Assembly: GCA_026625625.1 (NCBI GenBank)
Contig: CP113055.1
Span: 1,490,501-1,554,500, forward strand
Direction of reading: 5' to 3'
DNA from: Blastomonas sp. SL216
Lineage (GTDB): Bacteria > Pseudomonadota > Alphaproteobacteria > Sphingomonadales > Sphingomonadaceae
Length of the DNA stretch: 64,000 bases
The position numbers and the translations under genes are program-made. Below are positions 1-64,000 of the stretch, piece by piece (the stretch's first letter is position 1; each line of letters starts with the position of its first letter). Under the pieces are notes generated by a model, which saw nothing but the letters and a program-made list of their open reading frames with translations, was not told the DNA's origin and made no database searches.

Positions 1-40
1 GCGGGCCCTGCCCCGCCCCACGGCCCAAGGGAGAATGCCG

Positions 41-226
41 ATGCCGCTGCTGCGCCTGGTCGAGAAATTCCTGCGCGAAACGGGGATGCCGCGCACCCGT
101 TTCGGCCGCCTCTCCGCGCGCGATCCGCGCCTGGTCGATGATCTGCGCCGGGGACGCGAGCCGCGCGAGGCCTTGCGGAATCGGATAGAACATTTCATGA
201 ACATATATCGACAGGAGCAGGCATGA
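41..226 (+). CDS. small HTH-like protein, function unknown
   Basis: A 61-residue basic protein of unknown role. An in-frame ATG lies six bases earlier at 35, but the GGGAG at 29-33 is well spaced only for the ATG at 41, so that start is preferred. The pattern of an N-terminal helix, a Gly-Met turn, a conserved-looking RFGRLSARDPRLV stretch, GREPR and a final helix resembles small sphingomonad proteins predicted to fold like a lambda-repressor helix-turn-helix; this is inference from pattern only. Its stop overlaps the next start (ATGA), so the two are probably co-translated. Upstream sequence is cut by the window edge. Confidence 0.6.
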   Translation: MPLLRLVEKFLRETGMPRTRFGRLSARDPRLVDDLRRGREPREALRNRIEHFMNIYRQEQA

Positions 227-555
227 TTCACCAGAAAATCCGCCACGACCCCGCCACCGCGCTGATCCGCGCCGTGCTGACGCTCGCCCGGGGCCAGGCG
301 CAGCTGGAGGAGCATCGCGGCACCAGCTGGGCCAGCGCGACCTTTACCGGGATGCGCCATGTGATGCGCGTCTCGCTATTGGGAGAGACGGGCGTGCGCA
401 CCGGTGCATGGCTGGTCGGCACCCTGCCCGACCACGAATTCCATATCGCCGGTCATCTTGTCGCGGACATCACCGTCAGCGAGATTCATCGTCGCGCCGA
501 AGGCACGCCCAGGATGACGCTGACCATCGAGGCGCTGACGGTCGAGGCGGACTGA
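223..555 (+). CDS. conserved hypothetical protein
   Basis: A 110-residue soluble protein that I cannot assign to a family. It has no signal peptide or membrane segment. The N-terminal half looks helical, and the C-terminal half alternates hydrophobic residues as beta strands do, ending MTLTIEALTVEAD. An AGGAG lies just upstream, inside the end of the preceding small HTH-like gene, and the start codon overlaps that gene's stop (ATGA). The pair therefore forms a translationally coupled mini-operon that converges on the multiheme cytochrome operon, with fewer than 50 bases between the stop codons. Confidence 0.65.
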   Translation: MIHQKIRHDPATALIRAVLTLARGQAQLEEHRGTSWASATFTGMRHVMRVSLLGETGVRTGAWLVGTLPDHEFHIAGHLVADITVSEIHRRAEGTPRMTLTIEALTVEAD

Positions 556-601
556 CGTCCGCCTCTCCCCCTCCCCCTATCTCAGAAATTGCTGAAGCGG
601 C

Positions 602-3600
602 CTATTGCCCCTTGGCTGCCAGCATCGCCGGGCGCGGGCCCAGCCAGTCGGCCATGGTCACGGTATCGCTGACCTTGTAGGGCCTGCCCGCCTTGTTGAG
701 GAAAAGCTTCTCCATTTCCGAGCGGGTAAAGGGACGCGAGCCCAGACGTCCGAAGATCGCCATCTGCCCACCCGATTCATCGACCCCGCGGTCACGGTCC
801 AACCCCTTGGCCACCGCCAGCGCCGCCGATGGCGTCCGCGCCCAGGCGATCAGATCGGGCCTGGGATCGGGCGAGAAGCCATAGAAATTCGGCTGGCTGG
901 AGGGCGATGTCAGCTGCAGCACCTTCATGCCGTTGCGACCATCGGCGACATAGGCGAACAGCGTCGCGTTGGTCGACCCAACGATCACGTCCTCGGCATC
1001 GTTGAGCTGGCCGCCAGCATTGTAGCGCATATATTCGCGCGGGGCCTCCGGGTTGGTCATGTCGAGGATCACCAGGCCGTCCTGCTTGGCAGCGACATAG
1101 GCGAAGGTGCGGGCCAGGTAGAGCTTGCGCGCATTGGCCAGCCGGAAGGTGCCCGAGGGCACCGCCACCGGCGCTTCCAGCCGGGTGATGTCGAACAGCT
1201 TCACGCCTTCGGCATCGGTCACCCACAGGTAACGGAACTGCACCGCGCTCGCCCGCGCATCGGTGAGCGGCAGGACCGCCATCAGCTGCGGGTTGAGCTT
1301 GCTGTAATCATAGTCGCGCGGCGGATTGGCCGGGACGGGATCGGACAGCCGCACCACGACAAGCCCGGCATCGGCGGTGATATAGGCATAGTCGCCCGCC
1401 AGCGTGATGTGCCGCGCCCCCTTGAGCACATTGTCCGGGTTCCAGGTCAGCGTGCGCTTGAAGAAGTTGTTGCGGAACTCGCCATCGGCCAGCGTGTCGA
1501 TGTTCACCGCGATCAGGCCTTCGACGCTGTCGGTGACAAAGGCGTAATGATAGACCGCGTGGAACGGCTGTTCCTGATTGGCCTCGCGCATTTCCGGCGT
1601 GTTGCGGCTGGGCGCAATCGGCTGGGTCGTCGCGATCGCCATGCAGGTCGCGTTGGTCGTGTCGACATGCGTGTCATGGCCGAGCGACGAGAATGGTGCG
1701 CGGATGATGCGTTCGGAAAAGCCCTTGTTCCCGATCGAGGCGATGTCATAGGCGCGGAAACCGCCCTTGCCTTCCGCGACGAACATGTACTCGCCGCGGT
1801 TCTGCAGGCAGTTCACCGCGCCATCGGTGCCCTGCACGACATTGGCAAATTCCTCGCGCGCCTGCGTCTCACCCGACAGGCCATCGCTGAAGATCGGGCC
1901 ACGCGTCCAGTTCTTCAGCTCGCGGCCATTATCCTCGACATGCTGCTTGTAGTAATCGGGATAGGCATAGCGGTGCAGATACGATCCGATCACCGCCTGC
2001 GGCTCGTCCCATTCGGTGACGCGCACCGCCTCGAAGCCGCCTTCCAGACCGAACCAGCTGTTCAGGCCGACAAAGTTGACGAAATTGGTGCCGAGCAGCA
2101 GCAGCTGCGACATCACCGCGTTATTGTCGTTCGCCTCGCTCAGGTGGCAGTCGGTGCACTGCTTGGTCTCGGTCTTGCGCACGGTGTGCGGGAAGTGCGG
2201 TGCGAACGCCTGGGACGAGAAGCCCGGTGCCGAGATCGGCGGCTGCTGCACATAGATGCGCTCGCGGTTGATGTTGGTCGACGACAGGATCAGCGCCGAG
2301 GTCGAGCGGATCGGGGCGATGATGTTGCCCTTGCTCGTCTGGTGACGGCCGATCTGGAACATCTCGTCACGCGCGACCTGCGGGTTGTAGGTCGCATAGT
2401 TGCGCGTCTCGTCTTCCTCGTATTTGTGGACCTTGGCCTTCCAGTTGGCCTCGATCGGCAGGTGACAGCCGCCGCACGAAGTCGTCCAGCTCAGATGGCA
2501 GGTGAAACAGGCCATCTTGTCGGTATCGTGCGCGCGGTTCTCCTTCGAGACCGCGAGGCCAAAGCCGTATTTGCCGGTTTCCGCGCCCTGCTTGGCCATC
2601 AGCTTGGAGCGCGCGGCCTTGGGGTTGAAATCGGGGCTGTCGGGATTGACCGCATCCTTGACCAGGCTGACCTTCCACGACAGTTCGGGATCGAGCACCG
2701 AGCGCTGGATCAGCACGCGCCGTCCGGTCGCATCCTTCATCCATTCGAAGCGCCGCTGGCCATCGGGATTGCGGATCAGCGACAGGTTGTTGCCCTTGGG
2801 CCGCGCCGCCAGGTTCGAGGTGAACAGCGTCGGATAGGCATCCGCGGTACCGTGGCAGTCCTTGCAGCCGATCTCGACCGCATTGGCGACTTCGCCATAG
2901 ATCAGGCCGTTGCCGTGCCCGTCCTGGCTGAAGTGACAATCGACGCACTGCATGCCGAGCTCGGCATGAATGTCCATCATGTGCACGGCCTTGCCGGGAT
3001 TGGTGCCGACGGGCACGAACTTGCCCTCGCCTGCCTTGCGGAATTTCTCCGGATCGTCGGGCGAGACCATGTTGGCGGTATCGGTGCCCCAGGTCGCCAT
3101 ATTGCCTTCCGCGTCGAGCAGATTGCCCTTGCGGTCGCGCTTCAGGATCGCGCGGAAGTTCCAGCCATGGCCGTGATAGTCGGCAAACTGGGTGTCCTTG
3201 GCCTCGGTATTGAGGTCATAGACGTTGCGGACGAAATCGATATCCGACCACAGACCGCGCGGCGATGCGCCTTCCGGGTTGCGATCGAGCGTCGCGCGCA
3301 CTTCCTTGGCGGTCGGATAATGCTGCTTCTTGTAGATGCGCTGATAGTCTTCTTCCGACATGCCCTCGGGCTTGGGCGCACGGTTTTCCGGCCCCGGCCA
3401 CAGCAGCGGCGCGTCGGATTCATAATCCCACATCGTGTAGCCGAGATAGCTGTTCAGGAAGATATTGGGCTGGTGCATGTGGCAGTTCATGCACTGAGCG
3501 GTTGGGATCGCACGGGTGAAGGCGTGCTTGAGCGGATGGCCCTTTTCCTTGAACGCGACCTTCTCGGCATGCGCATCCTTGGCGCCATGGCCATCGCCGC

Positions 3601-4885
3601 GGCCGTGCGACGCGCCATGCTCGCCTGCGCCTTCGGCCAGCGTCGTGCCATGATCGCCGCCATGGCCCGACTTGTGCTCGCCGCCATGCTCTTCGTGATG
3701 CTCTGCCGCGTCATAATCGCCATAGCGACCCGGGCGCTTCTGCCCCTCGGTCAGGCTGTTGATCGTCGGGTCATCGGTGATCGTCTGACCATCGCGGCCA
3801 TATTTGGCATAGACCAGGCTGTGGCGCGGTTCGCGGTCATTGGCGTACACCACATGGCACGCCGCGCAGCCCGATGTGCGATAGTCGCCCGGCTGGTCGT
3901 TGGTGCCCATCTGCCACAGGAACGGATCGTTGAGGCGGGTCTTGTGGATGTTCAGCACCGGAATGGCGACACGCAGTCCGGTGCCGGGTCCACGGTTGGA
4001 CTGCTTGAGGTCGGGACGGCCAGGCTCTTCGAGACGCTGGATGATGCCGACGCTGTTGGGCAGGCCGATTTCCGGGAAGGTGGGGTTGATGTTGCGGCCG
4101 CCGCGTTCGAACACGCGGAAGATGTCGCCCGGCGGAATGATGTGCCAGGTCGGCAGCGGGTACATGACCGGCAGCGCGCCGCGCGCCTTTTCCGCCTCGG
4201 TCACGGTGCCGTGCGCTGCGCCCGGCTCGGTCGCGGCAGACTTGATCATCGCAGGCTTGCCGTCGCGAGTGAAGCTTTCACCGAACATGTAGTTCTTGAA
4301 CGGCACGATGCCGTTATTATAGGCCGCGCCGCCCCACAGCATCGCGCCGGTCGCCATCAGCGAGCGTTCGGATGCCTCGATGATCTCGATATGGCAGGCG
4401 CCGCAGGATTCGCGCACCACGCGGTAATCGGACGGATTGACGAAGCGGATGAACTCGGGCGCTTCCTTGGCGAGCAAGGCATAGGAACGCTGCGGGTTGG
4501 CCGAGCTCGGCCATTTCCACGCCACCGGATATTTGGGCAGGACGTGGCTCTTCATCAGCGCGTCCTGATAGGGCAGGCTTTCGCGGCCCCATTTGTTGTC
4601 GCCCATGATGGTCGCATCGCCGCCATGGCAATCGGTGCAGCCCAGCACCACGGCGGGCGATGCGTGCATCGTCTTGTGGTCGCTGGCGGTGTGGCAAGAC
4701 TGGCAGCCTGCGCTCTTGGCGTCGGCCTCTGCCCATTCCTGGTTCTCGGGTGCGGGCGGCGTGAAGGTGTATTTGACCTTCTGCGCTTTCTCCTTGCCCG
4801 AGGCGAGCAGCTGATCGGCGGGAAGCGCAGCAAAGGTGACGAGCAGCAGGCCCGTCAGCAGCAGCTTCCAGTTGAAGGCGGGCAT
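602..4885 (-). CDS. giant decaheme cytochrome c with C-terminal LVIVD beta-propeller
   Basis: A 1427-residue exported protein starting at the ATG at 4885. The frame is open further upstream, but only this start gives a signal peptide (hydrophobic residues about 8-21), and it lies 16 bases after the barrel gene. Ten CXXCH heme-attachment motifs start at residues 61, 83, 161, 340, 465, 647, 674, 793, 804 and 910. A His/Gly-rich insert spans about 395-450 between hemes 4 and 5. Residues about 1020-1340 carry repeats such as GLVVVRLSD, GVKLFDI, GLVILDM and GMKVLQL, typical of LVIVD beta-propellers. Family knowledge: such hemes wire electrons across the periplasm or outer membrane. Inference: terminal or surface reductase/conduit module working with the adjacent beta-barrel. 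There is no lipobox. The electron partner is unknown. Confidence 0.85.
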   Translation of the reverse strand: MPAFNWKLLLTGLLLVTFAALPADQLLASGKEKAQKVKYTFTPPAPENQEWAEADAKSAGCQSCHTASDHKTMHASPAVVLGCTDCHGGDATIMGDNKWGRESLPYQDALMKSHVLPKYPVAWKWPSSANPQRSYALLAKEAPEFIRFVNPSDYRVVRESCGACHIEIIEASERSLMATGAMLWGGAAYNNGIVPFKNYMFGESFTRDGKPAMIKSAATEPGAAHGTVTEAEKARGALPVMYPLPTWHIIPPGDIFRVFERGGRNINPTFPEIGLPNSVGIIQRLEEPGRPDLKQSNRGPGTGLRVAIPVLNIHKTRLNDPFLWQMGTNDQPGDYRTSGCAACHVVYANDREPRHSLVYAKYGRDGQTITDDPTINSLTEGQKRPGRYGDYDAAEHHEEHGGEHKSGHGGDHGTTLAEGAGEHGASHGRGDGHGAKDAHAEKVAFKEKGHPLKHAFTRAIPTAQCMNCHMHQPNIFLNSYLGYTMWDYESDAPLLWPGPENRAPKPEGMSEEDYQRIYKKQHYPTAKEVRATLDRNPEGASPRGLWSDIDFVRNVYDLNTEAKDTQFADYHGHGWNFRAILKRDRKGNLLDAEGNMATWGTDTANMVSPDDPEKFRKAGEGKFVPVGTNPGKAVHMMDIHAELGMQCVDCHFSQDGHGNGLIYGEVANAVEIGCKDCHGTADAYPTLFTSNLAARPKGNNLSLIRNPDGQRRFEWMKDATGRRVLIQRSVLDPELSWKVSLVKDAVNPDSPDFNPKAARSKLMAKQGAETGKYGFGLAVSKENRAHDTDKMACFTCHLSWTTSCGGCHLPIEANWKAKVHKYEEDETRNYATYNPQVARDEMFQIGRHQTSKGNIIAPIRSTSALILSSTNINRERIYVQQPPISAPGFSSQAFAPHFPHTVRKTETKQCTDCHLSEANDNNAVMSQLLLLGTNFVNFVGLNSWFGLEGGFEAVRVTEWDEPQAVIGSYLHRYAYPDYYKQHVEDNGRELKNWTRGPIFSDGLSGETQAREEFANVVQGTDGAVNCLQNRGEYMFVAEGKGGFRAYDIASIGNKGFSERIIRAPFSSLGHDTHVDTTNATCMAIATTQPIAPSRNTPEMREANQEQPFHAVYHYAFVTDSVEGLIAVNIDTLADGEFRNNFFKRTLTWNPDNVLKGARHITLAGDYAYITADAGLVVVRLSDPVPANPPRDYDYSKLNPQLMAVLPLTDARASAVQFRYLWVTDAEGVKLFDITRLEAPVAVPSGTFRLANARKLYLARTFAYVAAKQDGLVILDMTNPEAPREYMRYNAGGQLNDAEDVIVGSTNATLFAYVADGRNGMKVLQLTSPSSQPNFYGFSPDPRPDLIAWARTPSAALAVAKGLDRDRGVDESGGQMAIFGRLGSRPFTRSEMEKLFLNKAGRPYKVSDTVTMADWLGPRPAMLAAKGQ

Positions 4886-4901
4886 GACGCCGCGCAGCCG
4901 G

Positions 4902-7067
4902 TCAGTACGCCAGGATCGCATTGAAAAGCACCGAATAAAAGAGGTCTGACTTGCCCGATTGGGTGAACAGGTCGCGGAAGCCGCGCGAAGGATCGAAGAT
5001 CGCGCCCGAAAGGCGGAACACCAGATTCTGGTTGGCATTGGGACGCCAGATCGCCGCCGCCGAAACATCCCAGCCAATCGACGCCGGGATAGTACCCTCC
5101 TGGCGCAGCGCCTCAAGTGTATCGGTCTTGTGGAACCACAGATGGTTCACGTTCGCCGACAGCCGGGTCGTCGTGCTGAGATCGAAATCCGCGCCTGCAC
5201 CCAGCAGCACCGTGCCGGGATTGTTGAAGTTCGACTGGCCTTGCTCCTTGGACGAGCGCAGGTTGTTCAGGATGCCATTGCGGGTGTTGATACCGACCGC
5301 GCGGCCACCACCGGCAAAGGGGATGACCTGGCGGATCCAGTAGCTGGTATCGGCCCCGGCAAAGATCGGGTTTTCGAAGATCGCGTCGAACCCGCCCTCG
5401 GTATCGTTATACGGATTGCCATCGCCGCTGGCGAACAGGCCCTGCAGTCGGAAGCGCGCCCAGTCATTGTCATAGCTGATTTCGGCAGCGCCGAAATAGC
5501 TGCGGATATCGGCCTTGCGGCTGGTGAAGAAGCTGTTGCGGTCCTCGCCGAACGCGCCATAGGCCTGGCCGGTGATGTTGATCCGCCCGATGCGGCCATC
5601 GACCGCATAACCCAGATACACGACATCATATTCGCGGCTGCGCAGGTCGCCGAGCAGCGCCGGGCGCACCGGGAAGCCGTTATCGTCGATCTTGAGCTCG
5701 CGCCCGCCTTCGCGGTTCATGTTGTACGTGACCGAGACCTGGCTGGTCAGGCCGACAATCGGAAAGTCCTGGCGATAGACGTTGGCGAAGAACACCCAGT
5801 CGTCGCGCGGCGTATCGACGATGCTGTTGAGGCCCGAATTGGTGTCCTTTTCCAGCCGCCAGAACGCGCCCAGATTGAACTGGAAGCGGTTGTTGTCGCG
5901 GTTGCCGAACAGGCGGATGCCGAGCTGGTTGTCCTGGAACAGGAAGCCGCGGAAATCGGCCTGCATCGGCTGCACGCCTGCGCGAAGCGAGATGAAGTCG
6001 TAGCGCGAGCTGTCATATTTGCCGAGGTGGTAGTCGATAAACGCTTCCTGCACGCCGACAAAATGGTCGGTACGGTGCGTCGGGCGCGACGGTTCGACGA
6101 ACAGGATGCGCCGTTCGTTTACATCGACATAATTGACCTGTGCCGCCAGCACGAGGCGATATTCGATCGCGGGCGGCTTGTACGCGGTCTCGCCCTTGAG
6201 CAGCGAGAACCCGGCGATCACCGTCTGGGCCACCACCAGCGAATCCGCACGCCCGAACACGTCCAGGCTGTCAGGGCGAGAGGTCGTCTGCACACCGACG
6301 GGCGTCGGGAAGCTGCGCGGCTCGATCACCGTGTCGGACACGACATTGGCGATGAAGAACCAGTCATCCTCCTTCAGGAAACCGGGGCGCTTGCCCTCGG
6401 GCAAGGGCCGGTCGCCCTTGAGCACGTTCTGGTGATAGGGGTCGAGCTTCGAGCGACAGACGTTCGAAAGGTTCGGGTAAAGCCCGTAGATCGACTGATC
6501 GCCGCCCTTGGTCGGGCAGAGCGAGGTGACGATGCGCCAGCGATCGGGCACCGGGAACTCGTCGGTCGGGAATGCCTCGGGTGCGGGCGCGCGGACGGCC
6601 CCCGGATTGTCCTGCGTCACCCGGTCAGGCAGCTTCTTTTCGAGACCGGGACGGCGGCGGTCGTCGATCAGCGCCTCATCGGCATCGATGGTATCACCAT
6701 CGCTGGAGGACGGCGCGGGCGGCATCGCGCCCGGTGCCGGGGGTGCTTGCTGTTCGTCGGTCAGCAGCAACTCGTCCGCGCCCGCACCGGCGAAGAACAG
6801 GCTGTGGTCGCCCATCGCCCGCGGCGAGCTCAGCCGATGCGGAACGGGGGCCATCACTCGGTGCGAAGGCGCAGGCGATGCCGACGCGCTCGACTTCGCG
6901 ATGAGGCGCTCCAGCGCCATGCCCCGGCCCAGATCGGCAGCCACCAAAGCCGCGACAGCGGTCTGCGGCCCCTGATGCAGGACTGTGCCGGAAACCGGCT
7001 CGCCATGCTCAACGCCAGCCCCGGCGAAAGCCATGATCGGGATAAGGGCGACGAGCGGCACGGCCAT
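4902..7067 (-). CDS. outer-membrane beta-barrel protein of the multiheme cluster
   Basis: A 721-residue protein starting directly at the stop of the upstream lipoprotein gene (TAAATG), so the two are translationally coupled. A hydrophobic N-terminus is followed by a long Pro/Ala/Asp-rich linker (about 100-150). From about residue 260 to the end, alternating amphipathic strands with short Asn/Asp/Gly turns (NRDNNRFQFNLGAFWRLE is one) indicate a large barrel. The chain ends in an aromatic residue (ILAY), as outer-membrane proteins do, though Tyr replaces the usual Phe. Lying between two multiheme cytochromes and a lipoprotein, it could be the porin sleeve of a porin-cytochrome conduit, comparable in role to MtrB; that is inference, as I see no clear MtrB/PioB sequence signature. 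Confidence 0.75.
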   Translation of the reverse strand: MAVPLVALIPIMAFAGAGVEHGEPVSGTVLHQGPQTAVAALVAADLGRGMALERLIAKSSASASPAPSHRVMAPVPHRLSSPRAMGDHSLFFAGAGADELLLTDEQQAPPAPGAMPPAPSSSDGDTIDADEALIDDRRRPGLEKKLPDRVTQDNPGAVRAPAPEAFPTDEFPVPDRWRIVTSLCPTKGGDQSIYGLYPNLSNVCRSKLDPYHQNVLKGDRPLPEGKRPGFLKEDDWFFIANVVSDTVIEPRSFPTPVGVQTTSRPDSLDVFGRADSLVVAQTVIAGFSLLKGETAYKPPAIEYRLVLAAQVNYVDVNERRILFVEPSRPTHRTDHFVGVQEAFIDYHLGKYDSSRYDFISLRAGVQPMQADFRGFLFQDNQLGIRLFGNRDNNRFQFNLGAFWRLEKDTNSGLNSIVDTPRDDWVFFANVYRQDFPIVGLTSQVSVTYNMNREGGRELKIDDNGFPVRPALLGDLRSREYDVVYLGYAVDGRIGRINITGQAYGAFGEDRNSFFTSRKADIRSYFGAAEISYDNDWARFRLQGLFASGDGNPYNDTEGGFDAIFENPIFAGADTSYWIRQVIPFAGGGRAVGINTRNGILNNLRSSKEQGQSNFNNPGTVLLGAGADFDLSTTTRLSANVNHLWFHKTDTLEALRQEGTIPASIGWDVSAAAIWRPNANQNLVFRLSGAIFDPSRGFRDLFTQSGKSDLFYSVLFNAILAY

Positions 7068-9050
7068 TTACAGACCCTCGCAGACGTTCTGGGTGTTGGT
7101 ATCGAGGAACGGCGCAAACGGGCAGCTGACATAGCGCAGACGCACCTGCGCGCTGCCGACATTCACCACCACCCGGTCGGCGCGGCGATCATTGGCGGCA
7201 TTGCCGACCCCGCCGACGCGCTGGCCGCCATTGTTCAGGCCCAGAAACGCGACCATGTCATCCTGGTCGATACCGTCGCCCGACACGCCGATACCGCCGA
7301 TCAGCGTGTTGCCACGATAGATCGGCACACCGCCGGGGAAGATCTGGATGCCGTTTTCCAGCCGGTTCTGGCCCTGCACCGTGTCAGGCAGCGCGGTGCA
7401 GCGCTGCGCGGTATCGGTGGGCGAGGCCCCCGCGACGAACTGCGCGTGCTGGATGATGTTGGCCGCCACGAGCTGCACCTGCAGGCCCACGGCAAACGGG
7501 TTGAAATCGTCGATCGGGCGCGAGAGCGGGCCCGGCGGACGGCCAAGCTCGCCATCGGGGAAATAGGGCCGCGCCAGATTGCCGACGCTGCGGTTGCCAT
7601 AAGCGAAATTGCCGGTCAGCGCGTTGGGATCACCCAGAAAGGTGCGCATCGCCTGAACGAACGGCGCGACGCCGCCACCTGCCGCGAGCAGGTTGGCCCC
7701 GGCCTGCGGGTTCGAGAAGAACATCGCCGTGCGCGCCTTTTGCAGCGACACATCGGTGCCGAAGATCGGCGCATCGGGCGAACGGACGATGCCAAGCACC
7801 TCGCCATGCGTATCGACCACCGAGATCGTCGCCTGCATCCGGCTGTCGAGCGGGCGGCGGATCTGGGCGCGCGCGCGGGTGAGCACGGTGAACGCCTCTT
7901 CCAGGATCGCACGCACCTCGGCCGCAGTCAGCGGCTGGGTGACCGAGGCGGTATCGGTGCCGGCACGGATCGGGAAGCGCGGATTGCCCGCGCCATCGGT
8001 GAGGATGAAGGCGTCCGTATTGGCGAACTCGGCCGCGCGCGCGGCGCGGATGCCCGATGCTTCCGTACCATAAGGCGTACCCGCGATGATCGCGGCGCCA
8101 TTATAGCCGCGCACCGCGATTAGGCTGCCGGCGCTGCCGTTGATCGCCGCGAAATTGGTCGAGACCGCACCGATGTCGCTGGCCAGGATATCGCTGAACC
8201 GCAAGGTGGTGCCGTCCACCGTGATACGGTCGGCGCGGATGGCTTCCGGCGCGGCAAAGCTCTGGGTTCCGGCAAAGGCGATCGCCTCTTCCGGATCGAT
8301 ATCGCGGTCGAGGATATTGGGATCAAAGCCGTAATCGCCATCGCCCATCACGCCGATCGCGCCGACGACGACGCCGTTCTTGTAGAGCGGGAGACCACCG
8401 GGGTCAGCCGCCAGGCCCAGCGGCGAGCGCTTGGGACCGATGAACGCGCTCGCTCCGCCCGCCGACTGGAAGCGCGCCGACAGGTCGGAGCACGGCAGCT
8501 GGCTGAACTGCACGCCGAACAGCGGACCGCTTTCAAGACCGCGGGTCGAAGGCGCGGGCGGGAAATGCTGCTGGACGATCTGGCTTGCCGTACGCGACGA
8601 AAACGCGTTGCCGCCGCTCGAAAGATAGGCCCCGGTGACCGCCTTGGAAATGGCGGCCATTTCCGCCGGCACATCCAGGCCCTGCGCGTCGATGGTCGGG
8701 CTGTTCAGGCCCGCCTCGGTCATCGCGCTGGTGCGGGCCAGCGCGCGCGCGCCGTTCATGCGGAAGACCGCAAGCACATTGCCGACCCGGTCCACGACCG
8801 CGATCACCGAAGGCAGGTTGCGCCGCTGCGCTTCGCTCACCGCCTGGGCGATCACCTGCTGCACTTCGCCCACGGTCAGCGCTTCCTGCGCCGGGGCGGT
8901 GAAATTGCCACCCGCAGGCGGCGGGGTGGGATTGGGCGTCGGGGTCGGGCTGGGCGCAGGCGTGGTGCCGCTGCTGTTGCCGCCCCCGCAGGAGCTGAGC
9001 ACCAGCGCCATCGCGGCCAGGGATGCCGTTACCTTGCCAATTCGCATCAT
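7068..9050 (-). CDS. lipoprotein with two HbpS/GlcG-like (DUF336) domains
   Basis: A 660-residue lipoprotein with lipobox LSSC (Cys21) followed by a Gly/Ser/Pro-rich tether. Two copies of a GlcG/HbpS-like module follow. The first begins near residue 58 (LTVGEVQQVIAQAVSEA, then a VAVVDRVGNVLAVFRM strand). The second begins near 380 (LTAAEVRAILEEAF, then ISVVDTHGEVLGIVRS). Each copy later has the GGVPIYRNG-like loop (GGLPLYKNG and GGVPIYRGN) and GAIGVMGDG/GGIGVSGDG. The family includes the heme-binding protein HbpS and redox-operon proteins; heme binding here is inference. The gene sits 95 bases after the pentaheme gene and abuts the barrel gene, so it probably belongs to the same outer-membrane complex. 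Confidence 0.8.
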   Translation of the reverse strand: MMRIGKVTASLAAMALVLSSCGGGNSSGTTPAPSPTPTPNPTPPPAGGNFTAPAQEALTVGEVQQVIAQAVSEAQRRNLPSVIAVVDRVGNVLAVFRMNGARALARTSAMTEAGLNSPTIDAQGLDVPAEMAAISKAVTGAYLSSGGNAFSSRTASQIVQQHFPPAPSTRGLESGPLFGVQFSQLPCSDLSARFQSAGGASAFIGPKRSPLGLAADPGGLPLYKNGVVVGAIGVMGDGDYGFDPNILDRDIDPEEAIAFAGTQSFAAPEAIRADRITVDGTTLRFSDILASDIGAVSTNFAAINGSAGSLIAVRGYNGAAIIAGTPYGTEASGIRAARAAEFANTDAFILTDGAGNPRFPIRAGTDTASVTQPLTAAEVRAILEEAFTVLTRARAQIRRPLDSRMQATISVVDTHGEVLGIVRSPDAPIFGTDVSLQKARTAMFFSNPQAGANLLAAGGGVAPFVQAMRTFLGDPNALTGNFAYGNRSVGNLARPYFPDGELGRPPGPLSRPIDDFNPFAVGLQVQLVAANIIQHAQFVAGASPTDTAQRCTALPDTVQGQNRLENGIQIFPGGVPIYRGNTLIGGIGVSGDGIDQDDMVAFLGLNNGGQRVGGVGNAANDRRADRVVVNVGSAQVRLRYVSCPFAPFLDTNTQNVCEGL

Positions 9051-9145
9051 GCGACAATACTCCGCACCGATGCGACCCGGCCTGACATCACTGAACCAAA
9101 CTCACCAAAACGTCCCACTTTGGTCATCTCCCTGCCCAGCCGGTC

Positions 9146-10564
9146 TTATTGCAGCGACCGGATGGTCCGCACTGCTCCGCCGAGGGCCCGGCGGAATTCC
9201 AGCGGCTTGTAGGCATTGGGCTCAGCCACTGCGGCATAGGCCTGGTTGATCTGCGCCCGTAGCGAGGTTGCGGCGCCCCCCGACACCTGACCTTGCGTGA
9301 CCAGCCCGCTCAGCAGCGTATCGACGGCCATCACTGCCTGAACGCTGCCCTCGTAATCGGTGAAGCGCGGAGAAATCGCCTCGCTGGCGATCGATTCCAT
9401 GATCGAGAAGGTCTGCGCGCGGCTGAAGTCGGTGCGGCTGAACTGGTCAGCCAGCGCCATCGCGGTCTGGCGCAGCCGGTTGGCCGCCTCGACGGCCGGA
9501 CCACGGCCCTGCGCCATCGCGGCGTGGAAAGCGCGCGCCTGGGCTTCATATTGCGAAGCCATGCCCGGCGCTGCGATCCGCACCGCTGCCGAGAGCATGA
9601 TCATGTTCTCGTCATTATAGGGCGGCATGCCCGACGGGATCGGACGGCCAGGGTTGGAAAGCTTGGCCGGACGCGCGTCCTCCTCGTCATAGATGCGGCG
9701 GTGGCAGCTATGGCAGTCGAAGAAATAGAATTCGGGAAACACGCCTTCCTGGGCCAGGCCAGGCTTGCCGAACAGGCTGAGCGAACGTTCCAGCGCGATC
9801 GCCTGGCCCACCGCCCACATGCGCATCGAATTGGGCTTGCCCTTGCGCTGGCGGTAATCGGCATCCTCGTCATGATGCTGGGTCAGCGTCGAGAACAGGT
9901 CGAGCTCGAACGAGATGCGCGGATGGCCCGCCGCCATGATGCGGTGGTTGACGAACTGGCCCGGCGCGTCGTTGCCCAGATGGCAATCGAGACACACGCC
10001 AGCGCGCGCCTGCGCACTTTCGAGCGGGATCATGCCTTGCGAGACGTTGCGCGCATGGCTGGTGCCGGTGGCATAATGGCTGGAGAGCCAGCCCGAGGCG
10101 GCACCATGGCAGGCTTCGCAGCTGACGCCATCGCTGACCTGGAAGCGCGCGCCCTTGGCCGCAGCCGGAGTCGAGTGACAGCCCAGGCAGATCGCTGCCG
10201 ACCGCGGATCGCCGATGCCCAGCTTCTTGCCGATCGCCAGGCTGCGCGGTTCGCCCAGCACGCGGAAGGCGCGGCTGTGCGCGCCACCGGGCGTCGATTC
10301 TTCCTGCCAGCGCCACAATTCGTCCTGACGCACGACTTCGCCATCGGCCTCGTTGCGGCCATGACAGGTCGAACCCGCGCAGCTGCCCACGCCCATATGC
10401 GTGCCGCGCGCGGCGGTGCTGGCCGCCTGTGCCTCAAGCCGGTCGGCGGCTGCGAAATTCGCGATGAAGAAAGCGCCGATCGCCAGAGCAAGACAGGCCA
10501 TGCCCGCAATTGCGGCACGGATTCCACCCACGCGTTGAACGGCCCAAAGCCATGAATTGTGCAT
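9146..10564 (-). CDS. membrane-anchored pentaheme cytochrome c (c554-like)
   Basis: A 472-residue protein with one N-terminal hydrophobic helix (about 18-40) acting as signal anchor. The periplasmic part has five heme motifs: CAGSTCH at 62-68 (a CX4CH variant), then CLGCH (126), CEACH (149), CLDCH (191) and CHSCH (284). The first motif near the N-terminus and a SFELDLFS stretch with scattered His resemble the cytochrome c554/multiheme family that includes nitrifier c554. The C-terminal 170 residues are heme-free and helical. It is the first gene of the four-gene cluster and the likely inner-membrane or periplasmic entry point for electrons going to the outer-membrane module; the donor (quinol or soluble carrier) is not evident. 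Confidence 0.82.
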   Translation of the reverse strand: MHNSWLWAVQRVGGIRAAIAGMACLALAIGAFFIANFAAADRLEAQAASTAARGTHMGVGSCAGSTCHGRNEADGEVVRQDELWRWQEESTPGGAHSRAFRVLGEPRSLAIGKKLGIGDPRSAAICLGCHSTPAAAKGARFQVSDGVSCEACHGAASGWLSSHYATGTSHARNVSQGMIPLESAQARAGVCLDCHLGNDAPGQFVNHRIMAAGHPRISFELDLFSTLTQHHDEDADYRQRKGKPNSMRMWAVGQAIALERSLSLFGKPGLAQEGVFPEFYFFDCHSCHRRIYDEEDARPAKLSNPGRPIPSGMPPYNDENMIMLSAAVRIAAPGMASQYEAQARAFHAAMAQGRGPAVEAANRLRQTAMALADQFSRTDFSRAQTFSIMESIASEAISPRFTDYEGSVQAVMAVDTLLSGLVTQGQVSGGAATSLRAQINQAYAAVAEPNAYKPLEFRRALGGAVRTIRSLQ

Positions 10565-10645
10565 CGTCGCTTTTACCCCCGGCTCCGTGAGGAACCGGCC
10601 CCCGATAGACTAACGATGCGACCCCTTAGTCTTGTCTTGCCTGCT

Positions 10646-10681
10646 CTTATCGCCGGTTCGCCTGCCAGTTTCAAGGCAATC
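10646..10681 (-). promoter_or_regulatory. predicted promoter of the multiheme operon, motif shared with cox operon
   Basis: On the minus strand TTGAAA (10674-10669) and GATAAG (10651-10646) are separated by 17 bases, a good sigma-70 arrangement, placing the start about 75 bases before the pentaheme ATG. The 20-nt block around the -35, 10662-10681, matches 17 of 20 positions at the same location in the cytochrome oxidase promoter (23465-23484). The predicted leader contains an 8-bp hairpin (CCGGTTCC/GGAGCCGG) close to the start codon. Prediction only. Confidence 0.5.
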
Positions 10682-10805
10682 CTTTAGGAATGCGCGCAAA
10701 AATCTGCGGCCCCTGCCAGCGGGCCCGTGCTGCCCCTGCCCTGCGCCAAGCTTGCCGCAACGCAGCATATTTGCCATGGTAACCGGCACATAGGGAGGCA
10801 AGGCA

Positions 10806-11483
10806 ATGAAGCTGGGCTTGGGATTTTCAGATGGCGCATGGCTTGGGCATCTGTCGTTCATGATCCTGGCGGTGGCGCTGATCGCGCCGCCCATGCCGTG
10901 GATGCGACTCGGCATCGTCCTCTCGGCCATTCTGGGCCTGACCTATGCGCTGGGCTTTGCCAATGATCTGGGGTTGGCCCTGTGGTTCTTCGTGCTGCTG
11001 GTGATCGGCGCATCGATGCTGCTGCGCTATCTGATGGCAGAGCGCAATTCGCGCTTCTCCGCCGAAGAAGAGGCGCTGCGGGCGAGCTTCATGAGCGAGA
11101 TGAGCCGCGCCGGTGCCCGGCACCTGATGGACCAGGGCAACTGGATCACGGGCCGCGAGGGCGAAGTGCTGATCAACGAGGGTGAGGCGATCAGCCATCT
11201 GTTCTACCTGCATGAGGGCGAGGCGGAGATTTCGCTGCACGGCAACCATGTCGGCACGGTCACCAGCGGCGACCTGATCGGCGATGCGACCGCGCTCAGC
11301 GGCGAGCCTGCCACCGGCACCGTCAGGCTTGCCAGCGACAGCCGCTTCTGGTGCGTCTCCGCGCCCAAGCTGCGTCAGTATCTGGAACTGCACCCCGATG
11401 CCCGCACGGTGATCGAGCGCCAGATCAACCATGCGCTCGACCGCAAGCTGCGTGCCGCCAATGCGGCGCTGGCGGGCGGCTGA
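10806..11483 (+). CDS. Popeye-like membrane protein with cyclic nucleotide-binding domain
   Basis: A 225-residue protein with three transmembrane helices (about 13-30, 35-51, 56-75) followed by a cNMP-binding-like beta-roll (about 95-215). Motifs include INEGEAISHLFYLHEGEAEI and GDLIGDATALSG, then RFWCVSAPKLRQYLELHP and a terminal amphipathic helix with DRKLRAAN. Three helices plus this domain is the layout of Popeye-domain (POPDC) proteins, of which bacterial members are known; the exact nucleotide is not predictable. A strong AGGGAGG precedes the ATG. It is transcribed divergently from the multiheme operon across a 241-base gap, so it may share regulation with it or sense something related to it. 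No DNA-binding domain is present. Confidence 0.75.
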   Translation: MKLGLGFSDGAWLGHLSFMILAVALIAPPMPWMRLGIVLSAILGLTYALGFANDLGLALWFFVLLVIGASMLLRYLMAERNSRFSAEEEALRASFMSEMSRAGARHLMDQGNWITGREGEVLINEGEAISHLFYLHEGEAEISLHGNHVGTVTSGDLIGDATALSGEPATGTVRLASDSRFWCVSAPKLRQYLELHPDARTVIERQINHALDRKLRAANAALAGG

Positions 11484-11496
11484 GCGTTTCGCCGCA

Positions 11497-11539
11497 TTGC
11501 TCACCAACGCCCCTGCCCTGACGCAGGTGGGGCGAGCAA
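11497..11539. terminator. hairpin between convergent genes, probable bidirectional terminator
   Basis: TTGCTC (11497) pairs with GAGCAA (ending 11539), and inside this CGCCCC pairs with GGGGCG and TGC with GCA, with small bulges. It lies between the convergent Popeye-like and fasciclin genes. There is no U-tract, so intrinsic termination is uncertain. Confidence 0.4.
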
Positions 11540-11560
11540 CCCAGCCGGAGAGCCCGCGCC

Positions 11561-12157
11561 TTATTCCTGCGGCGAGAGCACCTGGTCGATCACATGGACC
11601 ATGCCGTTGCTCGCGGCAAGATCGGTCTGGTGCAGCGATCCGACATCGCCGCTGGCATCCGCCAGCCGCACCTGATCGAGCTCGATCGATGCGTTGAGCT
11701 TCTCGCCCTGCAGCGTGATAAGCTCGATGCTGCCCCCCTTGTCGCCGATCTGCTTGCGCAGGTCCGCCACGGTCAGCCGCCCCGGGATGACGTGATAGTT
11801 GAGCACAGCGGCCAGCCGCGCCTTGTTCTCGGGCAGCAGCAACTCGGCCAGGGCATCGACACCCAGCTTGTCGAACGCGCCATTATCGGGCGCGAACACC
11901 GTCATCGGCTTGTCGGCGGCAAGCGCCGCGCCGAGGTCCGCCGCCTTGATCGCACGGGCGAGCGTCGACAGATCGGGATTGCGCAGCACCACCTCGTCGA
12001 CGCGCAGGATCGCATCGGGCTCGGCAGCGGCTTCGTCCTTGACCTCGAGGCTCGCGGGATCGACGCGTTTGACCGGATCGCCGCCGCCGTCATGGCTGCC
12101 GCAGCCCGCGACCGCGAGAGTCAGCGCCAGAAGGGATGCAGTGGCAGTCAATCGCAT
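11561..12157 (-). CDS. fasciclin-domain lipoprotein
   Basis: A 198-residue lipoprotein with lipobox VAGC (Cys19) and a short Gly/Asp-rich spacer. One fasciclin (FAS1) domain covers about 60-198: DLSTLARAIKAADL, the TVFAPDNGAFDKL motif, a LNYHVIPGRLT (H2-like) motif, and the final ASNGMVHVIDQVLSP strand. FAS1 domains mediate adhesion or matrix contacts at the cell surface; the ligand here is unknown. It is transcribed alone, 26 bases downstream of the end of the folM-like gene, with which it could share a transcript. Confidence 0.88.
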   Translation of the reverse strand: MRLTATASLLALTLAVAGCGSHDGGGDPVKRVDPASLEVKDEAAAEPDAILRVDEVVLRNPDLSTLARAIKAADLGAALAADKPMTVFAPDNGAFDKLGVDALAELLLPENKARLAAVLNYHVIPGRLTVADLRKQIGDKGGSIELITLQGEKLNASIELDQVRLADASGDVGSLHQTDLAASNGMVHVIDQVLSPQE

Positions 12158-12183
12158 GTCGGTCTCCAGTGTCGTGCGCGGGT

Positions 12184-12969
12184 TCAGGCTTGGTCCTGCT
12201 TGTCCATGAAGACAAAGTCGCGCTCCATGCTCAGCATATGGGCACCGCCATCCACGAAAAGCAACTGGCCGGTGATGGCAGGCTCCTGCGCAAGGTAACG
12301 CACCGCGCGCGCAATGTCTCCCGGAGCCGACAGCCGATGCAGCGGCATGCGCGCGGCAAGCCGGGCCATCTGCGCATCGTCATAGTCGCTGGTGGCGAGC
12401 GTCAGGCCTGGTGCGACGCCGTTCACCCGGGCCCTGGCACCAAAGGCGCGGGCCAATGTGCGGATCGATTCGGCGAGCGCCTGTTTGGAGAGGGTGTAGC
12501 TCAACTGGTCGCCATTGGGGTTGCGCACCCGCTGGTCGATGATCTGGACGATCGAGGGCACCCTCCCCTCGCCCGCCCCGGCCACCACCGCGCGCGTCAG
12601 CAGCATCGGCGCGAACAGGTTGACCGCGAAATGATCGGCCAGCATCTGCGCCGACATGCTCTGCCAGTCGTCATAATCGAACAGCGACGCATTGTTGACC
12701 AGAAGGTCCGGCGCGCGGCCGAAATGCGCGGTCACCTGGTCGATCAGGGCCTGCGGGGCAGCCGGATCGGACAGGTCTGCGGCAAAGCCCGCCCAGTCGG
12801 TCGCCTCGGCTGCCAGCGTCGCCGCCAGTTCCGGTTCGGGTGTCAGGTCGCTGCGCCCATGCAGCGCGATGGCATAGCCGGCGCGGGCCAGCTCCATCGC
12901 GATGGCCGCGCCCACCCGGCGAAAGCCGCCGGTAACCAGCGCCAGCGGGGCAGCGACCGGGCGGCTCAC
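12184..12969 (-). CDS. pteridine-reductase-like short-chain dehydrogenase (FolM-like)
   Basis: A 261-residue SDR-fold oxidoreductase. The cofactor loop is TGGFRRVG (13-20), the TGX3RXG form typical of pteridine reductases rather than the TGXXXGXG of common SDRs; the NNAS motif follows at about 92 and the catalytic Tyr158-X3-Lys162. It overlaps the dihydroneopterin aldolase gene by four bases (GTGA/ATGA type), which supports a role in folate or tetrahydrobiopterin/monapterin metabolism, reducing a dihydropterin with NADPH in the cytoplasm. FolM (dihydromonapterin reductase) is the closest named function, but substrate preference cannot be read from sequence. Confidence 0.8.
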   Translation of the reverse strand: MSRPVAAPLALVTGGFRRVGAAIAMELARAGYAIALHGRSDLTPEPELAATLAAEATDWAGFAADLSDPAAPQALIDQVTAHFGRAPDLLVNNASLFDYDDWQSMSAQMLADHFAVNLFAPMLLTRAVVAGAGEGRVPSIVQIIDQRVRNPNGDQLSYTLSKQALAESIRTLARAFGARARVNGVAPGLTLATSDYDDAQMARLAARMPLHRLSAPGDIARAVRYLAQEPAITGQLLFVDGGAHMLSMERDFVFMDKQDQA

Positions 12970-13349
12970 CTGCGCGTCCGCGTCAAGGTGATGCCGATCG
13001 ACTCGCCAGCTTCTGCAATCGCGAGCTTGATGATCTTCACCTTGAGCCGCCAGATGCGCGGATCCTGCAGGAACAGCGTGTCGATGACATGATCGGCCAC
13101 CGCCTCGATCAGCGTAAAATGCACGCCTTCGGGCAGCGCGGTCGAAGCTGCATGCTTGAGGTCCATATAATTCTTCGACGCCGAAAGCGGGGTATCGGGC
13201 GCGTAATGATCCTGAGCCAGCATCTCCGCCCAGATGGTGAAGCGCAGCGGCTGGGGCAGCTTGGTTTCCTCCGAATAGATGCCGGTCAGGACGTTGACGT
13301 CGAGATCGGCGATTTCGAGGATCAGGCTATCGGGAGTGGTATCGGTCAA
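12966..13349 (-). CDS. folB: dihydroneopterin aldolase
   Basis: A 127-residue FolB-family protein, close to the usual length of about 120. It converts 7,8-dihydroneopterin to 6-hydroxymethyl-dihydropterin and glycolaldehyde in folate synthesis. Seen features are the N-terminal strand LEIADLDVNVLTGIYSEE, a central VHFTLIEAVADHVIDTLF helix containing the conserved Glu, and the C-terminal WRLKVKIIKL strand with the catalytic-type Lys. It is the first gene of a two-gene unit with the FolM-like reductase, which it overlaps by four bases. Confidence 0.85.
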   Translation of the reverse strand: MTDTTPDSLILEIADLDVNVLTGIYSEETKLPQPLRFTIWAEMLAQDHYAPDTPLSASKNYMDLKHAASTALPEGVHFTLIEAVADHVIDTLFLQDPRIWRLKVKIIKLAIAEAGESIGITLTRTRR

Positions 13350-13381
13350 ATGCTGGGCCTATTTCCGTGTAGTTCAGGGTT

Positions 13382-13462
13382 CGTCACCCCCGCGATGGCG
13401 GGGTCCGGCAATTCTTCACCGTCAGCGCGAAAGCGGGATTCCCGCGTTCGCGGGAATAACGA
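13382..13462. repeat. intergenic palindromic repeat (GTCA-CCCCCGC / GCGGGAAT type)
   Basis: Two hairpins lie side by side: CCCCCGCGATGGCGGGG at about 13386-13402, and CCCGCG-TTCG... within 13426-13462. The flanks CGTCA and ATAACG are the ends typical of a repeat found scattered in many proteobacterial genomes. It lies between folB and the methyltransferase gene, both of which are on the minus strand. Confidence 0.6.
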
Positions 13463-13519
13463 TTGATCTGTCCAAATGTCAGCGCGCGTTGGCAAATTGC
13501 GCGGCCAAGCGCAAGTGTT

Positions 13520-14416
13520 TCACCCGTTCGACCAGCGCGCGAAGATCGCGGTGGGCAGCAGCCGCCCGCCCGATTGTTCGCGCACCGCCAGTTCGCCGAT
13601 CTCGATCCTGCCGGGCAGATCGGCAAAATGCGCCGCGAGCAGTTCGCCCAGCGCCAGCGCCGACATGCGCACCGCATAGACGGTGAGGAACAGGCAAGCC
13701 GACTGTTCGTCCAGCAACCTGCGGCAATCGGCGATCAGCGCGGGCAGATGCTCTTCCAGCTTCCACACCTCGCCTTCGGGGCCGCGCCCGAATTTGGGGG
13801 GGTCGAGCAGAATCGCGTCATAGCGCTTGCCCCGGCGCACCTCGCGCGCGGCGAACTTGACGCAATCATCGACCAGCCAGCGGACCGGCAGCGCTTCCAT
13901 GCCCGACAGCGCCGCATTGGCGCGCGCCGCTGCGACCGATTTCTTCGACGCATCGACATGGGTGAGTTCCGCGCCCGCCGCGGCCATCGCCAGCGTACCG
14001 ACGCCGGTATAGCCGAACAGGTTGAGCGCCCTGGCGCGCTTCTCGCCCGCATGCGCCGCGATATGCCCGCGCAGCCAGCGCCAGACCGGGTCCATGTCGG
14101 GGAAGAAGCCCAGATGCCGGAACGGCGTATTGAGGGCAGTGAGCTGCACCTCTTCCCAGGCGAGCGGCCAGCCATCGCGCGGAACGTTCGGCTCCAGCTG
14201 CCAGCGCCCGCCGCCATCCTCGTCCGATCCGGGGATGAACGCGCCGTCGGCGTCCCAATCGGGCAGCCGCGTCGGCCACATCGCCTGCGGTTCGGGGCGG
14301 ATGAAGCGATAGGGTCCGTAAGCCTCGAACTTGCGCCCGCCGCCGCTGTCGATCAGCGTGTAATCGGCGCGTGGCTCGCCGATCATCAGCAACGGTTGCG
14401 GGTCAAGCTCGGCCAT
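13520..14416 (-). CDS. RlmI-like class I SAM-dependent methyltransferase
   Basis: A 298-residue Rossmann-fold methyltransferase. The start at 14416 lies 10 bases after thrC; the frame is open further upstream, but that part overlaps thrC. Motif I is LNLFGYTGVGTL (131-142), followed by VDASKKSVAAARANAALSG (motif II region) and catalytic-region LLDPPKFGRG (203-212). These match the 23S rRNA m5C/m7G methyltransferases RlmI/RlmK, but the N-terminal PUA domain of RlmI is missing and is replaced by about 100 residues rich in Trp and Pro. RNA is the likely substrate; the exact target is unknown. It follows thrC, probably on the same transcript. Confidence 0.72.
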   Translation of the reverse strand: MAELDPQPLLMIGEPRADYTLIDSGGGRKFEAYGPYRFIRPEPQAMWPTRLPDWDADGAFIPGSDEDGGGRWQLEPNVPRDGWPLAWEEVQLTALNTPFRHLGFFPDMDPVWRWLRGHIAAHAGEKRARALNLFGYTGVGTLAMAAAGAELTHVDASKKSVAAARANAALSGMEALPVRWLVDDCVKFAAREVRRGKRYDAILLDPPKFGRGPEGEVWKLEEHLPALIADCRRLLDEQSACLFLTVYAVRMSALALGELLAAHFADLPGRIEIGELAVREQSGGRLLPTAIFARWSNG

Positions 14417-14426
14417 CGCGCGGTGC

Positions 14427-15842
14427 TCAGCCCTTCGCCGGAACGGCGCGCTCGGCGATATAATCGCGCACGGTGATATAGTCGCCGGGCAGCTTGTCGA
14501 ACCGTTCGGCACGCTCGAACAGGTCGCCAACCCGCGCAGGCAGACGCGGACGCAGGCCGGTGGCGCGCTCGACCGCATCGCGGAACTTGCTGGGATGCGC
14601 GGTCGCCAGCGTGACGCAGGGAATCGCGCGGTCGATCACGCCTGAATCCTGCAACCGGTGGGCCGCGCCCAGCCCGATCGCGGTATGCGGATCGATCATC
14701 TGCCCCGCCTCGTCCCATGCGCGGCGCATCGCAATGCCCATTTCCTCGGGGTCGATGCGCGCGCTGGAGAACAGCGCCTCGGCCTGGAGGCGCATCTCGG
14801 GCGAAAGCTGCATCGCACGGGTCGCTTCAAAACCCCGCATCCGCGCAGCCGTCAGCCCGCCATCGCGGCCTTCGAGATCGAACAGCAGCCGCTCGAAATT
14901 GGAGCTGACCTGGATGTCCATCGACGGTGCCGCGGTGGGCGTGACGCTGCCTGCCGAATAGTCGCCCGCGCTGATCGCCCGGTGCAGGATGTCGTTGACG
15001 TTGGTCGCAACGATCAGCCGCGCCACCGGCAGCCCCATTTGCGCAGCGACATAGCCGGCAAACACATCGCCGAAATTGCCGGTGGGCACCGAAAAGGCGA
15101 CCGGGCGGTGCGGCGCGCCCAGCTGCAGCGCGGCGGCGAAATAATAGACGATCTGCGCCATCAGCCGCGCCCAGTTGATCGAATTGACCGCCGACAGCGA
15201 GAAGCGACCGGCGAAATCGGGATCGCCGAACATGCGCTTCACCATCGCCTGCGCATCGTCAAAGCTGCCGTCGATCGCGATATTGTGGACATTGGGGGCG
15301 AGCACCGTGGTCATCTGCCGCCGCTGCACGTCCGAGACGCGGCCATCGGGGTGGAGCATGAAGATATCGACCTTCTCGCGCCCGGCGACCGCATCGATCG
15401 CAGCCGATCCGGTATCGCCCGAGGTCGCGCCGACGATCGTCAGATGCGTGTCGCGGTTCGACAGGAAGCGTTCGAACAGATGCCCGAGCAGCTGGAGCGC
15501 CACATCCTTGAACGCCAGCGTGGGGCCGTGGAACAGCTCGAGCAGCCAGTTGCTCTCATCGACCTGGGCCAGCGGCGTTACCGCCTTGTGCGAAAAGCGC
15601 CCATAGGCCGCCTCGCACAGACCGTGCAGCTCGGCCTCGCTCAGGCTTCCGGCGACAAACGGGGCCATGATCCGCACCGCCAGCTCTACATAGGTCAGCC
15701 CGGCCATCGCAGCAATCTCTGCATGTGTGAATTTCGGCCAGGCGCGCGGCACGTACAGCCCGCCATCGCTTGCCAAACCTGCCAGCGTCACGCCCTCGAA
15801 ATCGAGCGCCGCGGCTTCCCCCCTGGTGCTGATATAGTCCAT
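14427..15842 (-). CDS. thrC: threonine synthase
   Basis: A 471-residue PLP enzyme converting O-phosphohomoserine to threonine. It has the N-terminal MDYISTRGEAAALDFEGVTL start typical of the long (class II, yeast/E. coli-like) threonine synthases, the PLP-lysine in LAFKDVA (Lys112), and the phosphate-binding VGATSGDTGSAAIDA loop. Usual length for the family. It lies downstream of the oxidase operon and a GNAT gene on the same strand, separated by 66 bases. The homoserine dehydrogenase of the same pathway is encoded elsewhere in the window (28605), not in an operon with it. Confidence 0.95.
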   Translation of the reverse strand: MDYISTRGEAAALDFEGVTLAGLASDGGLYVPRAWPKFTHAEIAAMAGLTYVELAVRIMAPFVAGSLSEAELHGLCEAAYGRFSHKAVTPLAQVDESNWLLELFHGPTLAFKDVALQLLGHLFERFLSNRDTHLTIVGATSGDTGSAAIDAVAGREKVDIFMLHPDGRVSDVQRRQMTTVLAPNVHNIAIDGSFDDAQAMVKRMFGDPDFAGRFSLSAVNSINWARLMAQIVYYFAAALQLGAPHRPVAFSVPTGNFGDVFAGYVAAQMGLPVARLIVATNVNDILHRAISAGDYSAGSVTPTAAPSMDIQVSSNFERLLFDLEGRDGGLTAARMRGFEATRAMQLSPEMRLQAEALFSSARIDPEEMGIAMRRAWDEAGQMIDPHTAIGLGAAHRLQDSGVIDRAIPCVTLATAHPSKFRDAVERATGLRPRLPARVGDLFERAERFDKLPGDYITVRDYIAERAVPAKG

Positions 15843-15908
15843 GGGGTGGACCCGTTAGCGGTCCTGCCCTGACCATGCAACCGGCGCGTTACAATCCGCG
15901 CGCCCCGC

Positions 15909-16415
15909 TCAGTCCTCTTCGGGGCTTTCGTAGAACATCAGCACCGCCGGACCTTCGGGCGTTTCGATCAGCCCGTGCTCAACAAAGCCGGCGTTGACAT
16001 AGGCGCTGCGGGCACGCTGGTTGTCCGGATCGGGATCGATGCACAGCACGCGCACCCCTTGCGCGGCGAGCTGCTTGGCCAGCATCGCCAGCAGTTTTGC
16101 ACCATGGCCCTTGCCGATCAGCGAGGGGATGCCGATGAAGCAATCGACCGCGCGCGCACCCTGGGGCAGGTCCTGCAGATGCTTTTGCGGCCAGGCATGG
16201 ACCTCGAAATGCTGGATATAGGCAATCGGATGGCCATCGAGCATGCCGATCAGCTGCACCATGTCGGGATTGTCCATATCCTCGACGATCAGCGCAAGCT
16301 CATGCTTGGGGTCGCCCCACCATTGCTGGACCTCGGGAGTCTTCAGCCATTGCTCGAGCATCGGCAGGTCCGAATGGGTGACCCGGTGAAAACCGTAAAA
16401 ATGTCCGCCCAGCAT
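15909..16415 (-). CDS. GNAT family N-acetyltransferase
   Basis: A 168-residue protein of the GNAT fold, similar in pattern to the AAC(6')/IucB-like subgroup: N-terminal YGFHRVTHSDLPMLEQWLK, then VQQWWGD, IAYIQ, a GIPSLIGKGHGAKLLAMLA segment that forms the acetyl-CoA pyrophosphate loop, and IDPDPDNQRARSAYVNAGF. The substrate is unknown; the group acts on amino groups of small molecules or in siderophore synthesis. It sits 17 bases after surf1 at the tail of the oxidase operon, probably by read-through rather than functional linkage. Confidence 0.8.
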   Translation of the reverse strand: MLGGHFYGFHRVTHSDLPMLEQWLKTPEVQQWWGDPKHELALIVEDMDNPDMVQLIGMLDGHPIAYIQHFEVHAWPQKHLQDLPQGARAVDCFIGIPSLIGKGHGAKLLAMLAKQLAAQGVRVLCIDPDPDNQRARSAYVNAGFVEHGLIETPEGPAVLMFYESPEED

Positions 16416-16432
16416 GGTCTCTCCTTACGGCG

Positions 16433-17020
16433 TCATGCGGACGATGGGGATCGCGTCCGCCTTGCGACTGCCAGACCATATATAACGGCAGCGATGGCCG
16501 CGAATAAAAACCATTGTACCGCATAGGCCCAGTGGTTGTTCGGAATATCCTCTGGCGAGGGCTTCTGTACCGGTCCCAGGCCCGCAACCGGCGGCGAAGC
16601 AACCAGGCGGATCAGGTGCGTGCTATCGGGCGCGATAACGCCGCTGACGGGCCCTCCCCGCCACGCCGGATCACCCGGGCGCTGAGACCATCCGGCGACC
16701 ACCTGTGCCCCCGGCCCTTCGGCCCCGGTGCGGCAGGATGCGATATGCACCCAGCCCGCTGCGCCGCTGGCGCTGCGCCCGCTCGACGAGCGCCAGCCAG
16801 TGACCTCGAGGCAGGTGACGCCTGATCTGCGGTAGAGCGGCAGCGCGTCCGGATCGGGCACTTGCGGCCAGCTGATCGCGGGCCTGTCGGCGGCGCTGGC
16901 ATATTCGGCCAGCAACGCCTCTTTCCAGGCCATGCGCTGCATCTGCCAGACTCCCAGGCCGATCATCACCGCGATGGCGATGCCGACGATCAAAGTGGGC
17001 CAGAAGGGCAGTTTTTTCAC
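16433..17020 (-). CDS. SURF1 family cytochrome oxidase assembly protein
   Basis: A 195-residue inner-membrane protein with the SURF1 layout: an N-terminal helix (about 8-23, with the LGVWQMQRMAWKEALL motif), a periplasmic domain, and a C-terminal helix (about 168-186) preceded by PNNHWAYAVQWFLFA, which is diagnostic for the family. SURF1 helps insert heme a into subunit I of aa3 oxidase. It overlaps the DUF983 gene by four bases and closes the cox assembly block. Slightly short compared with many SURF1 proteins. Confidence 0.9.
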   Translation of the reverse strand: MKKLPFWPTLIVGIAIAVMIGLGVWQMQRMAWKEALLAEYASAADRPAISWPQVPDPDALPLYRRSGVTCLEVTGWRSSSGRSASGAAGWVHIASCRTGAEGPGAQVVAGWSQRPGDPAWRGGPVSGVIAPDSTHLIRLVASPPVAGLGPVQKPSPEDIPNNHWAYAVQWFLFAAIAAVIYGLAVARRTRSPSSA

Positions 17021-17409
17021 GTTTCGTCCTTGCCAGATTCGTCGATCCGCCCCTCGCGCACCTCGGCGCGCGCCTCGTGGATCAGCATCGCCGCCTTCGA
17101 CACGCGCAGCGACAGGATGACCAGCGCAAAGGTCAGCGGCACCCAGAGCAGGACATGCACCCAGAAGGGCGGGCTCGCCTTGACCTGAAGCACGACCGCA
17201 AGCGCGGAGACCAGCGCGCCGATGACGAGGATCAGGAACGCCGCAGGGCCATCGCCGACATTATAGGCCGAAAAATCATGGCCACAGGCACGGCAGCGGG
17301 GGGCGAAGCGGACCCAGCCGGCAAACAGCGTGCGCGCACCGCAGGAAGGGCATTCGCCAAAAAGGGCAGCCTGGATCAGCGGCGATCGCGGGTTCGTGCC
17401 CTCAGGCAC
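17017..17409 (-). CDS. DUF983 membrane protein, GTG start
   Basis: A 130-residue protein. The frame is open upstream, but homologous-looking sequence begins at NPRSPLIQAALFGECPSC, and a GTG at 17409 overlaps the stop of the DUF3291 gene, so GTG is the likely start. An N-terminal zinc-ribbon-like CPSC (20-23) and CRAC (39-42) pair is followed by two transmembrane helices (about 55-77 and 84-103). DUF983 genes are a regular part of alphaproteobacterial cox operons; the molecular role is not established. It overlaps surf1 by four bases. Confidence 0.8.
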   Translation of the reverse strand: MPEGTNPRSPLIQAALFGECPSCGARTLFAGWVRFAPRCRACGHDFSAYNVGDGPAAFLILVIGALVSALAVVLQVKASPPFWVHVLLWVPLTFALVILSLRVSKAAMLIHEARAEVREGRIDESGKDET

Positions 17410-17917
17410 GCCCGATGCACCAGGGATCAGGTTTCCAGTCGACCGGAGGCATCGCCGTGCCGGGATGCGGGAATTGCTGCTTGAACGTGAAAGCGTGCGG
17501 GCTGGGCCCGAACCGGTCGAGCCGCCACAGCGCAGCGAGCCCTTCATCAACCCCGGGAATGTGCCCCGCTGGCACCCACCAGAGCGCTTGATAGGCGCTG
17601 TCCATCCGCTCGATCCACTCGCGCCGACGCGCCATCACCGGCGTGTGCGCGCTGCGGTAGACGAAATCGAACAGGCTGGCAGGATCGCGCCAGACCGACA
17701 TGTTGACCACGAACCGCGGATCGGGAGTCGGCTGAAGATCCACTGCGTTGCCGCTGTCGCTCTGCAACCGCCAGACATAGCCATCGGACTGCTCGGCAAT
17801 GGCATTGATTCCATCGAGCATATTCATGAACCCGGCTACGACCGGATCCTCAGGATGCGCGATCAGCCGGGCGACATTTATCTGGGCGATATGCCAGCCG
17901 GGCTGATCGGTCATCAC
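17402..17917 (-). CDS. DUF3291 domain protein
   Basis: A 171-residue cytoplasmic protein matching the DUF3291 pattern: HIAQINVARLIAHPEDP near the N-terminus, VNMSVWRDPASLFDFVY in the middle, and ALWWVPAGHIPGVDEGLAALWRL near the C-terminus. The fold resembles the dimeric alpha+beta barrel monooxygenases, and no enzyme activity is known. It lies 16 bases after coxC and overlaps the DUF983 start. The second Met (MT...) is an equally possible start. Confidence 0.82.
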   Translation of the reverse strand: MMTDQPGWHIAQINVARLIAHPEDPVVAGFMNMLDGINAIAEQSDGYVWRLQSDSGNAVDLQPTPDPRFVVNMSVWRDPASLFDFVYRSAHTPVMARRREWIERMDSAYQALWWVPAGHIPGVDEGLAALWRLDRFGPSPHAFTFKQQFPHPGTAMPPVDWKPDPWCIGRA

Positions 17918-17933
17918 TGGTTACTCGAAACTA

Positions 17934-18749
17934 TCAGTGCGTCGCAGCGCCCCAGCCACCCCAGACATAGATGACCAGGAAGAGGAACAGCCACACCACG
18001 TCGACGAAATGCCAGTACCAGGCAGCCGCTTCGAAACCGAAATGCTGCTTGGGGGTGAAGTGGCCCTTGTACGCGCGCACCAGGCAGACGATCAGGAAGA
18101 TCGTGCCGACCAGCACGTGGAAGCCGTGGAAGCCGGTCGCCATGTAGAAGGACGAACCGTAGTTCAGATCCTTGAACGGGAACGGCGCGACCGAATATTC
18201 ATAGGCCTGAACGCAGCTGAACACGGCGCCCAGCAGGATCGTCAGCCACAGGCCCTTGATCAGGCCGTCACGGTCGCCGTTGATCAGCGAGTGGTGCGCC
18301 CAGGTGACCGTGGTGCCCGAGCAGAGCAGGATCAGCGTGTTGAGCAGCGGCAGTTCGAAGGCGTTGAGCACTTCGACGCCCTTGGGCGGCCACACGCCGC
18401 CGATCACGTCAGCGGTCGAGGGGAAGAGCGAGAAATCGAACCAGGCCCAGAACCAGCCGACGAAGAACATGACTTCGGAGGCGATGAACAGGATCATGCC
18501 ATAGCGCAGGTGCAGCTGCACCACCGGGGTATGGTCGCCGGCATGGGCTTCCTTCACCACCTGCGCCCACCAGCCGTACATCGTGCCGATCACACCGGCG
18601 AGACCGGCGTAGAAAACGATGCCCGACTTGTCCATGCTGTGCATCCACAGAATGGCGCCAACCGCCATGACAAGCGCCGCCATCGATCCGGCGAACGGCC
18701 AGATGCTGGGGGGAAGAATATGATAATCGTGGTTCTTTGTTCCGGCCAT
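17934..18749 (-). CDS. coxC: cytochrome c oxidase subunit III
   Basis: A 271-residue polytopic membrane protein with seven predicted helices, the usual subunit III layout. Seen are the N-terminal NHDYHILPPSIWPF, the RYGMILFIASEVMFFVGWFW helix with the conserved Glu, THHSL-like WAHHSLINGDRDG, the GFHGFHVLVGTIFL helix, and the terminal AAWYWHFVDVVWLFLFLVIY. It is the third core subunit of aa3 oxidase in the inner membrane. It follows ctaG by 43 bases. Confidence 0.96.
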   Translation of the reverse strand: MAGTKNHDYHILPPSIWPFAGSMAALVMAVGAILWMHSMDKSGIVFYAGLAGVIGTMYGWWAQVVKEAHAGDHTPVVQLHLRYGMILFIASEVMFFVGWFWAWFDFSLFPSTADVIGGVWPPKGVEVLNAFELPLLNTLILLCSGTTVTWAHHSLINGDRDGLIKGLWLTILLGAVFSCVQAYEYSVAPFPFKDLNYGSSFYMATGFHGFHVLVGTIFLIVCLVRAYKGHFTPKQHFGFEAAAWYWHFVDVVWLFLFLVIYVWGGWGAATH

Positions 18750-18792
18750 CTCTCTGGTCCCCGTCGTCCCTTAAACGTCTTGTGCTAAGCCC

Positions 18793-19368
18793 TTAACTGC
18801 CCTTTTTCGCCTGGTCCAGCGGGTAAAAGGTGTAGCTGAGGGTAATCTCTTCGATATCCTTGGTGTCCGGATCGGTCAGGATCGCGGGATCCACATAATA
18901 GATCACCGGCATCCGCACCTTCTCACCCGGCGCCAGCGTCTGCTCGGTGAAGCAGAAGCACTGCACCTTGGCGAAATAACGCCCGGCCTGGGTCGGCGTG
19001 ACGTTGAACGTTGCGGTCCCGGTCACCGGCTTGCTCGACAAATTGGTGGCAGTGAACGCCGCCATGTCGCGCGCGCCGATGGTGATCTTTTCGGTCGGAT
19101 TTTCCGGCTTGAAACGCCACGGAAGCGCCGAGGACACATTCGAATCGAACCGCACTGTGATGACCTTGTCGGTCACCGCAACCTTGGCTGCATCCGCTTC
19201 GCTGACCTTCATCGTCGTGCCACCAAAGCCGGTCGCCTCGCAGAAGATGCGGTAGAGCGGCACGGCAGCATAGCCCAGGCCCAGCATGGCCAGCGCCAGG
19301 CTGAGCGCGATGATCCCTGCCCGCCGGTTGCGGCGCGCCATGTCGGGGCTGATCGCAGCGCTGCTCAT
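18793..19368 (-). CDS. ctaG: cytochrome c oxidase assembly protein CtaG (Cox11)
   Basis: A 191-residue copper chaperone that delivers CuB to subunit I. It has one N-terminal membrane helix (about 17-36) and a periplasmic immunoglobulin-like domain with the copper motif QCFCF (Cys137, Cys139) plus Cys43 beyond the helix, as in Cox11. The start at 19368 was chosen because it overlaps the stop of the small upstream gene (ATGA) and removes a non-homologous leader. Confidence 0.94.
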   Translation of the reverse strand: MSSAAISPDMARRNRRAGIIALSLALAMLGLGYAAVPLYRIFCEATGFGGTTMKVSEADAAKVAVTDKVITVRFDSNVSSALPWRFKPENPTEKITIGARDMAAFTATNLSSKPVTGTATFNVTPTQAGRYFAKVQCFCFTEQTLAPGEKVRMPVIYYVDPAILTDPDTKDIEEITLSYTFYPLDQAKKGS

Positions 19369-19523
19369 CCCCACACCCCGATCTTCACGATGGTGATGAC
19401 ATAGAACAGCACGCACAAGGCGATGAGGATACCGGCCATGAACAGCGCGCGGCTGCGCTGGCGGGCGCGCAACTGAGCGAGCACTGCAGGATCGCTGAAA
19501 TCGGGGGTCGGGCGATCGGTCAT
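19365..19523 (-). CDS. small single-helix membrane protein of the cox operon
   Basis: A 52-residue protein too short for common gene-finding cut-offs. It reads [18 protein letters not shown], a basic RARQRSR segment, then one hydrophobic helix ending in VKIGVWG. Both its start and its stop overlap neighbours by four bases (ATGA with ctaB and with ctaG), which is strong evidence that it is translated. Similar short single-helix proteins lie between ctaB and ctaG in many alphaproteobacterial oxidase operons; the role is unknown but probably in oxidase biogenesis. Confidence 0.82.
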
Positions 19524-20494
19524 GCCGCGATCACCGGAACCACCGCGCGGTCGACGACCACGGCGGCAAAGATCAGGAACAGATAGACGATCGAATAGGC
19601 GAACAGCTGCTTTTCGGGCTTGAGCGCATCGCCCTCGCCCGCCGTGCGGAAACCGACGCGCGCAGCCAGCGCCACGAAGATTGCCGACAGCACGAACGCG
19701 CTGATGCCATAGGTCCAGCCGACCAGGCCCAGTGCGGCGGGTGCCATCACGGTGGCGAGCAGCACCAGCGAATAGCCGAACACCTGATGGCGCGTGGACT
19801 TTTCACCCGCGACATTGGGCATCATCGGAATGCCGACGCGCGCATAATCCATCTTCACGAACAGCGCGAGCGCCCAGAAATGCGGCGGGGTCCAGAAGAA
19901 GATGATCGAGAACAGCAGGATCGGCAGCATCGTGACATCGCCGGTCACGGCGGCCCAGCCGATCACCGGCGGAAACGCCCCTGCCCCGCCACCGATGACG
20001 ATGTTCTGCGGCGTGTTGGGCTTCAGCCAGATCGTGTAGATCACGGCATAATAGAAGACCGAAAAGGCCAGGATCCCGGCGGCGAGCCAGTTGACCGCCA
20101 GCCCCATGATGACGACCGAAAAGCCCGACAGCGCCAGGCCGAACTGCAACGCAGCCTCACGCTCCATGCGCCCGGCAGGGATCGGACGGTTGGCGGTGCG
20201 CTTCATCAGCGCGTCGAGATCGGATTCGTAATACTGGTTGAGCGCGGCGGCACCGCCTGCGCCCATCGCGATGCACAGGATCGCGACAAAGCCGATGACC
20301 GGATGGATATGGCCCGGCGCGGCCAGCAGGCCGCACAGGCCGGTGAACACCACCAGACGGATCACGCCCGGCTTGGTCAGCGCCCAGAAATCGCGCCAGT
20401 GCGCGGGCATAAGCACGCCCTGCTGGGCGGCCATGGCTCCGGTCTGCGCCTGAATCTGCGGTACGGCTTCGGTCATGCTCATGTCGGTACCCAT
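19520..20494 (-). CDS. ctaB: protoheme IX farnesyltransferase (heme O synthase)
   Basis: A 324-residue UbiA-family membrane enzyme that attaches farnesyl to heme b, giving heme O, the precursor of heme A for aa3 oxidase. The first Asp-rich motif is [15 protein letters not shown] with NRPIP after it, and several hydrophobic helices (about nine) span the rest, including [12 protein letters not shown] with its conserved PPHFWAL loop. Its last codons overlap the small downstream gene by four bases. A second start six codons in (MSMTEA) is possible. Confidence 0.95.
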
Positions 20495-20584
20495 ATGGCA
20501 AACCCCTCGCCGGCATGGTGAGGGGTGCCGGGCCGGTTCGGGTTGCCCCTTACCGGCCCTGTCGGAGTTGCGAAGCTGCTGCGA

Positions 20585-22252
20585 TCACTTGATGACGGGC
20601 AGCGTTTCGAACTGGTGGAACGGCGGCGGACTGGACAGGGTCCATTCCAGCGTCGTTGCACCTTCGCCCCAGTAGTTGCCTTCCGCACGACGACCGGCAA
20701 CCAGCGCATAGGCGATGTTGATGAAGAAGATCAGCATGCCGGCGGCCATGATGGCGTAACCCAGCGAGGCGATCTCGTTCCAGTAGGCGAAGGCTTCCGG
20801 ATAATCGGGGTAGCGACGCGGCATGCCCTGACGGCCCAGGAAGTGCATCGGGAAGAACAGAACGTTCACGCCGACGAAGAACACCCAGAAGTGCAGGTGG
20901 CCGAGCAGCTCGCTATAGTGACGGCCGCTCATCTTCGGGAACCAGTAGTAAAAACCGGCGAAGATCGAGAACACCGCGCCCAGCGAGAGCACATAGTGGA
21001 AGTGCGCGACCACGTAGTAGGTGTCGTGCATGTTGTCGTCGACGCCGCCATTGGCGAGAACGACGCCGGTGACGCCACCAACGGTGAACATGAAGATGAA
21101 GCCCAGCGCCCAGACCATCGGGGTCTTGAAGGTGAGCGAACCGCCCCACATCGTCGCGATCCACGAGAAGATCTTGATGCCGGTGGGCACCGCGATGACC
21201 ATGGTTGCGGCGGTGAAGTACATCTTCATGTTAACCGACAGACCGACGGTGAACATGTGGTGCGCCCACACCACGAAGCCGACGACGCCGATGGCGACCA
21301 TGGCATAGGCCATGCCGAGATAGCCGAACACGGGCTTCTTCGAGAAGGTTGCGATGATGTGGCTGATCATGCCGAATCCGGGCAGGATCATGATGTACAC
21401 TTCAGGGTGGCCGAAGAACCAGAACAGGTGCTGGTAGAGAACCGGGTCACCACCGCCTGCGGCGTTGAAGAAGGCCGAACCGAAGTTGCGGTCGGTCAGC
21501 AGCATGGTGATGGCAGCGGCCAGAACCGGCAGCGAGAGGAGAAGCAGGAACGCGGTCACCAGCATCGACCACACGAACAGCGGCATCTTGTTGAGCGTCA
21601 TGCCCGGAGCGCGCATGTTGAAGATGGTGGTGATGAAGTTGATGGCACCCAGGATCGACGAGGCACCGGCAAGGTGCAGCGACAGGATGGCAAGGTCAAC
21701 TGCGGGGCCAACCGAACCGCTGGTCGACAGCGGCGCGTAGACCGTCCAGCCGGTACCAGCCCCCAGGCCCGAACCGCCGGGCACGAAAGTCGAGCCGAGC
21801 AGCAGCAGGAACGCGGGGATCAGCAGCCAGAACGAGATATTGTTCATCCGCGGGAAGGCCATGTCCGGCGCGCCGATCATGATCGGAACGAACCAGTTGC
21901 CGAAGCCGCCGACCATGGCGGGCATCACCATGAAGAACACCATGATCAGACCGTGCGCCGTGATCAGCACGTTCCACATGTGATAGGCCTGGTCGAGCGT
22001 GGCTTCGCTGCCCTGCATCATCGTGGCCCAGCCCTGCAGATACTGCACGCCGGGCTGCGCGAGTTCCATGCGCATCAGGCCGGAAATCGCACCGCCGATG
22101 ATCCCCGCGACGATCGCGAAGATCAGGTACAGCGTACCGATGTCCTTGTGGTTGGTCGACATGAACCAGCGCTGGAAAAACGCGGGCTTGTGATCGTCAT
22201 GTGCATGATCATGGTCATGCAGATCGGCCGGATTGGCTGCAATCGTGGTCAT
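20585..22252 (-). CDS. ctaD: cytochrome c oxidase subunit I
   Basis: A 555-residue polytopic subunit with twelve helices, the catalytic heme a / heme a3-CuB core of aa3 oxidase. The CuB ligand and cross-linked Tyr motif [10 protein letters not shown] is present, as are the HHMFTVG His pair, the heme-ligand VAHFHYVLS, the [15 protein letters not shown] motif and the K-channel region. The N-terminus is His/Asp-rich ([11 protein letters not shown]). It lies 15 bases after coxB and 90 bases before ctaB. Confidence 0.97.
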
Positions 22253-22267
22253 GGTCTTGCCCTGTCC

Positions 22268-23362
22268 TTACTGAGCGGCTGCAGGAGCGGCAGCGGCTGC
22301 GGCCGCGCCTTCTGCTGCGGGAGTGGTGGTGGCGGCTGCCGAAACTGCGGCGGGTGCTGCAGCGGCGGGAGCGGCGGCGGCGACTTCATCGCCCTTGACG
22401 GTGCCGCCCTGCGAACGGACCCATGCGTCGAACTTGGCGCGCGGAAGCGCTTCGACGGCGATCGGCATGAAGCCGTGACGCGCGCCGCACAGTTCGGAGC
22501 ACTGGCCGTAATAGACGCCCGGTTCCTTGATGATCAGCATCTTCTCGTTCGAACGACCGGGAACGGCATCCATCTTGAACCAGAGCGAAGGCACCGCGAA
22601 GCTGTGGATCACGTCCGATGCGGTGGTGATGATGCGGATCGGCTCACCGGCGGGGACGACCATGCGGTTGTCCACCGCAAGCTGGTGCGGCTCGCCGCGC
22701 TTGGCGGCATCTTCTTCGCTCAGCATGTTCGACACGACTTCGAAGTCGCCATTGTCGGGATAGCTATAGCCCCAGTACCACTGATAGCCGGTCACCTTGA
22801 CGGTCACGGCATCGGCGGGGGCCGGCTTGTACTGCTTGGCGAGCAGATCGATCGAAGGGACGGCAACACCGACCAGGATGAGCACCGGAACCAGCGTCCA
22901 GATAACCTCGATGGTGGTGTTATGCGTGACCTTCGACGCCACCGGGTTGGCGGCAGCGCGATAGCGCACGATGATCCAGATCAGCAGACCCAGCACCAGC
23001 AGCGAGATCGCGACGATGATCGGCAGCAGGACCGACGTGTCGAGCCAGTGCGCATATTCGCCAAGCTCGGAATACTGGTCCTGGAAATCGATGCCCTTGT
23101 CGACGGGCATGCCCTTGCCGGCGGTGGGCGCCATCGGCGTGTAGCTCGAATCGAGCGCCGATGCGGCAGCGTCAGCCGGGGCAGCTTCAGCGGCAGCGGC
23201 CGGAGCGGCAGCTTCAGGCGCTGCAGCTGCGGGCGCGGCTTGCGCGCTGGGGGTGGGCGCCGTCACCGGCGGAGCGGGCGGCGTCTGGGCCAGCGCCATC
23301 GGCGCGGTAACGAGAACAAGGGCTGCGAAACCAATAGATTTCGTCCAAGATGCGAACGCCAT
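22268..23362 (-). CDS. coxB: cytochrome c oxidase subunit II
   Basis: A 364-residue subunit carrying the CuA site, with ligands His253, Cys288, Glu290 (carbonyl), Cys292, His296 and Met299 within GQCSELCGARHGFM. A signal peptide ends near residue 25 (MALAQ), then an Ala/Pro-rich stretch (about 27-69), two transmembrane helices (about 110-132 and 152-172) and the aromatic GYQWYWGYSYP electron-entry patch. An Ala-rich tail follows (about 328-363). The two low-complexity arms make it longer than usual. It is first in the oxidase operon; the start at 23362 (MAFASW) gives the proper signal peptide. Confidence 0.96.
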   Translation of the reverse strand: MAFASWTKSIGFAALVLVTAPMALAQTPPAPPVTAPTPSAQAAPAAAAPEAAAPAAAAEAAPADAAASALDSSYTPMAPTAGKGMPVDKGIDFQDQYSELGEYAHWLDTSVLLPIIVAISLLVLGLLIWIIVRYRAAANPVASKVTHNTTIEVIWTLVPVLILVGVAVPSIDLLAKQYKPAPADAVTVKVTGYQWYWGYSYPDNGDFEVVSNMLSEEDAAKRGEPHQLAVDNRMVVPAGEPIRIITTASDVIHSFAVPSLWFKMDAVPGRSNEKMLIIKEPGVYYGQCSELCGARHGFMPIAVEALPRAKFDAWVRSQGGTVKGDEVAAAAPAAAAPAAVSAAATTTPAAEGAAAAAAAPAAAQ

Positions 23363-23448
23363 TCGTAGAATGTCCCTGTATAGGCAGGGCATCCGTCCAC
23401 GTCCCATAGTGCCGGATCACTGCCGTGTTTGCGTCATAGCTACAGGTG

Positions 23449-23484
23449 CCTATACGCAGGCTTGCCGCCAGTCTCAAGCCAATC
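23449..23484 (-). promoter_or_regulatory. predicted promoter of the cytochrome oxidase operon
   Basis: On the minus strand TTGAGA (23477-23472) and TATAGG (23454-23449) are 17 bases apart, about 80 bases before the coxB start. The block 23465-23484 is 17/20 identical to the block at the multiheme operon promoter (10662-10681), in the same register to the -35 and -10. Whether this is a regulator site or just a shared promoter form is not known. Confidence 0.5.
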
Positions 23485-23558
23485 TAGGGATATTTTTTAA
23501 GCGGAGGTTCAGCTTGGCGACCCCCTGCCCGGCGACGCTACGTAAAGGGTATATCAAG

Positions 23559-24152
23559 ATGCAGGATGATGACATTCTGGCCGAATTTCGCGCCAGCCAG
23601 GCCTTGCTGGAGGGGCATTTCATCCTCTCGTCCGGGCTGCACAGCGCGCACTATCTGCAGTGCGCCCGGGTGCTGATGGACCCGATGCGCGCCTCGCGCC
23701 TGGCGAGCGCACTCGCCGCGCGGATGCCGCGCGATCTGCGGGCGCAGATCGACCTTGTCGTATCGCCCGCGATGGGCGGCCTTATAATAGGGCATGAAAT
23801 GGGACGCGCGCTGGGCGTCGAGGCGATGTTCGTCGAACGCCCCACTGGCACCTTCGAACTGCGCCGCGGATTTGCCATCAAGCCGGGCCAGAAGGTGCTG
23901 CTGATGGAGGATGTCGTCACCACCGGCCTTTCCTCGCGCGAGGCGATTGCGGCAGTCAATGAAGCCGGCGGCCAGGTTATCGCCGCCGGTGCGCTGGTCG
24001 ACCGCTCCGCCGGAGAAGCCTCGCTAGGTGTGCCCTTCTTCCCGCTGATTTCGCTCAACTTCCCGAGCTATCCCGCCGATTCGTTGCCGCCGGAACTGGC
24101 CGCAGTGCCCGCCACCAAACCGGGCAGCCGCAAGGAACCCGAAGCAGCATGA
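23559..24152 (+). CDS. pyrE: orotate phosphoribosyltransferase
   Basis: A 197-residue enzyme joining orotate and PRPP to make OMP in pyrimidine synthesis. The start at 23559 (MQDDDILAEF) fits the family; the frame is open upstream but that part is not homologous-looking. The PRPP-binding motif is LLMEDVVTTGLSS (114-126), with SSGLHSAHYLQCA near the N-terminus and the SPAMGGLIIGHEMGRALG region (69-86). It heads a tight unit with a serine hydrolase, pdxJ, acpS and lepB, and diverges from the oxidase operon. Confidence 0.94.
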   Translation: MQDDDILAEFRASQALLEGHFILSSGLHSAHYLQCARVLMDPMRASRLASALAARMPRDLRAQIDLVVSPAMGGLIIGHEMGRALGVEAMFVERPTGTFELRRGFAIKPGQKVLLMEDVVTTGLSSREAIAAVNEAGGQVIAAGALVDRSAGEASLGVPFFPLISLNFPSYPADSLPPELAAVPATKPGSRKEPEAA

Positions 24153-25276
24153 GCGCCGCATTCCGGCGCGCCCTGGGGGCCGCAGCCACGCTGGCAGGAC
24201 TGATGCTGGCCACACCTTCGGCTGCGCAATCGTCCGAGGCCCGCATCGACGCCGCTGCCAGCAGCGCGCGCTTTGCCGGTGTGGTGCTCGCAGCAAAGGG
24301 CGATTCCGTGATCGTCCGCAAAAGCTATGACAGCCCGATCCCGCCGGGCATGCTCAGCGACTATGAGGAGCCGTTCGACCTCGGCATCCGCTGGCGCTGG
24401 GCCTCGGTCACCAAGCAGGTGATCGCGGTGCTGATCATGCAGCAGGTCGAGGCCGGACGGATCGACCTGGATGCGCCCTTGTCGCGCTATCTGCCGGGCT
24501 TTGCCTCTGCCAATGCAGACAAGGCCAGCGTGCGGCAGTTGCTCAAGCATCAGGCCGGTCTGCCCAATCCCGATGACAGCCCGCGCGACGGCGATGCCCT
24601 GCCCGCTTATTATGGCCATGGCTATACCGGCAGCCGCGACCCGATGACGGGCTATTGCGCCGGAACACCCAAGGCTGCGCCCGGTGGCAATTGGGAGTAT
24701 AACAATTGCGATTTCATCGTCGCCGGTGCGCTGCTGGAGGCGGTCACGGGCACGCCCTGGCCGCAACTGGTGGCAGAGCGCATCGCCACCCCGCTCAAGA
24801 CCCAGACGCTGAACACGTCCGTGCTGCCCGATAGGCTCCCCTATCAGTTCGAGATCGGCGAATTCGGCACCAGAGTTCCCGAACGCCCATTCGATCTGAG
24901 CGCCTTCGGCGCGTCGGGCGGCTTGTTCGGCACCGTTGACGATCTGTGGCATTTCGACCGGGCCCTGATGACCGGACAGCTGATCGGTGCCGAAGCCCTG
25001 GCGCAATTGTGGCAGAGCAGCCCGGAGCAGGGCTTTATCGCCATGGGCCAATGGGTCTACGAGGTGCCGATTGCCGGATGCGATGCGCCGGTGCGCATCG
25101 TCGAACGGCGCGGTTCGATCGGCGGCACCGCCGTGCGCAACTTCATTCTGCCAGACAAGGATATCGTCGTGATTGCCTTTACCAACCGGGGCGCGTTCGA
25201 GTCAGGGTTCGGCGAACCCTGGCAGGGCAAGGGATTCAGCCATGACCTGATCAGCGCAGCGGCGTGCCCGGCATGA
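24149..25276 (+). CDS. secreted serine hydrolase, beta-lactamase/class C type
   Basis: A 375-residue protein with a signal peptide ending near residue 27 (SAAQS). The catalytic tetrad SVTK (Ser86-Lys89) and YNN (184-186) are the SXXK and YXN motifs of the serine beta-lactamase/DD-peptidase/esterase superfamily; a KTG-equivalent may be the RRGSIGG region. The natural substrate is unknown; such proteins include esterases and D-aminopeptidases. It overlaps pyrE and pdxJ by four bases on each side (ATGA), so it is translationally embedded in the operon, an unusual place for it. Confidence 0.85.
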   Translation: MSAAFRRALGAAATLAGLMLATPSAAQSSEARIDAAASSARFAGVVLAAKGDSVIVRKSYDSPIPPGMLSDYEEPFDLGIRWRWASVTKQVIAVLIMQQVEAGRIDLDAPLSRYLPGFASANADKASVRQLLKHQAGLPNPDDSPRDGDALPAYYGHGYTGSRDPMTGYCAGTPKAAPGGNWEYNNCDFIVAGALLEAVTGTPWPQLVAERIATPLKTQTLNTSVLPDRLPYQFEIGEFGTRVPERPFDLSAFGASGGLFGTVDDLWHFDRALMTGQLIGAEALAQLWQSSPEQGFIAMGQWVYEVPIAGCDAPVRIVERRGSIGGTAVRNFILPDKDIVVIAFTNRGAFESGFGEPWQGKGFSHDLISAAACPA

Positions 25277-26013
25277 CCCATCACCTGCGTCTGGGCGTCA
25301 ACATCGACCATGTCGCCACCATCCGCAACGCGCGCGGCGGCGATCACCCCGATCCGATGCGCGCGGTGCGGATCGTGCAGCAGGCGGGCGGCGACGGCAT
25401 CACCGTGCACCTGCGCGAGGACCGGCGGCATATCCGCGACAGCGATCTCGACACGATCATGGCCGGGGCCACGCTGCCGATCAATCTGGAGATGGCCGCG
25501 ACCGAGGAGATGCTCGAGATCGCACTGCGCCACAAGCCGCATGCCGCGTGCATCGTGCCCGAAAAGCGCGAGGAGCGGACCACCGAGGGCGGGCTGGATG
25601 CGGCGGGCATGCACAACACGCTGGCGCCGATGGTCGGCCGCCTGACCGATGCGGGCATCCGGGTCAGCCTTTTCATTGAGCCCGAGGCGCGGCAGATCGA
25701 GGCGGCGATGCAACTGGCCGCGCCCGTGGTCGAGCTGCACACCGGACGCTATGCCCATCTGTGGCTGGACGAGGATGCTGCCGGGATCGAGGTGGAGCTG
25801 CGCCGAATCGCCGACGCCGCTGCCCTATGCGCCAAGAACGGCATCGAACCGCATGCGGGCCACGGCCTCACCTTCGACAATGTCCAGCCGATCGCCGCGA
25901 TTCCCCAGCTCGCCGAACTGAACATCGGCCATTATCTGATCGGCGAGGCGATATTCGACGGGCTGGAAGCCAGCATCCGCCGCATGCGTCAGCTGATGGA
26001 CGAAGCGCGATGA
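25273..26013 (+). CDS. pdxJ: pyridoxine 5'-phosphate synthase
   Basis: A 246-residue TIM-barrel enzyme that condenses 1-deoxyxylulose 5-phosphate with 3-amino-2-oxopropyl phosphate to make PNP in vitamin B6 synthesis. The signature LGVNIDHVATIRNARG is at the N-terminus, and HLREDRRHI, PEKREERTTEGGLD and the phosphate-binding NIGHYLIGEAIF near the C-terminus are all present. A GTG at 25264 is in frame, but the ATG at 25273 overlaps the preceding stop (ATGA) and fits the family start better. Confidence 0.96.
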   Translation: MTHHLRLGVNIDHVATIRNARGGDHPDPMRAVRIVQQAGGDGITVHLREDRRHIRDSDLDTIMAGATLPINLEMAATEEMLEIALRHKPHAACIVPEKREERTTEGGLDAAGMHNTLAPMVGRLTDAGIRVSLFIEPEARQIEAAMQLAAPVVELHTGRYAHLWLDEDAAGIEVELRRIADAAALCAKNGIEPHAGHGLTFDNVQPIAAIPQLAELNIGHYLIGEAIFDGLEASIRRMRQLMDEAR

Positions 26014-26042
26014 GCTTTGCGACGCGGAAAGTTCGCGCGCTA

Positions 26043-26200
26043 AACCCCTCTCCCTTTACGGGAGAGGGAGCGAGACTTGGCAGCTCGCTGCCTAGTCGCA
26101 GCGGGAGAGGGCTGATGCGCTATGCCGCCCCCCCTCTCCAAGAGTTGCTAGGCGGCAAGCCGCCAAGCCAACTCTTTCCTCCCCCGCAAGTGGGGAGGAG
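26043..26200. repeat. composite intergenic hairpin element ahead of acpS
   Basis: Several hairpins in series: CCCTCTCCC/GGGAGAGGG at the left, an AGAGTTG...GGCGGC-AA-GCCGCC...CAACTCT hairpin in 26140-26176, and CCTCCCC (26178-26184) pairing with GGGGAGG (26192-26198). The last arm is also the Shine-Dalgarno region of acpS (ATG at 26207). The element fills the pdxJ-acpS gap. Confidence 0.6.
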
Positions 26201-26206
26201 AGTTTC

Positions 26207-26611
26207 ATGATCATCGGCCTGGGCTCTGACCTGTGCAATATCGAGCGGATCCGGAATTCGCTCGAGCGCTTCGGCACCCGGTTCGAAAAGCGCGTGTTTA
26301 CCGAGGTCGAGCAGGCCAAGGCCAATCGCCGCCCGTTCACCAAGGCCGGTACGCTCGCCAAGCGCTTTGCCGCCAAGGAAGCTTTTTCGAAGGCGGTGGG
26401 AACCGGGTTCAAGGCCGGAGTGTTCATGAAGGATATCGGCGTGGTCAATGCCCCTTCCGGCGCGCCGACACTTCACCTGACCGGGGGCGCGAAGGCACGG
26501 CTGGACAGCATGATTCCTGCAGGCCACAGTGCCGTCATTCATCTCACGCTCACCGACGATCATCCATGGGCTCAGGCCTTCGTCATTATCGAGGCGCGGC
26601 CCGTTGACTGA
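26207..26611 (+). CDS. acpS: holo-[acyl-carrier-protein] synthase
   Basis: A 134-residue enzyme that transfers 4'-phosphopantetheine from CoA to acyl carrier protein. It has the magnesium-binding Asp8 (IIGLGSDLC) and Glu58 within [12 protein letters not shown], plus the HLTLTDD strand near the C-terminus. The ribosome-binding site GGAGGAG lies in the right arm of a repeat hairpin, seven bases before the ATG, which may affect translation. lepB follows at once, as in other alphaproteobacteria. Confidence 0.95.
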
Positions 26612-26648
26612 CAGCCCCCCGCCCCGTCCGGCCCCGAAAGACCCCGAA

Positions 26649-27518
26649 ATGGCACCAGAATCTTCCGATATCGCGATGGAAGCACAGGACGCGCGCGCGC
26701 CCGAGGCGGAAAAGCCGGTCAACTGGTTCGAAGAGATTCGCGGGCTGTTCCTGCTGCTGCTCGCGGTGCTGGCCTTTCATTCGCTGGTCGCCAAGCCCTT
26801 CTACATCCCGACCATGTCGATGATGCCCAATCTGCTGGTCGGCGACCGGCTGGTGGTCACCAAATATCCCTATGGCTGGTCGTGGGTGTCGGTGTCGTTC
26901 CACCTGTTGCCGCCGATGAAGGGGCGGATCATGGGATCGACCCCCGAATATGGCGATATCGTCATCGCCACCCCGCCGGGCGGCAGCAGCGATTATATCA
27001 AGCGCGTCATCGGCCGCCCCGGCGACACGATCGAAGTCCGCCAGGGCCGCGTCATCCTGAACGGCAAGGAAGTCTCTCGCGCGGTGCAGCCCAATCTTCT
27101 GCTGCCGGTGGACACCAATTCGCCCTGCAACGCCAGCGACTTCCCGATGCTGAAGATGCGCGGTGCGGACGGCAAATTCTATTGCGAGCTGCCGATCATC
27201 CGCGAAACGCTGCCCAATGGCGTGTCGTACAACACCATCGACCTTGGCCCCGATTACCCGCTGGACAATTACGGGCCGTACAAGGTCCCCGCCGGCCATG
27301 TCTTCCTGATGGGCGACAATCGCGACCGCAGCGCCGACAGTCGCGCCAGCCTGGAAGAGCTGGGCCTGGGCGGCGCAGTGCCGCTGGAGAATATCGGCGG
27401 CCGCGCAGAAATCGTCACCTTCTCGCTCGACGGCAACACCAGCTGGAACCCGCTGAGCTGGTGGGACTCGCTGCGCGGCGACCGCGCGGGCACAAGCCTG
27501 CGCCCCGACAAGGGGTGA
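26649..27518 (+). CDS. lepB: signal peptidase I
   Basis: A 289-residue inner-membrane protease that removes signal peptides. One transmembrane helix (about 32-48) precedes the catalytic Ser57 in PTMSMMPN and Lys118 in YIKRVIGRPGD; the box E motif MGDNRDRSADSR lies near 260. The ATG at 26649 is the first good start; a TTG at 26604, overlapping acpS, would add 15 residues and cannot be excluded. In many relatives rnc and era follow lepB; here they do not, and a repeat element and an opposite-strand gene follow instead. Confidence 0.95.
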   Translation: MAPESSDIAMEAQDARAPEAEKPVNWFEEIRGLFLLLLAVLAFHSLVAKPFYIPTMSMMPNLLVGDRLVVTKYPYGWSWVSVSFHLLPPMKGRIMGSTPEYGDIVIATPPGGSSDYIKRVIGRPGDTIEVRQGRVILNGKEVSRAVQPNLLLPVDTNSPCNASDFPMLKMRGADGKFYCELPIIRETLPNGVSYNTIDLGPDYPLDNYGPYKVPAGHVFLMGDNRDRSADSRASLEELGLGGAVPLENIGGRAEIVTFSLDGNTSWNPLSWWDSLRGDRAGTSLRPDKG

Positions 27519-27530
27519 GCCTGCACCTCG

Positions 27531-27653
27531 CCTCTCCCCTCCCTTCAGGGAGGGGAAGGTCCGGCTAGCCGGACCGGGGTGGGAAGGGAGCACGACCCTC
27601 CGCGCAGACCCACCCCGCCCTGCGGGCACCCCTCCCCACGGGGAGGGGAGAGG
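27531..27653 (+). repeat. composite intergenic repeat, copy A
   Basis: Three hairpins in order: CCCCTCCC-ttca-GGGAGGGG, GGTCCGGC-TAGCCGGACC, then CACCCCGCCCTGCGGGC with CCCCTCCCC-acg-GGGGAGGGG. The same order recurs at 52831-52952 (same orientation) and 39794-39912 (opposite orientation). It separates the convergent lepB and NTP transferase genes and could act as a terminator. Confidence 0.75.
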
Positions 27654-27674
27654 TTGATGGGAATGGCGATAGCG

Positions 27675-28472
27675 TCAATTGGGCTTGCGCTTGGCCAGCA
27701 GCATCTCGGCAATCTTGTAGGTGCGCTCGTTGTCGACATCGACCGCATAGGCGCCCTCCGACAGCAGCAGCGCGCGCACCTTCACCTTGAAGCGCCGCGA
27801 GATCGCGGCCATCGCGCCATCGACGCTCCACCAGCCCAGCCGGAAGCGCACGAGGTTGAGCAGCCCGAAGGCCTGCGCGATCCGCCCCTTGGTCTTGATG
27901 AACTGCCCGCCGGCGCGGAACGCCTCGGCCGCGCGGAAAGATGCCGCATCGCGCAACCAATAGGCGTTGCAGTTCGAGATCGCCATGTCGCTGAATTCGT
28001 AGAAGCGCCGCTGCGCCTCGGGATGTTCGGCGAGGATCGAGGATTTCTCGGCAATCGCAATCACCGCGCCCGCGCCTTCGCGCATGCCGAAATCGTGGAT
28101 CGAACGGATTTCCTCCGCCGTCACCAGCACATTGTCGCCGGTGGTAATCATCATCGGGAACGGGCTGCCCCCCTCCTCGATCACCGCCTCGATGCTCTCG
28201 ACAATGCCTTCGCGCGACACGCTCATGCGCAGCCGCCCGCTTTGCGTCAGCTTCTGCACCGCCGGCAGATCGGCGATCACCGCCGGATCGTGGATCGACA
28301 CCCAGATCGGACTGTCCGGCCAGGCATGCTCCACGCCTTCCAGCACCCATTGCAGCAGCGCCTTGCCCTGGATCGGCACATTGCACTTGTGCGTGACCCC
28401 TGCAGCCTCTGCCAAGGGATCGAGCTTGCCGTCGCGCTTGCCGGCGAGGATGACGATATGCGGCGATGTCAT
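27675..28472 (-). CDS. MobA-like NTP transferase family protein
   Basis: A 265-residue nucleotidyltransferase-fold protein. The start VILAGKRDGKLDPLAEAAGVTHKCNVPIQGKALLQWV has the LAGG-like loop and the Lys of MobA/IspD-type enzymes, and FPMMITTGDNVLVTAEEI supplies the metal-binding TGDN Asp. C-terminal residues include VDVDNERTYKIAEMLL, the D-X-D sugar- or base-site pattern seen in MobA-like GTP:molybdopterin or adenosylcobinamide-phosphate transferases. The substrate is not known. It diverges from hom. Confidence 0.75.
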   Translation of the reverse strand: MTSPHIVILAGKRDGKLDPLAEAAGVTHKCNVPIQGKALLQWVLEGVEHAWPDSPIWVSIHDPAVIADLPAVQKLTQSGRLRMSVSREGIVESIEAVIEEGGSPFPMMITTGDNVLVTAEEIRSIHDFGMREGAGAVIAIAEKSSILAEHPEAQRRFYEFSDMAISNCNAYWLRDAASFRAAEAFRAGGQFIKTKGRIAQAFGLLNLVRFRLGWWSVDGAMAAISRRFKVKVRALLLSEGAYAVDVDNERTYKIAEMLLAKRKPN

Positions 28473-28604
28473 GCGGGACCCTTCTTGAAACTGCGCGGCC
28501 TATAGGGCCGCAAGGCGCGGCCCACAAGGCCGCTACGCCCCCTTCCCTTTGCCGCTCCAGCCGCTAAGGACGCAATCGGATGAACTTTCGCTGAAGGACC
28601 GTTT

Positions 28605-29909
28605 ATGGCTGAAACGCTGAACATTGCGCTGGTCGGGCTGGGCACCGTGGGCGCAGGCGTGATCCGGCTGGTCGAGGAAAATGCGGCGCTGATCGCGCGG
28701 CGCGCGGGCAAGCCGATCCGCATTGCCGGAATCACCGCACGCGATCGGTCCAAGGATCGCGGCGTCGACCTGTCGCCCTATGAATGGGTTGATGACATGG
28801 GCGAATTCGCCACGCGCGCGGATATCGATGTCGTGGTCGAGCTGATCGGCGGCGCGGATGGCCCGGCGTTGACGCTGGCGAAGGAAAGCATCGCAGGCGG
28901 CAAGGCGTTCGTCACCGCCAACAAGGCGATGGTCGCGCATCACGGGCTGGACCTCGCCCAGCGCGCCGAAAACGCGGGCCTTGCGTTCAAATATGAAGCG
29001 GCGGTCGCAGGCGGCATCCCGGTGATCAAGGGCCTGCGCGAAGGCGCGGCGGCCAACCGGCTGAGCCGCGTCTATGGCATTCTCAACGGCACCTGCAACT
29101 TCATCCTGTCGGCGATGGAAAAGACCGGCCAGGATTTCGCCGAGGTGCTCGCCGAGGCGCAGGCGCGCGGCTTTGCCGAGGCGGACCCGAGCTTCGACAT
29201 CGATGGCGTCGATGCCGCGCACAAGCTCTCGATTCTCGCCGCACTGGCCTTTGGCACGCAGCTCGATTTCGAAGGCATCGAGCGCAGCGGCATCCGCAAG
29301 ATCCTGTCCGCCGATATCGCCCAGGCCGCTGCGCTCGGTTATCGCATCCGCCTGATCGGCATGGCAGAACTGGACGGGCACAATGGCGATGCGCAGCTGT
29401 TTCAGCGCGTCCATCCCTATCTGGTGCCGATGCACCATCCGCTGGCGCATGTCGACGGATCGACCAATGCGGTGGTGGCCGAGGGCAATTTCTCCGGTCG
29501 CCTGCTGTTCCAGGGTGCAGGCGCGGGCGATGGCCCGACCGCCAGCGCCGTGGTCGCCGACCTGATCGATATCGCGCGCGGCGAAATCGGACCCGCCTTC
29601 TCGATGCCGGTGCGCGAGCTCGACAAGGTGGCGCGCGCGCAAACCGGCCATCGCACCGGCAAATGCTATCTGCGCTTCGAGGTTGCCGACCGCCCCGGCG
29701 TGCTCGCCGAGATCACCGCTGCAATGCGCGATGCGGGCGTCTCGATCGAAAGCCTGATCCAGAAAGGCCGCAGCCCCGATGGCAGCGTACTCGTCGCCAT
29801 GGTAACGCATGAAGGCCCGGAAAGCGCGGTCGCTGCAACCTTGTCCGCGCTCAAGGGTTCCCCCAGCTTGCACGCAGACCCGCTGGTCGTGCATATTCTT
29901 GGAGACTGA
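28605..29909 (+). CDS. hom: homoserine dehydrogenase
   Basis: A 434-residue enzyme reducing aspartate semialdehyde to homoserine for threonine and methionine. N-terminal Rossmann motif VGLGTVGAGV (10-19), catalytic-domain GILNGTCNFILSAMEK and the ADPSFDIDGVDAAHK signature, then an ACT domain from about 350 (RFEVADRPGVLAEITAAMRD) typical of monofunctional, threonine-inhibited enzymes. The ATG at 28605 follows GGACCGTTT. The DUF808 gene starts three bases after it. Confidence 0.96.
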   Translation: MAETLNIALVGLGTVGAGVIRLVEENAALIARRAGKPIRIAGITARDRSKDRGVDLSPYEWVDDMGEFATRADIDVVVELIGGADGPALTLAKESIAGGKAFVTANKAMVAHHGLDLAQRAENAGLAFKYEAAVAGGIPVIKGLREGAAANRLSRVYGILNGTCNFILSAMEKTGQDFAEVLAEAQARGFAEADPSFDIDGVDAAHKLSILAALAFGTQLDFEGIERSGIRKILSADIAQAAALGYRIRLIGMAELDGHNGDAQLFQRVHPYLVPMHHPLAHVDGSTNAVVAEGNFSGRLLFQGAGAGDGPTASAVVADLIDIARGEIGPAFSMPVRELDKVARAQTGHRTGKCYLRFEVADRPGVLAEITAAMRDAGVSIESLIQKGRSPDGSVLVAMVTHEGPESAVAATLSALKGSPSLHADPLVVHILGD

Positions 29910-29912
29910 CCG

Positions 29913-30851
29913 ATGCCTTCTGGCCTGGCCGCCCTGCTCGATGACGTCGCGGCGCTGACCCGCCTTGCTGCCGTATCGCTCGACGATGTCGGCGCGGCTG
30001 CTGCCAAGGCCGGTACCAAGGCTGCCGGTGTCGTCGTCGACGACGCAGCGGTCACGCCGCAATATGTCACCGATTTCACCCCTGATCGCGAGCTGCCCGT
30101 CATCTGGCGGATCGCAAAGGGGTCGCTGTTCAACAAGTTCGTCATATTGCTGCCCATCGGGCTGATCTTGAGCGCTTTTCTGCCCTGGGCGATCACGCCG
30201 ATCCTGATGGCGGGCGGCGCGTTCCTGTGCTTCGAGGGTGCCGAAAAGGTCATCCACAAGCTCAGCCACAAACAGGACACGACCGAGGTCGTCGAGCAGG
30301 TCAAGGACATGTTCGCGCTCGAAAACGAACGCGTGAAGGGCGCGGTGCGCACCGACCTGATCCTTTCGGCCGAGATCATGGCGATCGCATTGTCCGAAGT
30401 TGCCGAACGTTCGATTGCGATGCAGGCAGGCGTGCTCGCCGTTGTCGGCCTGCTGATCACCGCGGGCGTCTATGGCGCGGTCGCGCTGATCGTGAAGATG
30501 GACGATTTCGGCCTGCATCTGGCGAAAAAGCCCTCTGCCGCCGCGCAGGGCTTTGGTCGGGGCCTGGTCAAGGCGATGCCGATCGTGATGTCGGCGCTCG
30601 GCATCATCGGCACGGCGGCGATGATCTGGGTCGGCGGGCAGATCATCATCCATGGCCTGGCCCAATTCGGCATGGCCGTGCCTGAGCATTTCATCCACGA
30701 CATTGCCGTCGCCGCAGGTCAGGCTGTTCCGGCAGCTGGCGGACTGGTCGAATGGCTGGTCGGCGCGCTGGGCGCGGGCATTGTCGGCATCATCCTGGGT
30801 GGCATCATCGCCGCGATCTACGGCGCCGTGACGCGCGGCAAGGCGCACTGA
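29913..30851 (+). CDS. DUF808 family membrane protein (YedI-like)
   Basis: A 312-residue inner-membrane protein. The start MPSGLAALLDDVAALTRLAA, then DDVGAAAAKAGTKAAGVVVDDAAVTP, is the hallmark of DUF808/YedI. Hydrophobic helices span about 70-110, 160-190 and 215-300 with a Gly-rich end (GIVGIILGGIIAAIYGAV). The function is unknown; no catalytic residues are visible. It follows hom by three bases and is likely co-transcribed with it, although the functional link is unclear. Confidence 0.88.
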   Translation: MPSGLAALLDDVAALTRLAAVSLDDVGAAAAKAGTKAAGVVVDDAAVTPQYVTDFTPDRELPVIWRIAKGSLFNKFVILLPIGLILSAFLPWAITPILMAGGAFLCFEGAEKVIHKLSHKQDTTEVVEQVKDMFALENERVKGAVRTDLILSAEIMAIALSEVAERSIAMQAGVLAVVGLLITAGVYGAVALIVKMDDFGLHLAKKPSAAAQGFGRGLVKAMPIVMSALGIIGTAAMIWVGGQIIIHGLAQFGMAVPEHFIHDIAVAAGQAVPAAGGLVEWLVGALGAGIVGIILGGIIAAIYGAVTRGKAH

Positions 30852-30855
30852 GCCT

Positions 30856-30888
30856 GGCTCGCGGCCCGGATCGCCGGGCCGCGAAGCC
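30856..30888. terminator. perfect 10-bp hairpin between convergent genes
   Basis: CGCGGCCCGG (30860-30869), loop ATCG, CCGGGCCGCG (30874-30883), extended by GGCT/AGCC with a one-base bulge. It lies between the convergent DUF808 and GNAT genes. There is no strong U-run; a bidirectional terminator is likely but unproven. Confidence 0.55.
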
Positions 30889-30893
30889 ATGGG

Positions 30894-31424
30894 CTAGTCC
30901 ATGGCACAAGGCCGGGCATAGACATTGACCGGCTTGCCGCCGCTCTCGCCCATGCCGATCGGTATGAAGCCCAGCTTGGCAGCGACATGCTCCGATGCAG
31001 CATGGCCCGGATCGATGATGCAGCGCACCGCCGGCGCGCGCAATCGGGTGTCGCTCCAGCGCAGCGCGGCCTGCATCGCCTCGGTGACCAGCCCCTTGCC
31101 CCAATGATCCGGCGCGATCGCCCAGCCGGCTTCGGGCATGCCTTCCAGATGGGGGATTCCCCGCTCGAAATTGGCCAGGCCGCCTACGCCGACCAGCGTG
31201 TCGGTCTGCCGGTCGGCGAACAGCCAATAACCGAAGCCGCAGAGCGCCCAAAGGCCGTGCATGCCGATGAAGCGGGTCCAGCTCTCGTTGCGGTTGCGCG
31301 GCTGGCCGCCGATAAAGGTAGTGACGCGCTCGTCCGCCCACATGGTCGCATAGGCCTCGAAATCGGTCAGCACCGGCGCGCGCAGACGCAGCCGCGCGGT
31401 CTCGATCACCGGGATATCGATCAC
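30894..31424 (-). CDS. GNAT acetyltransferase, RimJ/RimL type
   Basis: A 176-residue N-acetyltransferase. It starts IETARLRLRAPVLTDFEAYATMWADERV, the typical opening of the RimJ/RimL/SpeG-like group, and has GVGGLANFERGIPHLEGMPEAGWAI then the acetyl-CoA segment HWGKGLVTEAMQAAL and HAASEHVAAKLGF. The acceptor is unknown (ribosomal protein N-termini and antibiotics are family options). The start is GTG at 31424, overlapping the stop of the upstream secreted-protein gene, so the two are coupled. Confidence 0.85.
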   Translation of the reverse strand: MIDIPVIETARLRLRAPVLTDFEAYATMWADERVTTFIGGQPRNRNESWTRFIGMHGLWALCGFGYWLFADRQTDTLVGVGGLANFERGIPHLEGMPEAGWAIAPDHWGKGLVTEAMQAALRWSDTRLRAPAVRCIIDPGHAASEHVAAKLGFIPIGMGESGGKPVNVYARPCAMD

Positions 31425-31939
31425 TCCCCTCCCCCTTCGTCCTTCTCGCGCGCCCTTTCTGCCGCCTCGGCCTCGCGCGCCTTTTTCAGATATTCCTCAT
31501 CGACCTCGGGCAGCTTGGAAAAGTCGATCATATAGGCCTTGGGCGGCGGACAGGGCGGGACGATACAGCCCAGCCCCATGGTCGGCTTGCCCTTGAAGAT
31601 GCCATCGCCCGCCACATCCGGCGCAGGCGGCGGGCCGCCGGTGGCCAGCCTGCCCTCGGTATCGGCGGGCACGCGGAACTTGGCCCCAGCATCGGCCTCG
31701 CCACACACCACGATATCCTTGCCCGCGGCACTCGGCTGGCAGCGCTTGGCGCGCTCTTCCTTGCCGGTCCATTCGTCAGCCTTGCGAATCAGTTGCTTCA
31801 CCTTGGCCTCGACCGGGTCAGGCTCACGCTTCTCCGGCTCTGGCAGGCGGGTATCGTCCTGCGCCTCCTGCGCATGGCTCGCCGGAGCCAAAACCCCCGA
31901 AATGGCGAGCGCGGCGGCCACCAACAGCATTCTCGACAA
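31421..31939 (-). CDS. secreted Pro/Glu-rich hypothetical protein
   Basis: A 172-residue protein of unknown function with a signal peptide (cleavage near AQEA, residues 21-24). It has Glu/Pro/Lys-rich charged ends, four Cys (RCQPSAAGKDIVVCGEA, then GCIVPPCPPPK) suggesting one or two periplasmic disulfides, and a C-terminal charged helix. The VVCG motif with a preceding Cys is common in small secreted sphingomonad proteins of unknown role. It overlaps the GNAT start by four bases. Confidence 0.65.
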   Translation of the reverse strand: MSRMLLVAAALAISGVLAPASHAQEAQDDTRLPEPEKREPDPVEAKVKQLIRKADEWTGKEERAKRCQPSAAGKDIVVCGEADAGAKFRVPADTEGRLATGGPPPAPDVAGDGIFKGKPTMGLGCIVPPCPPPKAYMIDFSKLPEVDEEYLKKAREAEAAERAREKDEGGGE

Positions 31940-32028
31940 TGCAATAATGCTCCCTTATGGACCGGGCGCAACGCACCAGGCCTGAAAGCGCAACTGGTGC
32001 CCCACAAAAGAAGGATGACCCGCCTGCC

Positions 32029-33030
32029 ATGTCCAGCGCAAGCCTGAAAGCGACGCCCGCCTCACAAACCCCGCAGCTCGACCGCGTGCTCGTGCTCGAA
32101 ATGGTCCGCGTGACCGAAGCGGCGGCCATTGCGGCATCGAACCTGATCGGCCGCGGCGATGAAAAGGCGGCGGACGCAGCGGCGGTCGAGGCGATGCGCG
32201 CGGCGCTCAACGGTCTCGACATCGACGGTACCGTGGTGATCGGCGAAGGCGAGCGCGACGAGGCCCCGATGCTGTATATCGGCGAAAAGGTGGGCCTGGG
32301 CAATGAAGGCGCACCGCGCATCGACATCGCGCTCGATCCGCTGGAAGGCACCACCATCACAGCCAAGGCCGGCCCCAATGCGCTGGCCGTGCTGGCCATT
32401 GCCGAAAACGGCTGCCTGCTGAACGCGCCCGATGTGTACATGGACAAGATCGCGGTCGGCCCGGGCTATCCCGAAGGCGTGATCGACCTCAACAAGACCC
32501 CGACCGAAAACGTCCAGGCGGTTGCCGCCGCCAAGGGCGTGCAGCCGGGCGAGATCATCGTGTGCGTGCTTGATCGCCCGCGCCATAGCGACCTGATCGC
32601 CGAACTGCGCGGCCTGGGCTGCGGCATCATGCTGATCCCCGATGGCGACGTGGCGGGCGTGATCGCCACCACCAACCCGGATACGACGATCGACCTGTAC
32701 ATGGGTTCGGGCGGTGCGCCCGAGGGCGTGCTGGCCGCAGCCGCGCTGCGCTGCGTCGGTGGCCAGTTCAAGGGCCGCCTGCTGTTCCGCAACGATGACG
32801 AGCGCGCCCGCGCCCGCAAATGGGGCATCGAAGACCTGAACGCAGTCTATGACCTGACCGACCTTGCCAAGGGCGACTGCATCTTTGCGGCGACGGGTGT
32901 GACCGATGGTTCGCTGCTGCAGGGCGTCAAGCGCCGCCGCGACGGCATCATGACCACCGAAACCGTCGTGATGCGCTCGGCCAGCGGCACCGTGCGCTGG
33001 GTCAAGGGCGAACACCGCATCGCGCGCTAA
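32029..33030 (+). CDS. glpX: class II fructose-1,6-bisphosphatase
   Basis: A 333-residue GlpX-family phosphatase converting fructose 1,6-bisphosphate to fructose 6-phosphate in gluconeogenesis. Motifs: VIGEGERDEAPML (metal and phosphate site), IDIALDPLEGTTITA (the DPLEGT signature), YMGSGGAPEGVLAAAAL and the C-terminal VMRSASGTVRWV. The start at 32029 (MSSASLKATP) is chosen over an upstream in-frame ATG at 31957 because family members begin near here; the choice affects only 24 residues. Confidence 0.95.
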   Translation: MSSASLKATPASQTPQLDRVLVLEMVRVTEAAAIAASNLIGRGDEKAADAAAVEAMRAALNGLDIDGTVVIGEGERDEAPMLYIGEKVGLGNEGAPRIDIALDPLEGTTITAKAGPNALAVLAIAENGCLLNAPDVYMDKIAVGPGYPEGVIDLNKTPTENVQAVAAAKGVQPGEIIVCVLDRPRHSDLIAELRGLGCGIMLIPDGDVAGVIATTNPDTTIDLYMGSGGAPEGVLAAAALRCVGGQFKGRLLFRNDDERARARKWGIEDLNAVYDLTDLAKGDCIFAATGVTDGSLLQGVKRRRDGIMTTETVVMRSASGTVRWVKGEHRIAR

Positions 33031-33061
33031 GCCGCGCAAGGGCGGCCGTCGCGGGGCTCTC

Positions 33062-33262
33062 TCACCCCCGCGCCAGCCGCCCCGCGAGCCGCGCGACCAA
33101 TGCGGCACGAACTGTCTCGGCCTCCCCCGGCACCAGGCAATCGGCCTGCTCATAGCCGCAGCGACGCAGCAGTGCCTGGACCAGCGCTCCCCTATCCTGC
33201 GTAGAATCCCGCGCCAGCTCTTCGGCCAGCGCATCGACAATCCACAAGGCCGCGTGTGTCAT
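33062..33262 (-). CDS. short hypothetical protein, doubtful
   Basis: A 66-residue frame (MTHAALWIVDALAEEL...) in the 364-base gap between glpX and the LytTR gene. In-frame starts further upstream (33322, 33382) would lengthen it to 86 or 106 residues. It is helical and rich in Ala/Arg/Leu, with no recognisable domain, and its codon pattern is compatible with coding. It could be spurious. Nothing else is visible in this gap. Confidence 0.35.
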   Translation of the reverse strand: MTHAALWIVDALAEELARDSTQDRGALVQALLRRCGYEQADCLVPGEAETVRAALVARLAGRLARG

Positions 33263-33394
33263 CCCGTCATCCTGCGATCCGCGCAGCGGCTTCGTTTGGG
33301 GGCGTTCCAGTAACTCAAGCATGCACCGGCCATGGAACCGCAGCCCCCCGGCCCCAAGCCGAGTGACGCGAATGGCTCGCATTTGTGACGAACG

Positions 33395-34291
33395 TCAGGT
33401 CGCGCGTGCGCCGCTGGCGGGCCGTGATACGGTATCATCCATATCGGATGGATGCCCGTTTGGCCGCTGAATCTGCGCGGTCAGAGCGCGTGCAAAACTC
33501 CGCCCGATCGGCGCTTCCGCCCCGCTGGCGAGCAGCGCCAGCATCGCGCCGCTGGGCTTGCGGCGATAGCCCCGGATCGCCGAGCGGCGGCACAGCGCCG
33601 AACGGTGGATGCGGATGAACTCTTCATGCGGCAGCTGCGATTCGATTGCCGCCAAAGTGGAGCGGATCAGGCCGTGCCCGCCATCCAGCGCGTGGATGCG
33701 GACATAATTGCCCTCAGCCTCGATCCATTCGACCAGCGCATGCGGGATGCGGATCGTCTGCCGCCCGGTCTTCACCCAGAACCCGCCATCGGCATCCGGA
33801 GTGCGCGTGCCCATGGCTTCGGATTGATCTGCCGCCTGCTGCTCGGCCTCGGCCAGGGCGGCTCCATATTGCAGCGCCAGCCAGGCAGCGAGGCCGGTGC
33901 CGAAATAGCCGCTCCACAGCAATATCCAGCGCAGGTTGCGCGCAGTCATGTCCTGCACCTCGCCGCTGACCAGCATGTCCCAGCCATTGGCCAGCGCAAA
34001 CAGCATCGCCAGCCCGGGCAGCCCCGTCAGCGCAAGGCGGCGCAAGGTCGCCCATCCGGGCCGCCTGCCCGACGTTCCGGAAATAGCGGTCCAGAATACC
34101 AGCGCGCCAGCCGCAATCAGCAGCGTGCGCTTGGGATGGAACAGCTCAAAAACGGTGTCGGGATTCAGCGACGCGCGGAAGGCGGAGATCACGAAGGTCG
34201 ACAGGCAAAAGAGCAGCGCCGCCGCCAGCGGTGAACGCTGCAGCCTGCCGGCAAGGCCGGGTATCGGACGATCAGCGGGCAGCAACTTCAT
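33395..34291 (-). CDS. membrane-bound LytTR-domain transcription regulator
   Basis: A 298-residue protein. Four hydrophobic helices (about 20-40, 50-68, 82-105, 118-142) are followed by a charged linker and a LytTR DNA-binding domain (about 168-270): WVKTGRQTIRIPHALVEWIEAEGNYVRIH, LIRSTLAAIESQLP and EEFIRIHRSALCRRSAIRGYRR. LytTR domains bind DNA through beta strands. No receiver or kinase domain is present, so this is a one-component membrane-tethered regulator; its targets and signal are unknown. It is transcribed away from nadC, sharing a 115-base gap with it. Confidence 0.85.
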   Translation of the reverse strand: MKLLPADRPIPGLAGRLQRSPLAAALLFCLSTFVISAFRASLNPDTVFELFHPKRTLLIAAGALVFWTAISGTSGRRPGWATLRRLALTGLPGLAMLFALANGWDMLVSGEVQDMTARNLRWILLWSGYFGTGLAAWLALQYGAALAEAEQQAADQSEAMGTRTPDADGGFWVKTGRQTIRIPHALVEWIEAEGNYVRIHALDGGHGLIRSTLAAIESQLPHEEFIRIHRSALCRRSAIRGYRRKPSGAMLALLASGAEAPIGRSFARALTAQIQRPNGHPSDMDDTVSRPASGARAT

Positions 34292-34406
34292 TCTGGCGGC
34301 GATCCAAGGCTTGTCCTATTGCGCGGGTTCGGGGCGGGTGCGCTGGGGGCGATCCCAGGGCCGCGTCCGTCCGAAGCGCGCGTTAGCAACCAGGGGACTT
34401 GGCCAA

Positions 34407-35255
34407 ATGAGCTTTTCGATCAACGACTTCGATTTGGGACGGTTTGTTACCGCAACCCTGGCCGAAGACCTTGGCCCCGATGCCCGCGATGTCACATCGC
34501 AAAGCGTGATCCCTGCGGATGCGCGCTTCAACGGCGTTATGGACGCGCGGCACCCGATCGTGGTTGCAGGGCTTCCGCTCGCCGAAGCGTTTTTTCGCGC
34601 GCTCGACCCCGATTGCACGGTGGAACTGCTGGCACAGGAGGGTGAAGCTGTCGCGGCGGGGACCGACATTCTGGCGGTATCGGGCAAGGCCCGCGCGTTG
34701 CTGACGGCGGAACGCTCCGCGCTCAATACCGTCCAGCATCTGAGCGGCATTGCCAGCCTCACCCGGCTTTATGTCGATGCCATTGCCGGGACCGGCGCGA
34801 CCCTGCTCGATACGCGCAAGACGATCCCGGGCCTGCGCGCGCTGGAGAAATACGCAACGCGCATGGGCGGCGCGAAGAACCATCGCATGGGCCTGTGGGA
34901 TGCGGCGATGATCAAGGACAATCATGTCGCGGTGGCGGGCGATATCGGCGAGGCGGTGCGCCGCGCGGTCGCAGCGGGGATCGGCCAGATCATCGTCGAG
35001 GTCGACCATGTCGAACAGATCGAACCCGCGCTCGCCGCCGGCGCGACGCACCTCCTCCTCGACAACATGGCCCCTGCCACGCTGCGCGGCGCGGTGACGC
35101 TGGTCGGCGGACGCGTGCCGTGCGAGGCATCGGGCGGCGTGACGCTGGAGACGATCCGCGCGATCGCCGAAACCGGGGTGGACTATATCTCGGTCGGGCG
35201 CATCACCCAATCGGCGCCTGCCGCCGATATCGGGCTGGATTTCAAGGCCGCCTGA
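34407..35255 (+). CDS. nadC: nicotinate-nucleotide pyrophosphorylase (quinolinate phosphoribosyltransferase)
   Basis: A 282-residue enzyme converting quinolinate and PRPP to nicotinate mononucleotide in NAD synthesis. Motifs: LAEDLGPDARDVTSQSVIP at the N-terminus, LNTVQHLSGIAS, LLDTRKTIPGLRALEKYA, GGAKNHRMGLWDAAMIKDNH, LLLDNM and SGGVTLETIRAIAETGVDYISVG. The frame is open upstream, but the ATG at 34407 matches the family start. Its TGA shares one base with the start of the RNase gene (TGATG). nadA and nadB are not nearby. Confidence 0.96.
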   Translation: MSFSINDFDLGRFVTATLAEDLGPDARDVTSQSVIPADARFNGVMDARHPIVVAGLPLAEAFFRALDPDCTVELLAQEGEAVAAGTDILAVSGKARALLTAERSALNTVQHLSGIASLTRLYVDAIAGTGATLLDTRKTIPGLRALEKYATRMGGAKNHRMGLWDAAMIKDNHVAVAGDIGEAVRRAVAAGIGQIIVEVDHVEQIEPALAAGATHLLLDNMAPATLRGAVTLVGGRVPCEASGGVTLETIRAIAETGVDYISVGRITQSAPAADIGLDFKAA

Positions 35256-35971
35256 TGCGCCTGCCTGCTGCCCTGCTGTTGATGGGGTTGGCGCTCGGCC
35301 CCGCCCCGCTGCTGGCCCAGGCCTATCAGTGTCGCATGCCCGACCGGCTGACTGCGCCGCCTGCCGCGCAGCGCGGGCGCGATGCGGTCAAGCGGGTGGT
35401 GCCGGTGACCGGCTATACGCTGGCGCTGAGCTGGTCGCCCGAATATTGCCGGGGACGCGAGGATGATGCCAGCCAGGCGCTGCAATGCAGCCGCCGGTTC
35501 GGCGAATTCGGCTTCGTGCTGCACGGCCTGTGGCCCGAGGGCAAGACCGCCGCCTATCCGCAATATTGCGCCGCGCCGCCCTATGCCGTGCCGCTGTCGG
35601 TGATGCGCCAGACGCTGTGCGCGATGCCGTCGCAGCGGCTGATCCAACACCAGTGGGACAAGCATGGCAGCTGCATGGCGCGCGATCCGGCGCGCTATTT
35701 CCAGACCGCGACGCGGTTGTTCGCCGCGGTGCGCCTGCCCGATATGGAGCGGCTGTCGCGCCGTCCGCTGACCCAGGGCATGCTGAAGCGCGAGATCGCG
35801 CGGCTCAACCCCGGAATGACCGCCAGCAGCATCGCCATCAAGGCAAACGGACGCGGCTGGCTGCAGGAGGTGCGGCTGTGCCTGGGCCTCGATTACCGTC
35901 CGCGCGCCTGCCCGGCCTATGTCCGCCAGCCGCGCGGCGACGCAGCGCTCAAGATCTGGCGCGGGCTCTGA
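35255..35971 (+). CDS. secreted ribonuclease T2
   Basis: A 238-residue exported RNase of the T2 family. The signal peptide ends near residue 22 (LLAQA). Both catalytic segments are present: CAS I FVLHGLWPEG and CAS II QHQWDKHGSCM, each with its active-site His, and several Cys that could form disulfides. T2 enzymes cut RNA to 3'-phosphates through cyclic intermediates, usually in the periplasm. The start (35255) overlaps the nadC stop by one base, suggesting translation re-initiation; the metabolic link to nadC is not obvious. Confidence 0.93.
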   Translation: MRLPAALLLMGLALGPAPLLAQAYQCRMPDRLTAPPAAQRGRDAVKRVVPVTGYTLALSWSPEYCRGREDDASQALQCSRRFGEFGFVLHGLWPEGKTAAYPQYCAAPPYAVPLSVMRQTLCAMPSQRLIQHQWDKHGSCMARDPARYFQTATRLFAAVRLPDMERLSRRPLTQGMLKREIARLNPGMTASSIAIKANGRGWLQEVRLCLGLDYRPRACPAYVRQPRGDAALKIWRGL

Positions 35972-35975
35972 CGGT

Positions 35976-37325
35976 TCAGCTCGGCTGGACCAGCACCTCG
36001 TCCGCCTGCAGCGCCTTGCGTCCCCAGACCAGCACGAACACGCACAGCCCGATGATGATGGCGAACGATTCGAGCGGCACGATATTGTACAGCCACACGC
36101 CGATGGCCGGCGCGATGATATAGGCCGCGCCGTTGACCGAGGCGACGATGCCTGCGACCTGGCCCTGTTCGGCCCTTGTCACGGCCAGCGAGGAACCGGC
36201 GGTAAAGCCCGGACGGAAAAGGCCAAATCCCAGCGAGGCGATGGCAAAGCCCAGCGTGATCGCATTGAGGCTCTCCGAAAACGCGACCATCGTGCAGCCG
36301 CCCGCCGCCAGCGCCATGCCCCACAGCGTCGAATTGCGCGGGCCCATCTTCAGATACGGGATCAGCCCCCATTGCGCGAGCAGCGTGGCAAAGGCGCCCG
36401 CCATCAGCACCAGCCCGGTCGGGCCAGCAGCCAGTTCGGGCGTGGCGCGCAGATCGAGCCGGTCGAGCAGCATGAAGCCGACCAGCCCCAGGATCATCGC
36501 ATTGGCATGGCCGCCGACCAGCCCGGCGATCAGCCACGGACGCAGCCGCGGATCGCGCCAGGACAGCCTCTCCACCACCGGCGCCACCGCTTCGGGCTCG
36601 GCATCATGCTCGCCAGCGTCATAGACCTCGCCCGCCGATCCCGAACTCATCGGCTCGGACACCAGGCGGCCGCGCGCGGCATAAGTCGGCGTGTCGTCAG
36701 GCAAGCGCAGTTTCAGCGTCACCAGCACCAGCAGGCCGAACGCGGCAAAGATGAAGAACGGGCTGGGCAGACCAAGGAACGGCAGGATGATCAGCGGCGC
36801 GAGCGCGGGGCCGATCACGGTGCCCAGGCCAAAGGAGGACGAGATCATCGACAGCGCCTGGGTGCGCTCTGCCCGGCTGGTGCGCGCGGCGACATAGGCC
36901 TGCACCGCAGGCGGCCCTGCCGAGCCCAGGCCGCCATAGAGGCTGCGAAACAGCGCGAAGATCAGCATCGTCCACATCGCCGAGAGATAGCCGTGCAGCC
37001 CCGCCATCAGCGTCAGCCCGCACAAGGCGAAGGACGAGATGAAGCCCAGCAGCCCCAGGTTCATCAACGCCTTGCGTCCGCGCCGGTCGGACTGGCGCGC
37101 CCAGCGCGGCGCGAACACCATCCACAGCAGCGCCGACCAGCTATAGGCCAGGCTCACCCAGAAATCTGCCACGCCCAGCCGCGTGCCGATCGCCGGCATC
37201 ACCGATTGCATCGCGGTATTGCCCGCAGCAGTCACCAGCATGACCGTGAACAGCAGCGCCATGCGGTCGGCGGGCAGTTTCTGGCTCCCGGCCAGCGCGT
37301 CTTCGGAAGGCTGTAGCATCGTCAT
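35976..37325 (-). CDS. major facilitator superfamily transporter
   Basis: A 449-residue membrane protein with about 12 helices and a long loop (about 215-250) between the halves, the MFS layout. The loop-2/3 motif ARQSDRRGRKALMNLGLLGF is the conserved MFS motif A form (GX3DRXGRR), and motif C-like VIGPALAPL suggests a drug:proton-type exporter. The substrate is unknown. It converges on RNase T2 with only four bases between and overlaps the small monooxygenase gene (TCAT), which is translated first. Confidence 0.85.
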   Translation of the reverse strand: MTMLQPSEDALAGSQKLPADRMALLFTVMLVTAAGNTAMQSVMPAIGTRLGVADFWVSLAYSWSALLWMVFAPRWARQSDRRGRKALMNLGLLGFISSFALCGLTLMAGLHGYLSAMWTMLIFALFRSLYGGLGSAGPPAVQAYVAARTSRAERTQALSMISSSFGLGTVIGPALAPLIILPFLGLPSPFFIFAAFGLLVLVTLKLRLPDDTPTYAARGRLVSEPMSSGSAGEVYDAGEHDAEPEAVAPVVERLSWRDPRLRPWLIAGLVGGHANAMILGLVGFMLLDRLDLRATPELAAGPTGLVLMAGAFATLLAQWGLIPYLKMGPRNSTLWGMALAAGGCTMVAFSESLNAITLGFAIASLGFGLFRPGFTAGSSLAVTRAEQGQVAGIVASVNGAAYIIAPAIGVWLYNIVPLESFAIIIGLCVFVLVWGRKALQADEVLVQPS

Positions 37326-37657
37326 GGCCAGGCATAGCCCCGCTCGATTCGCGCGACGTGCAGCGTATAGTGATCATACCAGCGGTCGCGGCCGGCCTCG
37401 CGCGCGGCGCGGTGTTCGGCATTGTCGCGCCAGGCGCGTGCGCTGGCATCGTCCGCCCAATAGCTGACCGTGATGCCGAAGCCGCCCTCGCCGCCGCCAT
37501 GGTCCATGCCCAAATAGCCCGGCTGGCGCGCGGCGAGCGCGTCCATCGCATCGGCCATCGCGCGATAGCCCTCGGCATCGCGCCCGCTGTGCTGCGCCGC
37601 AAAGATCACGGCAATGGCACCAATGGCATGAATCCGGGAATCCGCTTTTCCGCTCAT
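37322..37657 (-). CDS. antibiotic biosynthesis monooxygenase (ABM) family protein
   Basis: A 111-residue alpha+beta barrel protein. The layout IAVIFAAQHSGRDAEGYRAMADAMDALAARQPGYLGMDHG followed by GFGITVSYWADDASARAWRDNAEH matches the ABM/YdhR-like group, which forms dimers and may oxidise small aromatics or degrade heme. The specific reaction is unknown. It overlaps the MFS gene start by four bases, so the two form an operon, perhaps handling one compound. Confidence 0.82.
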   Translation of the reverse strand: MSGKADSRIHAIGAIAVIFAAQHSGRDAEGYRAMADAMDALAARQPGYLGMDHGGGEGGFGITVSYWADDASARAWRDNAEHRAAREAGRDRWYDHYTLHVARIERGYAWP

Positions 37658-37787
37658 GCAATCGGGTCTAGGCGCTGATCGCGCGGTTGCAAAGTACTGC
37701 TATGCAACACTGACACACATGATTGCTTTGGGCGCACCAATCTGCAATTGTGACGGCTCGTTTACAGCCATTTCGAGAGGGGAATTC

Positions 37788-38447
37788 ATGCAATCCAACG
37801 ACCTGGCCCAGCTGCCGCTCCGGCAGCGGATCAAGGCGCGTGCCGAGCGGACTTTCGGGGCCTGGGGGGTGTTCTTCCGCGAGTTCGTCAAGCATCCGCG
37901 TATGGTGGGATCGGTGGTCCCCTCATCCGACCGCACGATCCGCAAGATGCTGGCCCCGGTGGATTGGCCCAATGTGAAGCTGTTCGTCGAATATGGCCCC
38001 GGCGTCGGCACCTTCTGCCGCGCGGTGCTCGATCACCTGCCGCGCGGCGCGACCTATATCGCGATCGATACCAACCCGGATTTCATCCGCTATCTGCGCA
38101 AGACGATCCCAGACAGCCGCTTCATCGCGGTGCATGGATCGGCGGCCGATGTCGAATCGATCATCGCCGCGCACGGCTTTGACCATGCCGATTACGTGCT
38201 CTCGGGCCTGCCGCTTTCGACCCTGCCCGATGGCATTGCCGATCAGATCGCCACCGCCACCTATCGTGCGCTGACGCCGGGCGGCGCGTTTCTGGTCTAT
38301 CAGTTCACCAGCTTCACCGATCAGCTGATCCGCCCCTATTTCGACAAGGTCGAACGCGGGTTCGAGGCATGGAACGTGCCGCCCTGTTTCCTGTTCTGGG
38401 GCTGGAAGGCCCGCGACGATGGCAGCCTGACGCGCGGCCATCATTGA
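37788..38447 (+). CDS. phospholipid N-methyltransferase-like SAM enzyme
   Basis: A 219-residue SAM-dependent methyltransferase. The start at 37788 follows GAGAGGGG; the frame is open upstream without homology. Motifs: FFREFVKHPRMVGSVVPSS (typical of the PmtA-like group), the SAM loop VEYGPGVGTF, IDTNPDFIRYLRKT, and HADYVLSGLPLSTLP. PmtA enzymes methylate phosphatidylethanolamine to phosphatidylcholine; the C-terminus VPPCFLFWGWKA also fits. Substrate assignment is inference. rpoZ follows on the same strand. Confidence 0.8.
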   Translation: MQSNDLAQLPLRQRIKARAERTFGAWGVFFREFVKHPRMVGSVVPSSDRTIRKMLAPVDWPNVKLFVEYGPGVGTFCRAVLDHLPRGATYIAIDTNPDFIRYLRKTIPDSRFIAVHGSAADVESIIAAHGFDHADYVLSGLPLSTLPDGIADQIATATYRALTPGGAFLVYQFTSFTDQLIRPYFDKVERGFEAWNVPPCFLFWGWKARDDGSLTRGHH

Positions 38448-38513
38448 CTTTGCGCTCCCCAGGGTTTAGGGGCCGCGCTTTCCTAATATTCGCATAGAGT
38501 CTGGAGCCCGTTC

Positions 38514-38858
38514 ATGGCGCGCGTTACCGTTGAAGATTGCATCGACAAGGTCACCAACCGGTTTGACCTGGTTCTGCTCGCCGCCCAGCGTGCGCGCGAG
38601 ATCAGCGGCGGTGCCGAACTGACCATCGATCGCGACCGCGACAAGAACCCGGTCGTCGCGCTGCGCGAAATCGCCGACGAGACCGTCTTCCCGGATGAGC
38701 TCAAGGAAAGCCTGACCCAGTCGATGCAGAAGGTCCAGGTCGATGACGACGATGCAGCCGACGAAATCGGCTCGCTCAGCCTGTCCGCCGAAGCCCTGCG
38801 CCTCACCGCCTCGGCCCCGGCCCGCACCAGCAGCATGGGCGGCGATTTCGACGCCTGA
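38514..38858 (+). CDS. rpoZ: RNA polymerase omega subunit
   Basis: A 114-residue omega subunit with the full signature: [19 protein letters not shown] at the start, [13 protein letters not shown] and [11 protein letters not shown]. The acidic, low-complexity tail (DDDDAADEI) is common in alphaproteobacterial omegas. A possible -35 TTGACT lies at 38444 at the end of the methyltransferase gene. An intrinsic terminator follows 19 bases after the stop. relA/spoT, a frequent neighbour elsewhere, is not seen here. Confidence 0.95.
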
Positions 38859-38878
38859 TCTGCCTGGGTAAGAATTAC

Positions 38879-38918
38879 AAAAAAGCCGCGCGAGCCGGAT
38901 GGTTCGCGCGGCTTTTTT
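38879..38918 (+). terminator. intrinsic terminator of rpoZ
   Basis: Stem GCCGCGCGA (38885-38893) pairs with TCGCGCGGC (38904-38912), preceded by AAAAAA and followed by TTTTTT (38913-38918), a classic rho-independent terminator immediately after rpoZ and usable on both strands. Confidence 0.92.
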
Positions 38919-38941
38919 GTTGGTAGCTATCGGCACGACCC

Positions 38942-38973
38942 CCGCTCAGCCTGAGCCTGTCGAAGGCTCCGCG
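38942..38973. repeat. solo half of an inverted-repeat element
   Basis: CCGCTCAGCCTGAGCCTGTC followed by GAAGGCTCCGCG matches one arm of the inverted repeat at 53801-53880. Its partner arm is not clear here, though a fragment CCCCCGCTCAGG follows at about 38985. The 310-base stretch 38859-39168 holds only the terminator, this element and no supported gene. Confidence 0.65.
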
Positions 38974-39168
38974 CCACCTCCACTACCCCCGCTCAGGCCA
39001 AGCGGATGTGGTGCGGCTTTGGGTCCGTGCAGGAGAAAACCTGCCGTTCTGAAAACGACGCGGTTGCAGATGTTTCGGCCTGCATGGCGCAAGGTCCGCC
39101 ATGGTCGCACAGGCACTTGGGCCTGTTATCGGTTGTTAAGCCGCCTAGCGCTCGATAATCAACAAGGC

Positions 39169-39693
39169 ATGGATACGCATAAGCAGGAACCTGAGGACGG
39201 GCAGGATACGCTTCAATTTCATGCGTCAATCTCAGTGAAGCGCGCCTTATCAATCGCGCTCTTCTCGATCACGACCCTTTTACTGAGCTATGGGGCGATA
39301 AGGGCGCCCAACTGGAATTCAGTGACGCTGTTGCTTGCCTCGAGCTTGCTCTTGTGGGTGAGCGCGTGGCTTGAATGGCGACGGGGATGGCCGAGCCAAT
39401 GGCATGGCCCCGCATGTGAATTGAACGCGACCGGCATTACGTTCTGGCCAAAGCAATCGCGCCAACAATTCCTTCCCTGGGACGACCTCGCGGCCGTCCG
39501 ACACGATATGTCTGACCAGTCCGTGATATTTCAAACCAAGGAACCCTTGAAATACGACCGGAGATATCTGCTTTTACTGAAGCGACCGCCATATGTGAGC
39601 AGTGGCTTGCAATCACCCCAGGGAGAACATCTCGTCAATGTTCTCCATCGCTATTGGGATGAGCAAAAAAGAACAGCTATCACACCAGCATAA
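39169..39693 (+). CDS. orphan membrane protein with PH-like region, atypical composition
   Basis: A 174-residue protein with two hydrophobic helices (about 27-46 and 50-68), then a soluble part with alternating strands (ELNATGITFWPKQSRQQFLPWDDLAAV) resembling a bacterial pleckstrin-homology-like fold, as in STM3941-type small membrane proteins. The start at 39169 gives a compact protein; the frame is open upstream. Codon use has visibly more A/T and fewer GC-ending codons than all neighbours, and it is flanked by repeat elements and has no operon partner, suggesting recent transfer. No function can be assigned. Confidence 0.6.
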   Translation: MDTHKQEPEDGQDTLQFHASISVKRALSIALFSITTLLLSYGAIRAPNWNSVTLLLASSLLLWVSAWLEWRRGWPSQWHGPACELNATGITFWPKQSRQQFLPWDDLAAVRHDMSDQSVIFQTKEPLKYDRRYLLLLKRPPYVSSGLQSPQGEHLVNVLHRYWDEQKRTAITPA

Positions 39694-39793
39694 GCGGGCA
39701 TTGTACGGCCCGATCCGGCACGATCACCTCACCCAGGCCTCCCCCATCGAGAGGGAGGGCTTTTGGGTTGCGCGCGGGTGAAGGTGCGCAAGG

Positions 39794-39912
39794 CCTCTCC
39801 CCTCCCCTTGGCGAGGGGTGCCCGCAGGGCGGGGTGGGGTTGCGCTGACGGAGGTCGATCCCACCCCGGTCCGGCAAGCCGGACCTGCCCCTCCCGCACG
39901 CGGGAGGGGAGA
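39794..39912 (-). repeat. composite intergenic repeat, copy B
   Basis: The same three-hairpin composite as at 27531 and 52831, here in the opposite orientation: CCTCCCC...GAGGGG TGCCCGCAGGGCGGGGTG, then GGTCCGGC-AAGCCGGACC, then CCCCTCCC-gcacgc-GGGAGGGG. It lies between the orphan gene and the end of ettA (convergent). Confidence 0.75.
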
Positions 39913-39919
39913 AAAAAGG

Positions 39920-41599
39920 TCAGCGCGTCAGCTTCTTGTAGCTCATCCGGGTCGGACGATCCGCTTCGTCGCCCAGGCGACGGCGCTTGTCTTCCTCATA
40001 GCTTTCGAAATTGCCTTCGAACCATTCGACATGGCTGTTGCCCTCGAAGGCCAGGATGTGCGTGCAAAGGCGGTCGAGGAAGAAGCGGTCGTGGCTGATG
40101 ACCACCGCGCAACCGGCGAAGCTTTCCAGCGCCTCTTCGAGCGCGCGCAGCGTTTCGACGTCGAGATCATTGGTCGGTTCGTCGAGCAGCAGCACGTTGC
40201 CGCCCTCCTTGAGCATCTTGGCCATATGGACGCGATTGCGTTCACCGCCCGAGAGCTGGCCGACCTTCTTCTGCTGGTCCTGGCCCTTGAAGTTGAAGGC
40301 ACCGACATAGGCGCGCGTCGGCACGTCATGCTTGCCGAGCTTGAAGAAATCGAGCCCGTCGGAGATTTCCTCCCAGACGTTGTGGTTGGGGTCGAGATCG
40401 TCGCGGCTCTGGTCGACATAGCCGAGCTTGACCGTATCGCCGACCGCGATGGTGCCGCTGTCGGGCTGTTCCTTGCCGGTGATCAGCTTGAACAGCGTGG
40501 ACTTGCCCGCGCCGTTCGGTCCGATCACGCCGACAATGCCGCCCGGCGGCAGCGTGAAGCTCAGGTCCTCGAACAATAGCTTGTCGCCATAGGCCTTGGA
40601 CAGGCCGTGCGCCTCGATCACCTTGCCGCCCAGGCGTTCGGGGGTCTGGATGACGATCTGCGCCTTGCCGGGGGCGCGGTTTTCCTGCGCCTCGACCAGC
40701 TCGTCGAACGCGCGGATACGCGCCTTGGACTTGGTCTGGCGCGCCTTGGGGCTCTGCCGGATCCACGCCAGCTCGTCCTGGATCGCCTTCTGGCGGCCCT
40801 CGTCCTCGCGCGCTTCCTGCTCGAGCCGCTTGGCCTTCTTGTCGAGATAGGTCGAGTAATTGCCCTCGTAGACAAAATACTTGCCGCGATCGAGCTCGAG
40901 GATCCAGTTCACCACATTGTCGAGGAAATAGCGGTCATGGGTAACGAGGATGACGTTGCCCGGATAATCGACGAGGTGCTTTTCCAGCCAGGCGACGCTT
41001 TCGGCGTCCAGATGGTTGGTCGGTTCGTCGAGCAGCAGGATGCTGGGCTTTTCGAGCAGCAGGCGGCACAAAGCCACGCGGCGGCGTTCACCGCCCGACA
41101 GGTTGGTGACATCGGCATCGCCCGGCGGGCAGCGCAGCGCTTCCATCGCGATTTCGAGCTGGTTGTCGAGCGTCCAGCCATCGACCGCGTCGATCTTTTC
41201 CTGCAGCGTGCCCATCTCTTCCATCAGCGCGTCGAAATCGGCGTCCTCCGGCGGATCGGCCATCAAGGCGCTGATCTCGTCGAAACGCTCGACCAGATCG
41301 GCGACGGGGCGCACGCCATCCATCACGTTCTGCTTGACGGTCTTGCTGGGGTCGAGCTCGGGCTCCTGCGCCAGATAGCCGACCGTGATGCCCTCGCCCG
41401 GCCAGGCTTCGCCGGTGAAATCCTTGTCGATCCCGGCCATCACCTTCATCAGCGTCGACTTGCCCGATCCGTTGGGGCCGACAATGCCGATCTTGGCATC
41501 GGGATAGAATTGCAGATGGATGCCGTTGAGCACCGGCTTGTTCGCGCCGGGAAAGGTCTTGGTCAGACCCTTCATCACGAAGGAATATTGAGCAGCCAT
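39920..41599 (-). CDS. ettA: energy-dependent translational throttle protein (ABC-F)
   Basis: A 559-residue ABC-F ATPase, near the 555 of E. coli EttA. Two ABC domains carry Walker A GPNGSGKST and GPNGAGKST, signatures LSGGERRR and LSGGERNR, and Walker B LLLDEPTN. The inter-domain linker and arm (EGNYSTYLDKKAKRLEQEAR) match. EttA binds the ribosomal E site and couples the first translation step to cellular ATP. It has no membrane domain. Transcribed alone. Confidence 0.95.
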   Translation of the reverse strand: MAAQYSFVMKGLTKTFPGANKPVLNGIHLQFYPDAKIGIVGPNGSGKSTLMKVMAGIDKDFTGEAWPGEGITVGYLAQEPELDPSKTVKQNVMDGVRPVADLVERFDEISALMADPPEDADFDALMEEMGTLQEKIDAVDGWTLDNQLEIAMEALRCPPGDADVTNLSGGERRRVALCRLLLEKPSILLLDEPTNHLDAESVAWLEKHLVDYPGNVILVTHDRYFLDNVVNWILELDRGKYFVYEGNYSTYLDKKAKRLEQEAREDEGRQKAIQDELAWIRQSPKARQTKSKARIRAFDELVEAQENRAPGKAQIVIQTPERLGGKVIEAHGLSKAYGDKLLFEDLSFTLPPGGIVGVIGPNGAGKSTLFKLITGKEQPDSGTIAVGDTVKLGYVDQSRDDLDPNHNVWEEISDGLDFFKLGKHDVPTRAYVGAFNFKGQDQQKKVGQLSGGERNRVHMAKMLKEGGNVLLLDEPTNDLDVETLRALEEALESFAGCAVVISHDRFFLDRLCTHILAFEGNSHVEWFEGNFESYEEDKRRRLGDEADRPTRMSYKKLTR

Positions 41600-41715
41600 G
41601 CGGGAGTACGCCTCTATGCGGATTATGTGGATTTGCCCCGCGCCTTAGCCGTGCGCCAGCCTGCGGGCAAGACGCCATTGGCAAGCCGGGATGTTGCAGT
41701 TAAGCGTTTCGCCCC

Positions 41716-43110
41716 ATGAACACACGCTTCCTGCTGGCCGCTGCCGCCCTCGCCCTTCCCTTCTCCCTCGCCGCCCAGCAGAACCCGGCGCATGATCCGG
41801 CGGCGCTGCAGCAAAAGGCGCTGACCGACGATACGGCCTATAGCATCGTAGAGGACCTGACGACCGAGATCGGCCCGCGCCTCGCCGGAACCGAGCGCGA
41901 GGCGGCGGCACGCGCCTGGGCGGTCGAGCGGCTGAAGGCGATGGGCTTTTCCAACGTGCGCATCGAACCGTTCGACATGAAGACCTGGGTACGCGGCACC
42001 GAAACTGCGGAGATCACCGGGCCCTATACCGGCAAGCTGCACATTTCGGCGCTCGGCAATTCGGCCAGCACCGGCGACAAGGGGCTTGAGGCGGAGGTGG
42101 TGTATTTCCGCACCCTCGCCGACCTCCAGGCCGCGCCCGCCGGTAGCCTCAAAGGCAAAATCGCATTCGTCAGCCACAAGATGACGCGGACGCAGAGCGG
42201 CGCGAGCTATGGCCAGTTCGGCGGCGTCCGGCGCGCAGGGCCAGGCCTTGCGGCGCAAAAGGGTGCAGCCGCGATCGTGATCCGCTCGGTCGGCACCGAT
42301 TATCACCGCAACCCGCATACCGGCGGCACCAATTTCCCCGAGGGCGTCACCCCGATCCCCGCCGCTGCGCTGTCGATCCCGGATGCCGAAAATCTGGAAC
42401 GGATGATCACGCGCGCCGCGAAACTGGGCCAGCCGGTCAAGATGAAGCTGGTGCTCACCCCGCGCCAGATCGGCATCACCCAGTCGGGCAATGTCATCGC
42501 CGAAGTGCCGGGCAGCGATCCCAGTGCAGGCATGATCCTGGTCGGCGGGCATCTCGACAGCTGGGACCTGGGCACCGGCGCGATCGATGATGGCGCAGGC
42601 GTCGCGATCAGCGCGGCTGCGGCCAAGCTGATCATGGACGCTGGCCAACCGAAGCGCACCATCCGCGTCGTCTGGTTCGGCGCGGAAGAGGTCGGCCTGT
42701 TCGGCGGCATCGCCTATGCCAAGGCGCATGGCGCGGCGGGCCATGCGCTGGCGATGGAGTCGGACTTCGGCGCGGACCGCATCTGGCAGGTCGATTTCAA
42801 GCTGCCCGAAGGCACGGATGGCCTGAAGACCCGGATCGCCAACGCGCTGGCGCCCTTGGGCATCGGCCGCAGCAACGATGTCGCTGGCGGCGGCCCCGAT
42901 GTCGGACCGACCGTCGCGCTGGGCGTCAACGCCATCGACCTGCAGCAGGACGGCACCGACTATTTCGACCTGCACCACACGCCCGACGATACGCTCGACA
43001 AGATCGATCCCAAGGCTCTGCAACAGAATGTCGCCGCCTGGGCGACGGTGCTGGGCATCGTGGCGAACGATCCGGCGGATTTGCTGCCCAAGGCCAAGGC
43101 TGGCGACTGA
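41716..43110 (+). CDS. secreted M28-family zinc aminopeptidase
   Basis: A 464-residue exopeptidase with a signal peptide ending near LAAQ (residues 18-21). A PA domain-like insert (about 130-215) precedes the M28 catalytic part. Zinc ligands can be seen in GGHLDSWDLGTGAIDDGAG (His and Asp), WFGAEEVGLFGG (Glu-Glu), MESDFGADR and LHHTPDDTLDKID. Family members release amino acids from peptides in the periplasm or outside (glutamate carboxypeptidase-like). The specific substrate is unknown. It diverges from ettA. Confidence 0.9.
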   Translation: MNTRFLLAAAALALPFSLAAQQNPAHDPAALQQKALTDDTAYSIVEDLTTEIGPRLAGTEREAAARAWAVERLKAMGFSNVRIEPFDMKTWVRGTETAEITGPYTGKLHISALGNSASTGDKGLEAEVVYFRTLADLQAAPAGSLKGKIAFVSHKMTRTQSGASYGQFGGVRRAGPGLAAQKGAAAIVIRSVGTDYHRNPHTGGTNFPEGVTPIPAAALSIPDAENLERMITRAAKLGQPVKMKLVLTPRQIGITQSGNVIAEVPGSDPSAGMILVGGHLDSWDLGTGAIDDGAGVAISAAAAKLIMDAGQPKRTIRVVWFGAEEVGLFGGIAYAKAHGAAGHALAMESDFGADRIWQVDFKLPEGTDGLKTRIANALAPLGIGRSNDVAGGGPDVGPTVALGVNAIDLQQDGTDYFDLHHTPDDTLDKIDPKALQQNVAAWATVLGIVANDPADLLPKAKAGD

Positions 43111-43135
43111 GCACCGACCTCGATCCCAGACTCTG

Positions 43136-43228
43136 CCGTCACCCTGAACTTGTTTCAGGGCCCATTTCTCGCCACGCGGCTTCGGCTTTTGGGGCACGAT
43201 GGGTCCTGAAACAAGTTCAGGATGACGG
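43136..43228. repeat. inverted-repeat element, 30-bp arms
   Basis: Arm 43136-43165 (CCGTCACCCTGAACTTGTTT...) pairs with 43199-43228 at 28 of 30 positions, around a 33-base loop containing GCGGCTTCGGC. The core TGAACTTGTTTCAGG is a repeat common between genes in sphingomonads. The rest of the 282-base gap before the RcnB-like gene holds no gene. Confidence 0.75.
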
Positions 43229-43392
43229 TAAGGAAAGCCGGAGGCTAAGCTTCGCCAGCCCCCCGTTACACCTTGCGACAACATTTCATGAAAATGAGCG
43301 GCATATTCGCAACCTGTTCAGGCAGGAGGGCGTATTCCTGAACATGTCCACAGCGCTTCCCCCAAGCGCGGGCCATGACAGGAGTACAAACA

Positions 43393-43932
43393 ATGAAGAC
43401 CCTTTCGAAAGCCCTGATCGGCACCCTGATGCTGGCCACGACGCTGCCCGTCGCGACCGCCCCTGCCTTCGCCCAGTCGCGTGGCGAAGTCGTCCGCTCC
43501 GAGCGCGAGTTGCGCCAGGAACAGCGTGAGCTGCAGCGTGACCGCCGCGATGTTCAGGATGCCCGCCGCTACGGCGACCGCCGCGACGTGCGCGAGGAAC
43601 AGCGCGATCTGCGTGACCAGCGCCGCGACGTGCGCGATGCCCGCCGCGAATATCGCGAGGACCTGCGCGACTATCGCGATTACCGCGCCGGCAACCGCCA
43701 GGCGTTTCGCGGCCCCGCCTTCCGCGCGAACTTCCGCTATCAGCAGTTCCGCCCGGGCGTCCGCATCGCGCCGAACTTCTACGGCCAGCGCTATGTGGTG
43801 AACAACTATCGCAACTATCGCCTGCCGAACCCCGGCGTGCGCCAGGTGTGGGTGCGTCACTATAACGACATGCTGCTGGTCAACGCGCGCACCGGTACGG
43901 TCATCCGCGTGATCCCGAATTTCTACTGGTAA
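43393..43932 (+). CDS. RcnB-like secreted Arg-rich protein
   Basis: A 179-residue protein with a signal peptide ending at AFAQS (residues 25-29). A coiled, extremely Arg/Asp/Glu-rich repeat follows (about 33-100; units such as RRDVRDARRE recur), then a C-terminal globular part with NFYGQRYVVNNYRNYRLP and VWVRHYNDMLLVNARTGTVIRVIPNFYW, matching the RcnB family. RcnB in E. coli is a periplasmic factor in nickel/cobalt efflux; here the metal role is inference. An AGGAG lies ahead of the ATG at 43393. Confidence 0.78.
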   Translation: MKTLSKALIGTLMLATTLPVATAPAFAQSRGEVVRSERELRQEQRELQRDRRDVQDARRYGDRRDVREEQRDLRDQRRDVRDARREYREDLRDYRDYRAGNRQAFRGPAFRANFRYQQFRPGVRIAPNFYGQRYVVNNYRNYRLPNPGVRQVWVRHYNDMLLVNARTGTVIRVIPNFYW

Positions 43933-43961
43933 CTGTCCTTTCGCCAGTAGGATGACAGCTC

Positions 43962-43987
43962 GCCCATCGTCCCCCAAGACGGTGGGC
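43962..43987. terminator. hairpin between convergent genes
   Basis: GCCCATCGTC (43962-43971) pairs with GACGGTGGGC (43978-43987) with one wobble pair; a second GGCCGG/CCGGCC hairpin follows at about 44000-44020. They separate the convergent RcnB-like and SH3-like genes. No U-tract. Confidence 0.35.
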
Positions 43988-44032
43988 GGGCCCATATCCG
44001 GCCGGGAAGATCTCCGGCCTGGATCACCGGCG

Positions 44033-44521
44033 TCAGGGTTCGCCCGCGCCCCAGATCTGGTCCTGCCGCACCCAGCCGGCGCGGCGCTCGACCGCAAATT
44101 CGCACCAGCCGTTCTCACAATCGCCCAGATCCCCGACAACGCCGGGCTCTGCCCGCCACATCAGCTTGGCGCTGTCCTGCGGCGCGGAACGGATGGAGAT
44201 GACCGGGCCGCTGACGATCGCGGTGCGCTTGCGGCTGAGCATGTTCGAATGCATCCAGCCGGTCCAGCCCGACGGATCGACGATCTGCCGCCAGACGCCA
44301 TAGCGCTTGATCACCTTGACCGGCAGATGCTTGCGCCGGAACACCCATTCGATCTGATAGGTCGCCATCGGTCCTGCGCGGGCAAAAGCCTCGTCGCGCT
44401 GGATCGATGCCCAATAGGGCGTCTTCACCTCGGCCTGCGCACTGGCGCCATCATGTCCGGCCAGCACAATAACGGCTGCCAGGCCGCCCAATACCAGTCT
44501 TGAAAACCATGTAGCCTGCAT
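44033..44521 (-). CDS. secreted SH3-domain protein
   Basis: A 162-residue exported protein with a signal peptide (about 1-29). Two SH3-like stretches follow: residues about 35-95 (PYWASIQRDEAFARAGPMATYQIEWVF... then GVWRQIVDPSGWTGWMHSNML) and about 100-160 (ISIRSAPQDSAKLMWRAEPGVVGDLGDCENGWCEF). The paired Cys may form a disulfide. Bacterial SH3 (SH3_3/SH3_4, DUF1058-like) domains of this form often associate with the cell wall. The start at 44521 (MQATWF) is chosen because it gives the signal peptide. It diverges from the downstream dehydrogenase. Confidence 0.82.
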   Translation of the reverse strand: MQATWFSRLVLGGLAAVIVLAGHDGASAQAEVKTPYWASIQRDEAFARAGPMATYQIEWVFRRKHLPVKVIKRYGVWRQIVDPSGWTGWMHSNMLSRKRTAIVSGPVISIRSAPQDSAKLMWRAEPGVVGDLGDCENGWCEFAVERRAGWVRQDQIWGAGEP

Positions 44522-44655
44522 GAACCTGTCCCCCGTCGGTCCCAAATGTACCATGTCGCCCGACGATCCTTCGTAAATAATCGCTTAGGCCAAAAAACGC
44601 CCCGCAAGCAAGTGCCGCAGCTTGACCTTTGAGGCGGTTGCGGCATAGCAAAGCC

Positions 44656-45684
44656 ATGCCCGCCACCCCCTCTTCCAAGCCCTCCGCCCCGCCGCACGAG
44701 CCCGGCAGCCGCCCGCGCGTCATCGTCACGCGCAAGCTCGCCCCGGCGGTCGAGGCACGCATGGCCGAACTGTTCGACGTGACGCTGAATGCGGACGACC
44801 ATGCCTTCACCCGCGAAGAGCTGGCCGCCGCGCTGCAGGACTGCGACGTGCTGGTGCCGACGGTGACCGATGCGCTCGACGCAGAGCTGCTCGCAGGCGC
44901 TGGCGACAGGCTCAAGCTGCTCGCCAATTTCGGTGCAGGCGTCGACCATATCGACCTCAAGGCGGCGCGCGCGCGCGGCATCATCATCACCAACACGCCC
45001 GGCGTGTTCACCGACGATACCGCGGACATGACCATGGCGCTGATCCTGTCGGTCCCGCGCCGCCTGGCCGAGGGCGAGAAGCTCGTGCGTTCGGGCCAGT
45101 GGGAAGGCTGGAGCCCCTCAGGCATGCTCGGCCACCGTATCGGCGGCAAGCAGCTGGGCATTGTCGGCATGGGCCGCATCGGCCAGGCGGTGGCGCACCG
45201 CGCGCGCGGCTTTGGCCTCAACATCGTCTATCACAACCGCCGCCGCCTGCCCGAAAGCCTGGAGCAGATGCTGGGCGCGACCCATGAGCCCGATCTGGAC
45301 GCGCTGGTCGCAGGCTCCGACATCATCACCCTGCATTGCCCGCGCAGCCCGGAAACGCGCGGGCTGATCGATGCCCGCCGCATCGGCCTGATGAAGCCGA
45401 GCGCCTATCTGATCAACAGCGCGCGCGGCGAGCTGGTTGACGAAGGCGCGCTGATCGATGCGCTCGAGGCCGGCCGCATCGCCGGGGCCGGGCTGGATGT
45501 CTATACCCGCGAACCGCATGTCGATGCGCGGCTGCTCGCGCTGAAGAATGTCGTGCTGCTGCCGCATGTCGGCAGCGCGACGTTCGAGGGGCGCGAGGTC
45601 GCTGGTCTCAAGGTCATCGCCAATATCCGCTTCTGGTTCGACGGCCATCGCCCGCCCGATCAGGTGCTCGAAGGCTGGATGTAA
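44656..45684 (+). CDS. D-2-hydroxyacid dehydrogenase (glyoxylate/hydroxypyruvate reductase-like)
   Basis: A 342-residue NAD(P)-dependent enzyme. Catalytic residues are in the expected places: Arg in LINSARGELVDEGALIDAL, Glu in GLDVYTREP, His in LLPHVGSAT; the cofactor loop is LGIVGMGRIGQAVA and the substrate segment ANFGAGVDHIDL. This is the D-isomer family that includes glyoxylate reductase and D-glycerate dehydrogenase. It starts at the ATG at 44656, 9 codons after a TTG. The natural 2-ketoacid is not determined by sequence. Confidence 0.88.
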   Translation: MPATPSSKPSAPPHEPGSRPRVIVTRKLAPAVEARMAELFDVTLNADDHAFTREELAAALQDCDVLVPTVTDALDAELLAGAGDRLKLLANFGAGVDHIDLKAARARGIIITNTPGVFTDDTADMTMALILSVPRRLAEGEKLVRSGQWEGWSPSGMLGHRIGGKQLGIVGMGRIGQAVAHRARGFGLNIVYHNRRRLPESLEQMLGATHEPDLDALVAGSDIITLHCPRSPETRGLIDARRIGLMKPSAYLINSARGELVDEGALIDALEAGRIAGAGLDVYTREPHVDARLLALKNVVLLPHVGSATFEGREVAGLKVIANIRFWFDGHRPPDQVLEGWM

Positions 45685-45801
45685 CCCATCCGTTCGCCGC
45701 AGAAATGCGCGCGCGTTAATCGATTATTTGCCAAACTGCGCCATGAGGCGGCACTATGCTGTGCCATCGGACCGGGCACGAAATTTGGGAAAGTCGAGAG
45801 C

Positions 45802-47172
45802 ATGATCGCAAGGCTGGCGCGCATTTTCACCATGGCCATGGCAGCGGTTGCCGCGCCTGCATGGGCCGCGCCCGCGATGGTCGATCCGGCGACGCTCGAT
45901 GTTTCCAATTCGGGCGATACCGCCTTCATGCTGGTCTGTGCCGCGCTGGTGATGCTGTTTGCAGCACCGGGCGTGCTGTTGATGCAGGCCGGACGCGGCA
46001 CCGCGCGCGCCGCGCAGGGCGTGTTCCTGCAGGGCACGGCCATCGCCGCGCTTGTCTCGCTGCTCTGGGTCGTGGTCGGCTATACCCTGGCCTTTGGCGA
46101 TCCCAGCGGCGGCGTGATCGGCGGCGGCAATGCCTGGATGCTGATCGCGCTGGGCAATGTCCGCTTCGGCACCGCCGTGCCCGAAAGCGCGTTCGTGCTG
46201 TTCCAGATCGCCGCAGCCATGTTCGCCGCCGTGCTGGTCGCAGGCGCCTGGGCTGGGCGCGGCCGCTTCGGCTGGGCGCTGGCCTTTGGCGGGCTGTGGA
46301 GCCTCATCGTCTATGCGCCGGTCGCGCACTGGATCTGGGGCGGCGGCTGGCTCTACGGCTTTGGCGTGCTCGATTATGCCGGCGGCATCGCGCTGCATTT
46401 CTGCGCCGGCCTGTCCGCGCTGGTCGCTGCCCTCGTCATCGGTCGCCGCACCGGATGGCCGGGCGCTGCTGCTGCGACGCACAGCCCGGTGATGGTGCTG
46501 GCAGGCGGCGCGCTGCTGTTCATCGGCAATTTCGCGCTGACCGGCGGCTGGACTCTGGCAGCGACCGACGATGCCAGCAGCGCGATCATCAACGCGCATG
46601 TCGCAGCGTGCACCAGCGCGCTTGTCTGGCTGCTGATCGAAAAGCTGCGCACCCGCACGGTCACCGCGATGGGCGCGGTGAGCGGCCTGGTCGCAGGCCT
46701 TGCCGCCATCGCCCCCGCATCGGGGCTGGTTTCGCCGGGCGCGGCGATCCTGATCGGGGTGATTGCCACCCCGGCCTGCTATTTCGCGTTACGCTTCGTC
46801 ACCGAAACGCTGGCGATCGACGACAGCAACCATGCCTTTGTCCTGCACGGGGTCGGCGGTCTGGTCGGCGCGCTGCTGGTCGCGGTGTTTATCAGCGATG
46901 GCTTTGGCGGCGTCGGCTATGCCGAAGGCGGCAGCATGATCGGCCAGCTGGTCGCGCAGCTGGTGGGCCTGGCCGGTGTCGCGATGTGGTCTATCCTGGG
47001 CACGCTGATCATCAGCTATGGCATCGCCACCGCCATCCCGATGCGCATTTCTCCGGCGGAAGAGGCAGGCGAGGCGCTCGCTCCGCCCGCACCGCTCGCC
47101 CCGCCCGCACCGGCACCAGTAGCCGAAGCCGCCCCGCCCGCTGCCGAACAGGTCGCCGCGCCGCAGGGCTGA
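45802..47172 (+). CDS. amt: divergent ammonium transporter family protein
   Basis: A 456-residue membrane protein with about 11 helices and an N-terminal signal sequence (AWAAPA). The twin pore histidines appear to be kept, in IALHFCAGLSALVAA and FVLHGVGGLVGALL, along with DDSNHAFVLHGVGG. The usual loop GLVRAKN/GGLVR after helix 1, however, reads QAGRGTARAAQ, and several aromatic gate residues differ. The C-terminus is an Ala/Pro-rich tail. It is not next to glnB/glnK, which usually accompany amt. Ammonium or methylamine transport is likely but the divergence leaves some doubt. Confidence 0.78.
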   Translation: MIARLARIFTMAMAAVAAPAWAAPAMVDPATLDVSNSGDTAFMLVCAALVMLFAAPGVLLMQAGRGTARAAQGVFLQGTAIAALVSLLWVVVGYTLAFGDPSGGVIGGGNAWMLIALGNVRFGTAVPESAFVLFQIAAAMFAAVLVAGAWAGRGRFGWALAFGGLWSLIVYAPVAHWIWGGGWLYGFGVLDYAGGIALHFCAGLSALVAALVIGRRTGWPGAAAATHSPVMVLAGGALLFIGNFALTGGWTLAATDDASSAIINAHVAACTSALVWLLIEKLRTRTVTAMGAVSGLVAGLAAIAPASGLVSPGAAILIGVIATPACYFALRFVTETLAIDDSNHAFVLHGVGGLVGALLVAVFISDGFGGVGYAEGGSMIGQLVAQLVGLAGVAMWSILGTLIISYGIATAIPMRISPAEEAGEALAPPAPLAPPAPAPVAEAAPPAAEQVAAPQG

Positions 47173-47200
47173 TCCAGCCCCCGGCGCAAGAGCGAGGCGC

Positions 47201-49006
47201 TTATTCCTCGCCCATCCGCAGCGCGGCGATAAAGGCTTCCTGCGGGATGCTGACCGATCCGTATTCGCGCATCCGCTTCTTGCCCTCTTTCTGCTTTTCC
47301 AGCAGCTTCTTCTTGCGGCTGATGTCGCCGCCATAGCATTTGGCGGTGACGTCCTTGCGCATCGCCGCGATCGTCTCGCGGGCGATCACCTTGCCGCCGA
47401 TGGCTGCCTGGATCGGGATCTTGAACAGGTGGCGCGGGATCAGGTCTTTCAACCGCTCGCACATGCCGCGACCGCGCGATTCCGCGGTGCCGCGATGGAC
47501 GATCATGCTCAGCGCGTCGACCGGCTCGGCATTGACCATGATCGACATCTTGACGAGATCGCCCTCGCGATAGCCGATCTGGTGATAGTCGAACGAGGCA
47601 TAGCCGCGCGAAATCGACTTCAGCCGGTCATAGAAATCGAACACCACTTCGTTGAGTGGCAGCTCATAGGTCACCTGCGCGCGCCCGCCGACATAGGTCA
47701 GGTTCTTCTGGATGCCGCGCCGGTCCTGGCAAAGCTTGAGGATGCTGCCGAGATACTCGTCGGGGCAATAGATGATCGCCTCGATCCACGGCTCCTGGAT
47801 CTCGTCGATCTTGGTGGGATCGGGCATGTCCGCCGGGTTGTGCAGCTCGATCTCGCCATTTCCGTGGGTGAGCTTGATCTTGTAGACCACCGAGGGCGCA
47901 GTCGTGATGAGGTCGAGGTCGTATTCGCGCGTCAGCCGCTCCTGAATGATCTCCAGATGCAGCAGGCCGAGGAATCCGCAGCGGAAGCCGAAGCCCAAAG
48001 CCGCGCTCGATTCCATCTCGAAGCTGAACGAGGCATCGTTCAGCCGCAGCTTGCTGATGCTGTCGCGCAGCTTGTCGAAATCATTGGCATCGACCGGGAA
48101 CAGCCCGCAGAACACCACCGGCTGCACTTCCTTGAAGCCGGGGAGCGGCTCGGTAGCCGGGTTCTTCACCGTGGTGATGGTGTCGCCGACGCGGGTCTGG
48201 CTGATGTCCTTGATCTGCGCGGTGATGAAGCCGATCTCGCCTGCCGCCAGCTCGGGCAGGTTCTCGATCTTGGGCCGCATGCAGCCGACGCGGTCGACCA
48301 GATGTTCGGTGCCGCCGGCCATGAACTTGATGTTCTGGCCCTTTCTGATCACGCCATTGACGACGCGGACCAGGATGACGACGCCCAAATACGGATCGTA
48401 CCAGCTGTCGACTAGCATCGCCTCGAGCGGCGCATCGCGGTCACCCTTGGGCGGGGGGATCTTCAGCACGATCTGCTCGAGGATTTCCTCGATGCCGATG
48501 CCCGACTTGGCGCTAGCCAGCACGGCTTCGGAGGCGTCGAGGCCGATAATGTCCTCGATCTCCTTCTTCACCTTGTCGGGCTCGGCGGCGGGCAGATCGA
48601 TCTTGTTGATGACCGGCAGAATCTCGTGGTCATGCTCGATCGACTGGTACACGTTCGCCAGCGTCTGCGCTTCCACGCCCTGCGCGGCATCGACGACGAG
48701 CAGCGCACCCTCGCACGCGGCGAGCGAGCGCGACACCTCATAGGCGAAATCGACATGGCCCGGCGTGTCCATCAGGTTCAGCTCGTACAGCTGCCCATCC
48801 TTGGCAGTGTAGTTGAGCCGCACCGTCTGCGCCTTGATGGTGATGCCGCGCTCTTTTTCGATATCCATGTTGTCGAGCACCTGCGCGGACATCTCGCGCT
48901 CGGAAAGGCCGCCGGTCTGCTGGATCAGCCGGTCGGCGAGCGTCGATTTGCCATGGTCGATATGCGCGATGATGGAGAAATTGCGGATGTGCTTGAGGTC
49001 GGTCAT
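47201..49006 (-). CDS. lepA: elongation factor 4 (LepA)
   Basis: A 601-residue translational GTPase, the standard length. G-domain motifs [17 protein letters not shown] and NKIDLP, an effector region with GITI, and domain III/V signatures ([18 protein letters not shown]), then the C-terminal LepA domain with [27 protein letters not shown]. It promotes back-translocation or assembly on ribosomes. It converges with the amt-like gene. Confidence 0.97.
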
Positions 49007-49111
49007 TGCGCGCGATTAGCAGGGGCTTGGGGCGCTGTCAGCAGGGAATAAGGGCTGGAGAAAATCGACATTTGCCAAGGCACCAAATCGGCGCAGGCGC
49101 GTAGAGCGCGC

Positions 49112-49948
49112 ATGACCAAGACCTGGCTTATCGTCAACGAAGCGAGCGGCAGCTATGACGCAGCCGTGATCGCCGACATCGTCACCTGGTTCGCGCAAAG
49201 CGACCAGCCCGTGGACTGCATCGTCCGCTGCCCCGATGAAGAGCTGCCCGGCCCCGAAAAGCTGCGCAATGCGGGCGTCGATACGCTCGCCATCTATGCC
49301 GGCGATGGCACCACCAACAGCGCCCTGAAGGCGGCTGCCGGCTGGGACGGCGGCGTGCTGATCCTGCCCGGCGGCACGATGAACCTGCTCGCCCGCGCGC
49401 TGCACGGCGAACAGCCCTGCCAGGCGATCATCGCCGAAGCTGGCCGCGACGCGCGTACCCGGCAGCTCAATACGGTCGAGATCGGCGACAGCATCGCCTA
49501 TGTCGGCGTGATCGCCGGGCCGACGACAAGCTGGGCCAAGGTGCGCGAGCATGCCCGGCATACCGAGCTGGCCGATCTGGTGTTCAACGCGATCCCCGCC
49601 GCCATCTCGGAAAGCTTAAGCGGACCGCAGGTCGGCATCGCGGCGAACGACCAGCGCTTCCCTGCGATCTTCGCTGCCCCGCGCGAGAACATGATGGCGC
49701 TGTGCGGCTTTACTGCATCGACTATCGGCGAGGTGCTCAGCCATGCCAATGCCTGGCTGAGCGGCGATTTCCGCGAAGGCCCGCGCGTCGATCTGGGCAG
49801 CGCAACCTCCGCCACCCTGGTCAGCGATGCCGACACGATCGGCCTGCTGATCGATGGCGAACCGGCGGAAGCACGCCCCGGCGATACCCTGCGCCTGGGC
49901 CATGCGCCACACAATTTCATCGAAACGCGCCCGCCCGCCGCGCCATGA
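49112..49948 (+). CDS. diacylglycerol kinase family lipid kinase
   Basis: A 278-residue protein with the DAGK catalytic fold: AGDGTTNSALKAA (nucleotide loop, the GDGT form) and LPGGTMNLLARAL (the GGTXN loop). It phosphorylates a lipid such as diacylglycerol or a ceramide-like alcohol at the membrane; the sphingolipid context of sphingomonads makes a sphingoid substrate possible, but this is inference. It overlaps the phosphoesterase gene by four bases (ATGA), forming a two-gene unit. Confidence 0.85.
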   Translation: MTKTWLIVNEASGSYDAAVIADIVTWFAQSDQPVDCIVRCPDEELPGPEKLRNAGVDTLAIYAGDGTTNSALKAAAGWDGGVLILPGGTMNLLARALHGEQPCQAIIAEAGRDARTRQLNTVEIGDSIAYVGVIAGPTTSWAKVREHARHTELADLVFNAIPAAISESLSGPQVGIAANDQRFPAIFAAPRENMMALCGFTASTIGEVLSHANAWLSGDFREGPRVDLGSATSATLVSDADTIGLLIDGEPAEARPGDTLRLGHAPHNFIETRPPAAP

Positions 49949-50676
49949 CCCTGTTGTTCCACGCCAGCGACCTGCATTTCGGCGCCGAGGACAGCGCCGC
50001 GCTTGCCTGGTTTGCCGATCAGGTGACCGAAGAGCAGCCCGATGCGGTGATCATCACCGGCGACCTGACGATGCGCGCGCGATCGGCCGAATTCGCCGCC
50101 GCCCAGGCCTGGCTGGCCGAGCTGGGACGTCCGGTGCTGATCGAGCCCGGCAACCACGACCTGCCCTATTTCAACCCCGTGCGGCGCATCTGGCGGCCCT
50201 ATGGCCGGGTGATGCGGCTGCAGGAGCAGTTGCACGATGGCGTGATGCTCGATCATGTTCAGCTCGTTTCGCTGCGCACCACTGCCCGCGCACAGCTGCG
50301 GCTCAACTGGTCCAAGGGCCGGGTCGGCAAGCGCGCGCTGCACGAGGCGCTGCACGCGCTGGGCGACGCCGATCACGCCACCAAGCTGCGGCTGGTGCTG
50401 GCGCATCATCCGCTGATCGAGGCCGAGACCCAGACCAGTGGCCGCACCACCGGCGGCCGGGCGGCGCTGGAGGCGCTCACCGCAGCGGGCGCGGATGCCG
50501 TGCTTTCCGGCCATGTCCACGACCCGTTCGACCTCAATGTCGATACCCCCGCTGGCTCGATCCGGCTGATCGGCGCGGGCACGCTGTCCGAGCGGGTCCG
50601 CGCATCGCGCCCCTCGTTCAACCGGTTGCAGGTGCACGGCGGCAAGCTCGACGCCCGCGTCTGCGCGATGTCCTGA
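49945..50676 (+). CDS. calcineurin-like metallophosphoesterase
   Basis: A 243-residue phosphoesterase. Metal-binding motifs: DLHFG (near residue 9), ITGDLTMRA, EPGNHDLPY, AHHPLIEAE and LSGHVHDPFD, the full set of the calcineurin-like family (similar to UDP-diacylglucosamine and cAMP phosphodiesterases). The overlap with the lipid kinase gene suggests coordinated action on lipid phosphates. The start at 49945 is set by the ATGA overlap and the family start FHASDLH. Confidence 0.9.
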   Translation: MTLLFHASDLHFGAEDSAALAWFADQVTEEQPDAVIITGDLTMRARSAEFAAAQAWLAELGRPVLIEPGNHDLPYFNPVRRIWRPYGRVMRLQEQLHDGVMLDHVQLVSLRTTARAQLRLNWSKGRVGKRALHEALHALGDADHATKLRLVLAHHPLIEAETQTSGRTTGGRAALEALTAAGADAVLSGHVHDPFDLNVDTPAGSIRLIGAGTLSERVRASRPSFNRLQVHGGKLDARVCAMS

Positions 50677-50768
50677 TTCAGGCGATTAACGCCGCTTAAT
50701 CATACGGTTTCTTACAATCCGCCATCGCTCTGCTAGCCTATGATCCGGGCGCAGGGGGATTCGCGAAC

Positions 50769-52820
50769 ATGATGAGGAAGCCGTTCGATCCGTTCGAGGC
50801 CGCGATCTGGAAGCGGCTGGCTGAAACCATGCTGGTCGAACCCGCGCGCATGGCGATCACGCCCCGGCAGGTGGTGGACAACCTGCAACAAGTGTTCGGC
50901 AATATGGAGGGCGACAAGCCGCGCGAAACCGCGCTGTCGGTGATCGCAACCTGGGTCGTGCTGGGCGGCCCGATCTGGCATTTCGCGCCGCGCAGTTTCC
51001 GCATCTGGCGGATCGAGCGGCGGCTGAAGAACAGCCGGATCGACCTGTTCCAGGACATGGCCCGCATTCGCGGCATCGTCTATGCCGGCTATTACGGCCA
51101 TTGGATCGATCAGGATGACGCCAATGCCAGCGATGCGGCGGCGGAGGATGCCAACCGCGCCAACCCGGTGTTCAACGCCATCGGCTTCACCCTGCCCCGC
51201 CACCGCACCCGCGCAGGGACGCCCGACGATCCGCTGATCACCGAGCATACCGGCAACGACCTGCCCTATACCGTATTCGTCGGCGAGGATGCGATCCCCG
51301 ACAGCGTCGAGGTGGTGGTGATCGGTTCGGGCGCAGGCGGCGCTGTTGCGGCATCGAACCTGGCCGATCAGGGCTATGAGGTGCTGGTCGTCGAGGCCGG
51401 GCCCTATCTGCCCAGCGCGCGGATGACGCCCAACGAGGCGCATATGTCGTCCACCCTGTTCAAGGATGGCGCGATCCAGACGACGCGCAACCGCGACATC
51501 ATCGTCTTCCAGGGCCGGACCGTGGGCGGATCGACCGTGGTCAACAATGGCATCTGCCTGCGCCTGGCGCGCCAGGGCGAGACGCATCCCGATGCGCATG
51601 ACGTGCTGGCGCACTGGCGCTCCATCGGCGCGCCGGTCAGCGAGGATGCGCTCGAGGCGAGCTATGCCCGGGTCGAGGCGCGGCTGGGCGTGCACGAGAT
51701 CGATCGGCGGCTGGGGCGCAACAACGGCACGCGGCTGCTTAGCGGCTGGGATGCCTATAGCGCCGGATCGACCGACCCGCTTGACCAGCGCGCGGTCACC
51801 GGTTGGTTCCGCAAGAACTGGGGGCAGAAGACCGAGGCCAATGCCTGCGTCTCGTGCGGCTATTGCAACACCGGCTGCCCCTATGGCCGCAAGCGCGCGA
51901 TGCCCGAGAGCTTCCTGCGCCATGCCACGCTGCACGCTCCCCGCAAGGCGCGCATCCTGCCGCGTGCGGCGGTGTCGCATATCGGCTGGGAGGACCGCGA
52001 CGCACAAGGCCGCCGCAAAGCCTCGTCGGTGCAGGTGATGCTGCCCGATGGCCGCGCCAAGACCATCCGCGTGACCAGGGGCGTGGTCGTCGCCGCGGGC
52101 ACCATCGCGTCGAGCAACATCCTGTCGGCGAGCGGCATCAAGGGCACGGGGCGCGACATCTCGCTCAACATCGCCTGCCCGGTCCCGGCGCTGATGCCCG
52201 ATCCGGTGGTCGCCTGGGACGAGGACCAGATGGCGACCTTTGTCGACCGCGCCGATTTCCTGATCGAGAGCCATTTCCAGCCGCCGATGAGCATGGCCTC
52301 GCTGGTCCCCGGCTGGTTTGACGAGCATTTCCAGCGGATGCTCAACTATAACCGGCTGGCGTCCGCCGGCGTGCTGTTCCCGGCGGATCGGCGCGGGACG
52401 ATCAAGAAGGGCAAGCTCGGCTTCGATCTGGAGCCATCAGACCTTGCCGTGCTGCGCCGCGCGCTGGCGACCCTGACCAAGGTGCATTTCCGGGGCGGCG
52501 CGCAAGAGGTCTATCCCGCGCTGCTGCACGGCGAGACGCTGCGCGCCGGGATGAGCGATGCCGAGATCGACCGGTTCTTTGAGGAGAATATCGAGGAGCC
52601 CGACGATGTCGTGCTGTCGTCCAGCCACCCGCATGGCGGCAACGCGATCAACAGCGACCCGAACAAGGGCGTGGTCGATCTCGACCAGCGCGTGCACGGC
52701 ACGGTCAATGTGCTGGTCACCGATGCCAGCGTGATGCCCAGTTGCATCCGCGTCAACGCGCAGCTGACGACGATGGCGATGTCCGACCGGGTGACGCACG
52801 GCAAACGGGTGTTCGGCTAG
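50769..52820 (+). CDS. GMC oxidoreductase with ferredoxin-like Cys motif
   Basis: A 683-residue flavoenzyme. Helical residues 1-170 precede the FAD loop VVIGSGAGGAVAA (184-196) and the GGSTVVNNGICLRL signature. The motif CVSCGYCNTGCP (360-371) spaces four Cys as C-X2-C-X2-C-X3-C-P, identical to a [4Fe-4S] ferredoxin pattern. The C-terminus holds the GMC catalytic region: SSHPHGGNAI (His) and VTDASVMPSCIRVNAQLT (Asn). Long-chain-alcohol oxidases and related GMC enzymes carry a Cys-rich segment at this place, so a fatty-alcohol or sterol-type substrate is possible. The second ATG (50772) is an alternative start. Confidence 0.85.
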   Translation: MMRKPFDPFEAAIWKRLAETMLVEPARMAITPRQVVDNLQQVFGNMEGDKPRETALSVIATWVVLGGPIWHFAPRSFRIWRIERRLKNSRIDLFQDMARIRGIVYAGYYGHWIDQDDANASDAAAEDANRANPVFNAIGFTLPRHRTRAGTPDDPLITEHTGNDLPYTVFVGEDAIPDSVEVVVIGSGAGGAVAASNLADQGYEVLVVEAGPYLPSARMTPNEAHMSSTLFKDGAIQTTRNRDIIVFQGRTVGGSTVVNNGICLRLARQGETHPDAHDVLAHWRSIGAPVSEDALEASYARVEARLGVHEIDRRLGRNNGTRLLSGWDAYSAGSTDPLDQRAVTGWFRKNWGQKTEANACVSCGYCNTGCPYGRKRAMPESFLRHATLHAPRKARILPRAAVSHIGWEDRDAQGRRKASSVQVMLPDGRAKTIRVTRGVVVAAGTIASSNILSASGIKGTGRDISLNIACPVPALMPDPVVAWDEDQMATFVDRADFLIESHFQPPMSMASLVPGWFDEHFQRMLNYNRLASAGVLFPADRRGTIKKGKLGFDLEPSDLAVLRRALATLTKVHFRGGAQEVYPALLHGETLRAGMSDAEIDRFFEENIEEPDDVVLSSSHPHGGNAINSDPNKGVVDLDQRVHGTVNVLVTDASVMPSCIRVNAQLTTMAMSDRVTHGKRVFG

Positions 52821-52830
52821 ACGTTTAACC

Positions 52831-52952
52831 TTCTCCCCTCCCTTTAGGGAGGGGCAGGCCCGGCTTGGCGGGCCGGGGTGGGATGGGAGCACGACCTCCT
52901 GTGCAGGCCCACCCCGCCCTGCGGGTACCCCTCCCGCGCGCGGGAGGGGAAA
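52831..52952 (+). repeat. composite intergenic repeat, copy C
   Basis: Same hairpin order as copies at 27531 and 39794: CCCCTCCC-ttta-GGGAGGGG, then GGCCCGGC-TTGGCGGGCC, then CACCCCGCCCTGCGGG and CCCCTCCC-gcgcgc-GGGAGGGG. It separates the convergent GMC and SDR genes. Confidence 0.78.
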
Positions 52953-52961
52953 TAGCGAAGC

Positions 52962-53768
52962 CTACTCCCCCCGGCCCTGGCGGGTCATCAGTCCGCCGCG
53001 CTTGCGGATCGATCCGGGCATCCATTTCGCGGCAAAGGCCAGGCGCTTGGCAGTCGGGCCGACATAGCTGTGAACATGCTTGGGATCGTGCACTGCGGTC
53101 CATGCCGCCTCGGCGACGATCGATACCGGCGCGATCTCCAGCCCTGCCGCCGTCACGCTGTCGCGGCTCGACTGGTTGGTGCGCGCCACCGGACCGTCGA
53201 GCAGCGGCGTATCGATGAAGCTCGGCAGCAGCGCGCGCACGCGGACATTGTCCGGGCCCCATTCGATATCGAGCGCTTCGGACAGCCCGCGCACCGCGAA
53301 CTTGGTCGCCGAATAGACCGACAGCCCTGCAGAGCCGTAGATCCCCGACGCCGACGAGGTGTTGAGCAGGCACGATCCGGGCGTGGCCTTCAGATATTTG
53401 TGGCCGATATGCGCGCCATAGACGACGCCCTTGAAGTTGATGTCGACCAGTTTCTCGATATCGTCCTCGCTATGCTCCTCGAGCAGACCGCCAATGCCCA
53501 CCCCGGCATTGTTGAACAGCACGTGCAGCTTGCCGCCGCTCTTCTCGGTAAAGGCCTCCAGCGCCTGGGTCCATTGCTCGCGGCTGCGCACATCAAGGCT
53601 GTGGATCGACGACATGCCAGCGGGCAGCAGGCTGGCGGTCTCTTCCATGCCCTTGTGATTCACGTCGGCCAGACCGACGAACCAGCCGCGCGCCGCGAAG
53701 TAGCGCGCCACCTCGCGCCCGATTCCCGAGGCTCCGCCGGTGATGAAGATATATTTGGTGTCGGTCAT
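52962..53768 (-). CDS. short-chain dehydrogenase/reductase
   Basis: A 268-residue SDR. Cofactor loop ITGGASGIGREVA (11-23), Asp in LADVNHKG that favours NAD, the NNAGVGIGG motif, catalytic Ser in NTSSASGIYG and Tyr-X3-Lys in YSATKFAVRGLSEAL. The family oxidises or reduces alcohols and ketones; substrate unknown. The start at 53768 (MTDTKYIFIT) gives the normal SDR N-terminus; a longer in-frame leader (53798) is open but unlikely. It ends by the repeat element shared with GMC. Confidence 0.85.
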   Translation of the reverse strand: MTDTKYIFITGGASGIGREVARYFAARGWFVGLADVNHKGMEETASLLPAGMSSIHSLDVRSREQWTQALEAFTEKSGGKLHVLFNNAGVGIGGLLEEHSEDDIEKLVDINFKGVVYGAHIGHKYLKATPGSCLLNTSSASGIYGSAGLSVYSATKFAVRGLSEALDIEWGPDNVRVRALLPSFIDTPLLDGPVARTNQSSRDSVTAAGLEIAPVSIVAEAAWTAVHDPKHVHSYVGPTAKRLAFAAKWMPGSIRKRGGLMTRQGRGE

Positions 53769-53800
53769 GTGTCCCTCTCCAGGCCAGACCCAAACCACCT

Positions 53801-53880
53801 CCGCTCAGCCTGAGCCTGTCGAAGGCCCCGCACACACGCTGGCCAAATAGCGGGGCCTTCGACAAGCTCAGGCTGAGCGG
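53801..53880. repeat. inverted-repeat element, 31-bp arms
   Basis: Arm 53801-53831 (CCGCTCAGCCTGAGCCTGTC + GAAGGCCCCGC) pairs with 53850-53880 at 30 of 31 positions over an 18-base loop. The core CCTTCGACAAGCTCAGG is a widespread intergenic repeat of proteobacteria. The rest of the 227-base gap (53769-53995) holds no gene; it must contain the promoter for the ABC gene. Confidence 0.8.
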
Positions 53881-53995
53881 GCATGGGCTTATTCCGGCCA
53901 GGCTCTTTCTGATGTGAGGCGCACGCTAAGCTGCAGATTTCTGCCGCGCAAGTGGCTAGCCAGCGCGTCAAAGCCCCGCCTATAAGCGTAGACGC

Positions 53996-56350
53996 ATGGC
54001 GACCTCCTCCTCCCCTTCCCGGCCCGCCACCGCGCGCGGCCCTGCCGTAGCGTTCGAGGGCGTCGGCAAGACCTATGGCGCCACGATCGCCATTGATCGC
54101 ATCGATGCGACAATTTCGCCCGGCACCTTTGTCGCGATCGTGGGAAGCTCGGGATCGGGCAAGTCGACGCTGCTGAAAACGGTCAACCGGCTGATCGAGC
54201 CCGATTGCGGCACGGTGCGAATCGATGGCAGCGATGTCGCGACGCGCGAGCTGCACCAGCTGCGCCGCTCGATCGGCTATGTGTTCCAGAATATCGGCCT
54301 GTTCCCGCATATGAGCGTCGCGCAGAATATCGGCATCGGATCGCGGCTGGCGACCCGCAAACCGCTGGCCGCCGAGCGGGTGGCCGCGCTGCTCGATCTG
54401 GTCGACCTGCCCCGCGCCTTTGCCGCGCGCCTGCCCGAGCAGCTTTCCGGCGGGCAGAAGCAGCGCGTCGGCGTCGCCAGAGCGCTTGCCGGCGAGCCGG
54501 GCCTGATGCTGATGGACGAACCATTCGGCGCGCTCGATCCCGTCACGCGCGAGGCACTGGGCGAACAATATCGCGCGCTGCACGACCGGCTGGGGCTCAG
54601 CACGATCATGGTCACGCACGACATGGCCGAGGCCCTGCTGTTCGCCGACCGGATCTGGGTGATGGCGAGCGGGCGGATCGTGGCGGATGCCACCCCTGCG
54701 CAGCTGATCGCGGGCGGCTGCGGCGCGGAAGCCGAGGCGCTGGTCGCGGTGCCTCCGGCTGCAGGCCGAACGGATCACCGCGATGCGGGCAGCAGAGCGC
54801 GCGCCGTGACGCTGGACTGGCCGCGCATTCTCGATCTGCTCGCCCAGCATGTGCAATTGAGCTTTGCAGCATTAGGGCTGGCGCTGGTGATCGCGCTGCC
54901 GCTCGCCATCTGGTCGGTGCGCAACCGCACCGTCGCCAGCATCACCCTGGGCTTTGCCAGCCTGGTCCAGACCATCCCCGCGCTGGCGCTGCTCGCCCTG
55001 TTCTTCCCGCTGCTGCTCGCGCTGTCGGCGGTGTTCGGCGATGTTATCTCGCCGCTCGGCTTCCTGCCCTCGCTGCTCGCGCTCACCCTTTATGCGCTGC
55101 TGCCGATCCTGCGCAACGCGGTCACCGGGCTGCGCTCGGTCGAACCGGCGATGGTCGAGGCGGCGGACGGTGTGGGCATGACCGGCCTGCAGAAGCTGTG
55201 GCTGGTCGAAGCCCCGCTCGCCTCCACGACGATCATGGCCGGGGTGCGCACGGCGGCAGTATGGACGATCGGCGCGGCGACGCTCTCCACGACCGTCGGG
55301 CAGCCGAGCCTGGGCGACCTCATCTTTGCCGGGCTGCAGACGCAGAACTGGTCGCTCGTGCTCGCCGGGTGCGCGGCGGCGGCGGGCCTTGCCATCACCG
55401 TCGACCTGTTGCTGGGGCTGATCGAAAGCGGCATCGCGCACCGCCGCCATGCGCGCATCTGGGGCGCCGGGATCGCGCTGGCGCTGGGCCTGGGAATCGC
55501 GCTCTGGCCTGCCCCTGCGAGTGACAAGCCGGTGGTAACCATCGGTGCCAAACGCTTCTCGGAACAGTATATTCTGGCGCGGCTGATCGGTCGGCGACTG
55601 GAAGCGGCGGGTTATGACGTGCGCTATCGCGAAGGGCTGGGCAGCGCAGTCGTCTATCGCGCGCTGACCAGCGATGAGGTGCAGGTCTATGTCGATTATG
55701 CCGGGACGATCTGGACCAACGAGATGCAGCGCCAGGACCCCGAGCCGCGCCGCCAGATGATCGGCGAGATCGCGCGCTGGGCCAGGGCGCAGCACGGGGT
55801 GCAGCTGGTCGGGCCGCTGGGCTTTGAAAACACCTATGCCTTTGCCGTGCGCCCCGATGATGCCAGGCGGCTGGGGCTGCGCTCGCTCGACGATGTGGTC
55901 CGCGTTGCACCGGATTTCGTCTTCGGCACCGATGTCGAGTTTCTGGAGCGGCCCGAATGGCAGATGGTGCAAAAGGCCTATCCGCTGCGCTTCAAGGGCC
56001 GCCGCGCATTCGAGCCGACCTTCATGTATCGCGCGCTCTCGCTTGGCGAGGCGGACATCATCTCTGCCTTCAGCTCCGACGGCCGCATCGCCGCCAACGG
56101 CTTTGTCGTGCTCGCCGATCCCAAGGGCGCGGTGCCCAGCTATGACGCGATCCTGCTCGCCAGCCGTTCGGCCGCAGCCGACAAGCGCCTGATGGCGGCG
56201 CTCAAGCCTCTGGTCGGCGCAATCCCGGTGGAAAAAATGCGGGAGGCCAATTATCGCGTCGACCGGGACGCGAACAAGCAAAGCCCGGCCGATTCGGCCG
56301 CCTGGCTGGACCAAGCCATCTCCGCGAAGACCGAGGACAGAAATCCATGA
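53996..56350 (+). CDS. ABC importer fused in one polypeptide: ATPase, permease and binding domain (OpuA-type)
   Basis: A 784-residue protein. Residues about 15-250 are an ATPase with Walker A GSSGSGKS (50-57), LSGGQ (150-154), Walker B LMDEP and the H-loop THDM. A permease follows (about 280-480, about six helices) with the EAA loop EAADGVGMTGLQKL (388-401). After one more helix, residues about 513-775 form an OpuAC-like substrate-binding domain (TIGAKRFSEQYILARL, YVDYAGTIWTNEM). Family knowledge: osmoprotectants such as glycine betaine, choline or carnitine. Usually these are two or three proteins, so a triple fusion in one chain is rare. No CBS domains are seen. The last codons overlap the next gene by four bases. 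Confidence 0.9.
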   Translation: MATSSSPSRPATARGPAVAFEGVGKTYGATIAIDRIDATISPGTFVAIVGSSGSGKSTLLKTVNRLIEPDCGTVRIDGSDVATRELHQLRRSIGYVFQNIGLFPHMSVAQNIGIGSRLATRKPLAAERVAALLDLVDLPRAFAARLPEQLSGGQKQRVGVARALAGEPGLMLMDEPFGALDPVTREALGEQYRALHDRLGLSTIMVTHDMAEALLFADRIWVMASGRIVADATPAQLIAGGCGAEAEALVAVPPAAGRTDHRDAGSRARAVTLDWPRILDLLAQHVQLSFAALGLALVIALPLAIWSVRNRTVASITLGFASLVQTIPALALLALFFPLLLALSAVFGDVISPLGFLPSLLALTLYALLPILRNAVTGLRSVEPAMVEAADGVGMTGLQKLWLVEAPLASTTIMAGVRTAAVWTIGAATLSTTVGQPSLGDLIFAGLQTQNWSLVLAGCAAAAGLAITVDLLLGLIESGIAHRRHARIWGAGIALALGLGIALWPAPASDKPVVTIGAKRFSEQYILARLIGRRLEAAGYDVRYREGLGSAVVYRALTSDEVQVYVDYAGTIWTNEMQRQDPEPRRQMIGEIARWARAQHGVQLVGPLGFENTYAFAVRPDDARRLGLRSLDDVVRVAPDFVFGTDVEFLERPEWQMVQKAYPLRFKGRRAFEPTFMYRALSLGEADIISAFSSDGRIAANGFVVLADPKGAVPSYDAILLASRSAAADKRLMAALKPLVGAIPVEKMREANYRVDRDANKQSPADSAAWLDQAISAKTEDRNP

Positions 56351-56886
56351 TGATCAAGCGCCTGCTGCTGACACTTTTCATCGCGCCGATACTGATGTGC
56401 GCGAATGCCGCGCATGCCGCCGTGACCATCACCTTCTACAGCCATGAACTGGGCAGCCAGTTTCCGCATGCCTTTGCGACGCTGAAGGGCAAGGTCGATT
56501 CGACCGGTGAGCTCGTCGACACCAATGTCGGCTTTACCGCGACCAGCACCGGACCCAGCATCCTGTTCGGCTGGGTCGAAGGCCGGGTCAGCGTAGTCAA
56601 GCCCAAGTACATTGCCGATAGCGCGCCGCATTTCAGCTACGAGCTGACCGATGCCGAATATCGCGCGGTGATGGCGGTGGCCGAGAAATGGCGCAAGAAG
56701 CCGCAGAAGAACTACAACCTCAACAAGGCTAATTGCGTCCATTTCATCGGCGAGATCGCAACCGCTGCCGGGCTGAAGATCAACCCCAAGAGCAAGTTCT
56801 TCAAGAAGCCGACCAGCTTCCTCAAGGAAGTCACCGCGCTCAGCCGCGACCGGCTGGCCCGCGGCAAGATCCTCTACAAGGCCTGA
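56347..56886 (+). CDS. secreted hypothetical protein, possible Cys/His hydrolase
   Basis: A 179-residue exported protein (signal peptide about 1-24, ANAAHA). After the strand VTITFYSHELGSQFPHAFATLKG and a central domain, the segment NLNKANCVHFIGEIA carries a Cys; with the upstream HAF this looks like the permuted NlpC/P60-type Cys/His catalytic pair, but that is inference from pattern only. The C-terminus is Lys/Arg-rich (NPKSKFFKKPTSFLKEV). It overlaps the ABC fusion gene start/stop by four bases and is very likely co-transcribed with it. The family is unknown to me. Confidence 0.6.
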   Translation: MMIKRLLLTLFIAPILMCANAAHAAVTITFYSHELGSQFPHAFATLKGKVDSTGELVDTNVGFTATSTGPSILFGWVEGRVSVVKPKYIADSAPHFSYELTDAEYRAVMAVAEKWRKKPQKNYNLNKANCVHFIGEIATAAGLKINPKSKFFKKPTSFLKEVTALSRDRLARGKILYKA

Positions 56887-56905
56887 TATTCGAGCAACTT
56901 ACCGG

Positions 56906-57541
56906 TCAAAGCGCGGCATTGTTGTAGCAATGCCAGGTGAGGATCGCGACCGCGCCGCGATGCGGTGACCAGGGATCGGCGATGAGACGCGTTTCCTTTT
57001 CGGAGGGCCGCGCCTCCAGCCCCAGGATGCGGCCGATCCCCGCCTGTACCGCCAGATCGCCAGCGGGCCAGATATCAGGGCGGCCCTCGGCGAACAGCAG
57101 ATAGATTTCCGCCGACCAGCGGCCGATGCCCTTGATCCGCACCAGCTCGGCAATCGCCGCCTCGTCGTCTGGCGGCAGGTTCTCCAGATCGAGACCGCCG
57201 CTCACCACCAGTTCGGCAAGCGAGCGCGCATAGCCCTGTTTCTGGCGGGAGAGGCCACAGGCGCGCAGTGCATCGAAATCCGCCGCGATCAGCGCCTCGG
57301 GCGCGGCCCCGGTGCCCAATGCCGCCTCCAGCTTGTTCCAGACCGATGCCGCTGCCGCAACGCTCACCTGCTGGCCGACGATCGTGCGCAGCAGGGTCGT
57401 ATAGCCTCGCTCGCGGATGCGCGGTTCGGGATAGCCTGCAATGCCCAGCGCGCGCGCAATCGCCGGTTCGCGCGCGGCGATCGTGTCCAGCCCCTGCGTC
57501 AGCTGCTCTGCGGTCAATCCCATAACTGCATCCTCATCCAT
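56906..57541 (-). CDS. DNA-3-methyladenine glycosylase II-like (HhH-GPD)
   Basis: A 211-residue glycosylase of the HhH-GPD superfamily that removes alkylated bases. The helix-hairpin-helix LVRIKGIGRWSAEIYLLF (133-150) and the catalytic Asp in PAGDLAVQAGIG (Asp162) are present, as is the QQVSVAAAASV helix. It lacks the N-terminal domain of E. coli AlkA, like many short AlkA-type enzymes. A second start, MGLTAEQL (seven codons in), is possible. Converges on the secreted hypothetical gene. Confidence 0.9.
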   Translation of the reverse strand: MDEDAVMGLTAEQLTQGLDTIAAREPAIARALGIAGYPEPRIRERGYTTLLRTIVGQQVSVAAAASVWNKLEAALGTGAAPEALIAADFDALRACGLSRQKQGYARSLAELVVSGGLDLENLPPDDEAAIAELVRIKGIGRWSAEIYLLFAEGRPDIWPAGDLAVQAGIGRILGLEARPSEKETRLIADPWSPHRGAVAILTWHCYNNAAL

Positions 57542-57628
57542 TCCGCCCCTTGCATTCGGGCGTGGCGTTGATCATAGCAACCGCGTTCGGGGGGCCAATG
57601 CCCGTTTCCATTTATTTGGGGAGTTTCC

Positions 57629-57946
57629 ATGCCAAAGCTGACCGTCATCAATCGCGCGGGCGAAGAGAGCACCATCCAGGCCGATAGCGGCCTTTCCGTG
57701 ATGGAAGCGATCCGCGACAACGGCTTTGACGAACTGCTGGCGCTGTGCGGCGGATGCTGCTCCTGCGCGACCTGCCATGTCCATGTCGATGCCGACTGGG
57801 CGGGCAAGCTGCCCCCGATCAGCGCGGACGAGGACGACCTGCTCGACAGCTCGGACCACCGCAACGACACCTCGCGCCTGTCCTGCCAGATCCAGCTGAC
57901 CGATGCGCTCGATGGCCTGAAGGTCACCATCGCACCGGAAGATTGA
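57629..57946 (+). CDS. [2Fe-2S] ferredoxin, adrenodoxin type
   Basis: A 105-residue ferredoxin. Cluster Cys40, Cys46 and Cys49 (C-X5-C-X2-C within [13 protein letters not shown]) plus Cys86 (LSCQIQL) match the plant/adrenodoxin pattern; extra Cys43 and Cys44 are unusual. The closing [14 protein letters not shown] and acidic interaction helix fit the P450/oxygenase-partner or Isc types. The electron partner is not in this window. It sits between alkA (opposite strand) and the CinA-like gene, so it is probably monocistronic. Confidence 0.93.
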
Positions 57947-57954
57947 TCGCCTGA

Positions 57955-58731
57955 TCAGATGCCGCCGGGCGTGACCTCGCGCCCGGCCGCTTCCAGCGCC
58001 GTGCTCAGCGCCGCCGCGCACGCATCGAGCGCCGCCTGATCGACCGAGCGGATGACGAAGTTCGCGCCCACCCGCCCTTCGCGGAAGAACGGATAGCTGC
58101 CGATCTGGCAGCCTTCATGCGCGCGCTCGGTCGCCCCCAGCATGTCCGCGACCTCGCTTTCCGCCACCCAGCAGCCCAGCGTTGCCGAGAGAACCGGCAG
58201 CCCGCCTTCGAGCGTCCCGGTGAGCGCATCGAGCATGCCCGCCGTGATATGCGGCACCCCGGCCATCAGGAACAGGTTGCCGATGCGGATGCCCGGCGCA
58301 CCCGACATGCGGTTCTCGATCAGCTCTGCCCCATCGGGCACCCGCGCCATGCGCAGCCGGCCTTCGTTGAGCCCGCCGCGCGTTTCGTAATAACGCTCCA
58401 GAATCGCGCGTGCGACCGGGTGGATCACCACGTCGACGCCCAGCGCGCGGGCAATCGCATCGACGGTGATGTCGTCATGCGTCGGGCCGATGCCGCCGGT
58501 GGTGAACAGATAGTCGTTGCGCGCGCGCAGCAGGTTCACCGCCTCGATGATCGCATCCATGTCATCGGCGACGACGCGCACCTCTTTGAGCCTTATCCCC
58601 TGCACATTCAGCCAGGTGGCAACCTGTGCGACATTCTTGTCCTGGGTGCGGCCGGAGAGGATTTCATCGCCGATCACGATCAGCGCGGCGGTCCAGATGC
58701 GGGGGCTCGATGCGGGGGCGTCTGCTGTCAT
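57955..58731 (-). CDS. CinA/MoaB-like molybdopterin-binding domain protein
   Basis: A 258-residue MoCF-biosynthesis-fold protein (CinA N-terminal/MoaB type). The signature AALIVIGDEILSGRTQDKN, the FTTGGIGPTHDDIT loop and VPDGAELIENRMSGAPGI are characteristic. It lacks the C-terminal nicotinamide-nucleotide amidohydrolase domain (PncC) of full CinA. Members bind molybdopterin or act on ADP-ribose/NMN; the role here is open. It converges with the ferredoxin gene. Confidence 0.85.
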   Translation of the reverse strand: MTADAPASSPRIWTAALIVIGDEILSGRTQDKNVAQVATWLNVQGIRLKEVRVVADDMDAIIEAVNLLRARNDYLFTTGGIGPTHDDITVDAIARALGVDVVIHPVARAILERYYETRGGLNEGRLRMARVPDGAELIENRMSGAPGIRIGNLFLMAGVPHITAGMLDALTGTLEGGLPVLSATLGCWVAESEVADMLGATERAHEGCQIGSYPFFREGRVGANFVIRSVDQAALDACAAALSTALEAAGREVTPGGI

Positions 58732-58787
58732 GCGCCGGTGTTTAACGCTTGGGCTAGACCACGCAAGCGCTTGTATGCGCTGGTCCG

Positions 58788-59183
58788 CTATTCCTCCCAG
58801 AAGGTGCGGCAGCCAAGCGCCCCCAGCGCCGGATCGCGGGTGATGACAGTCAGGTCGTCGTGGATGGCCTGGGCGGCGATCATCCGGTCGAACGGGTCGC
58901 GATGCTCGCCCGCAAGCGATCCGGCGAGCAGGCCGTGGGTCACGCTGACCGGTAGCAGTTCAAATCCGTTGCGGTCGCACAAAGCCTCGAACAGCTCGAC
59001 GGCTTCTTCGGCCTCGTGCCATTTGCCCAGGCGCACCTTGGTCGCTATCTCCCAGGCAGAAGCGGCGCTAACATAGACAATATTGAACGGGTCGAGCAGT
59101 CTACGACGAATGCTCTCCGGCAGCAGCGGATTGTCGTTCCACCACCAGATCAGTGCATGTGTGTCGAATAGAAAGCCGTTCAC
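58788..59183 (-). CDS. VapC-family PIN-domain toxin
   Basis: A 131-residue PIN nuclease. Acidic residues sit where expected: FDTHALIWWW (Asp7), an ASAWEIATKVRLGKW Glu, and DPFDRMIAAQA plus a late TRD. The FDTHALLWW form marks the VapC subgroup paired with Phd/YefM antitoxins. It would cleave RNA when free of its antitoxin. Start and stop overlap the antitoxin gene by four bases, typical of toxin-antitoxin operons. Confidence 0.92.
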   Translation of the reverse strand: MNGFLFDTHALIWWWNDNPLLPESIRRRLLDPFNIVYVSAASAWEIATKVRLGKWHEAEEAVELFEALCDRNGFELLPVSVTHGLLAGSLAGEHRDPFDRMIAAQAIHDDLTVITRDPALGALGCRTFWEE

Positions 59184-59410
59184 TCCCAGGCCCGAAGCTC
59201 TTCTTCAGGCAGCGGGTCGAAGAAGAAACCGTCGGGAATCTTTGCCCTCAACCCACCGGGCCGCCGCTCCACCTTGGGCTTTTCCAGCGGCACCAGCCGG
59301 GCATAGGGCTTGCCCGCCTTGGCCAGGATGATCTCCTCGCCCGCGTGTGCGCGGTCGAGCAACTTGGAAAAATGCGTTTTCGCGTCATGCACGTTGACGA
59401 TGCTGGTCAT
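59180..59410 (-). CDS. Phd/YefM-family antitoxin
   Basis: A 76-residue antitoxin. N-terminal SIVNVHDAKTHFSKLLDRAHAG, then IILAKAGKPYARLVPLE is the Phd/YefM DNA-binding fold; the Pro/Arg-rich tail (RRPGGLRAKIPDGFFFDPLPEEELRAWE) is the toxin-neutralising part. It is first in the module and overlaps VapC by four bases. Repeated TAGTCC boxes lie just before its start and are the probable autorepression site. Confidence 0.92.
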   Translation of the reverse strand: MTSIVNVHDAKTHFSKLLDRAHAGEEIILAKAGKPYARLVPLEKPKVERRPGGLRAKIPDGFFFDPLPEEELRAWE

Positions 59411-59420
59411 GGCCCCCAGC

Positions 59421-59458
59421 TAGTCCATTGACCGGACTAAGTCAACGGACTAAGTCCA
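59421..59458. promoter_or_regulatory. repeated operator of the vapBC-like module
   Basis: TAGTCC (59421-59426) faces GGACTA (59434-59439), and CGGACTAAGTC recurs with a 13-base period at 59433 and 59446. On the minus strand TTGACT...TAGCTG with a 17-base spacer may be a weak promoter covered by these boxes, as in autoregulated antitoxin operons. Confidence 0.6.
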
Positions 59459-59523
59459 CGAGATCACGCGTCCCGCTCCTTGACGGGTCGCAATTTGCCC
59501 CGGCTTCGTTTAAGGCTGTTCGC

Positions 59524-60348
59524 ATGAATCAGTATGTCCACGTCACCAATGCCGATACGCCGATGCGCGATGGCACGATCAAACTGCATGGGCCCGAGGG
59601 CTTTGATGGCATGCGCAAGGCCGGCCAGCTCGCCGCGCACGTGCTCGACGAACTGACATCGTTCGTAACCGAAGGCGTGACCACCGAAGAGATCGACGCC
59701 AGGGCGCGCGAGCTGATGCTGGCGGGCGGCGGCATTCCTGCGACTTTGGGCTATCGCGGCTTCACGCACAGCTGCTGCACGTCGATCAACCATGTTGTCT
59801 GCCATGGCATTCCGGGGGATCGGAAGCTCAAGGAAGGCGATATCGTCAATATCGACGTCACTCCGATCGTCGATGGCTGGCACGGCGATACCAGCCGCAT
59901 GTTCCTGATCGGCGATGTCGGCGTCAAGGCGCGGCGGCTGGTCGATGTGACCTATGAATGCCTGATGCTGGGTATCGAGCAGGCGCGGCCCGGCAACACC
60001 ATGGGCGATGTCGCGCATGCGATCCAGTCCTATGCCGAAAAGCACCGCTATGGCGTGGTCCGCGATTTCTGCGGCCATGGCCTGGGCAAGCTGTTCCATG
60101 ATGCGCCCGAGGTCGTCCATGTCGGACGCCCCGGCACCGGCCCGGAGCTCAAGCCCGGCATGTTCTTCACCATCGAGCCGATGATCAATATCGGCAAGCA
60201 TGCGGTGAAGATGCTCGAGGACGGCTGGACCGCCGTGACCCGCGACCGTTCGCTCTCGGCCCAGTTCGAACATTCGATCGGCATTACCGAAACCGGCTGC
60301 GAGATCTTCACCAAGAGCGCGAAGGGACTGGACTGCCCGCCTTATTGA
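59524..60348 (+). CDS. map: type I methionine aminopeptidase
   Basis: A 274-residue enzyme that removes the N-terminal Met from nascent proteins. The signature FTHSCCTSINHVVCHGIP with its metal-site His, DIVNIDVTPIVDGWHGDTSRMF (Asp ligands), CGHGLGKLFHDAPEV and FTIEPMI are all present. The N-terminal extension (about 20 residues, HVTNADTPMRDG) is slightly longer than E. coli Map. The last codons overlap the downstream opposite-strand toxin by seven bases (60342-60348). It is enclosed by two toxin-antitoxin modules. Confidence 0.96.
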   Translation: MNQYVHVTNADTPMRDGTIKLHGPEGFDGMRKAGQLAAHVLDELTSFVTEGVTTEEIDARARELMLAGGGIPATLGYRGFTHSCCTSINHVVCHGIPGDRKLKEGDIVNIDVTPIVDGWHGDTSRMFLIGDVGVKARRLVDVTYECLMLGIEQARPGNTMGDVAHAIQSYAEKHRYGVVRDFCGHGLGKLFHDAPEVVHVGRPGTGPELKPGMFFTIEPMINIGKHAVKMLEDGWTAVTRDRSLSAQFEHSIGITETGCEIFTKSAKGLDCPPY

Positions 60349-60644
60349 TCGGTATCGTCCAGAAATGCGCGCTGCTGATCCCGAGCGCTGTGGACCACTC
60401 GCACAATTTCCAATTCATCGGCGCGCACGCGATAATAAATGATGTAGCGGCCAAAAGCCTGCCCTCGCAGGCCCCGCATCAATTCGCTCCGTGGTGAGCC
60501 GATGCCCGGACTGGCGCAGATACGGTCGAACTTATCCGCCAATCTGCCGATCAACCGTTCTGCAGCGGGCAAATTGTCCTGCGCAATATACTCGGCTATA
60601 GCGTCCAGGTCATTCTGGGCTTGTGCCGAGATGATGAGTTTCAT
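60342..60644 (-). CDS. RelE/ParE-family toxin
   Basis: A 100-residue toxin with the ParE pattern: LIISAQAQNDLDAIAEYIAQDNLPAAERLIGRL, then RSELMRGLRGQAFGRYIIYYRVRADELEIVRVVHSARDQ, with the R...Y-I-I-Y-Y and a final V-H-S-A-R-D motif. ParE members poison gyrase, RelE members cut ribosome-bound mRNA; by pattern ParE fits better. It overlaps the antitoxin gene by four bases (60641-60644) and runs into the map stop. Confidence 0.92.
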   Translation of the reverse strand: MKLIISAQAQNDLDAIAEYIAQDNLPAAERLIGRLADKFDRICASPGIGSPRSELMRGLRGQAFGRYIIYYRVRADELEIVRVVHSARDQQRAFLDDTDQ

Positions 60645-60907
60645 GAATTCGCAAACTTTGCACGCAAGCGTTGCTTCATGCCTTCAGGGTCCCACTCGAC
60701 GACACGGCCTGCTTCCAGATCGTCTATCCCCTTCTGCAGTTCCCGGCGCAAATCCTCAAGCTCGGCCTGCTGCATCTGCCGTTTGAGCTCCCACCCGCGC
60801 AACGCATCGCGGATCGCCTCGCTGATGCTGGCATATTCCCCCGCTTCCACGGCGGCGCGCAGCAATTGGTGATGCGCCTCGGTGAGGGTGATGCTGGCCT
60901 TTTCCAT
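60641..60907 (-). CDS. ParD-like ribbon-helix-helix antitoxin
   Basis: An 88-residue protein. N-terminal SITLTEAHHQLLRAAVEAGEYASISEAIRDALR is a ribbon-helix-helix domain (CopG/ParD type), and a charged C-terminal helix (AELEDLRRELQKGIDDLEAGRV) binds the toxin. It lies ahead of the ParE gene with a four-base overlap. A TATAAT box is 25-30 bases before the start, flanked by GGTG/CACC boxes that could be its own operator. Confidence 0.9.
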   Translation of the reverse strand: MEKASITLTEAHHQLLRAAVEAGEYASISEAIRDALRGWELKRQMQQAELEDLRRELQKGIDDLEAGRVVEWDPEGMKQRLRAKFANS

Positions 60908-60931
60908 ATCGGTCCTTTCGCTCTGGTGCGA

Positions 60932-60961
60932 TTATATCCCACCGGCCAGCCTTGACGCAAC
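60932..60961 (-). promoter_or_regulatory. predicted promoter of the parDE-like module
   Basis: On the minus strand a perfect TATAAT (60937-60932) with TTGCGT (60961-60956) 18 bases upstream. GGTG and CACC lie on either side of the -10, forming a small inverted repeat (GGTGGGATATAATCGCACC) that could bind the ribbon-helix-helix antitoxin. Confidence 0.55.
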
Positions 60962-61081
60962 CCGGCCGGAGGTATCGCACCATGCCCAAAATTTGGGCAG
61001 CGCAGCAGACCCCTGCCCGCAATTCCGGCATCCCCCGCAATAATGTTGCAACGCAGCCAAGCTTTTGTGGCGGAATGCGTC

Positions 61082-61098
61082 TTGGCACGTTAATTGTT
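61082..61098 (+). promoter_or_regulatory. sigma-54-like promoter of glnB-glnA
   Basis: TTGGCACG-TTAA-TTGTTT: GG at 61084-61085 and GT at 61096-61097 are separated by 10 bases, exactly the -24/-12 spacing of RpoN promoters (consensus TGGCACG-N4-TTGCW), with GT in place of GC. It lies about 160 bases before glnB. Upstream, 60983-60998 contains a palindrome GCCCAAAATTTGGGC, a possible activator site. The 350-base gap 60908-61257 holds these signals and no other gene. Confidence 0.65.
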
Positions 61099-61104
61099 TG
61101 GTAG

Positions 61105-61596
<492 letters not shown>

Positions 61597-61719
61597 TCAA
61601 CAGGGCCCGCGCAACTCCAGGAGAGGCCTGCCCCGGCAAGGCCGCAACAACAAACATCAGTTCCACCCGAGGGGGGTCGCAAGGCCCGGATCGCAATATC
61701 ACGAAGAGGGAAAGCTAAA

Positions 61720-63132
61720 ATGGCAAAGACAGCCGCAGACATTCTGGCAATGATCAAGGAAAACGAGATCGAGTGGGTCGATGTCCGCTTCACCGATCCC
61801 AAGGGCAAGTGGCAGCACCTGACGATGTGCGCCGGCGTCATTGGCGAGGACGAGCTGGAAGACGGCCTGATGTTCGACGGCTCGTCGATCGAGGGCTGGA
61901 AGGCGATCAACGAATCCGACATGATCCTGCGTCCCGATCTGGACGCGGCCTATATCGATCCGTTCTCGGCCGATCCGATGCTGATCCTGTTCTGCGACAT
62001 CGTGGAGCCGGGCACGGGCGAGCTATATTCGCGCGACCCGCGCAGCACCGCCAAGCGCGCCGAGGCCTATCTGCAGTCCACCGGCATCGGTGACACCGTT
62101 TATGTCGGCCCCGAAGCCGAATTCTTCATGTTCGACGATGTGCGCTTCTCGGACGGCTATAACGGTTCGATGTTCGCGATCGACGATATCGAGCTGCCGA
62201 CCAATACCGGCCGCAGCTATGACAGCGGCAACCTGGGCCACCGTCCGCGCGCCAAGGGCGGCTATTTCCCGGTAGCTCCGGTGGACAGCATGACCGACGT
62301 GCGCGCAGAAATGGTCAGCACCATGCTGGAAATGGGCCTGCCCTGCGACAAGCACCACCATGAAGTGGCCGCCGCACAGCACGAGCTGGGACTGACCTTC
62401 GGCACGCTGGTCGAAACCGCCGACCGCATGCAGATCTACAAGTATGTCGTGCACATGGTCGCCCAGGCCTATGGCAAGACCGCGACCTTCATGCCCAAGC
62501 CGATCAAGAGCGACAACGGATCGGGCATGCACACCCACATCTCGATCTGGAAGGAAGGCAAGCCGCTGTTCGCGGGCAATGGCTATGCTGGTCTGTCGGA
62601 AATGTGCCTGTTCTTCATCGGCGGCGTCATCAAGCACGCCAAGGCGCTGAACGCCTTCACCAACCCGACTACCAACAGCTACAAGCGTCTGGTGCCCGGT
62701 TTCGAAGCGCCGGTGCTGCTGGCCTATTCGAGCCGCAACCGTTCTGCCTCGTGCCGCATTCCGTACGGCACCGGCGAAAAGGCCAAGCGCGTCGAATTCC
62801 GCTTCCCCGATGCGATGGCCAACCCGTATCTGTGCTATTCGGCGTTGCTGATGGCGGGCCTGGACGGCATCCAGAACAAGATCCATCCCGGTGAGGCGAT
62901 GGACAAGAACCTGTACGACCTGCCGCCCGAAGAGCTGAAGGAAGTGCCGACCGTCTGCGCATCCTTGCGCGAAGCGCTCGACGCGCTGGCCGCCGATCAC
63001 GACTTCCTGCTCAAGGGCGACGTGTTCCTGAAGGACCAGATCGAAGCCTATATCGACCTGAAGTGGGACGACGTCGTCCGTTGGGAAACGACGCCGAGCC
63101 CGGTCGAATTCGACATGTATTACAGCTACTAA
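61720..63132 (+). CDS. glnA: glutamine synthetase, type I
   Basis: A 470-residue GSI enzyme joining ammonia to glutamate. Signatures: [28 protein letters not shown] (metal ligands), [12 protein letters not shown], the nucleotide loop and [10 protein letters not shown]. The adenylylation Tyr is Tyr399 in [10 protein letters not shown], so PII/adenylyltransferase control is expected, which fits glnB just upstream. It ends in [16 protein letters not shown] and a terminator follows. Confidence 0.97.
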
Positions 63133-63156
63133 GCTTCAATAGCTGCGATATGAACG

Positions 63157-63189
63157 AAAGGCGCTCCGGGATCACCCGGGGCGCCTTTT
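63157..63189 (+). terminator. intrinsic terminator of glnA
   Basis: AAAGGCGCTCCGGG (63157-63170), loop ATCA, CCCGGGGCGCCTTT (63175-63188) form a 14-bp stem with one wobble pair, then TTTT. It lies 24 bases after glnA and only a few bases before the convergent lipoprotein stop, so it may serve both. Confidence 0.88.
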
Positions 63190-63192
63190 GCA

Positions 63193-63612
63193 TTAGCGGC
63201 AGCGTGCGCCGTTGCGGTCGATCGCAGCGCCGGCAGCCGCCCCTCCCGCAGCACCCAAAATGGTGCCCAGGGTACGCGAATCGCCCGGTGCGATGATGTT
63301 GCCCAGAATACCGCCAGCGATCCCGCCGACGATCAGCCCGGTGGTGCCATCCTGGCGGCGGCAATAGAAGCGGCCGTCCTGCCCGCGATAGACGCGGTCG
63401 TTGCGGCCAAGCCTGCGCTCGCGATATCGACGGTCGTCGCGATAGTATCGCCCCGCATCATAGCCACCATAAGCCGGGTCGGGGCGGTTATAGTCATATT
63501 GCCGATAGGATCCGAAACCGCGATCCTGATAGCCCGATCCCGCACAGCCGCTGACCACGGTCGCAGCAATCAACGCCGCACCCAGCGACATGGTTTTTCT
63601 GTTCAGATACAT
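63193..63612 (-). CDS. glycine-zipper lipoprotein (17-kDa antigen-like)
   Basis: A 139-residue lipoprotein with lipobox VSGC (Cys23), a Tyr/Arg/Asp-rich region (about 28-75; YRDDRRYRERR), and a glycine-zipper segment TGLIVGGIAGGILGNI...GTILGAAGGAAAG ending in CR. This is the Rick_17kDa_Anti/glycine-zipper 2TM type found in outer membranes. The ATG at 63612 is preceded by GAGGA; ATG at 63591 is a second option. Function unknown, probably structural. It converges on glnA. Confidence 0.85.
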   Translation of the reverse strand: MYLNRKTMSLGAALIAATVVSGCAGSGYQDRGFGSYRQYDYNRPDPAYGGYDAGRYYRDDRRYRERRLGRNDRVYRGQDGRFYCRRQDGTTGLIVGGIAGGILGNIIAPGDSRTLGTILGAAGGAAAGAAIDRNGARCR

Positions 63613-63720
63613 GATGACAGTCCTCGCTTTGTCTGCAGCGTTGACGCATCGCATCGCAAATGCGTTCCGCGTTGCTAAGCAATTGAGCCTTTTCGGCAGA
63701 AGCAATCGCGGGCATGACGG

Positions 63721-64000
63721 ATGGTGATGCTCCGCTTCTGGCCCCTAATGCTTGCGCTGATGCTGGCCGCGTGTACCGGCGATGCGAGCCCATCGGTGAG
63801 CGCTCCCGGGCAGGACCGGTTGGTGCGCCTGGCCGATGCCGAAATTCGCGGGCTCGATCCGCAGACCTATTCGGACCTTGCCTCACTGCGCGTCGCGGCG
63901 GACCAGTTCGAGGGGCTGACCCGCTTCAATGTGTTCGGCATGGCGGTGACGGGGCTGGCGCGGGACTGGAAGGTGTCCTCCGACGGGCTGACCTGGCGCT
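63721..64000 (+). CDS. peptide ABC transporter substrate-binding lipoprotein, partial
   Basis: The first 93 codons of a gene cut by the window end. It has a lipobox LAAC ([12 protein letters not shown]) and then the opening of the SBP_bac_5/OppA family: [29 protein letters not shown] followed by [16 protein letters not shown]. Such periplasmic lipoproteins bind oligopeptides or other solutes for ABC import. The start at 63721 or 63727 (both ATG) cannot be distinguished. Downstream genes are not visible. Confidence 0.8.

Follow-up and report, generated by a model that had tools for sequence, protein, structure and literature searches.

We describe a set of seven genes that most likely carries electrons from NAD(P)H out to the cell surface of Blastomonas sp. 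SL216, perhaps under cyclic-nucleotide control. Four of these genes, encoding a pentaheme cytochrome, an HbpS/GlcG-like protein, an outer-membrane barrel and a decaheme cytochrome with a beta-propeller, lie consecutively on the minus strand of the 64,000-nucleotide stretch analyzed here (the window) and probably constitute the outer half of this trans-envelope electron carrier. The genes of the inner half, fad, cytb and fha, were missed by the first-pass annotation because they lie outside the window, at a second locus some 2.2 Mb distant on the contig. We infer, as that annotation did, a function in extracellular electron transfer.

Open reading frame analysis placed all four window genes where they had been drawn, and the original observation of a barrel gene among multiheme cytochrome genes stands with small corrections. 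One of these concerns the decaheme gene, whose mechanical reading frame begins at TTG 5116; the most likely start is ATG 4885, downstream of which a hydrophobic, signal-like segment is encoded. With this start the genes abut without the overlaps previously claimed, the intergenic gaps being 95, 0 and 16 bases. A divergent neighbor on the plus strand (10806..11483) encodes a small cNMP-binding-like membrane protein that resembles TIGR03896 over residues 85-198 (E 1.3e-7), scoring 31.3 bits where the cut-off is 161. This gene is loosely linked to the four and may not belong with them; among same-family loci the cNMP-like gene is found in 4/20, the small ORF at 223-555 in 5/20, and FAS1 and folB in 1/20 each.

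The 472-residue product of the gene at 9146..10564 (minus strand) is a c554-like cytochrome that matches PF13435 (E 2.6e-8) and, in a profile search, cytochrome c554 (1bvb; E 9.3e-7). It possesses a hydrophobic N-terminal stretch at residues 12-41, four CXXCH motifs and a fifth heme motif of the form CX4CH (CAGSTCH). Since this last motif is invariant in 12/12 aligned rows, the window included (13 rows named, 12 used, one start moved), the protein had fairly been labeled a five-heme cytochrome. The next gene (7068..9050, minus strand) encodes a 660-residue HbpS/GlcG-like protein with a repeated HbpS domain, in which PF03928 is matched in four stretches (E 5.5e-28; 98 bits against a gathering cut-off of 25) and EfgA (PDB 6bws) is matched at E 7.1e-8. 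Its earlier description as an HbpS-like lipoprotein thus holds for the domain and for the lipobox-like LSSC of the window protein, but the lipoprotein trait may not be general, a loose lipobox pattern occurring in 43/66 of the relatives' ORFs. We propose that the HbpS protein serves as an accessory in the periplasm or at the surface, where it might bind heme or iron.

The third gene (4902..7067, minus strand) encodes a 721-residue protein of no named family; neither Pfam nor NCBIfam gave a match at E 1 or below. Its AlphaFold2 model predicts the transmembrane-type outer-membrane barrel that had been proposed, with 18 strands of at least nine residues between residues 236 and 720 behind some 211 poorly modeled N-terminal residues, and in Foldseek the best PDB match of the model is the AlgE barrel (E 1.8e-15). 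In MtrCAB, PioAB and MtoAB the decaheme MtrA lies within the barrel, and that of MtrB, with 26 strands, is wider than the one modeled here. A heme-lined barrel of the MtrB type is not supported, and a heme wire inside the lumen is doubtful because this barrel is AlgE-like and has 18 strands. The barrel has one match in its own genome; for its alignment 55 sequences were long enough, of which 40 rows were named and 30 used.

The fourth gene (602..4885, minus strand) encodes a 1427-residue protein containing ten CXXCH motifs, the first to last of which span 2144..4705, and a C-terminal propeller of LVIVD repeats (PF08309, E 1.2e-13), the best repeat match being residues 1259-1289 (1019..1111). 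None of the ten heme motifs varies in the 31 decaheme rows used of 39 named, and since mean column identity in this alignment is 60% they are conserved beyond chance. (From the barrel, decaheme and pentaheme alignments a row with an in-frame stop was removed, and further rows as a precaution.) The heme part is modeled with pLDDT <50 over residues roughly 18-356, 460-495 and 605-720. The propeller, confidently modeled in a relative (L154), matches generic WD40-type propellers in Foldseek. Profile sequence searches of the PDB with the decaheme and barrel proteins yielded one match at E 0.78 for one of the two and none up to E 1 for the other. A surface location of the decaheme protein is suggested by its barrel partner and by the signal-like start of its sequence.

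The linked barrel and multiheme genes are conserved across genomes. In all 36 named-record loci with >9 kb on both sides, drawn from the best 80 of 171 relatives, hbps, barrel and decaheme genes occur in the same order and on the same strand. The pentaheme gene is absent nearby in 16 of these loci, and fad, cytb and fha lie near the outer genes in 34, the exceptions being L120 and L123. A barrel gene was found in 119/298 sampled genomes of the window's family, and the relatives reside in records labeled alpha-, beta- and gammaproteobacteria, whose titles are in part implausible for metagenome bins (pathogen names, for example). Linkage in 36/36 loci, presence in 119/298 genomes and records of several classes together rule out a chance assembly or an oddity of a single lineage. 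Among 59 same-family genomes, 20 contain both the barrel and the FHA-decaheme protein, one the barrel only (a 67% complete genome), one only a weak partial FHA match, and 37 neither (Fisher p 1.5e-13 for co-occurrence). Additionally, the pairwise distances of six genes correlate over 55 loci (r 0.73-0.94, shared phylogeny ignored). Five of 20 loci (L080-L084), included because of weak decaheme matches, showed no hbps or barrel gene and stand outside a 15/15 count. In Sphingobium herbicidovorans MH all genes of the set are located on pMSHV and bear only generic names, among them 'heme-binding protein', 'hypothetical protein' and 'multiheme c-type cytochrome'.

The inner-half genes encode a flavoprotein, a cytochrome b and a second decaheme protein. 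The fad product combines a pyridine-nucleotide flavoprotein, two cyclic-nucleotide (cNMP) domains and 4Fe-4S motifs, its 16 C-terminal cysteines being enough for four 4Fe-4S clusters; a simple hydropathy scan detects no hydrophobic segment in it. The flavin domain is nearest to YpdA, an NADPH enzyme, at a score far below the cut-off. In cytb, two W-x3-H-x13-H motifs are present, and their four histidines are invariant in 14/14 rows. The fha product carries an FHA domain, one hydrophobic segment and ten hemes. In two loci (L208 and L209) fad and cytb form a single ORF, which argues that the two proteins work together. A cyclic-nucleotide-phosphodiesterase-like gene lies within 600 bp of fha in 14/15 sphingomonad fha loci; outside the sphingomonads it was found in 0/14 class fha loci and in 2/59 named fha loci, adjacent to fha in neither. 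A crude regex search recognized protein kinase genes at 0/80 loci.

These features suggest a path across the whole envelope. Electrons from cytoplasmic NAD(P)H would enter the flavoprotein at its YpdA-like FAD domain, proceed through its 4Fe-4S clusters to the cytochrome b and its two b hemes, and be handed to the FHA protein's ten-heme domain in the periplasm and thence, where present, to the pentaheme cytochrome. From there they would travel within the barrel or alongside it to reach the surface-located decaheme-propeller protein, which would pass them to an outside acceptor. The direction is taken to be outward because the flavin domain is nearest YpdA and because the membrane potential favors the exit of electrons. 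The two cNMP domains, the FHA domain and, in sphingomonads, the adjacent phosphodiesterase-like gene point to possible control by cyclic nucleotides and perhaps by phosphorylation.

The closest relatives of the inner half lie in clusters that fit porin-cytochrome types described by He et al. 2017 (PMC5566968): PCC4 is a putative porin-cytochrome conduit that has an IMP of five transmembrane helices and lacks an extracellular MHC, and the cytochromes of PCC3 have medians of 34 and 21 hemes at 22-39 residues per heme. We assigned L214, L211, L212 and L210 to the PCC4 type and L213 to the PCC3 type by this description, not by sequence, and the porins of L214 and L213 are porin-like ORFs picked by eye, that of L214 having no Pfam match. 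By hhalign, our cytochrome b is homologous to the IMP of L214, L211 and L212 (Prob 98.95, E 9.5e-18), and the decaheme proteins (Prob 99.4, E 5.6e-22) and c554-type proteins (Prob 99.4, E 2.9e-21) of L214, L211 and L210 are homologous to the FHA-decaheme and pentaheme proteins, respectively. The C-terminal portion of fad resembles the PCC4-type cNMP and 4Fe-4S protein, and in L070 and L169 fad contains the PF13247 4Fe-4S domain upstream of cytb, as in PCC4 subgroup II. SGXXG and both WX3HX13H motifs are present in cytb, with motif residues invariant in 14/14 rows, an arrangement shared also with PCC3-type L213. A simple hydropathy scan of cytb gives four separate segments, not five, the stretch of the first motif falling under the threshold.

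Other features differ. Our barrel is unrelated to the L214 porin-like ORF (Prob 0.2; one sequence), and the L214 pentaheme protein does not match our decaheme-propeller protein (Prob 23). The flavoprotein is YpdA-like and fused to the cNMP/4Fe-4S part, whereas L214 (by Pfam) and L211 (by eye) have a separate FAD/NAD/2Fe-2S reductase; an FHA domain replaces the Cys-rich N-terminus found there, and HbpS and the LVIVD propeller are extra. Of our three cytochromes, with 5 (4 by CXXCH), 10 and 10 hemes, two are homologous to PCC4-type proteins and the third is not. Identity with PCC3 is ruled out by heme density, here ten hemes in 1427 residues, and by the unrelated porin (Prob 0.1; one sequence) and cytochrome of L213. 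With MtrCAB, PioAB and MtoAB the set shares the idea of a barrel plus multiheme proteins; the MtrB/PioB barrel family PF11854 has no match in the genome or in our barrel protein, which rules out an MtrAB-type conduit, and the MtrC/MtrF domain PF22113 was matched only below its cut-off. The inner parts are homologous to clusters fitting PCC4 and the outer parts matched neither these nor MtrB/PioB. Literature searches of limited scope did not find this combination of a linked barrel and multiheme set.

The flow of electrons might instead be inward, with the decaheme protein accepting them outside the cell from Fe(II), Mn(II), a mineral or another cell and passing them on to cytochrome b and the quinones. 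The homology of cytochrome b to the IMP of PCC4-type (Prob 98.95) and PCC3-type (Prob 97.6) loci favors this route, PCC3 and PCC4 having been modeled by He et al. 2017 (PMC5566968) as routes into the quinone pool for electrons of an external donor. We nevertheless consider it distinctly unlikely, given a flavoprotein that has no hydrophobic segment by simple scan and is fused to cytochrome b in two genomes, and given that NAD(P)+ reduction by donors in the Fe(II) range would be uphill. The few named isolates among the relatives are aerobic heterotrophs, which also counts against an inward conduit. It seems unlikely that the decaheme-propeller protein acts at the surface as a reductase dedicated to a single substrate, with the remaining proteins feeding it. 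Between loci, this protein averages 66% identity and the FHA carrier 35%, a contrast expected of an active site but biased because the loci were chosen by decaheme similarity. Residues 637-686 resemble Geobacter ExtM (NF040943, E 1.2e-18), but at 66.7 bits against a curated cut-off of 800, and no catalytic multiheme family was matched above its cut-off. It is very unlikely that HbpS and the cytochromes reduce ferric iron or liberate iron from heme for uptake, so that electron flow serves iron nutrition. The HbpS/GlcG family, a TonB-receptor-like ORF recognized by eye near an inner-half locus (L209:10082-12301) and the comparison of the HX13H pattern to ferric reductases by He et al. 2017 are consistent with such a role; investing 25 c-type heme sites would be an expensive means of obtaining iron, and no iron-uptake gene was recognized among the conserved clusters, a weak argument in clusters without systematic annotation.

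Electron export from NAD(P)H has a eukaryotic parallel. In eukaryotic NADPH oxidases and ferric reductases a flavoprotein on the cytoplasmic side feeds two b hemes held by HX13H pairs, and here, in contrast, a second membrane would be crossed by multiheme proteins. The IMPs had already been likened to this type, on the basis of the HX13H pattern, by He et al. 2017 (PMC5566968). Tentatively, the set could be a bacterial equivalent of NADPH oxidase whose activity is gated by signals, a complete NAD(P)H-to-surface exporter switched by cyclic nucleotides and, via the FHA domain, by phospho-signals in three classes of proteobacteria, which would conserve no energy and render the surface strongly reducing. 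If so, it might serve to reduce Fe(III) or polymers, to turn oxygen into superoxide, or to dump electrons in an oxygen-poor biofilm, uses that we regard as possible if somewhat speculative.

The set is present in 119/298 sampled genomes of the family and in records labeled alpha-, beta- and gammaproteobacteria. Most work on extracellular electron transfer concerns organisms that reduce metals or oxidize iron. If the proposed path is correct, the system would connect an NAD(P)H enzyme of the cytoplasm that carries cyclic-nucleotide sensors with a cytochrome at the cell surface, and whether such bacteria carry out extracellular reduction enzymatically would be testable in cultivable strains.

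Four consecutive minus-strand genes of the window encode a pentaheme cytochrome (penta, 9146-10564), an HbpS-like protein bearing a lipobox-like motif (hbps, 7068-9050), a beta-barrel (barrel, 4902-7067) and a decaheme-propeller cytochrome (deca, 602-4885), at the positions given in the first-pass annotation; the window covers bases 1490501-1554500 of one contig 3.86 Mb long. The deca start is most likely ATG 4885, which a signal-like hydrophobic stretch follows, TTG 5116 being only a mechanical ORF start. With ATG 4885 the successive intergenic gaps are 95, 0 and 16 bases, and the overlaps between genes that had been described are thus not borne out. Pfam searches of the four proteins returned an HbpS-like domain (E = 5.5e-28), LVIVD (E = 1.2e-13), cytochrome c554 (E = 2.6e-8) and, at 26.5 bits against a threshold of 24.8, cytochrome c7, with zero Pfam matches to the barrel. 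All NCBIfam matches of the window genes fell below cut-off, the best being ExtM (66.7 bits vs 800). The ten CXXCH motifs of the decaheme protein are all invariant in 31 of 31 aligned rows.

The grouping of these genes holds across genomes. The order penta-hbps-barrel-deca is kept in 20/20 loci retrieved from the same family, and hbps-barrel-deca in 15/15 other loci of the class with strong matches, where a penta relative lies nearby in 6 and fha, the gene for an FHA-decaheme protein, is present in 14. Neither hbps nor barrel was found in five loci picked for weak decaheme matches (L080-L084); two of these, L080 and L081, encode 12-heme proteins of ~785 aa that distantly resemble the decaheme protein over its residues 622-812. 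Among the 80 best of 171 relatives from a scan of named genomes, 36 loci are flanked by over 9 kb at each end, and in all 36 hbps, barrel and deca share the same order and strand. Penta occurs in 20 of these 36 and is absent nearby in 16; fad, cytb and fha, described below, accompany 34. Two loci with Lysobacterales titles (L120, L123) keep hbps-barrel-deca, with fad, cytb and fha not found in the stretch covered. Over all 80 loci, contig ends included, barrel was seen in 77, hbps in 65, fha in 59, fad in 57, cytb in 56 and penta in 47.

In a sample of the family comprising 298 genomes from 96 genera, the barrel is present in 119 genomes and 42 genera. The decaheme protein has matches in 36 of 385 class-sample genomes (7 weak and 29 strong, the latter including one piece at a contig end) and in 21 of 398 phylum-sample genomes (11 strong, 10 weak). 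By the records' own titles, some of which are implausible, the relatives from the named-genome scan are alpha-, beta- and gammaproteobacteria and include Solimonas, Dokdonella, Tahibacter, Pseudoteredinibacter and Hyphomonas. Plasmid-borne relatives from Sphingobium and Sphingopyxis, at 67-69% identity, are the basis for taking the family as Sphingomonadaceae. The system is real, conserved and widespread.

An inner half is encoded by fad, a flavoprotein of ~800-870 aa with a pyridine-nucleotide oxidoreductase, two cNMP domains, 4Fe-4S and 16 cysteines in its C-terminal part; cytb, a cytochrome b of ~280 aa in which W-x3-H-x13-H, present twice, and SGxxG are invariant in 14/14 rows; and fha, whose product carries FHA, one hydrophobic segment and ten hemes. 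In the window genome these genes form a second locus at ~3.702-3.708 Mb. When 59 same-family genomes were searched for the barrel and the FHA protein, 20 proved to have the two together, 37 neither, one (67% complete) the barrel only, and one only a weak partial FHA match (Fisher p = 1.5e-13). A single stretch of 20 kb contains both halves in 3 of the 6 further sphingomonad loci retrieved around fha and in 7 of the 20 retrieved around the barrel. The two halves adjoin on plasmid pMSHV of Sphingobium herbicidovorans, where annotation is generic; this 959-kb replicon (NZ_CP020539.1; L218) carries the whole seven-gene set and is typed as conjugative in PLSDB. In three loci (L207-L209) the stretch covered contains fad-cytb-fha and none of the outer genes, L207 being cut by a contig end, and in two of them fad and cytb are fused into one ORF of ~1120 aa (L208:6850-10206; L209:3052-6423). 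By eye, a TonB-dependent-receptor-like ORF lies near the latter (L209:10082-12301). The system is of the porin-cytochrome kind proposed in the first-pass annotation, and its inner half, of NAD(P)H type, lay beyond the view of that annotation.

A model of the window barrel, built from 30 aligned rows, has 18 strands of at least 9 residues between residue 236 and the C-terminus (mean pLDDT 62, pTM 0.65), with the first 211 residues poorly modelled. Its top Foldseek matches in the PDB are AlgE alginate exporters (E = 1.8e-15, target-length TM 0.64, 13% identity), followed by OprD-type porins and others; MtrB is absent among the 50 matches listed. As modelled with 18 strands, the barrel might not be wide enough for a heme wire. 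In the model of a decaheme relative (L154; mean pLDDT 56), the C-terminal propeller is confident and the heme part contains long stretches of poor quality.

He et al. 2017 (PMC5566968) described the putative porin-cytochrome clusters PCC3 and PCC4, and loci were assigned to them by that description. Loci L210, L211 and L214 fit PCC4, with cytochromes of ~4, 5 and 10 hemes, a pfam13247 protein and an inner-membrane cytochrome b type protein (IMP). The fit is best for L214, which shows a porin-like ORF; in L211 none was seen and the c554-type protein has 3 CXXCH, and only the 4- and 10-heme proteins are visible on the 9 kb contig of L210. In profile comparisons the IMP, FHA-decaheme and c554-type proteins are homologous to those of these PCC4-type loci, whereas the barrel showed no homology with the L214 porin-like ORF, nor the decaheme-propeller protein with the L214 pentaheme protein. 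The IMP is also related to that of L213:9194-16600, a same-class locus that fits PCC3 and contains a porin-like ORF besides cytochromes of 24 and 27 hemes; that ORF is not related to the barrel system, nor is the one L213 cytochrome that was compared. By sequence, then, the inner-membrane core is common with PCC4-type clusters as so assigned and the outer half is different. No name for the system turned up in the literature searched.

Genes of regulatory type accompany these loci and vary from lineage to lineage. In 14 of 15 sphingomonad fha loci, that of the window genome among them, a cyclic-nucleotide-phosphodiesterase-like gene (NF050112, E = 1.3e-41, 143 bits vs cut-off 400) is found no more than 600 bp from fha, and SpdA/CpdA-like examples are found at L169:11343-12188 and L218:14020-14865. 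The link is a sphingomonad trait, since none of 14 class fha loci had such a gene at that distance, and it occurred in 2 of 59 named fha loci, adjacent to fha in neither. A PP2C-type gene follows penta in 10 of 80 named loci, all titled gammaproteobacterial (L105, L107, L129, L143-L145, L148, L152, L155, L167), and a double-FHA gene comes next in nine of the ten; one member of each was called by Pfam and the remainder by cluster membership. Together with the cNMP and FHA domains, these genes point to signal control of the system, which would be gated accordingly. Divergent from the window operon, at 10806-11483 on the plus strand, a small membrane protein with a cyclic-nucleotide-binding-like domain is encoded, as in 4/20 same-family loci.

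In the best reading, electrons would pass from NAD(P)H to FAD, through 4Fe-4S to two b hemes, and on through periplasmic c hemes to the putative surface decaheme protein. The window organism appears to be aerobic. CtaG-, CtaB- and CoxA-like ORFs, by eye an aa3-type cytochrome c oxidase operon, lie ~8 kb from the conduit genes (18793-22252, minus strand). Outward electron flow is favoured both by chemistry and by membrane potential, and such flow would therefore spend, rather than conserve, energy, as NADPH oxidase likewise does.
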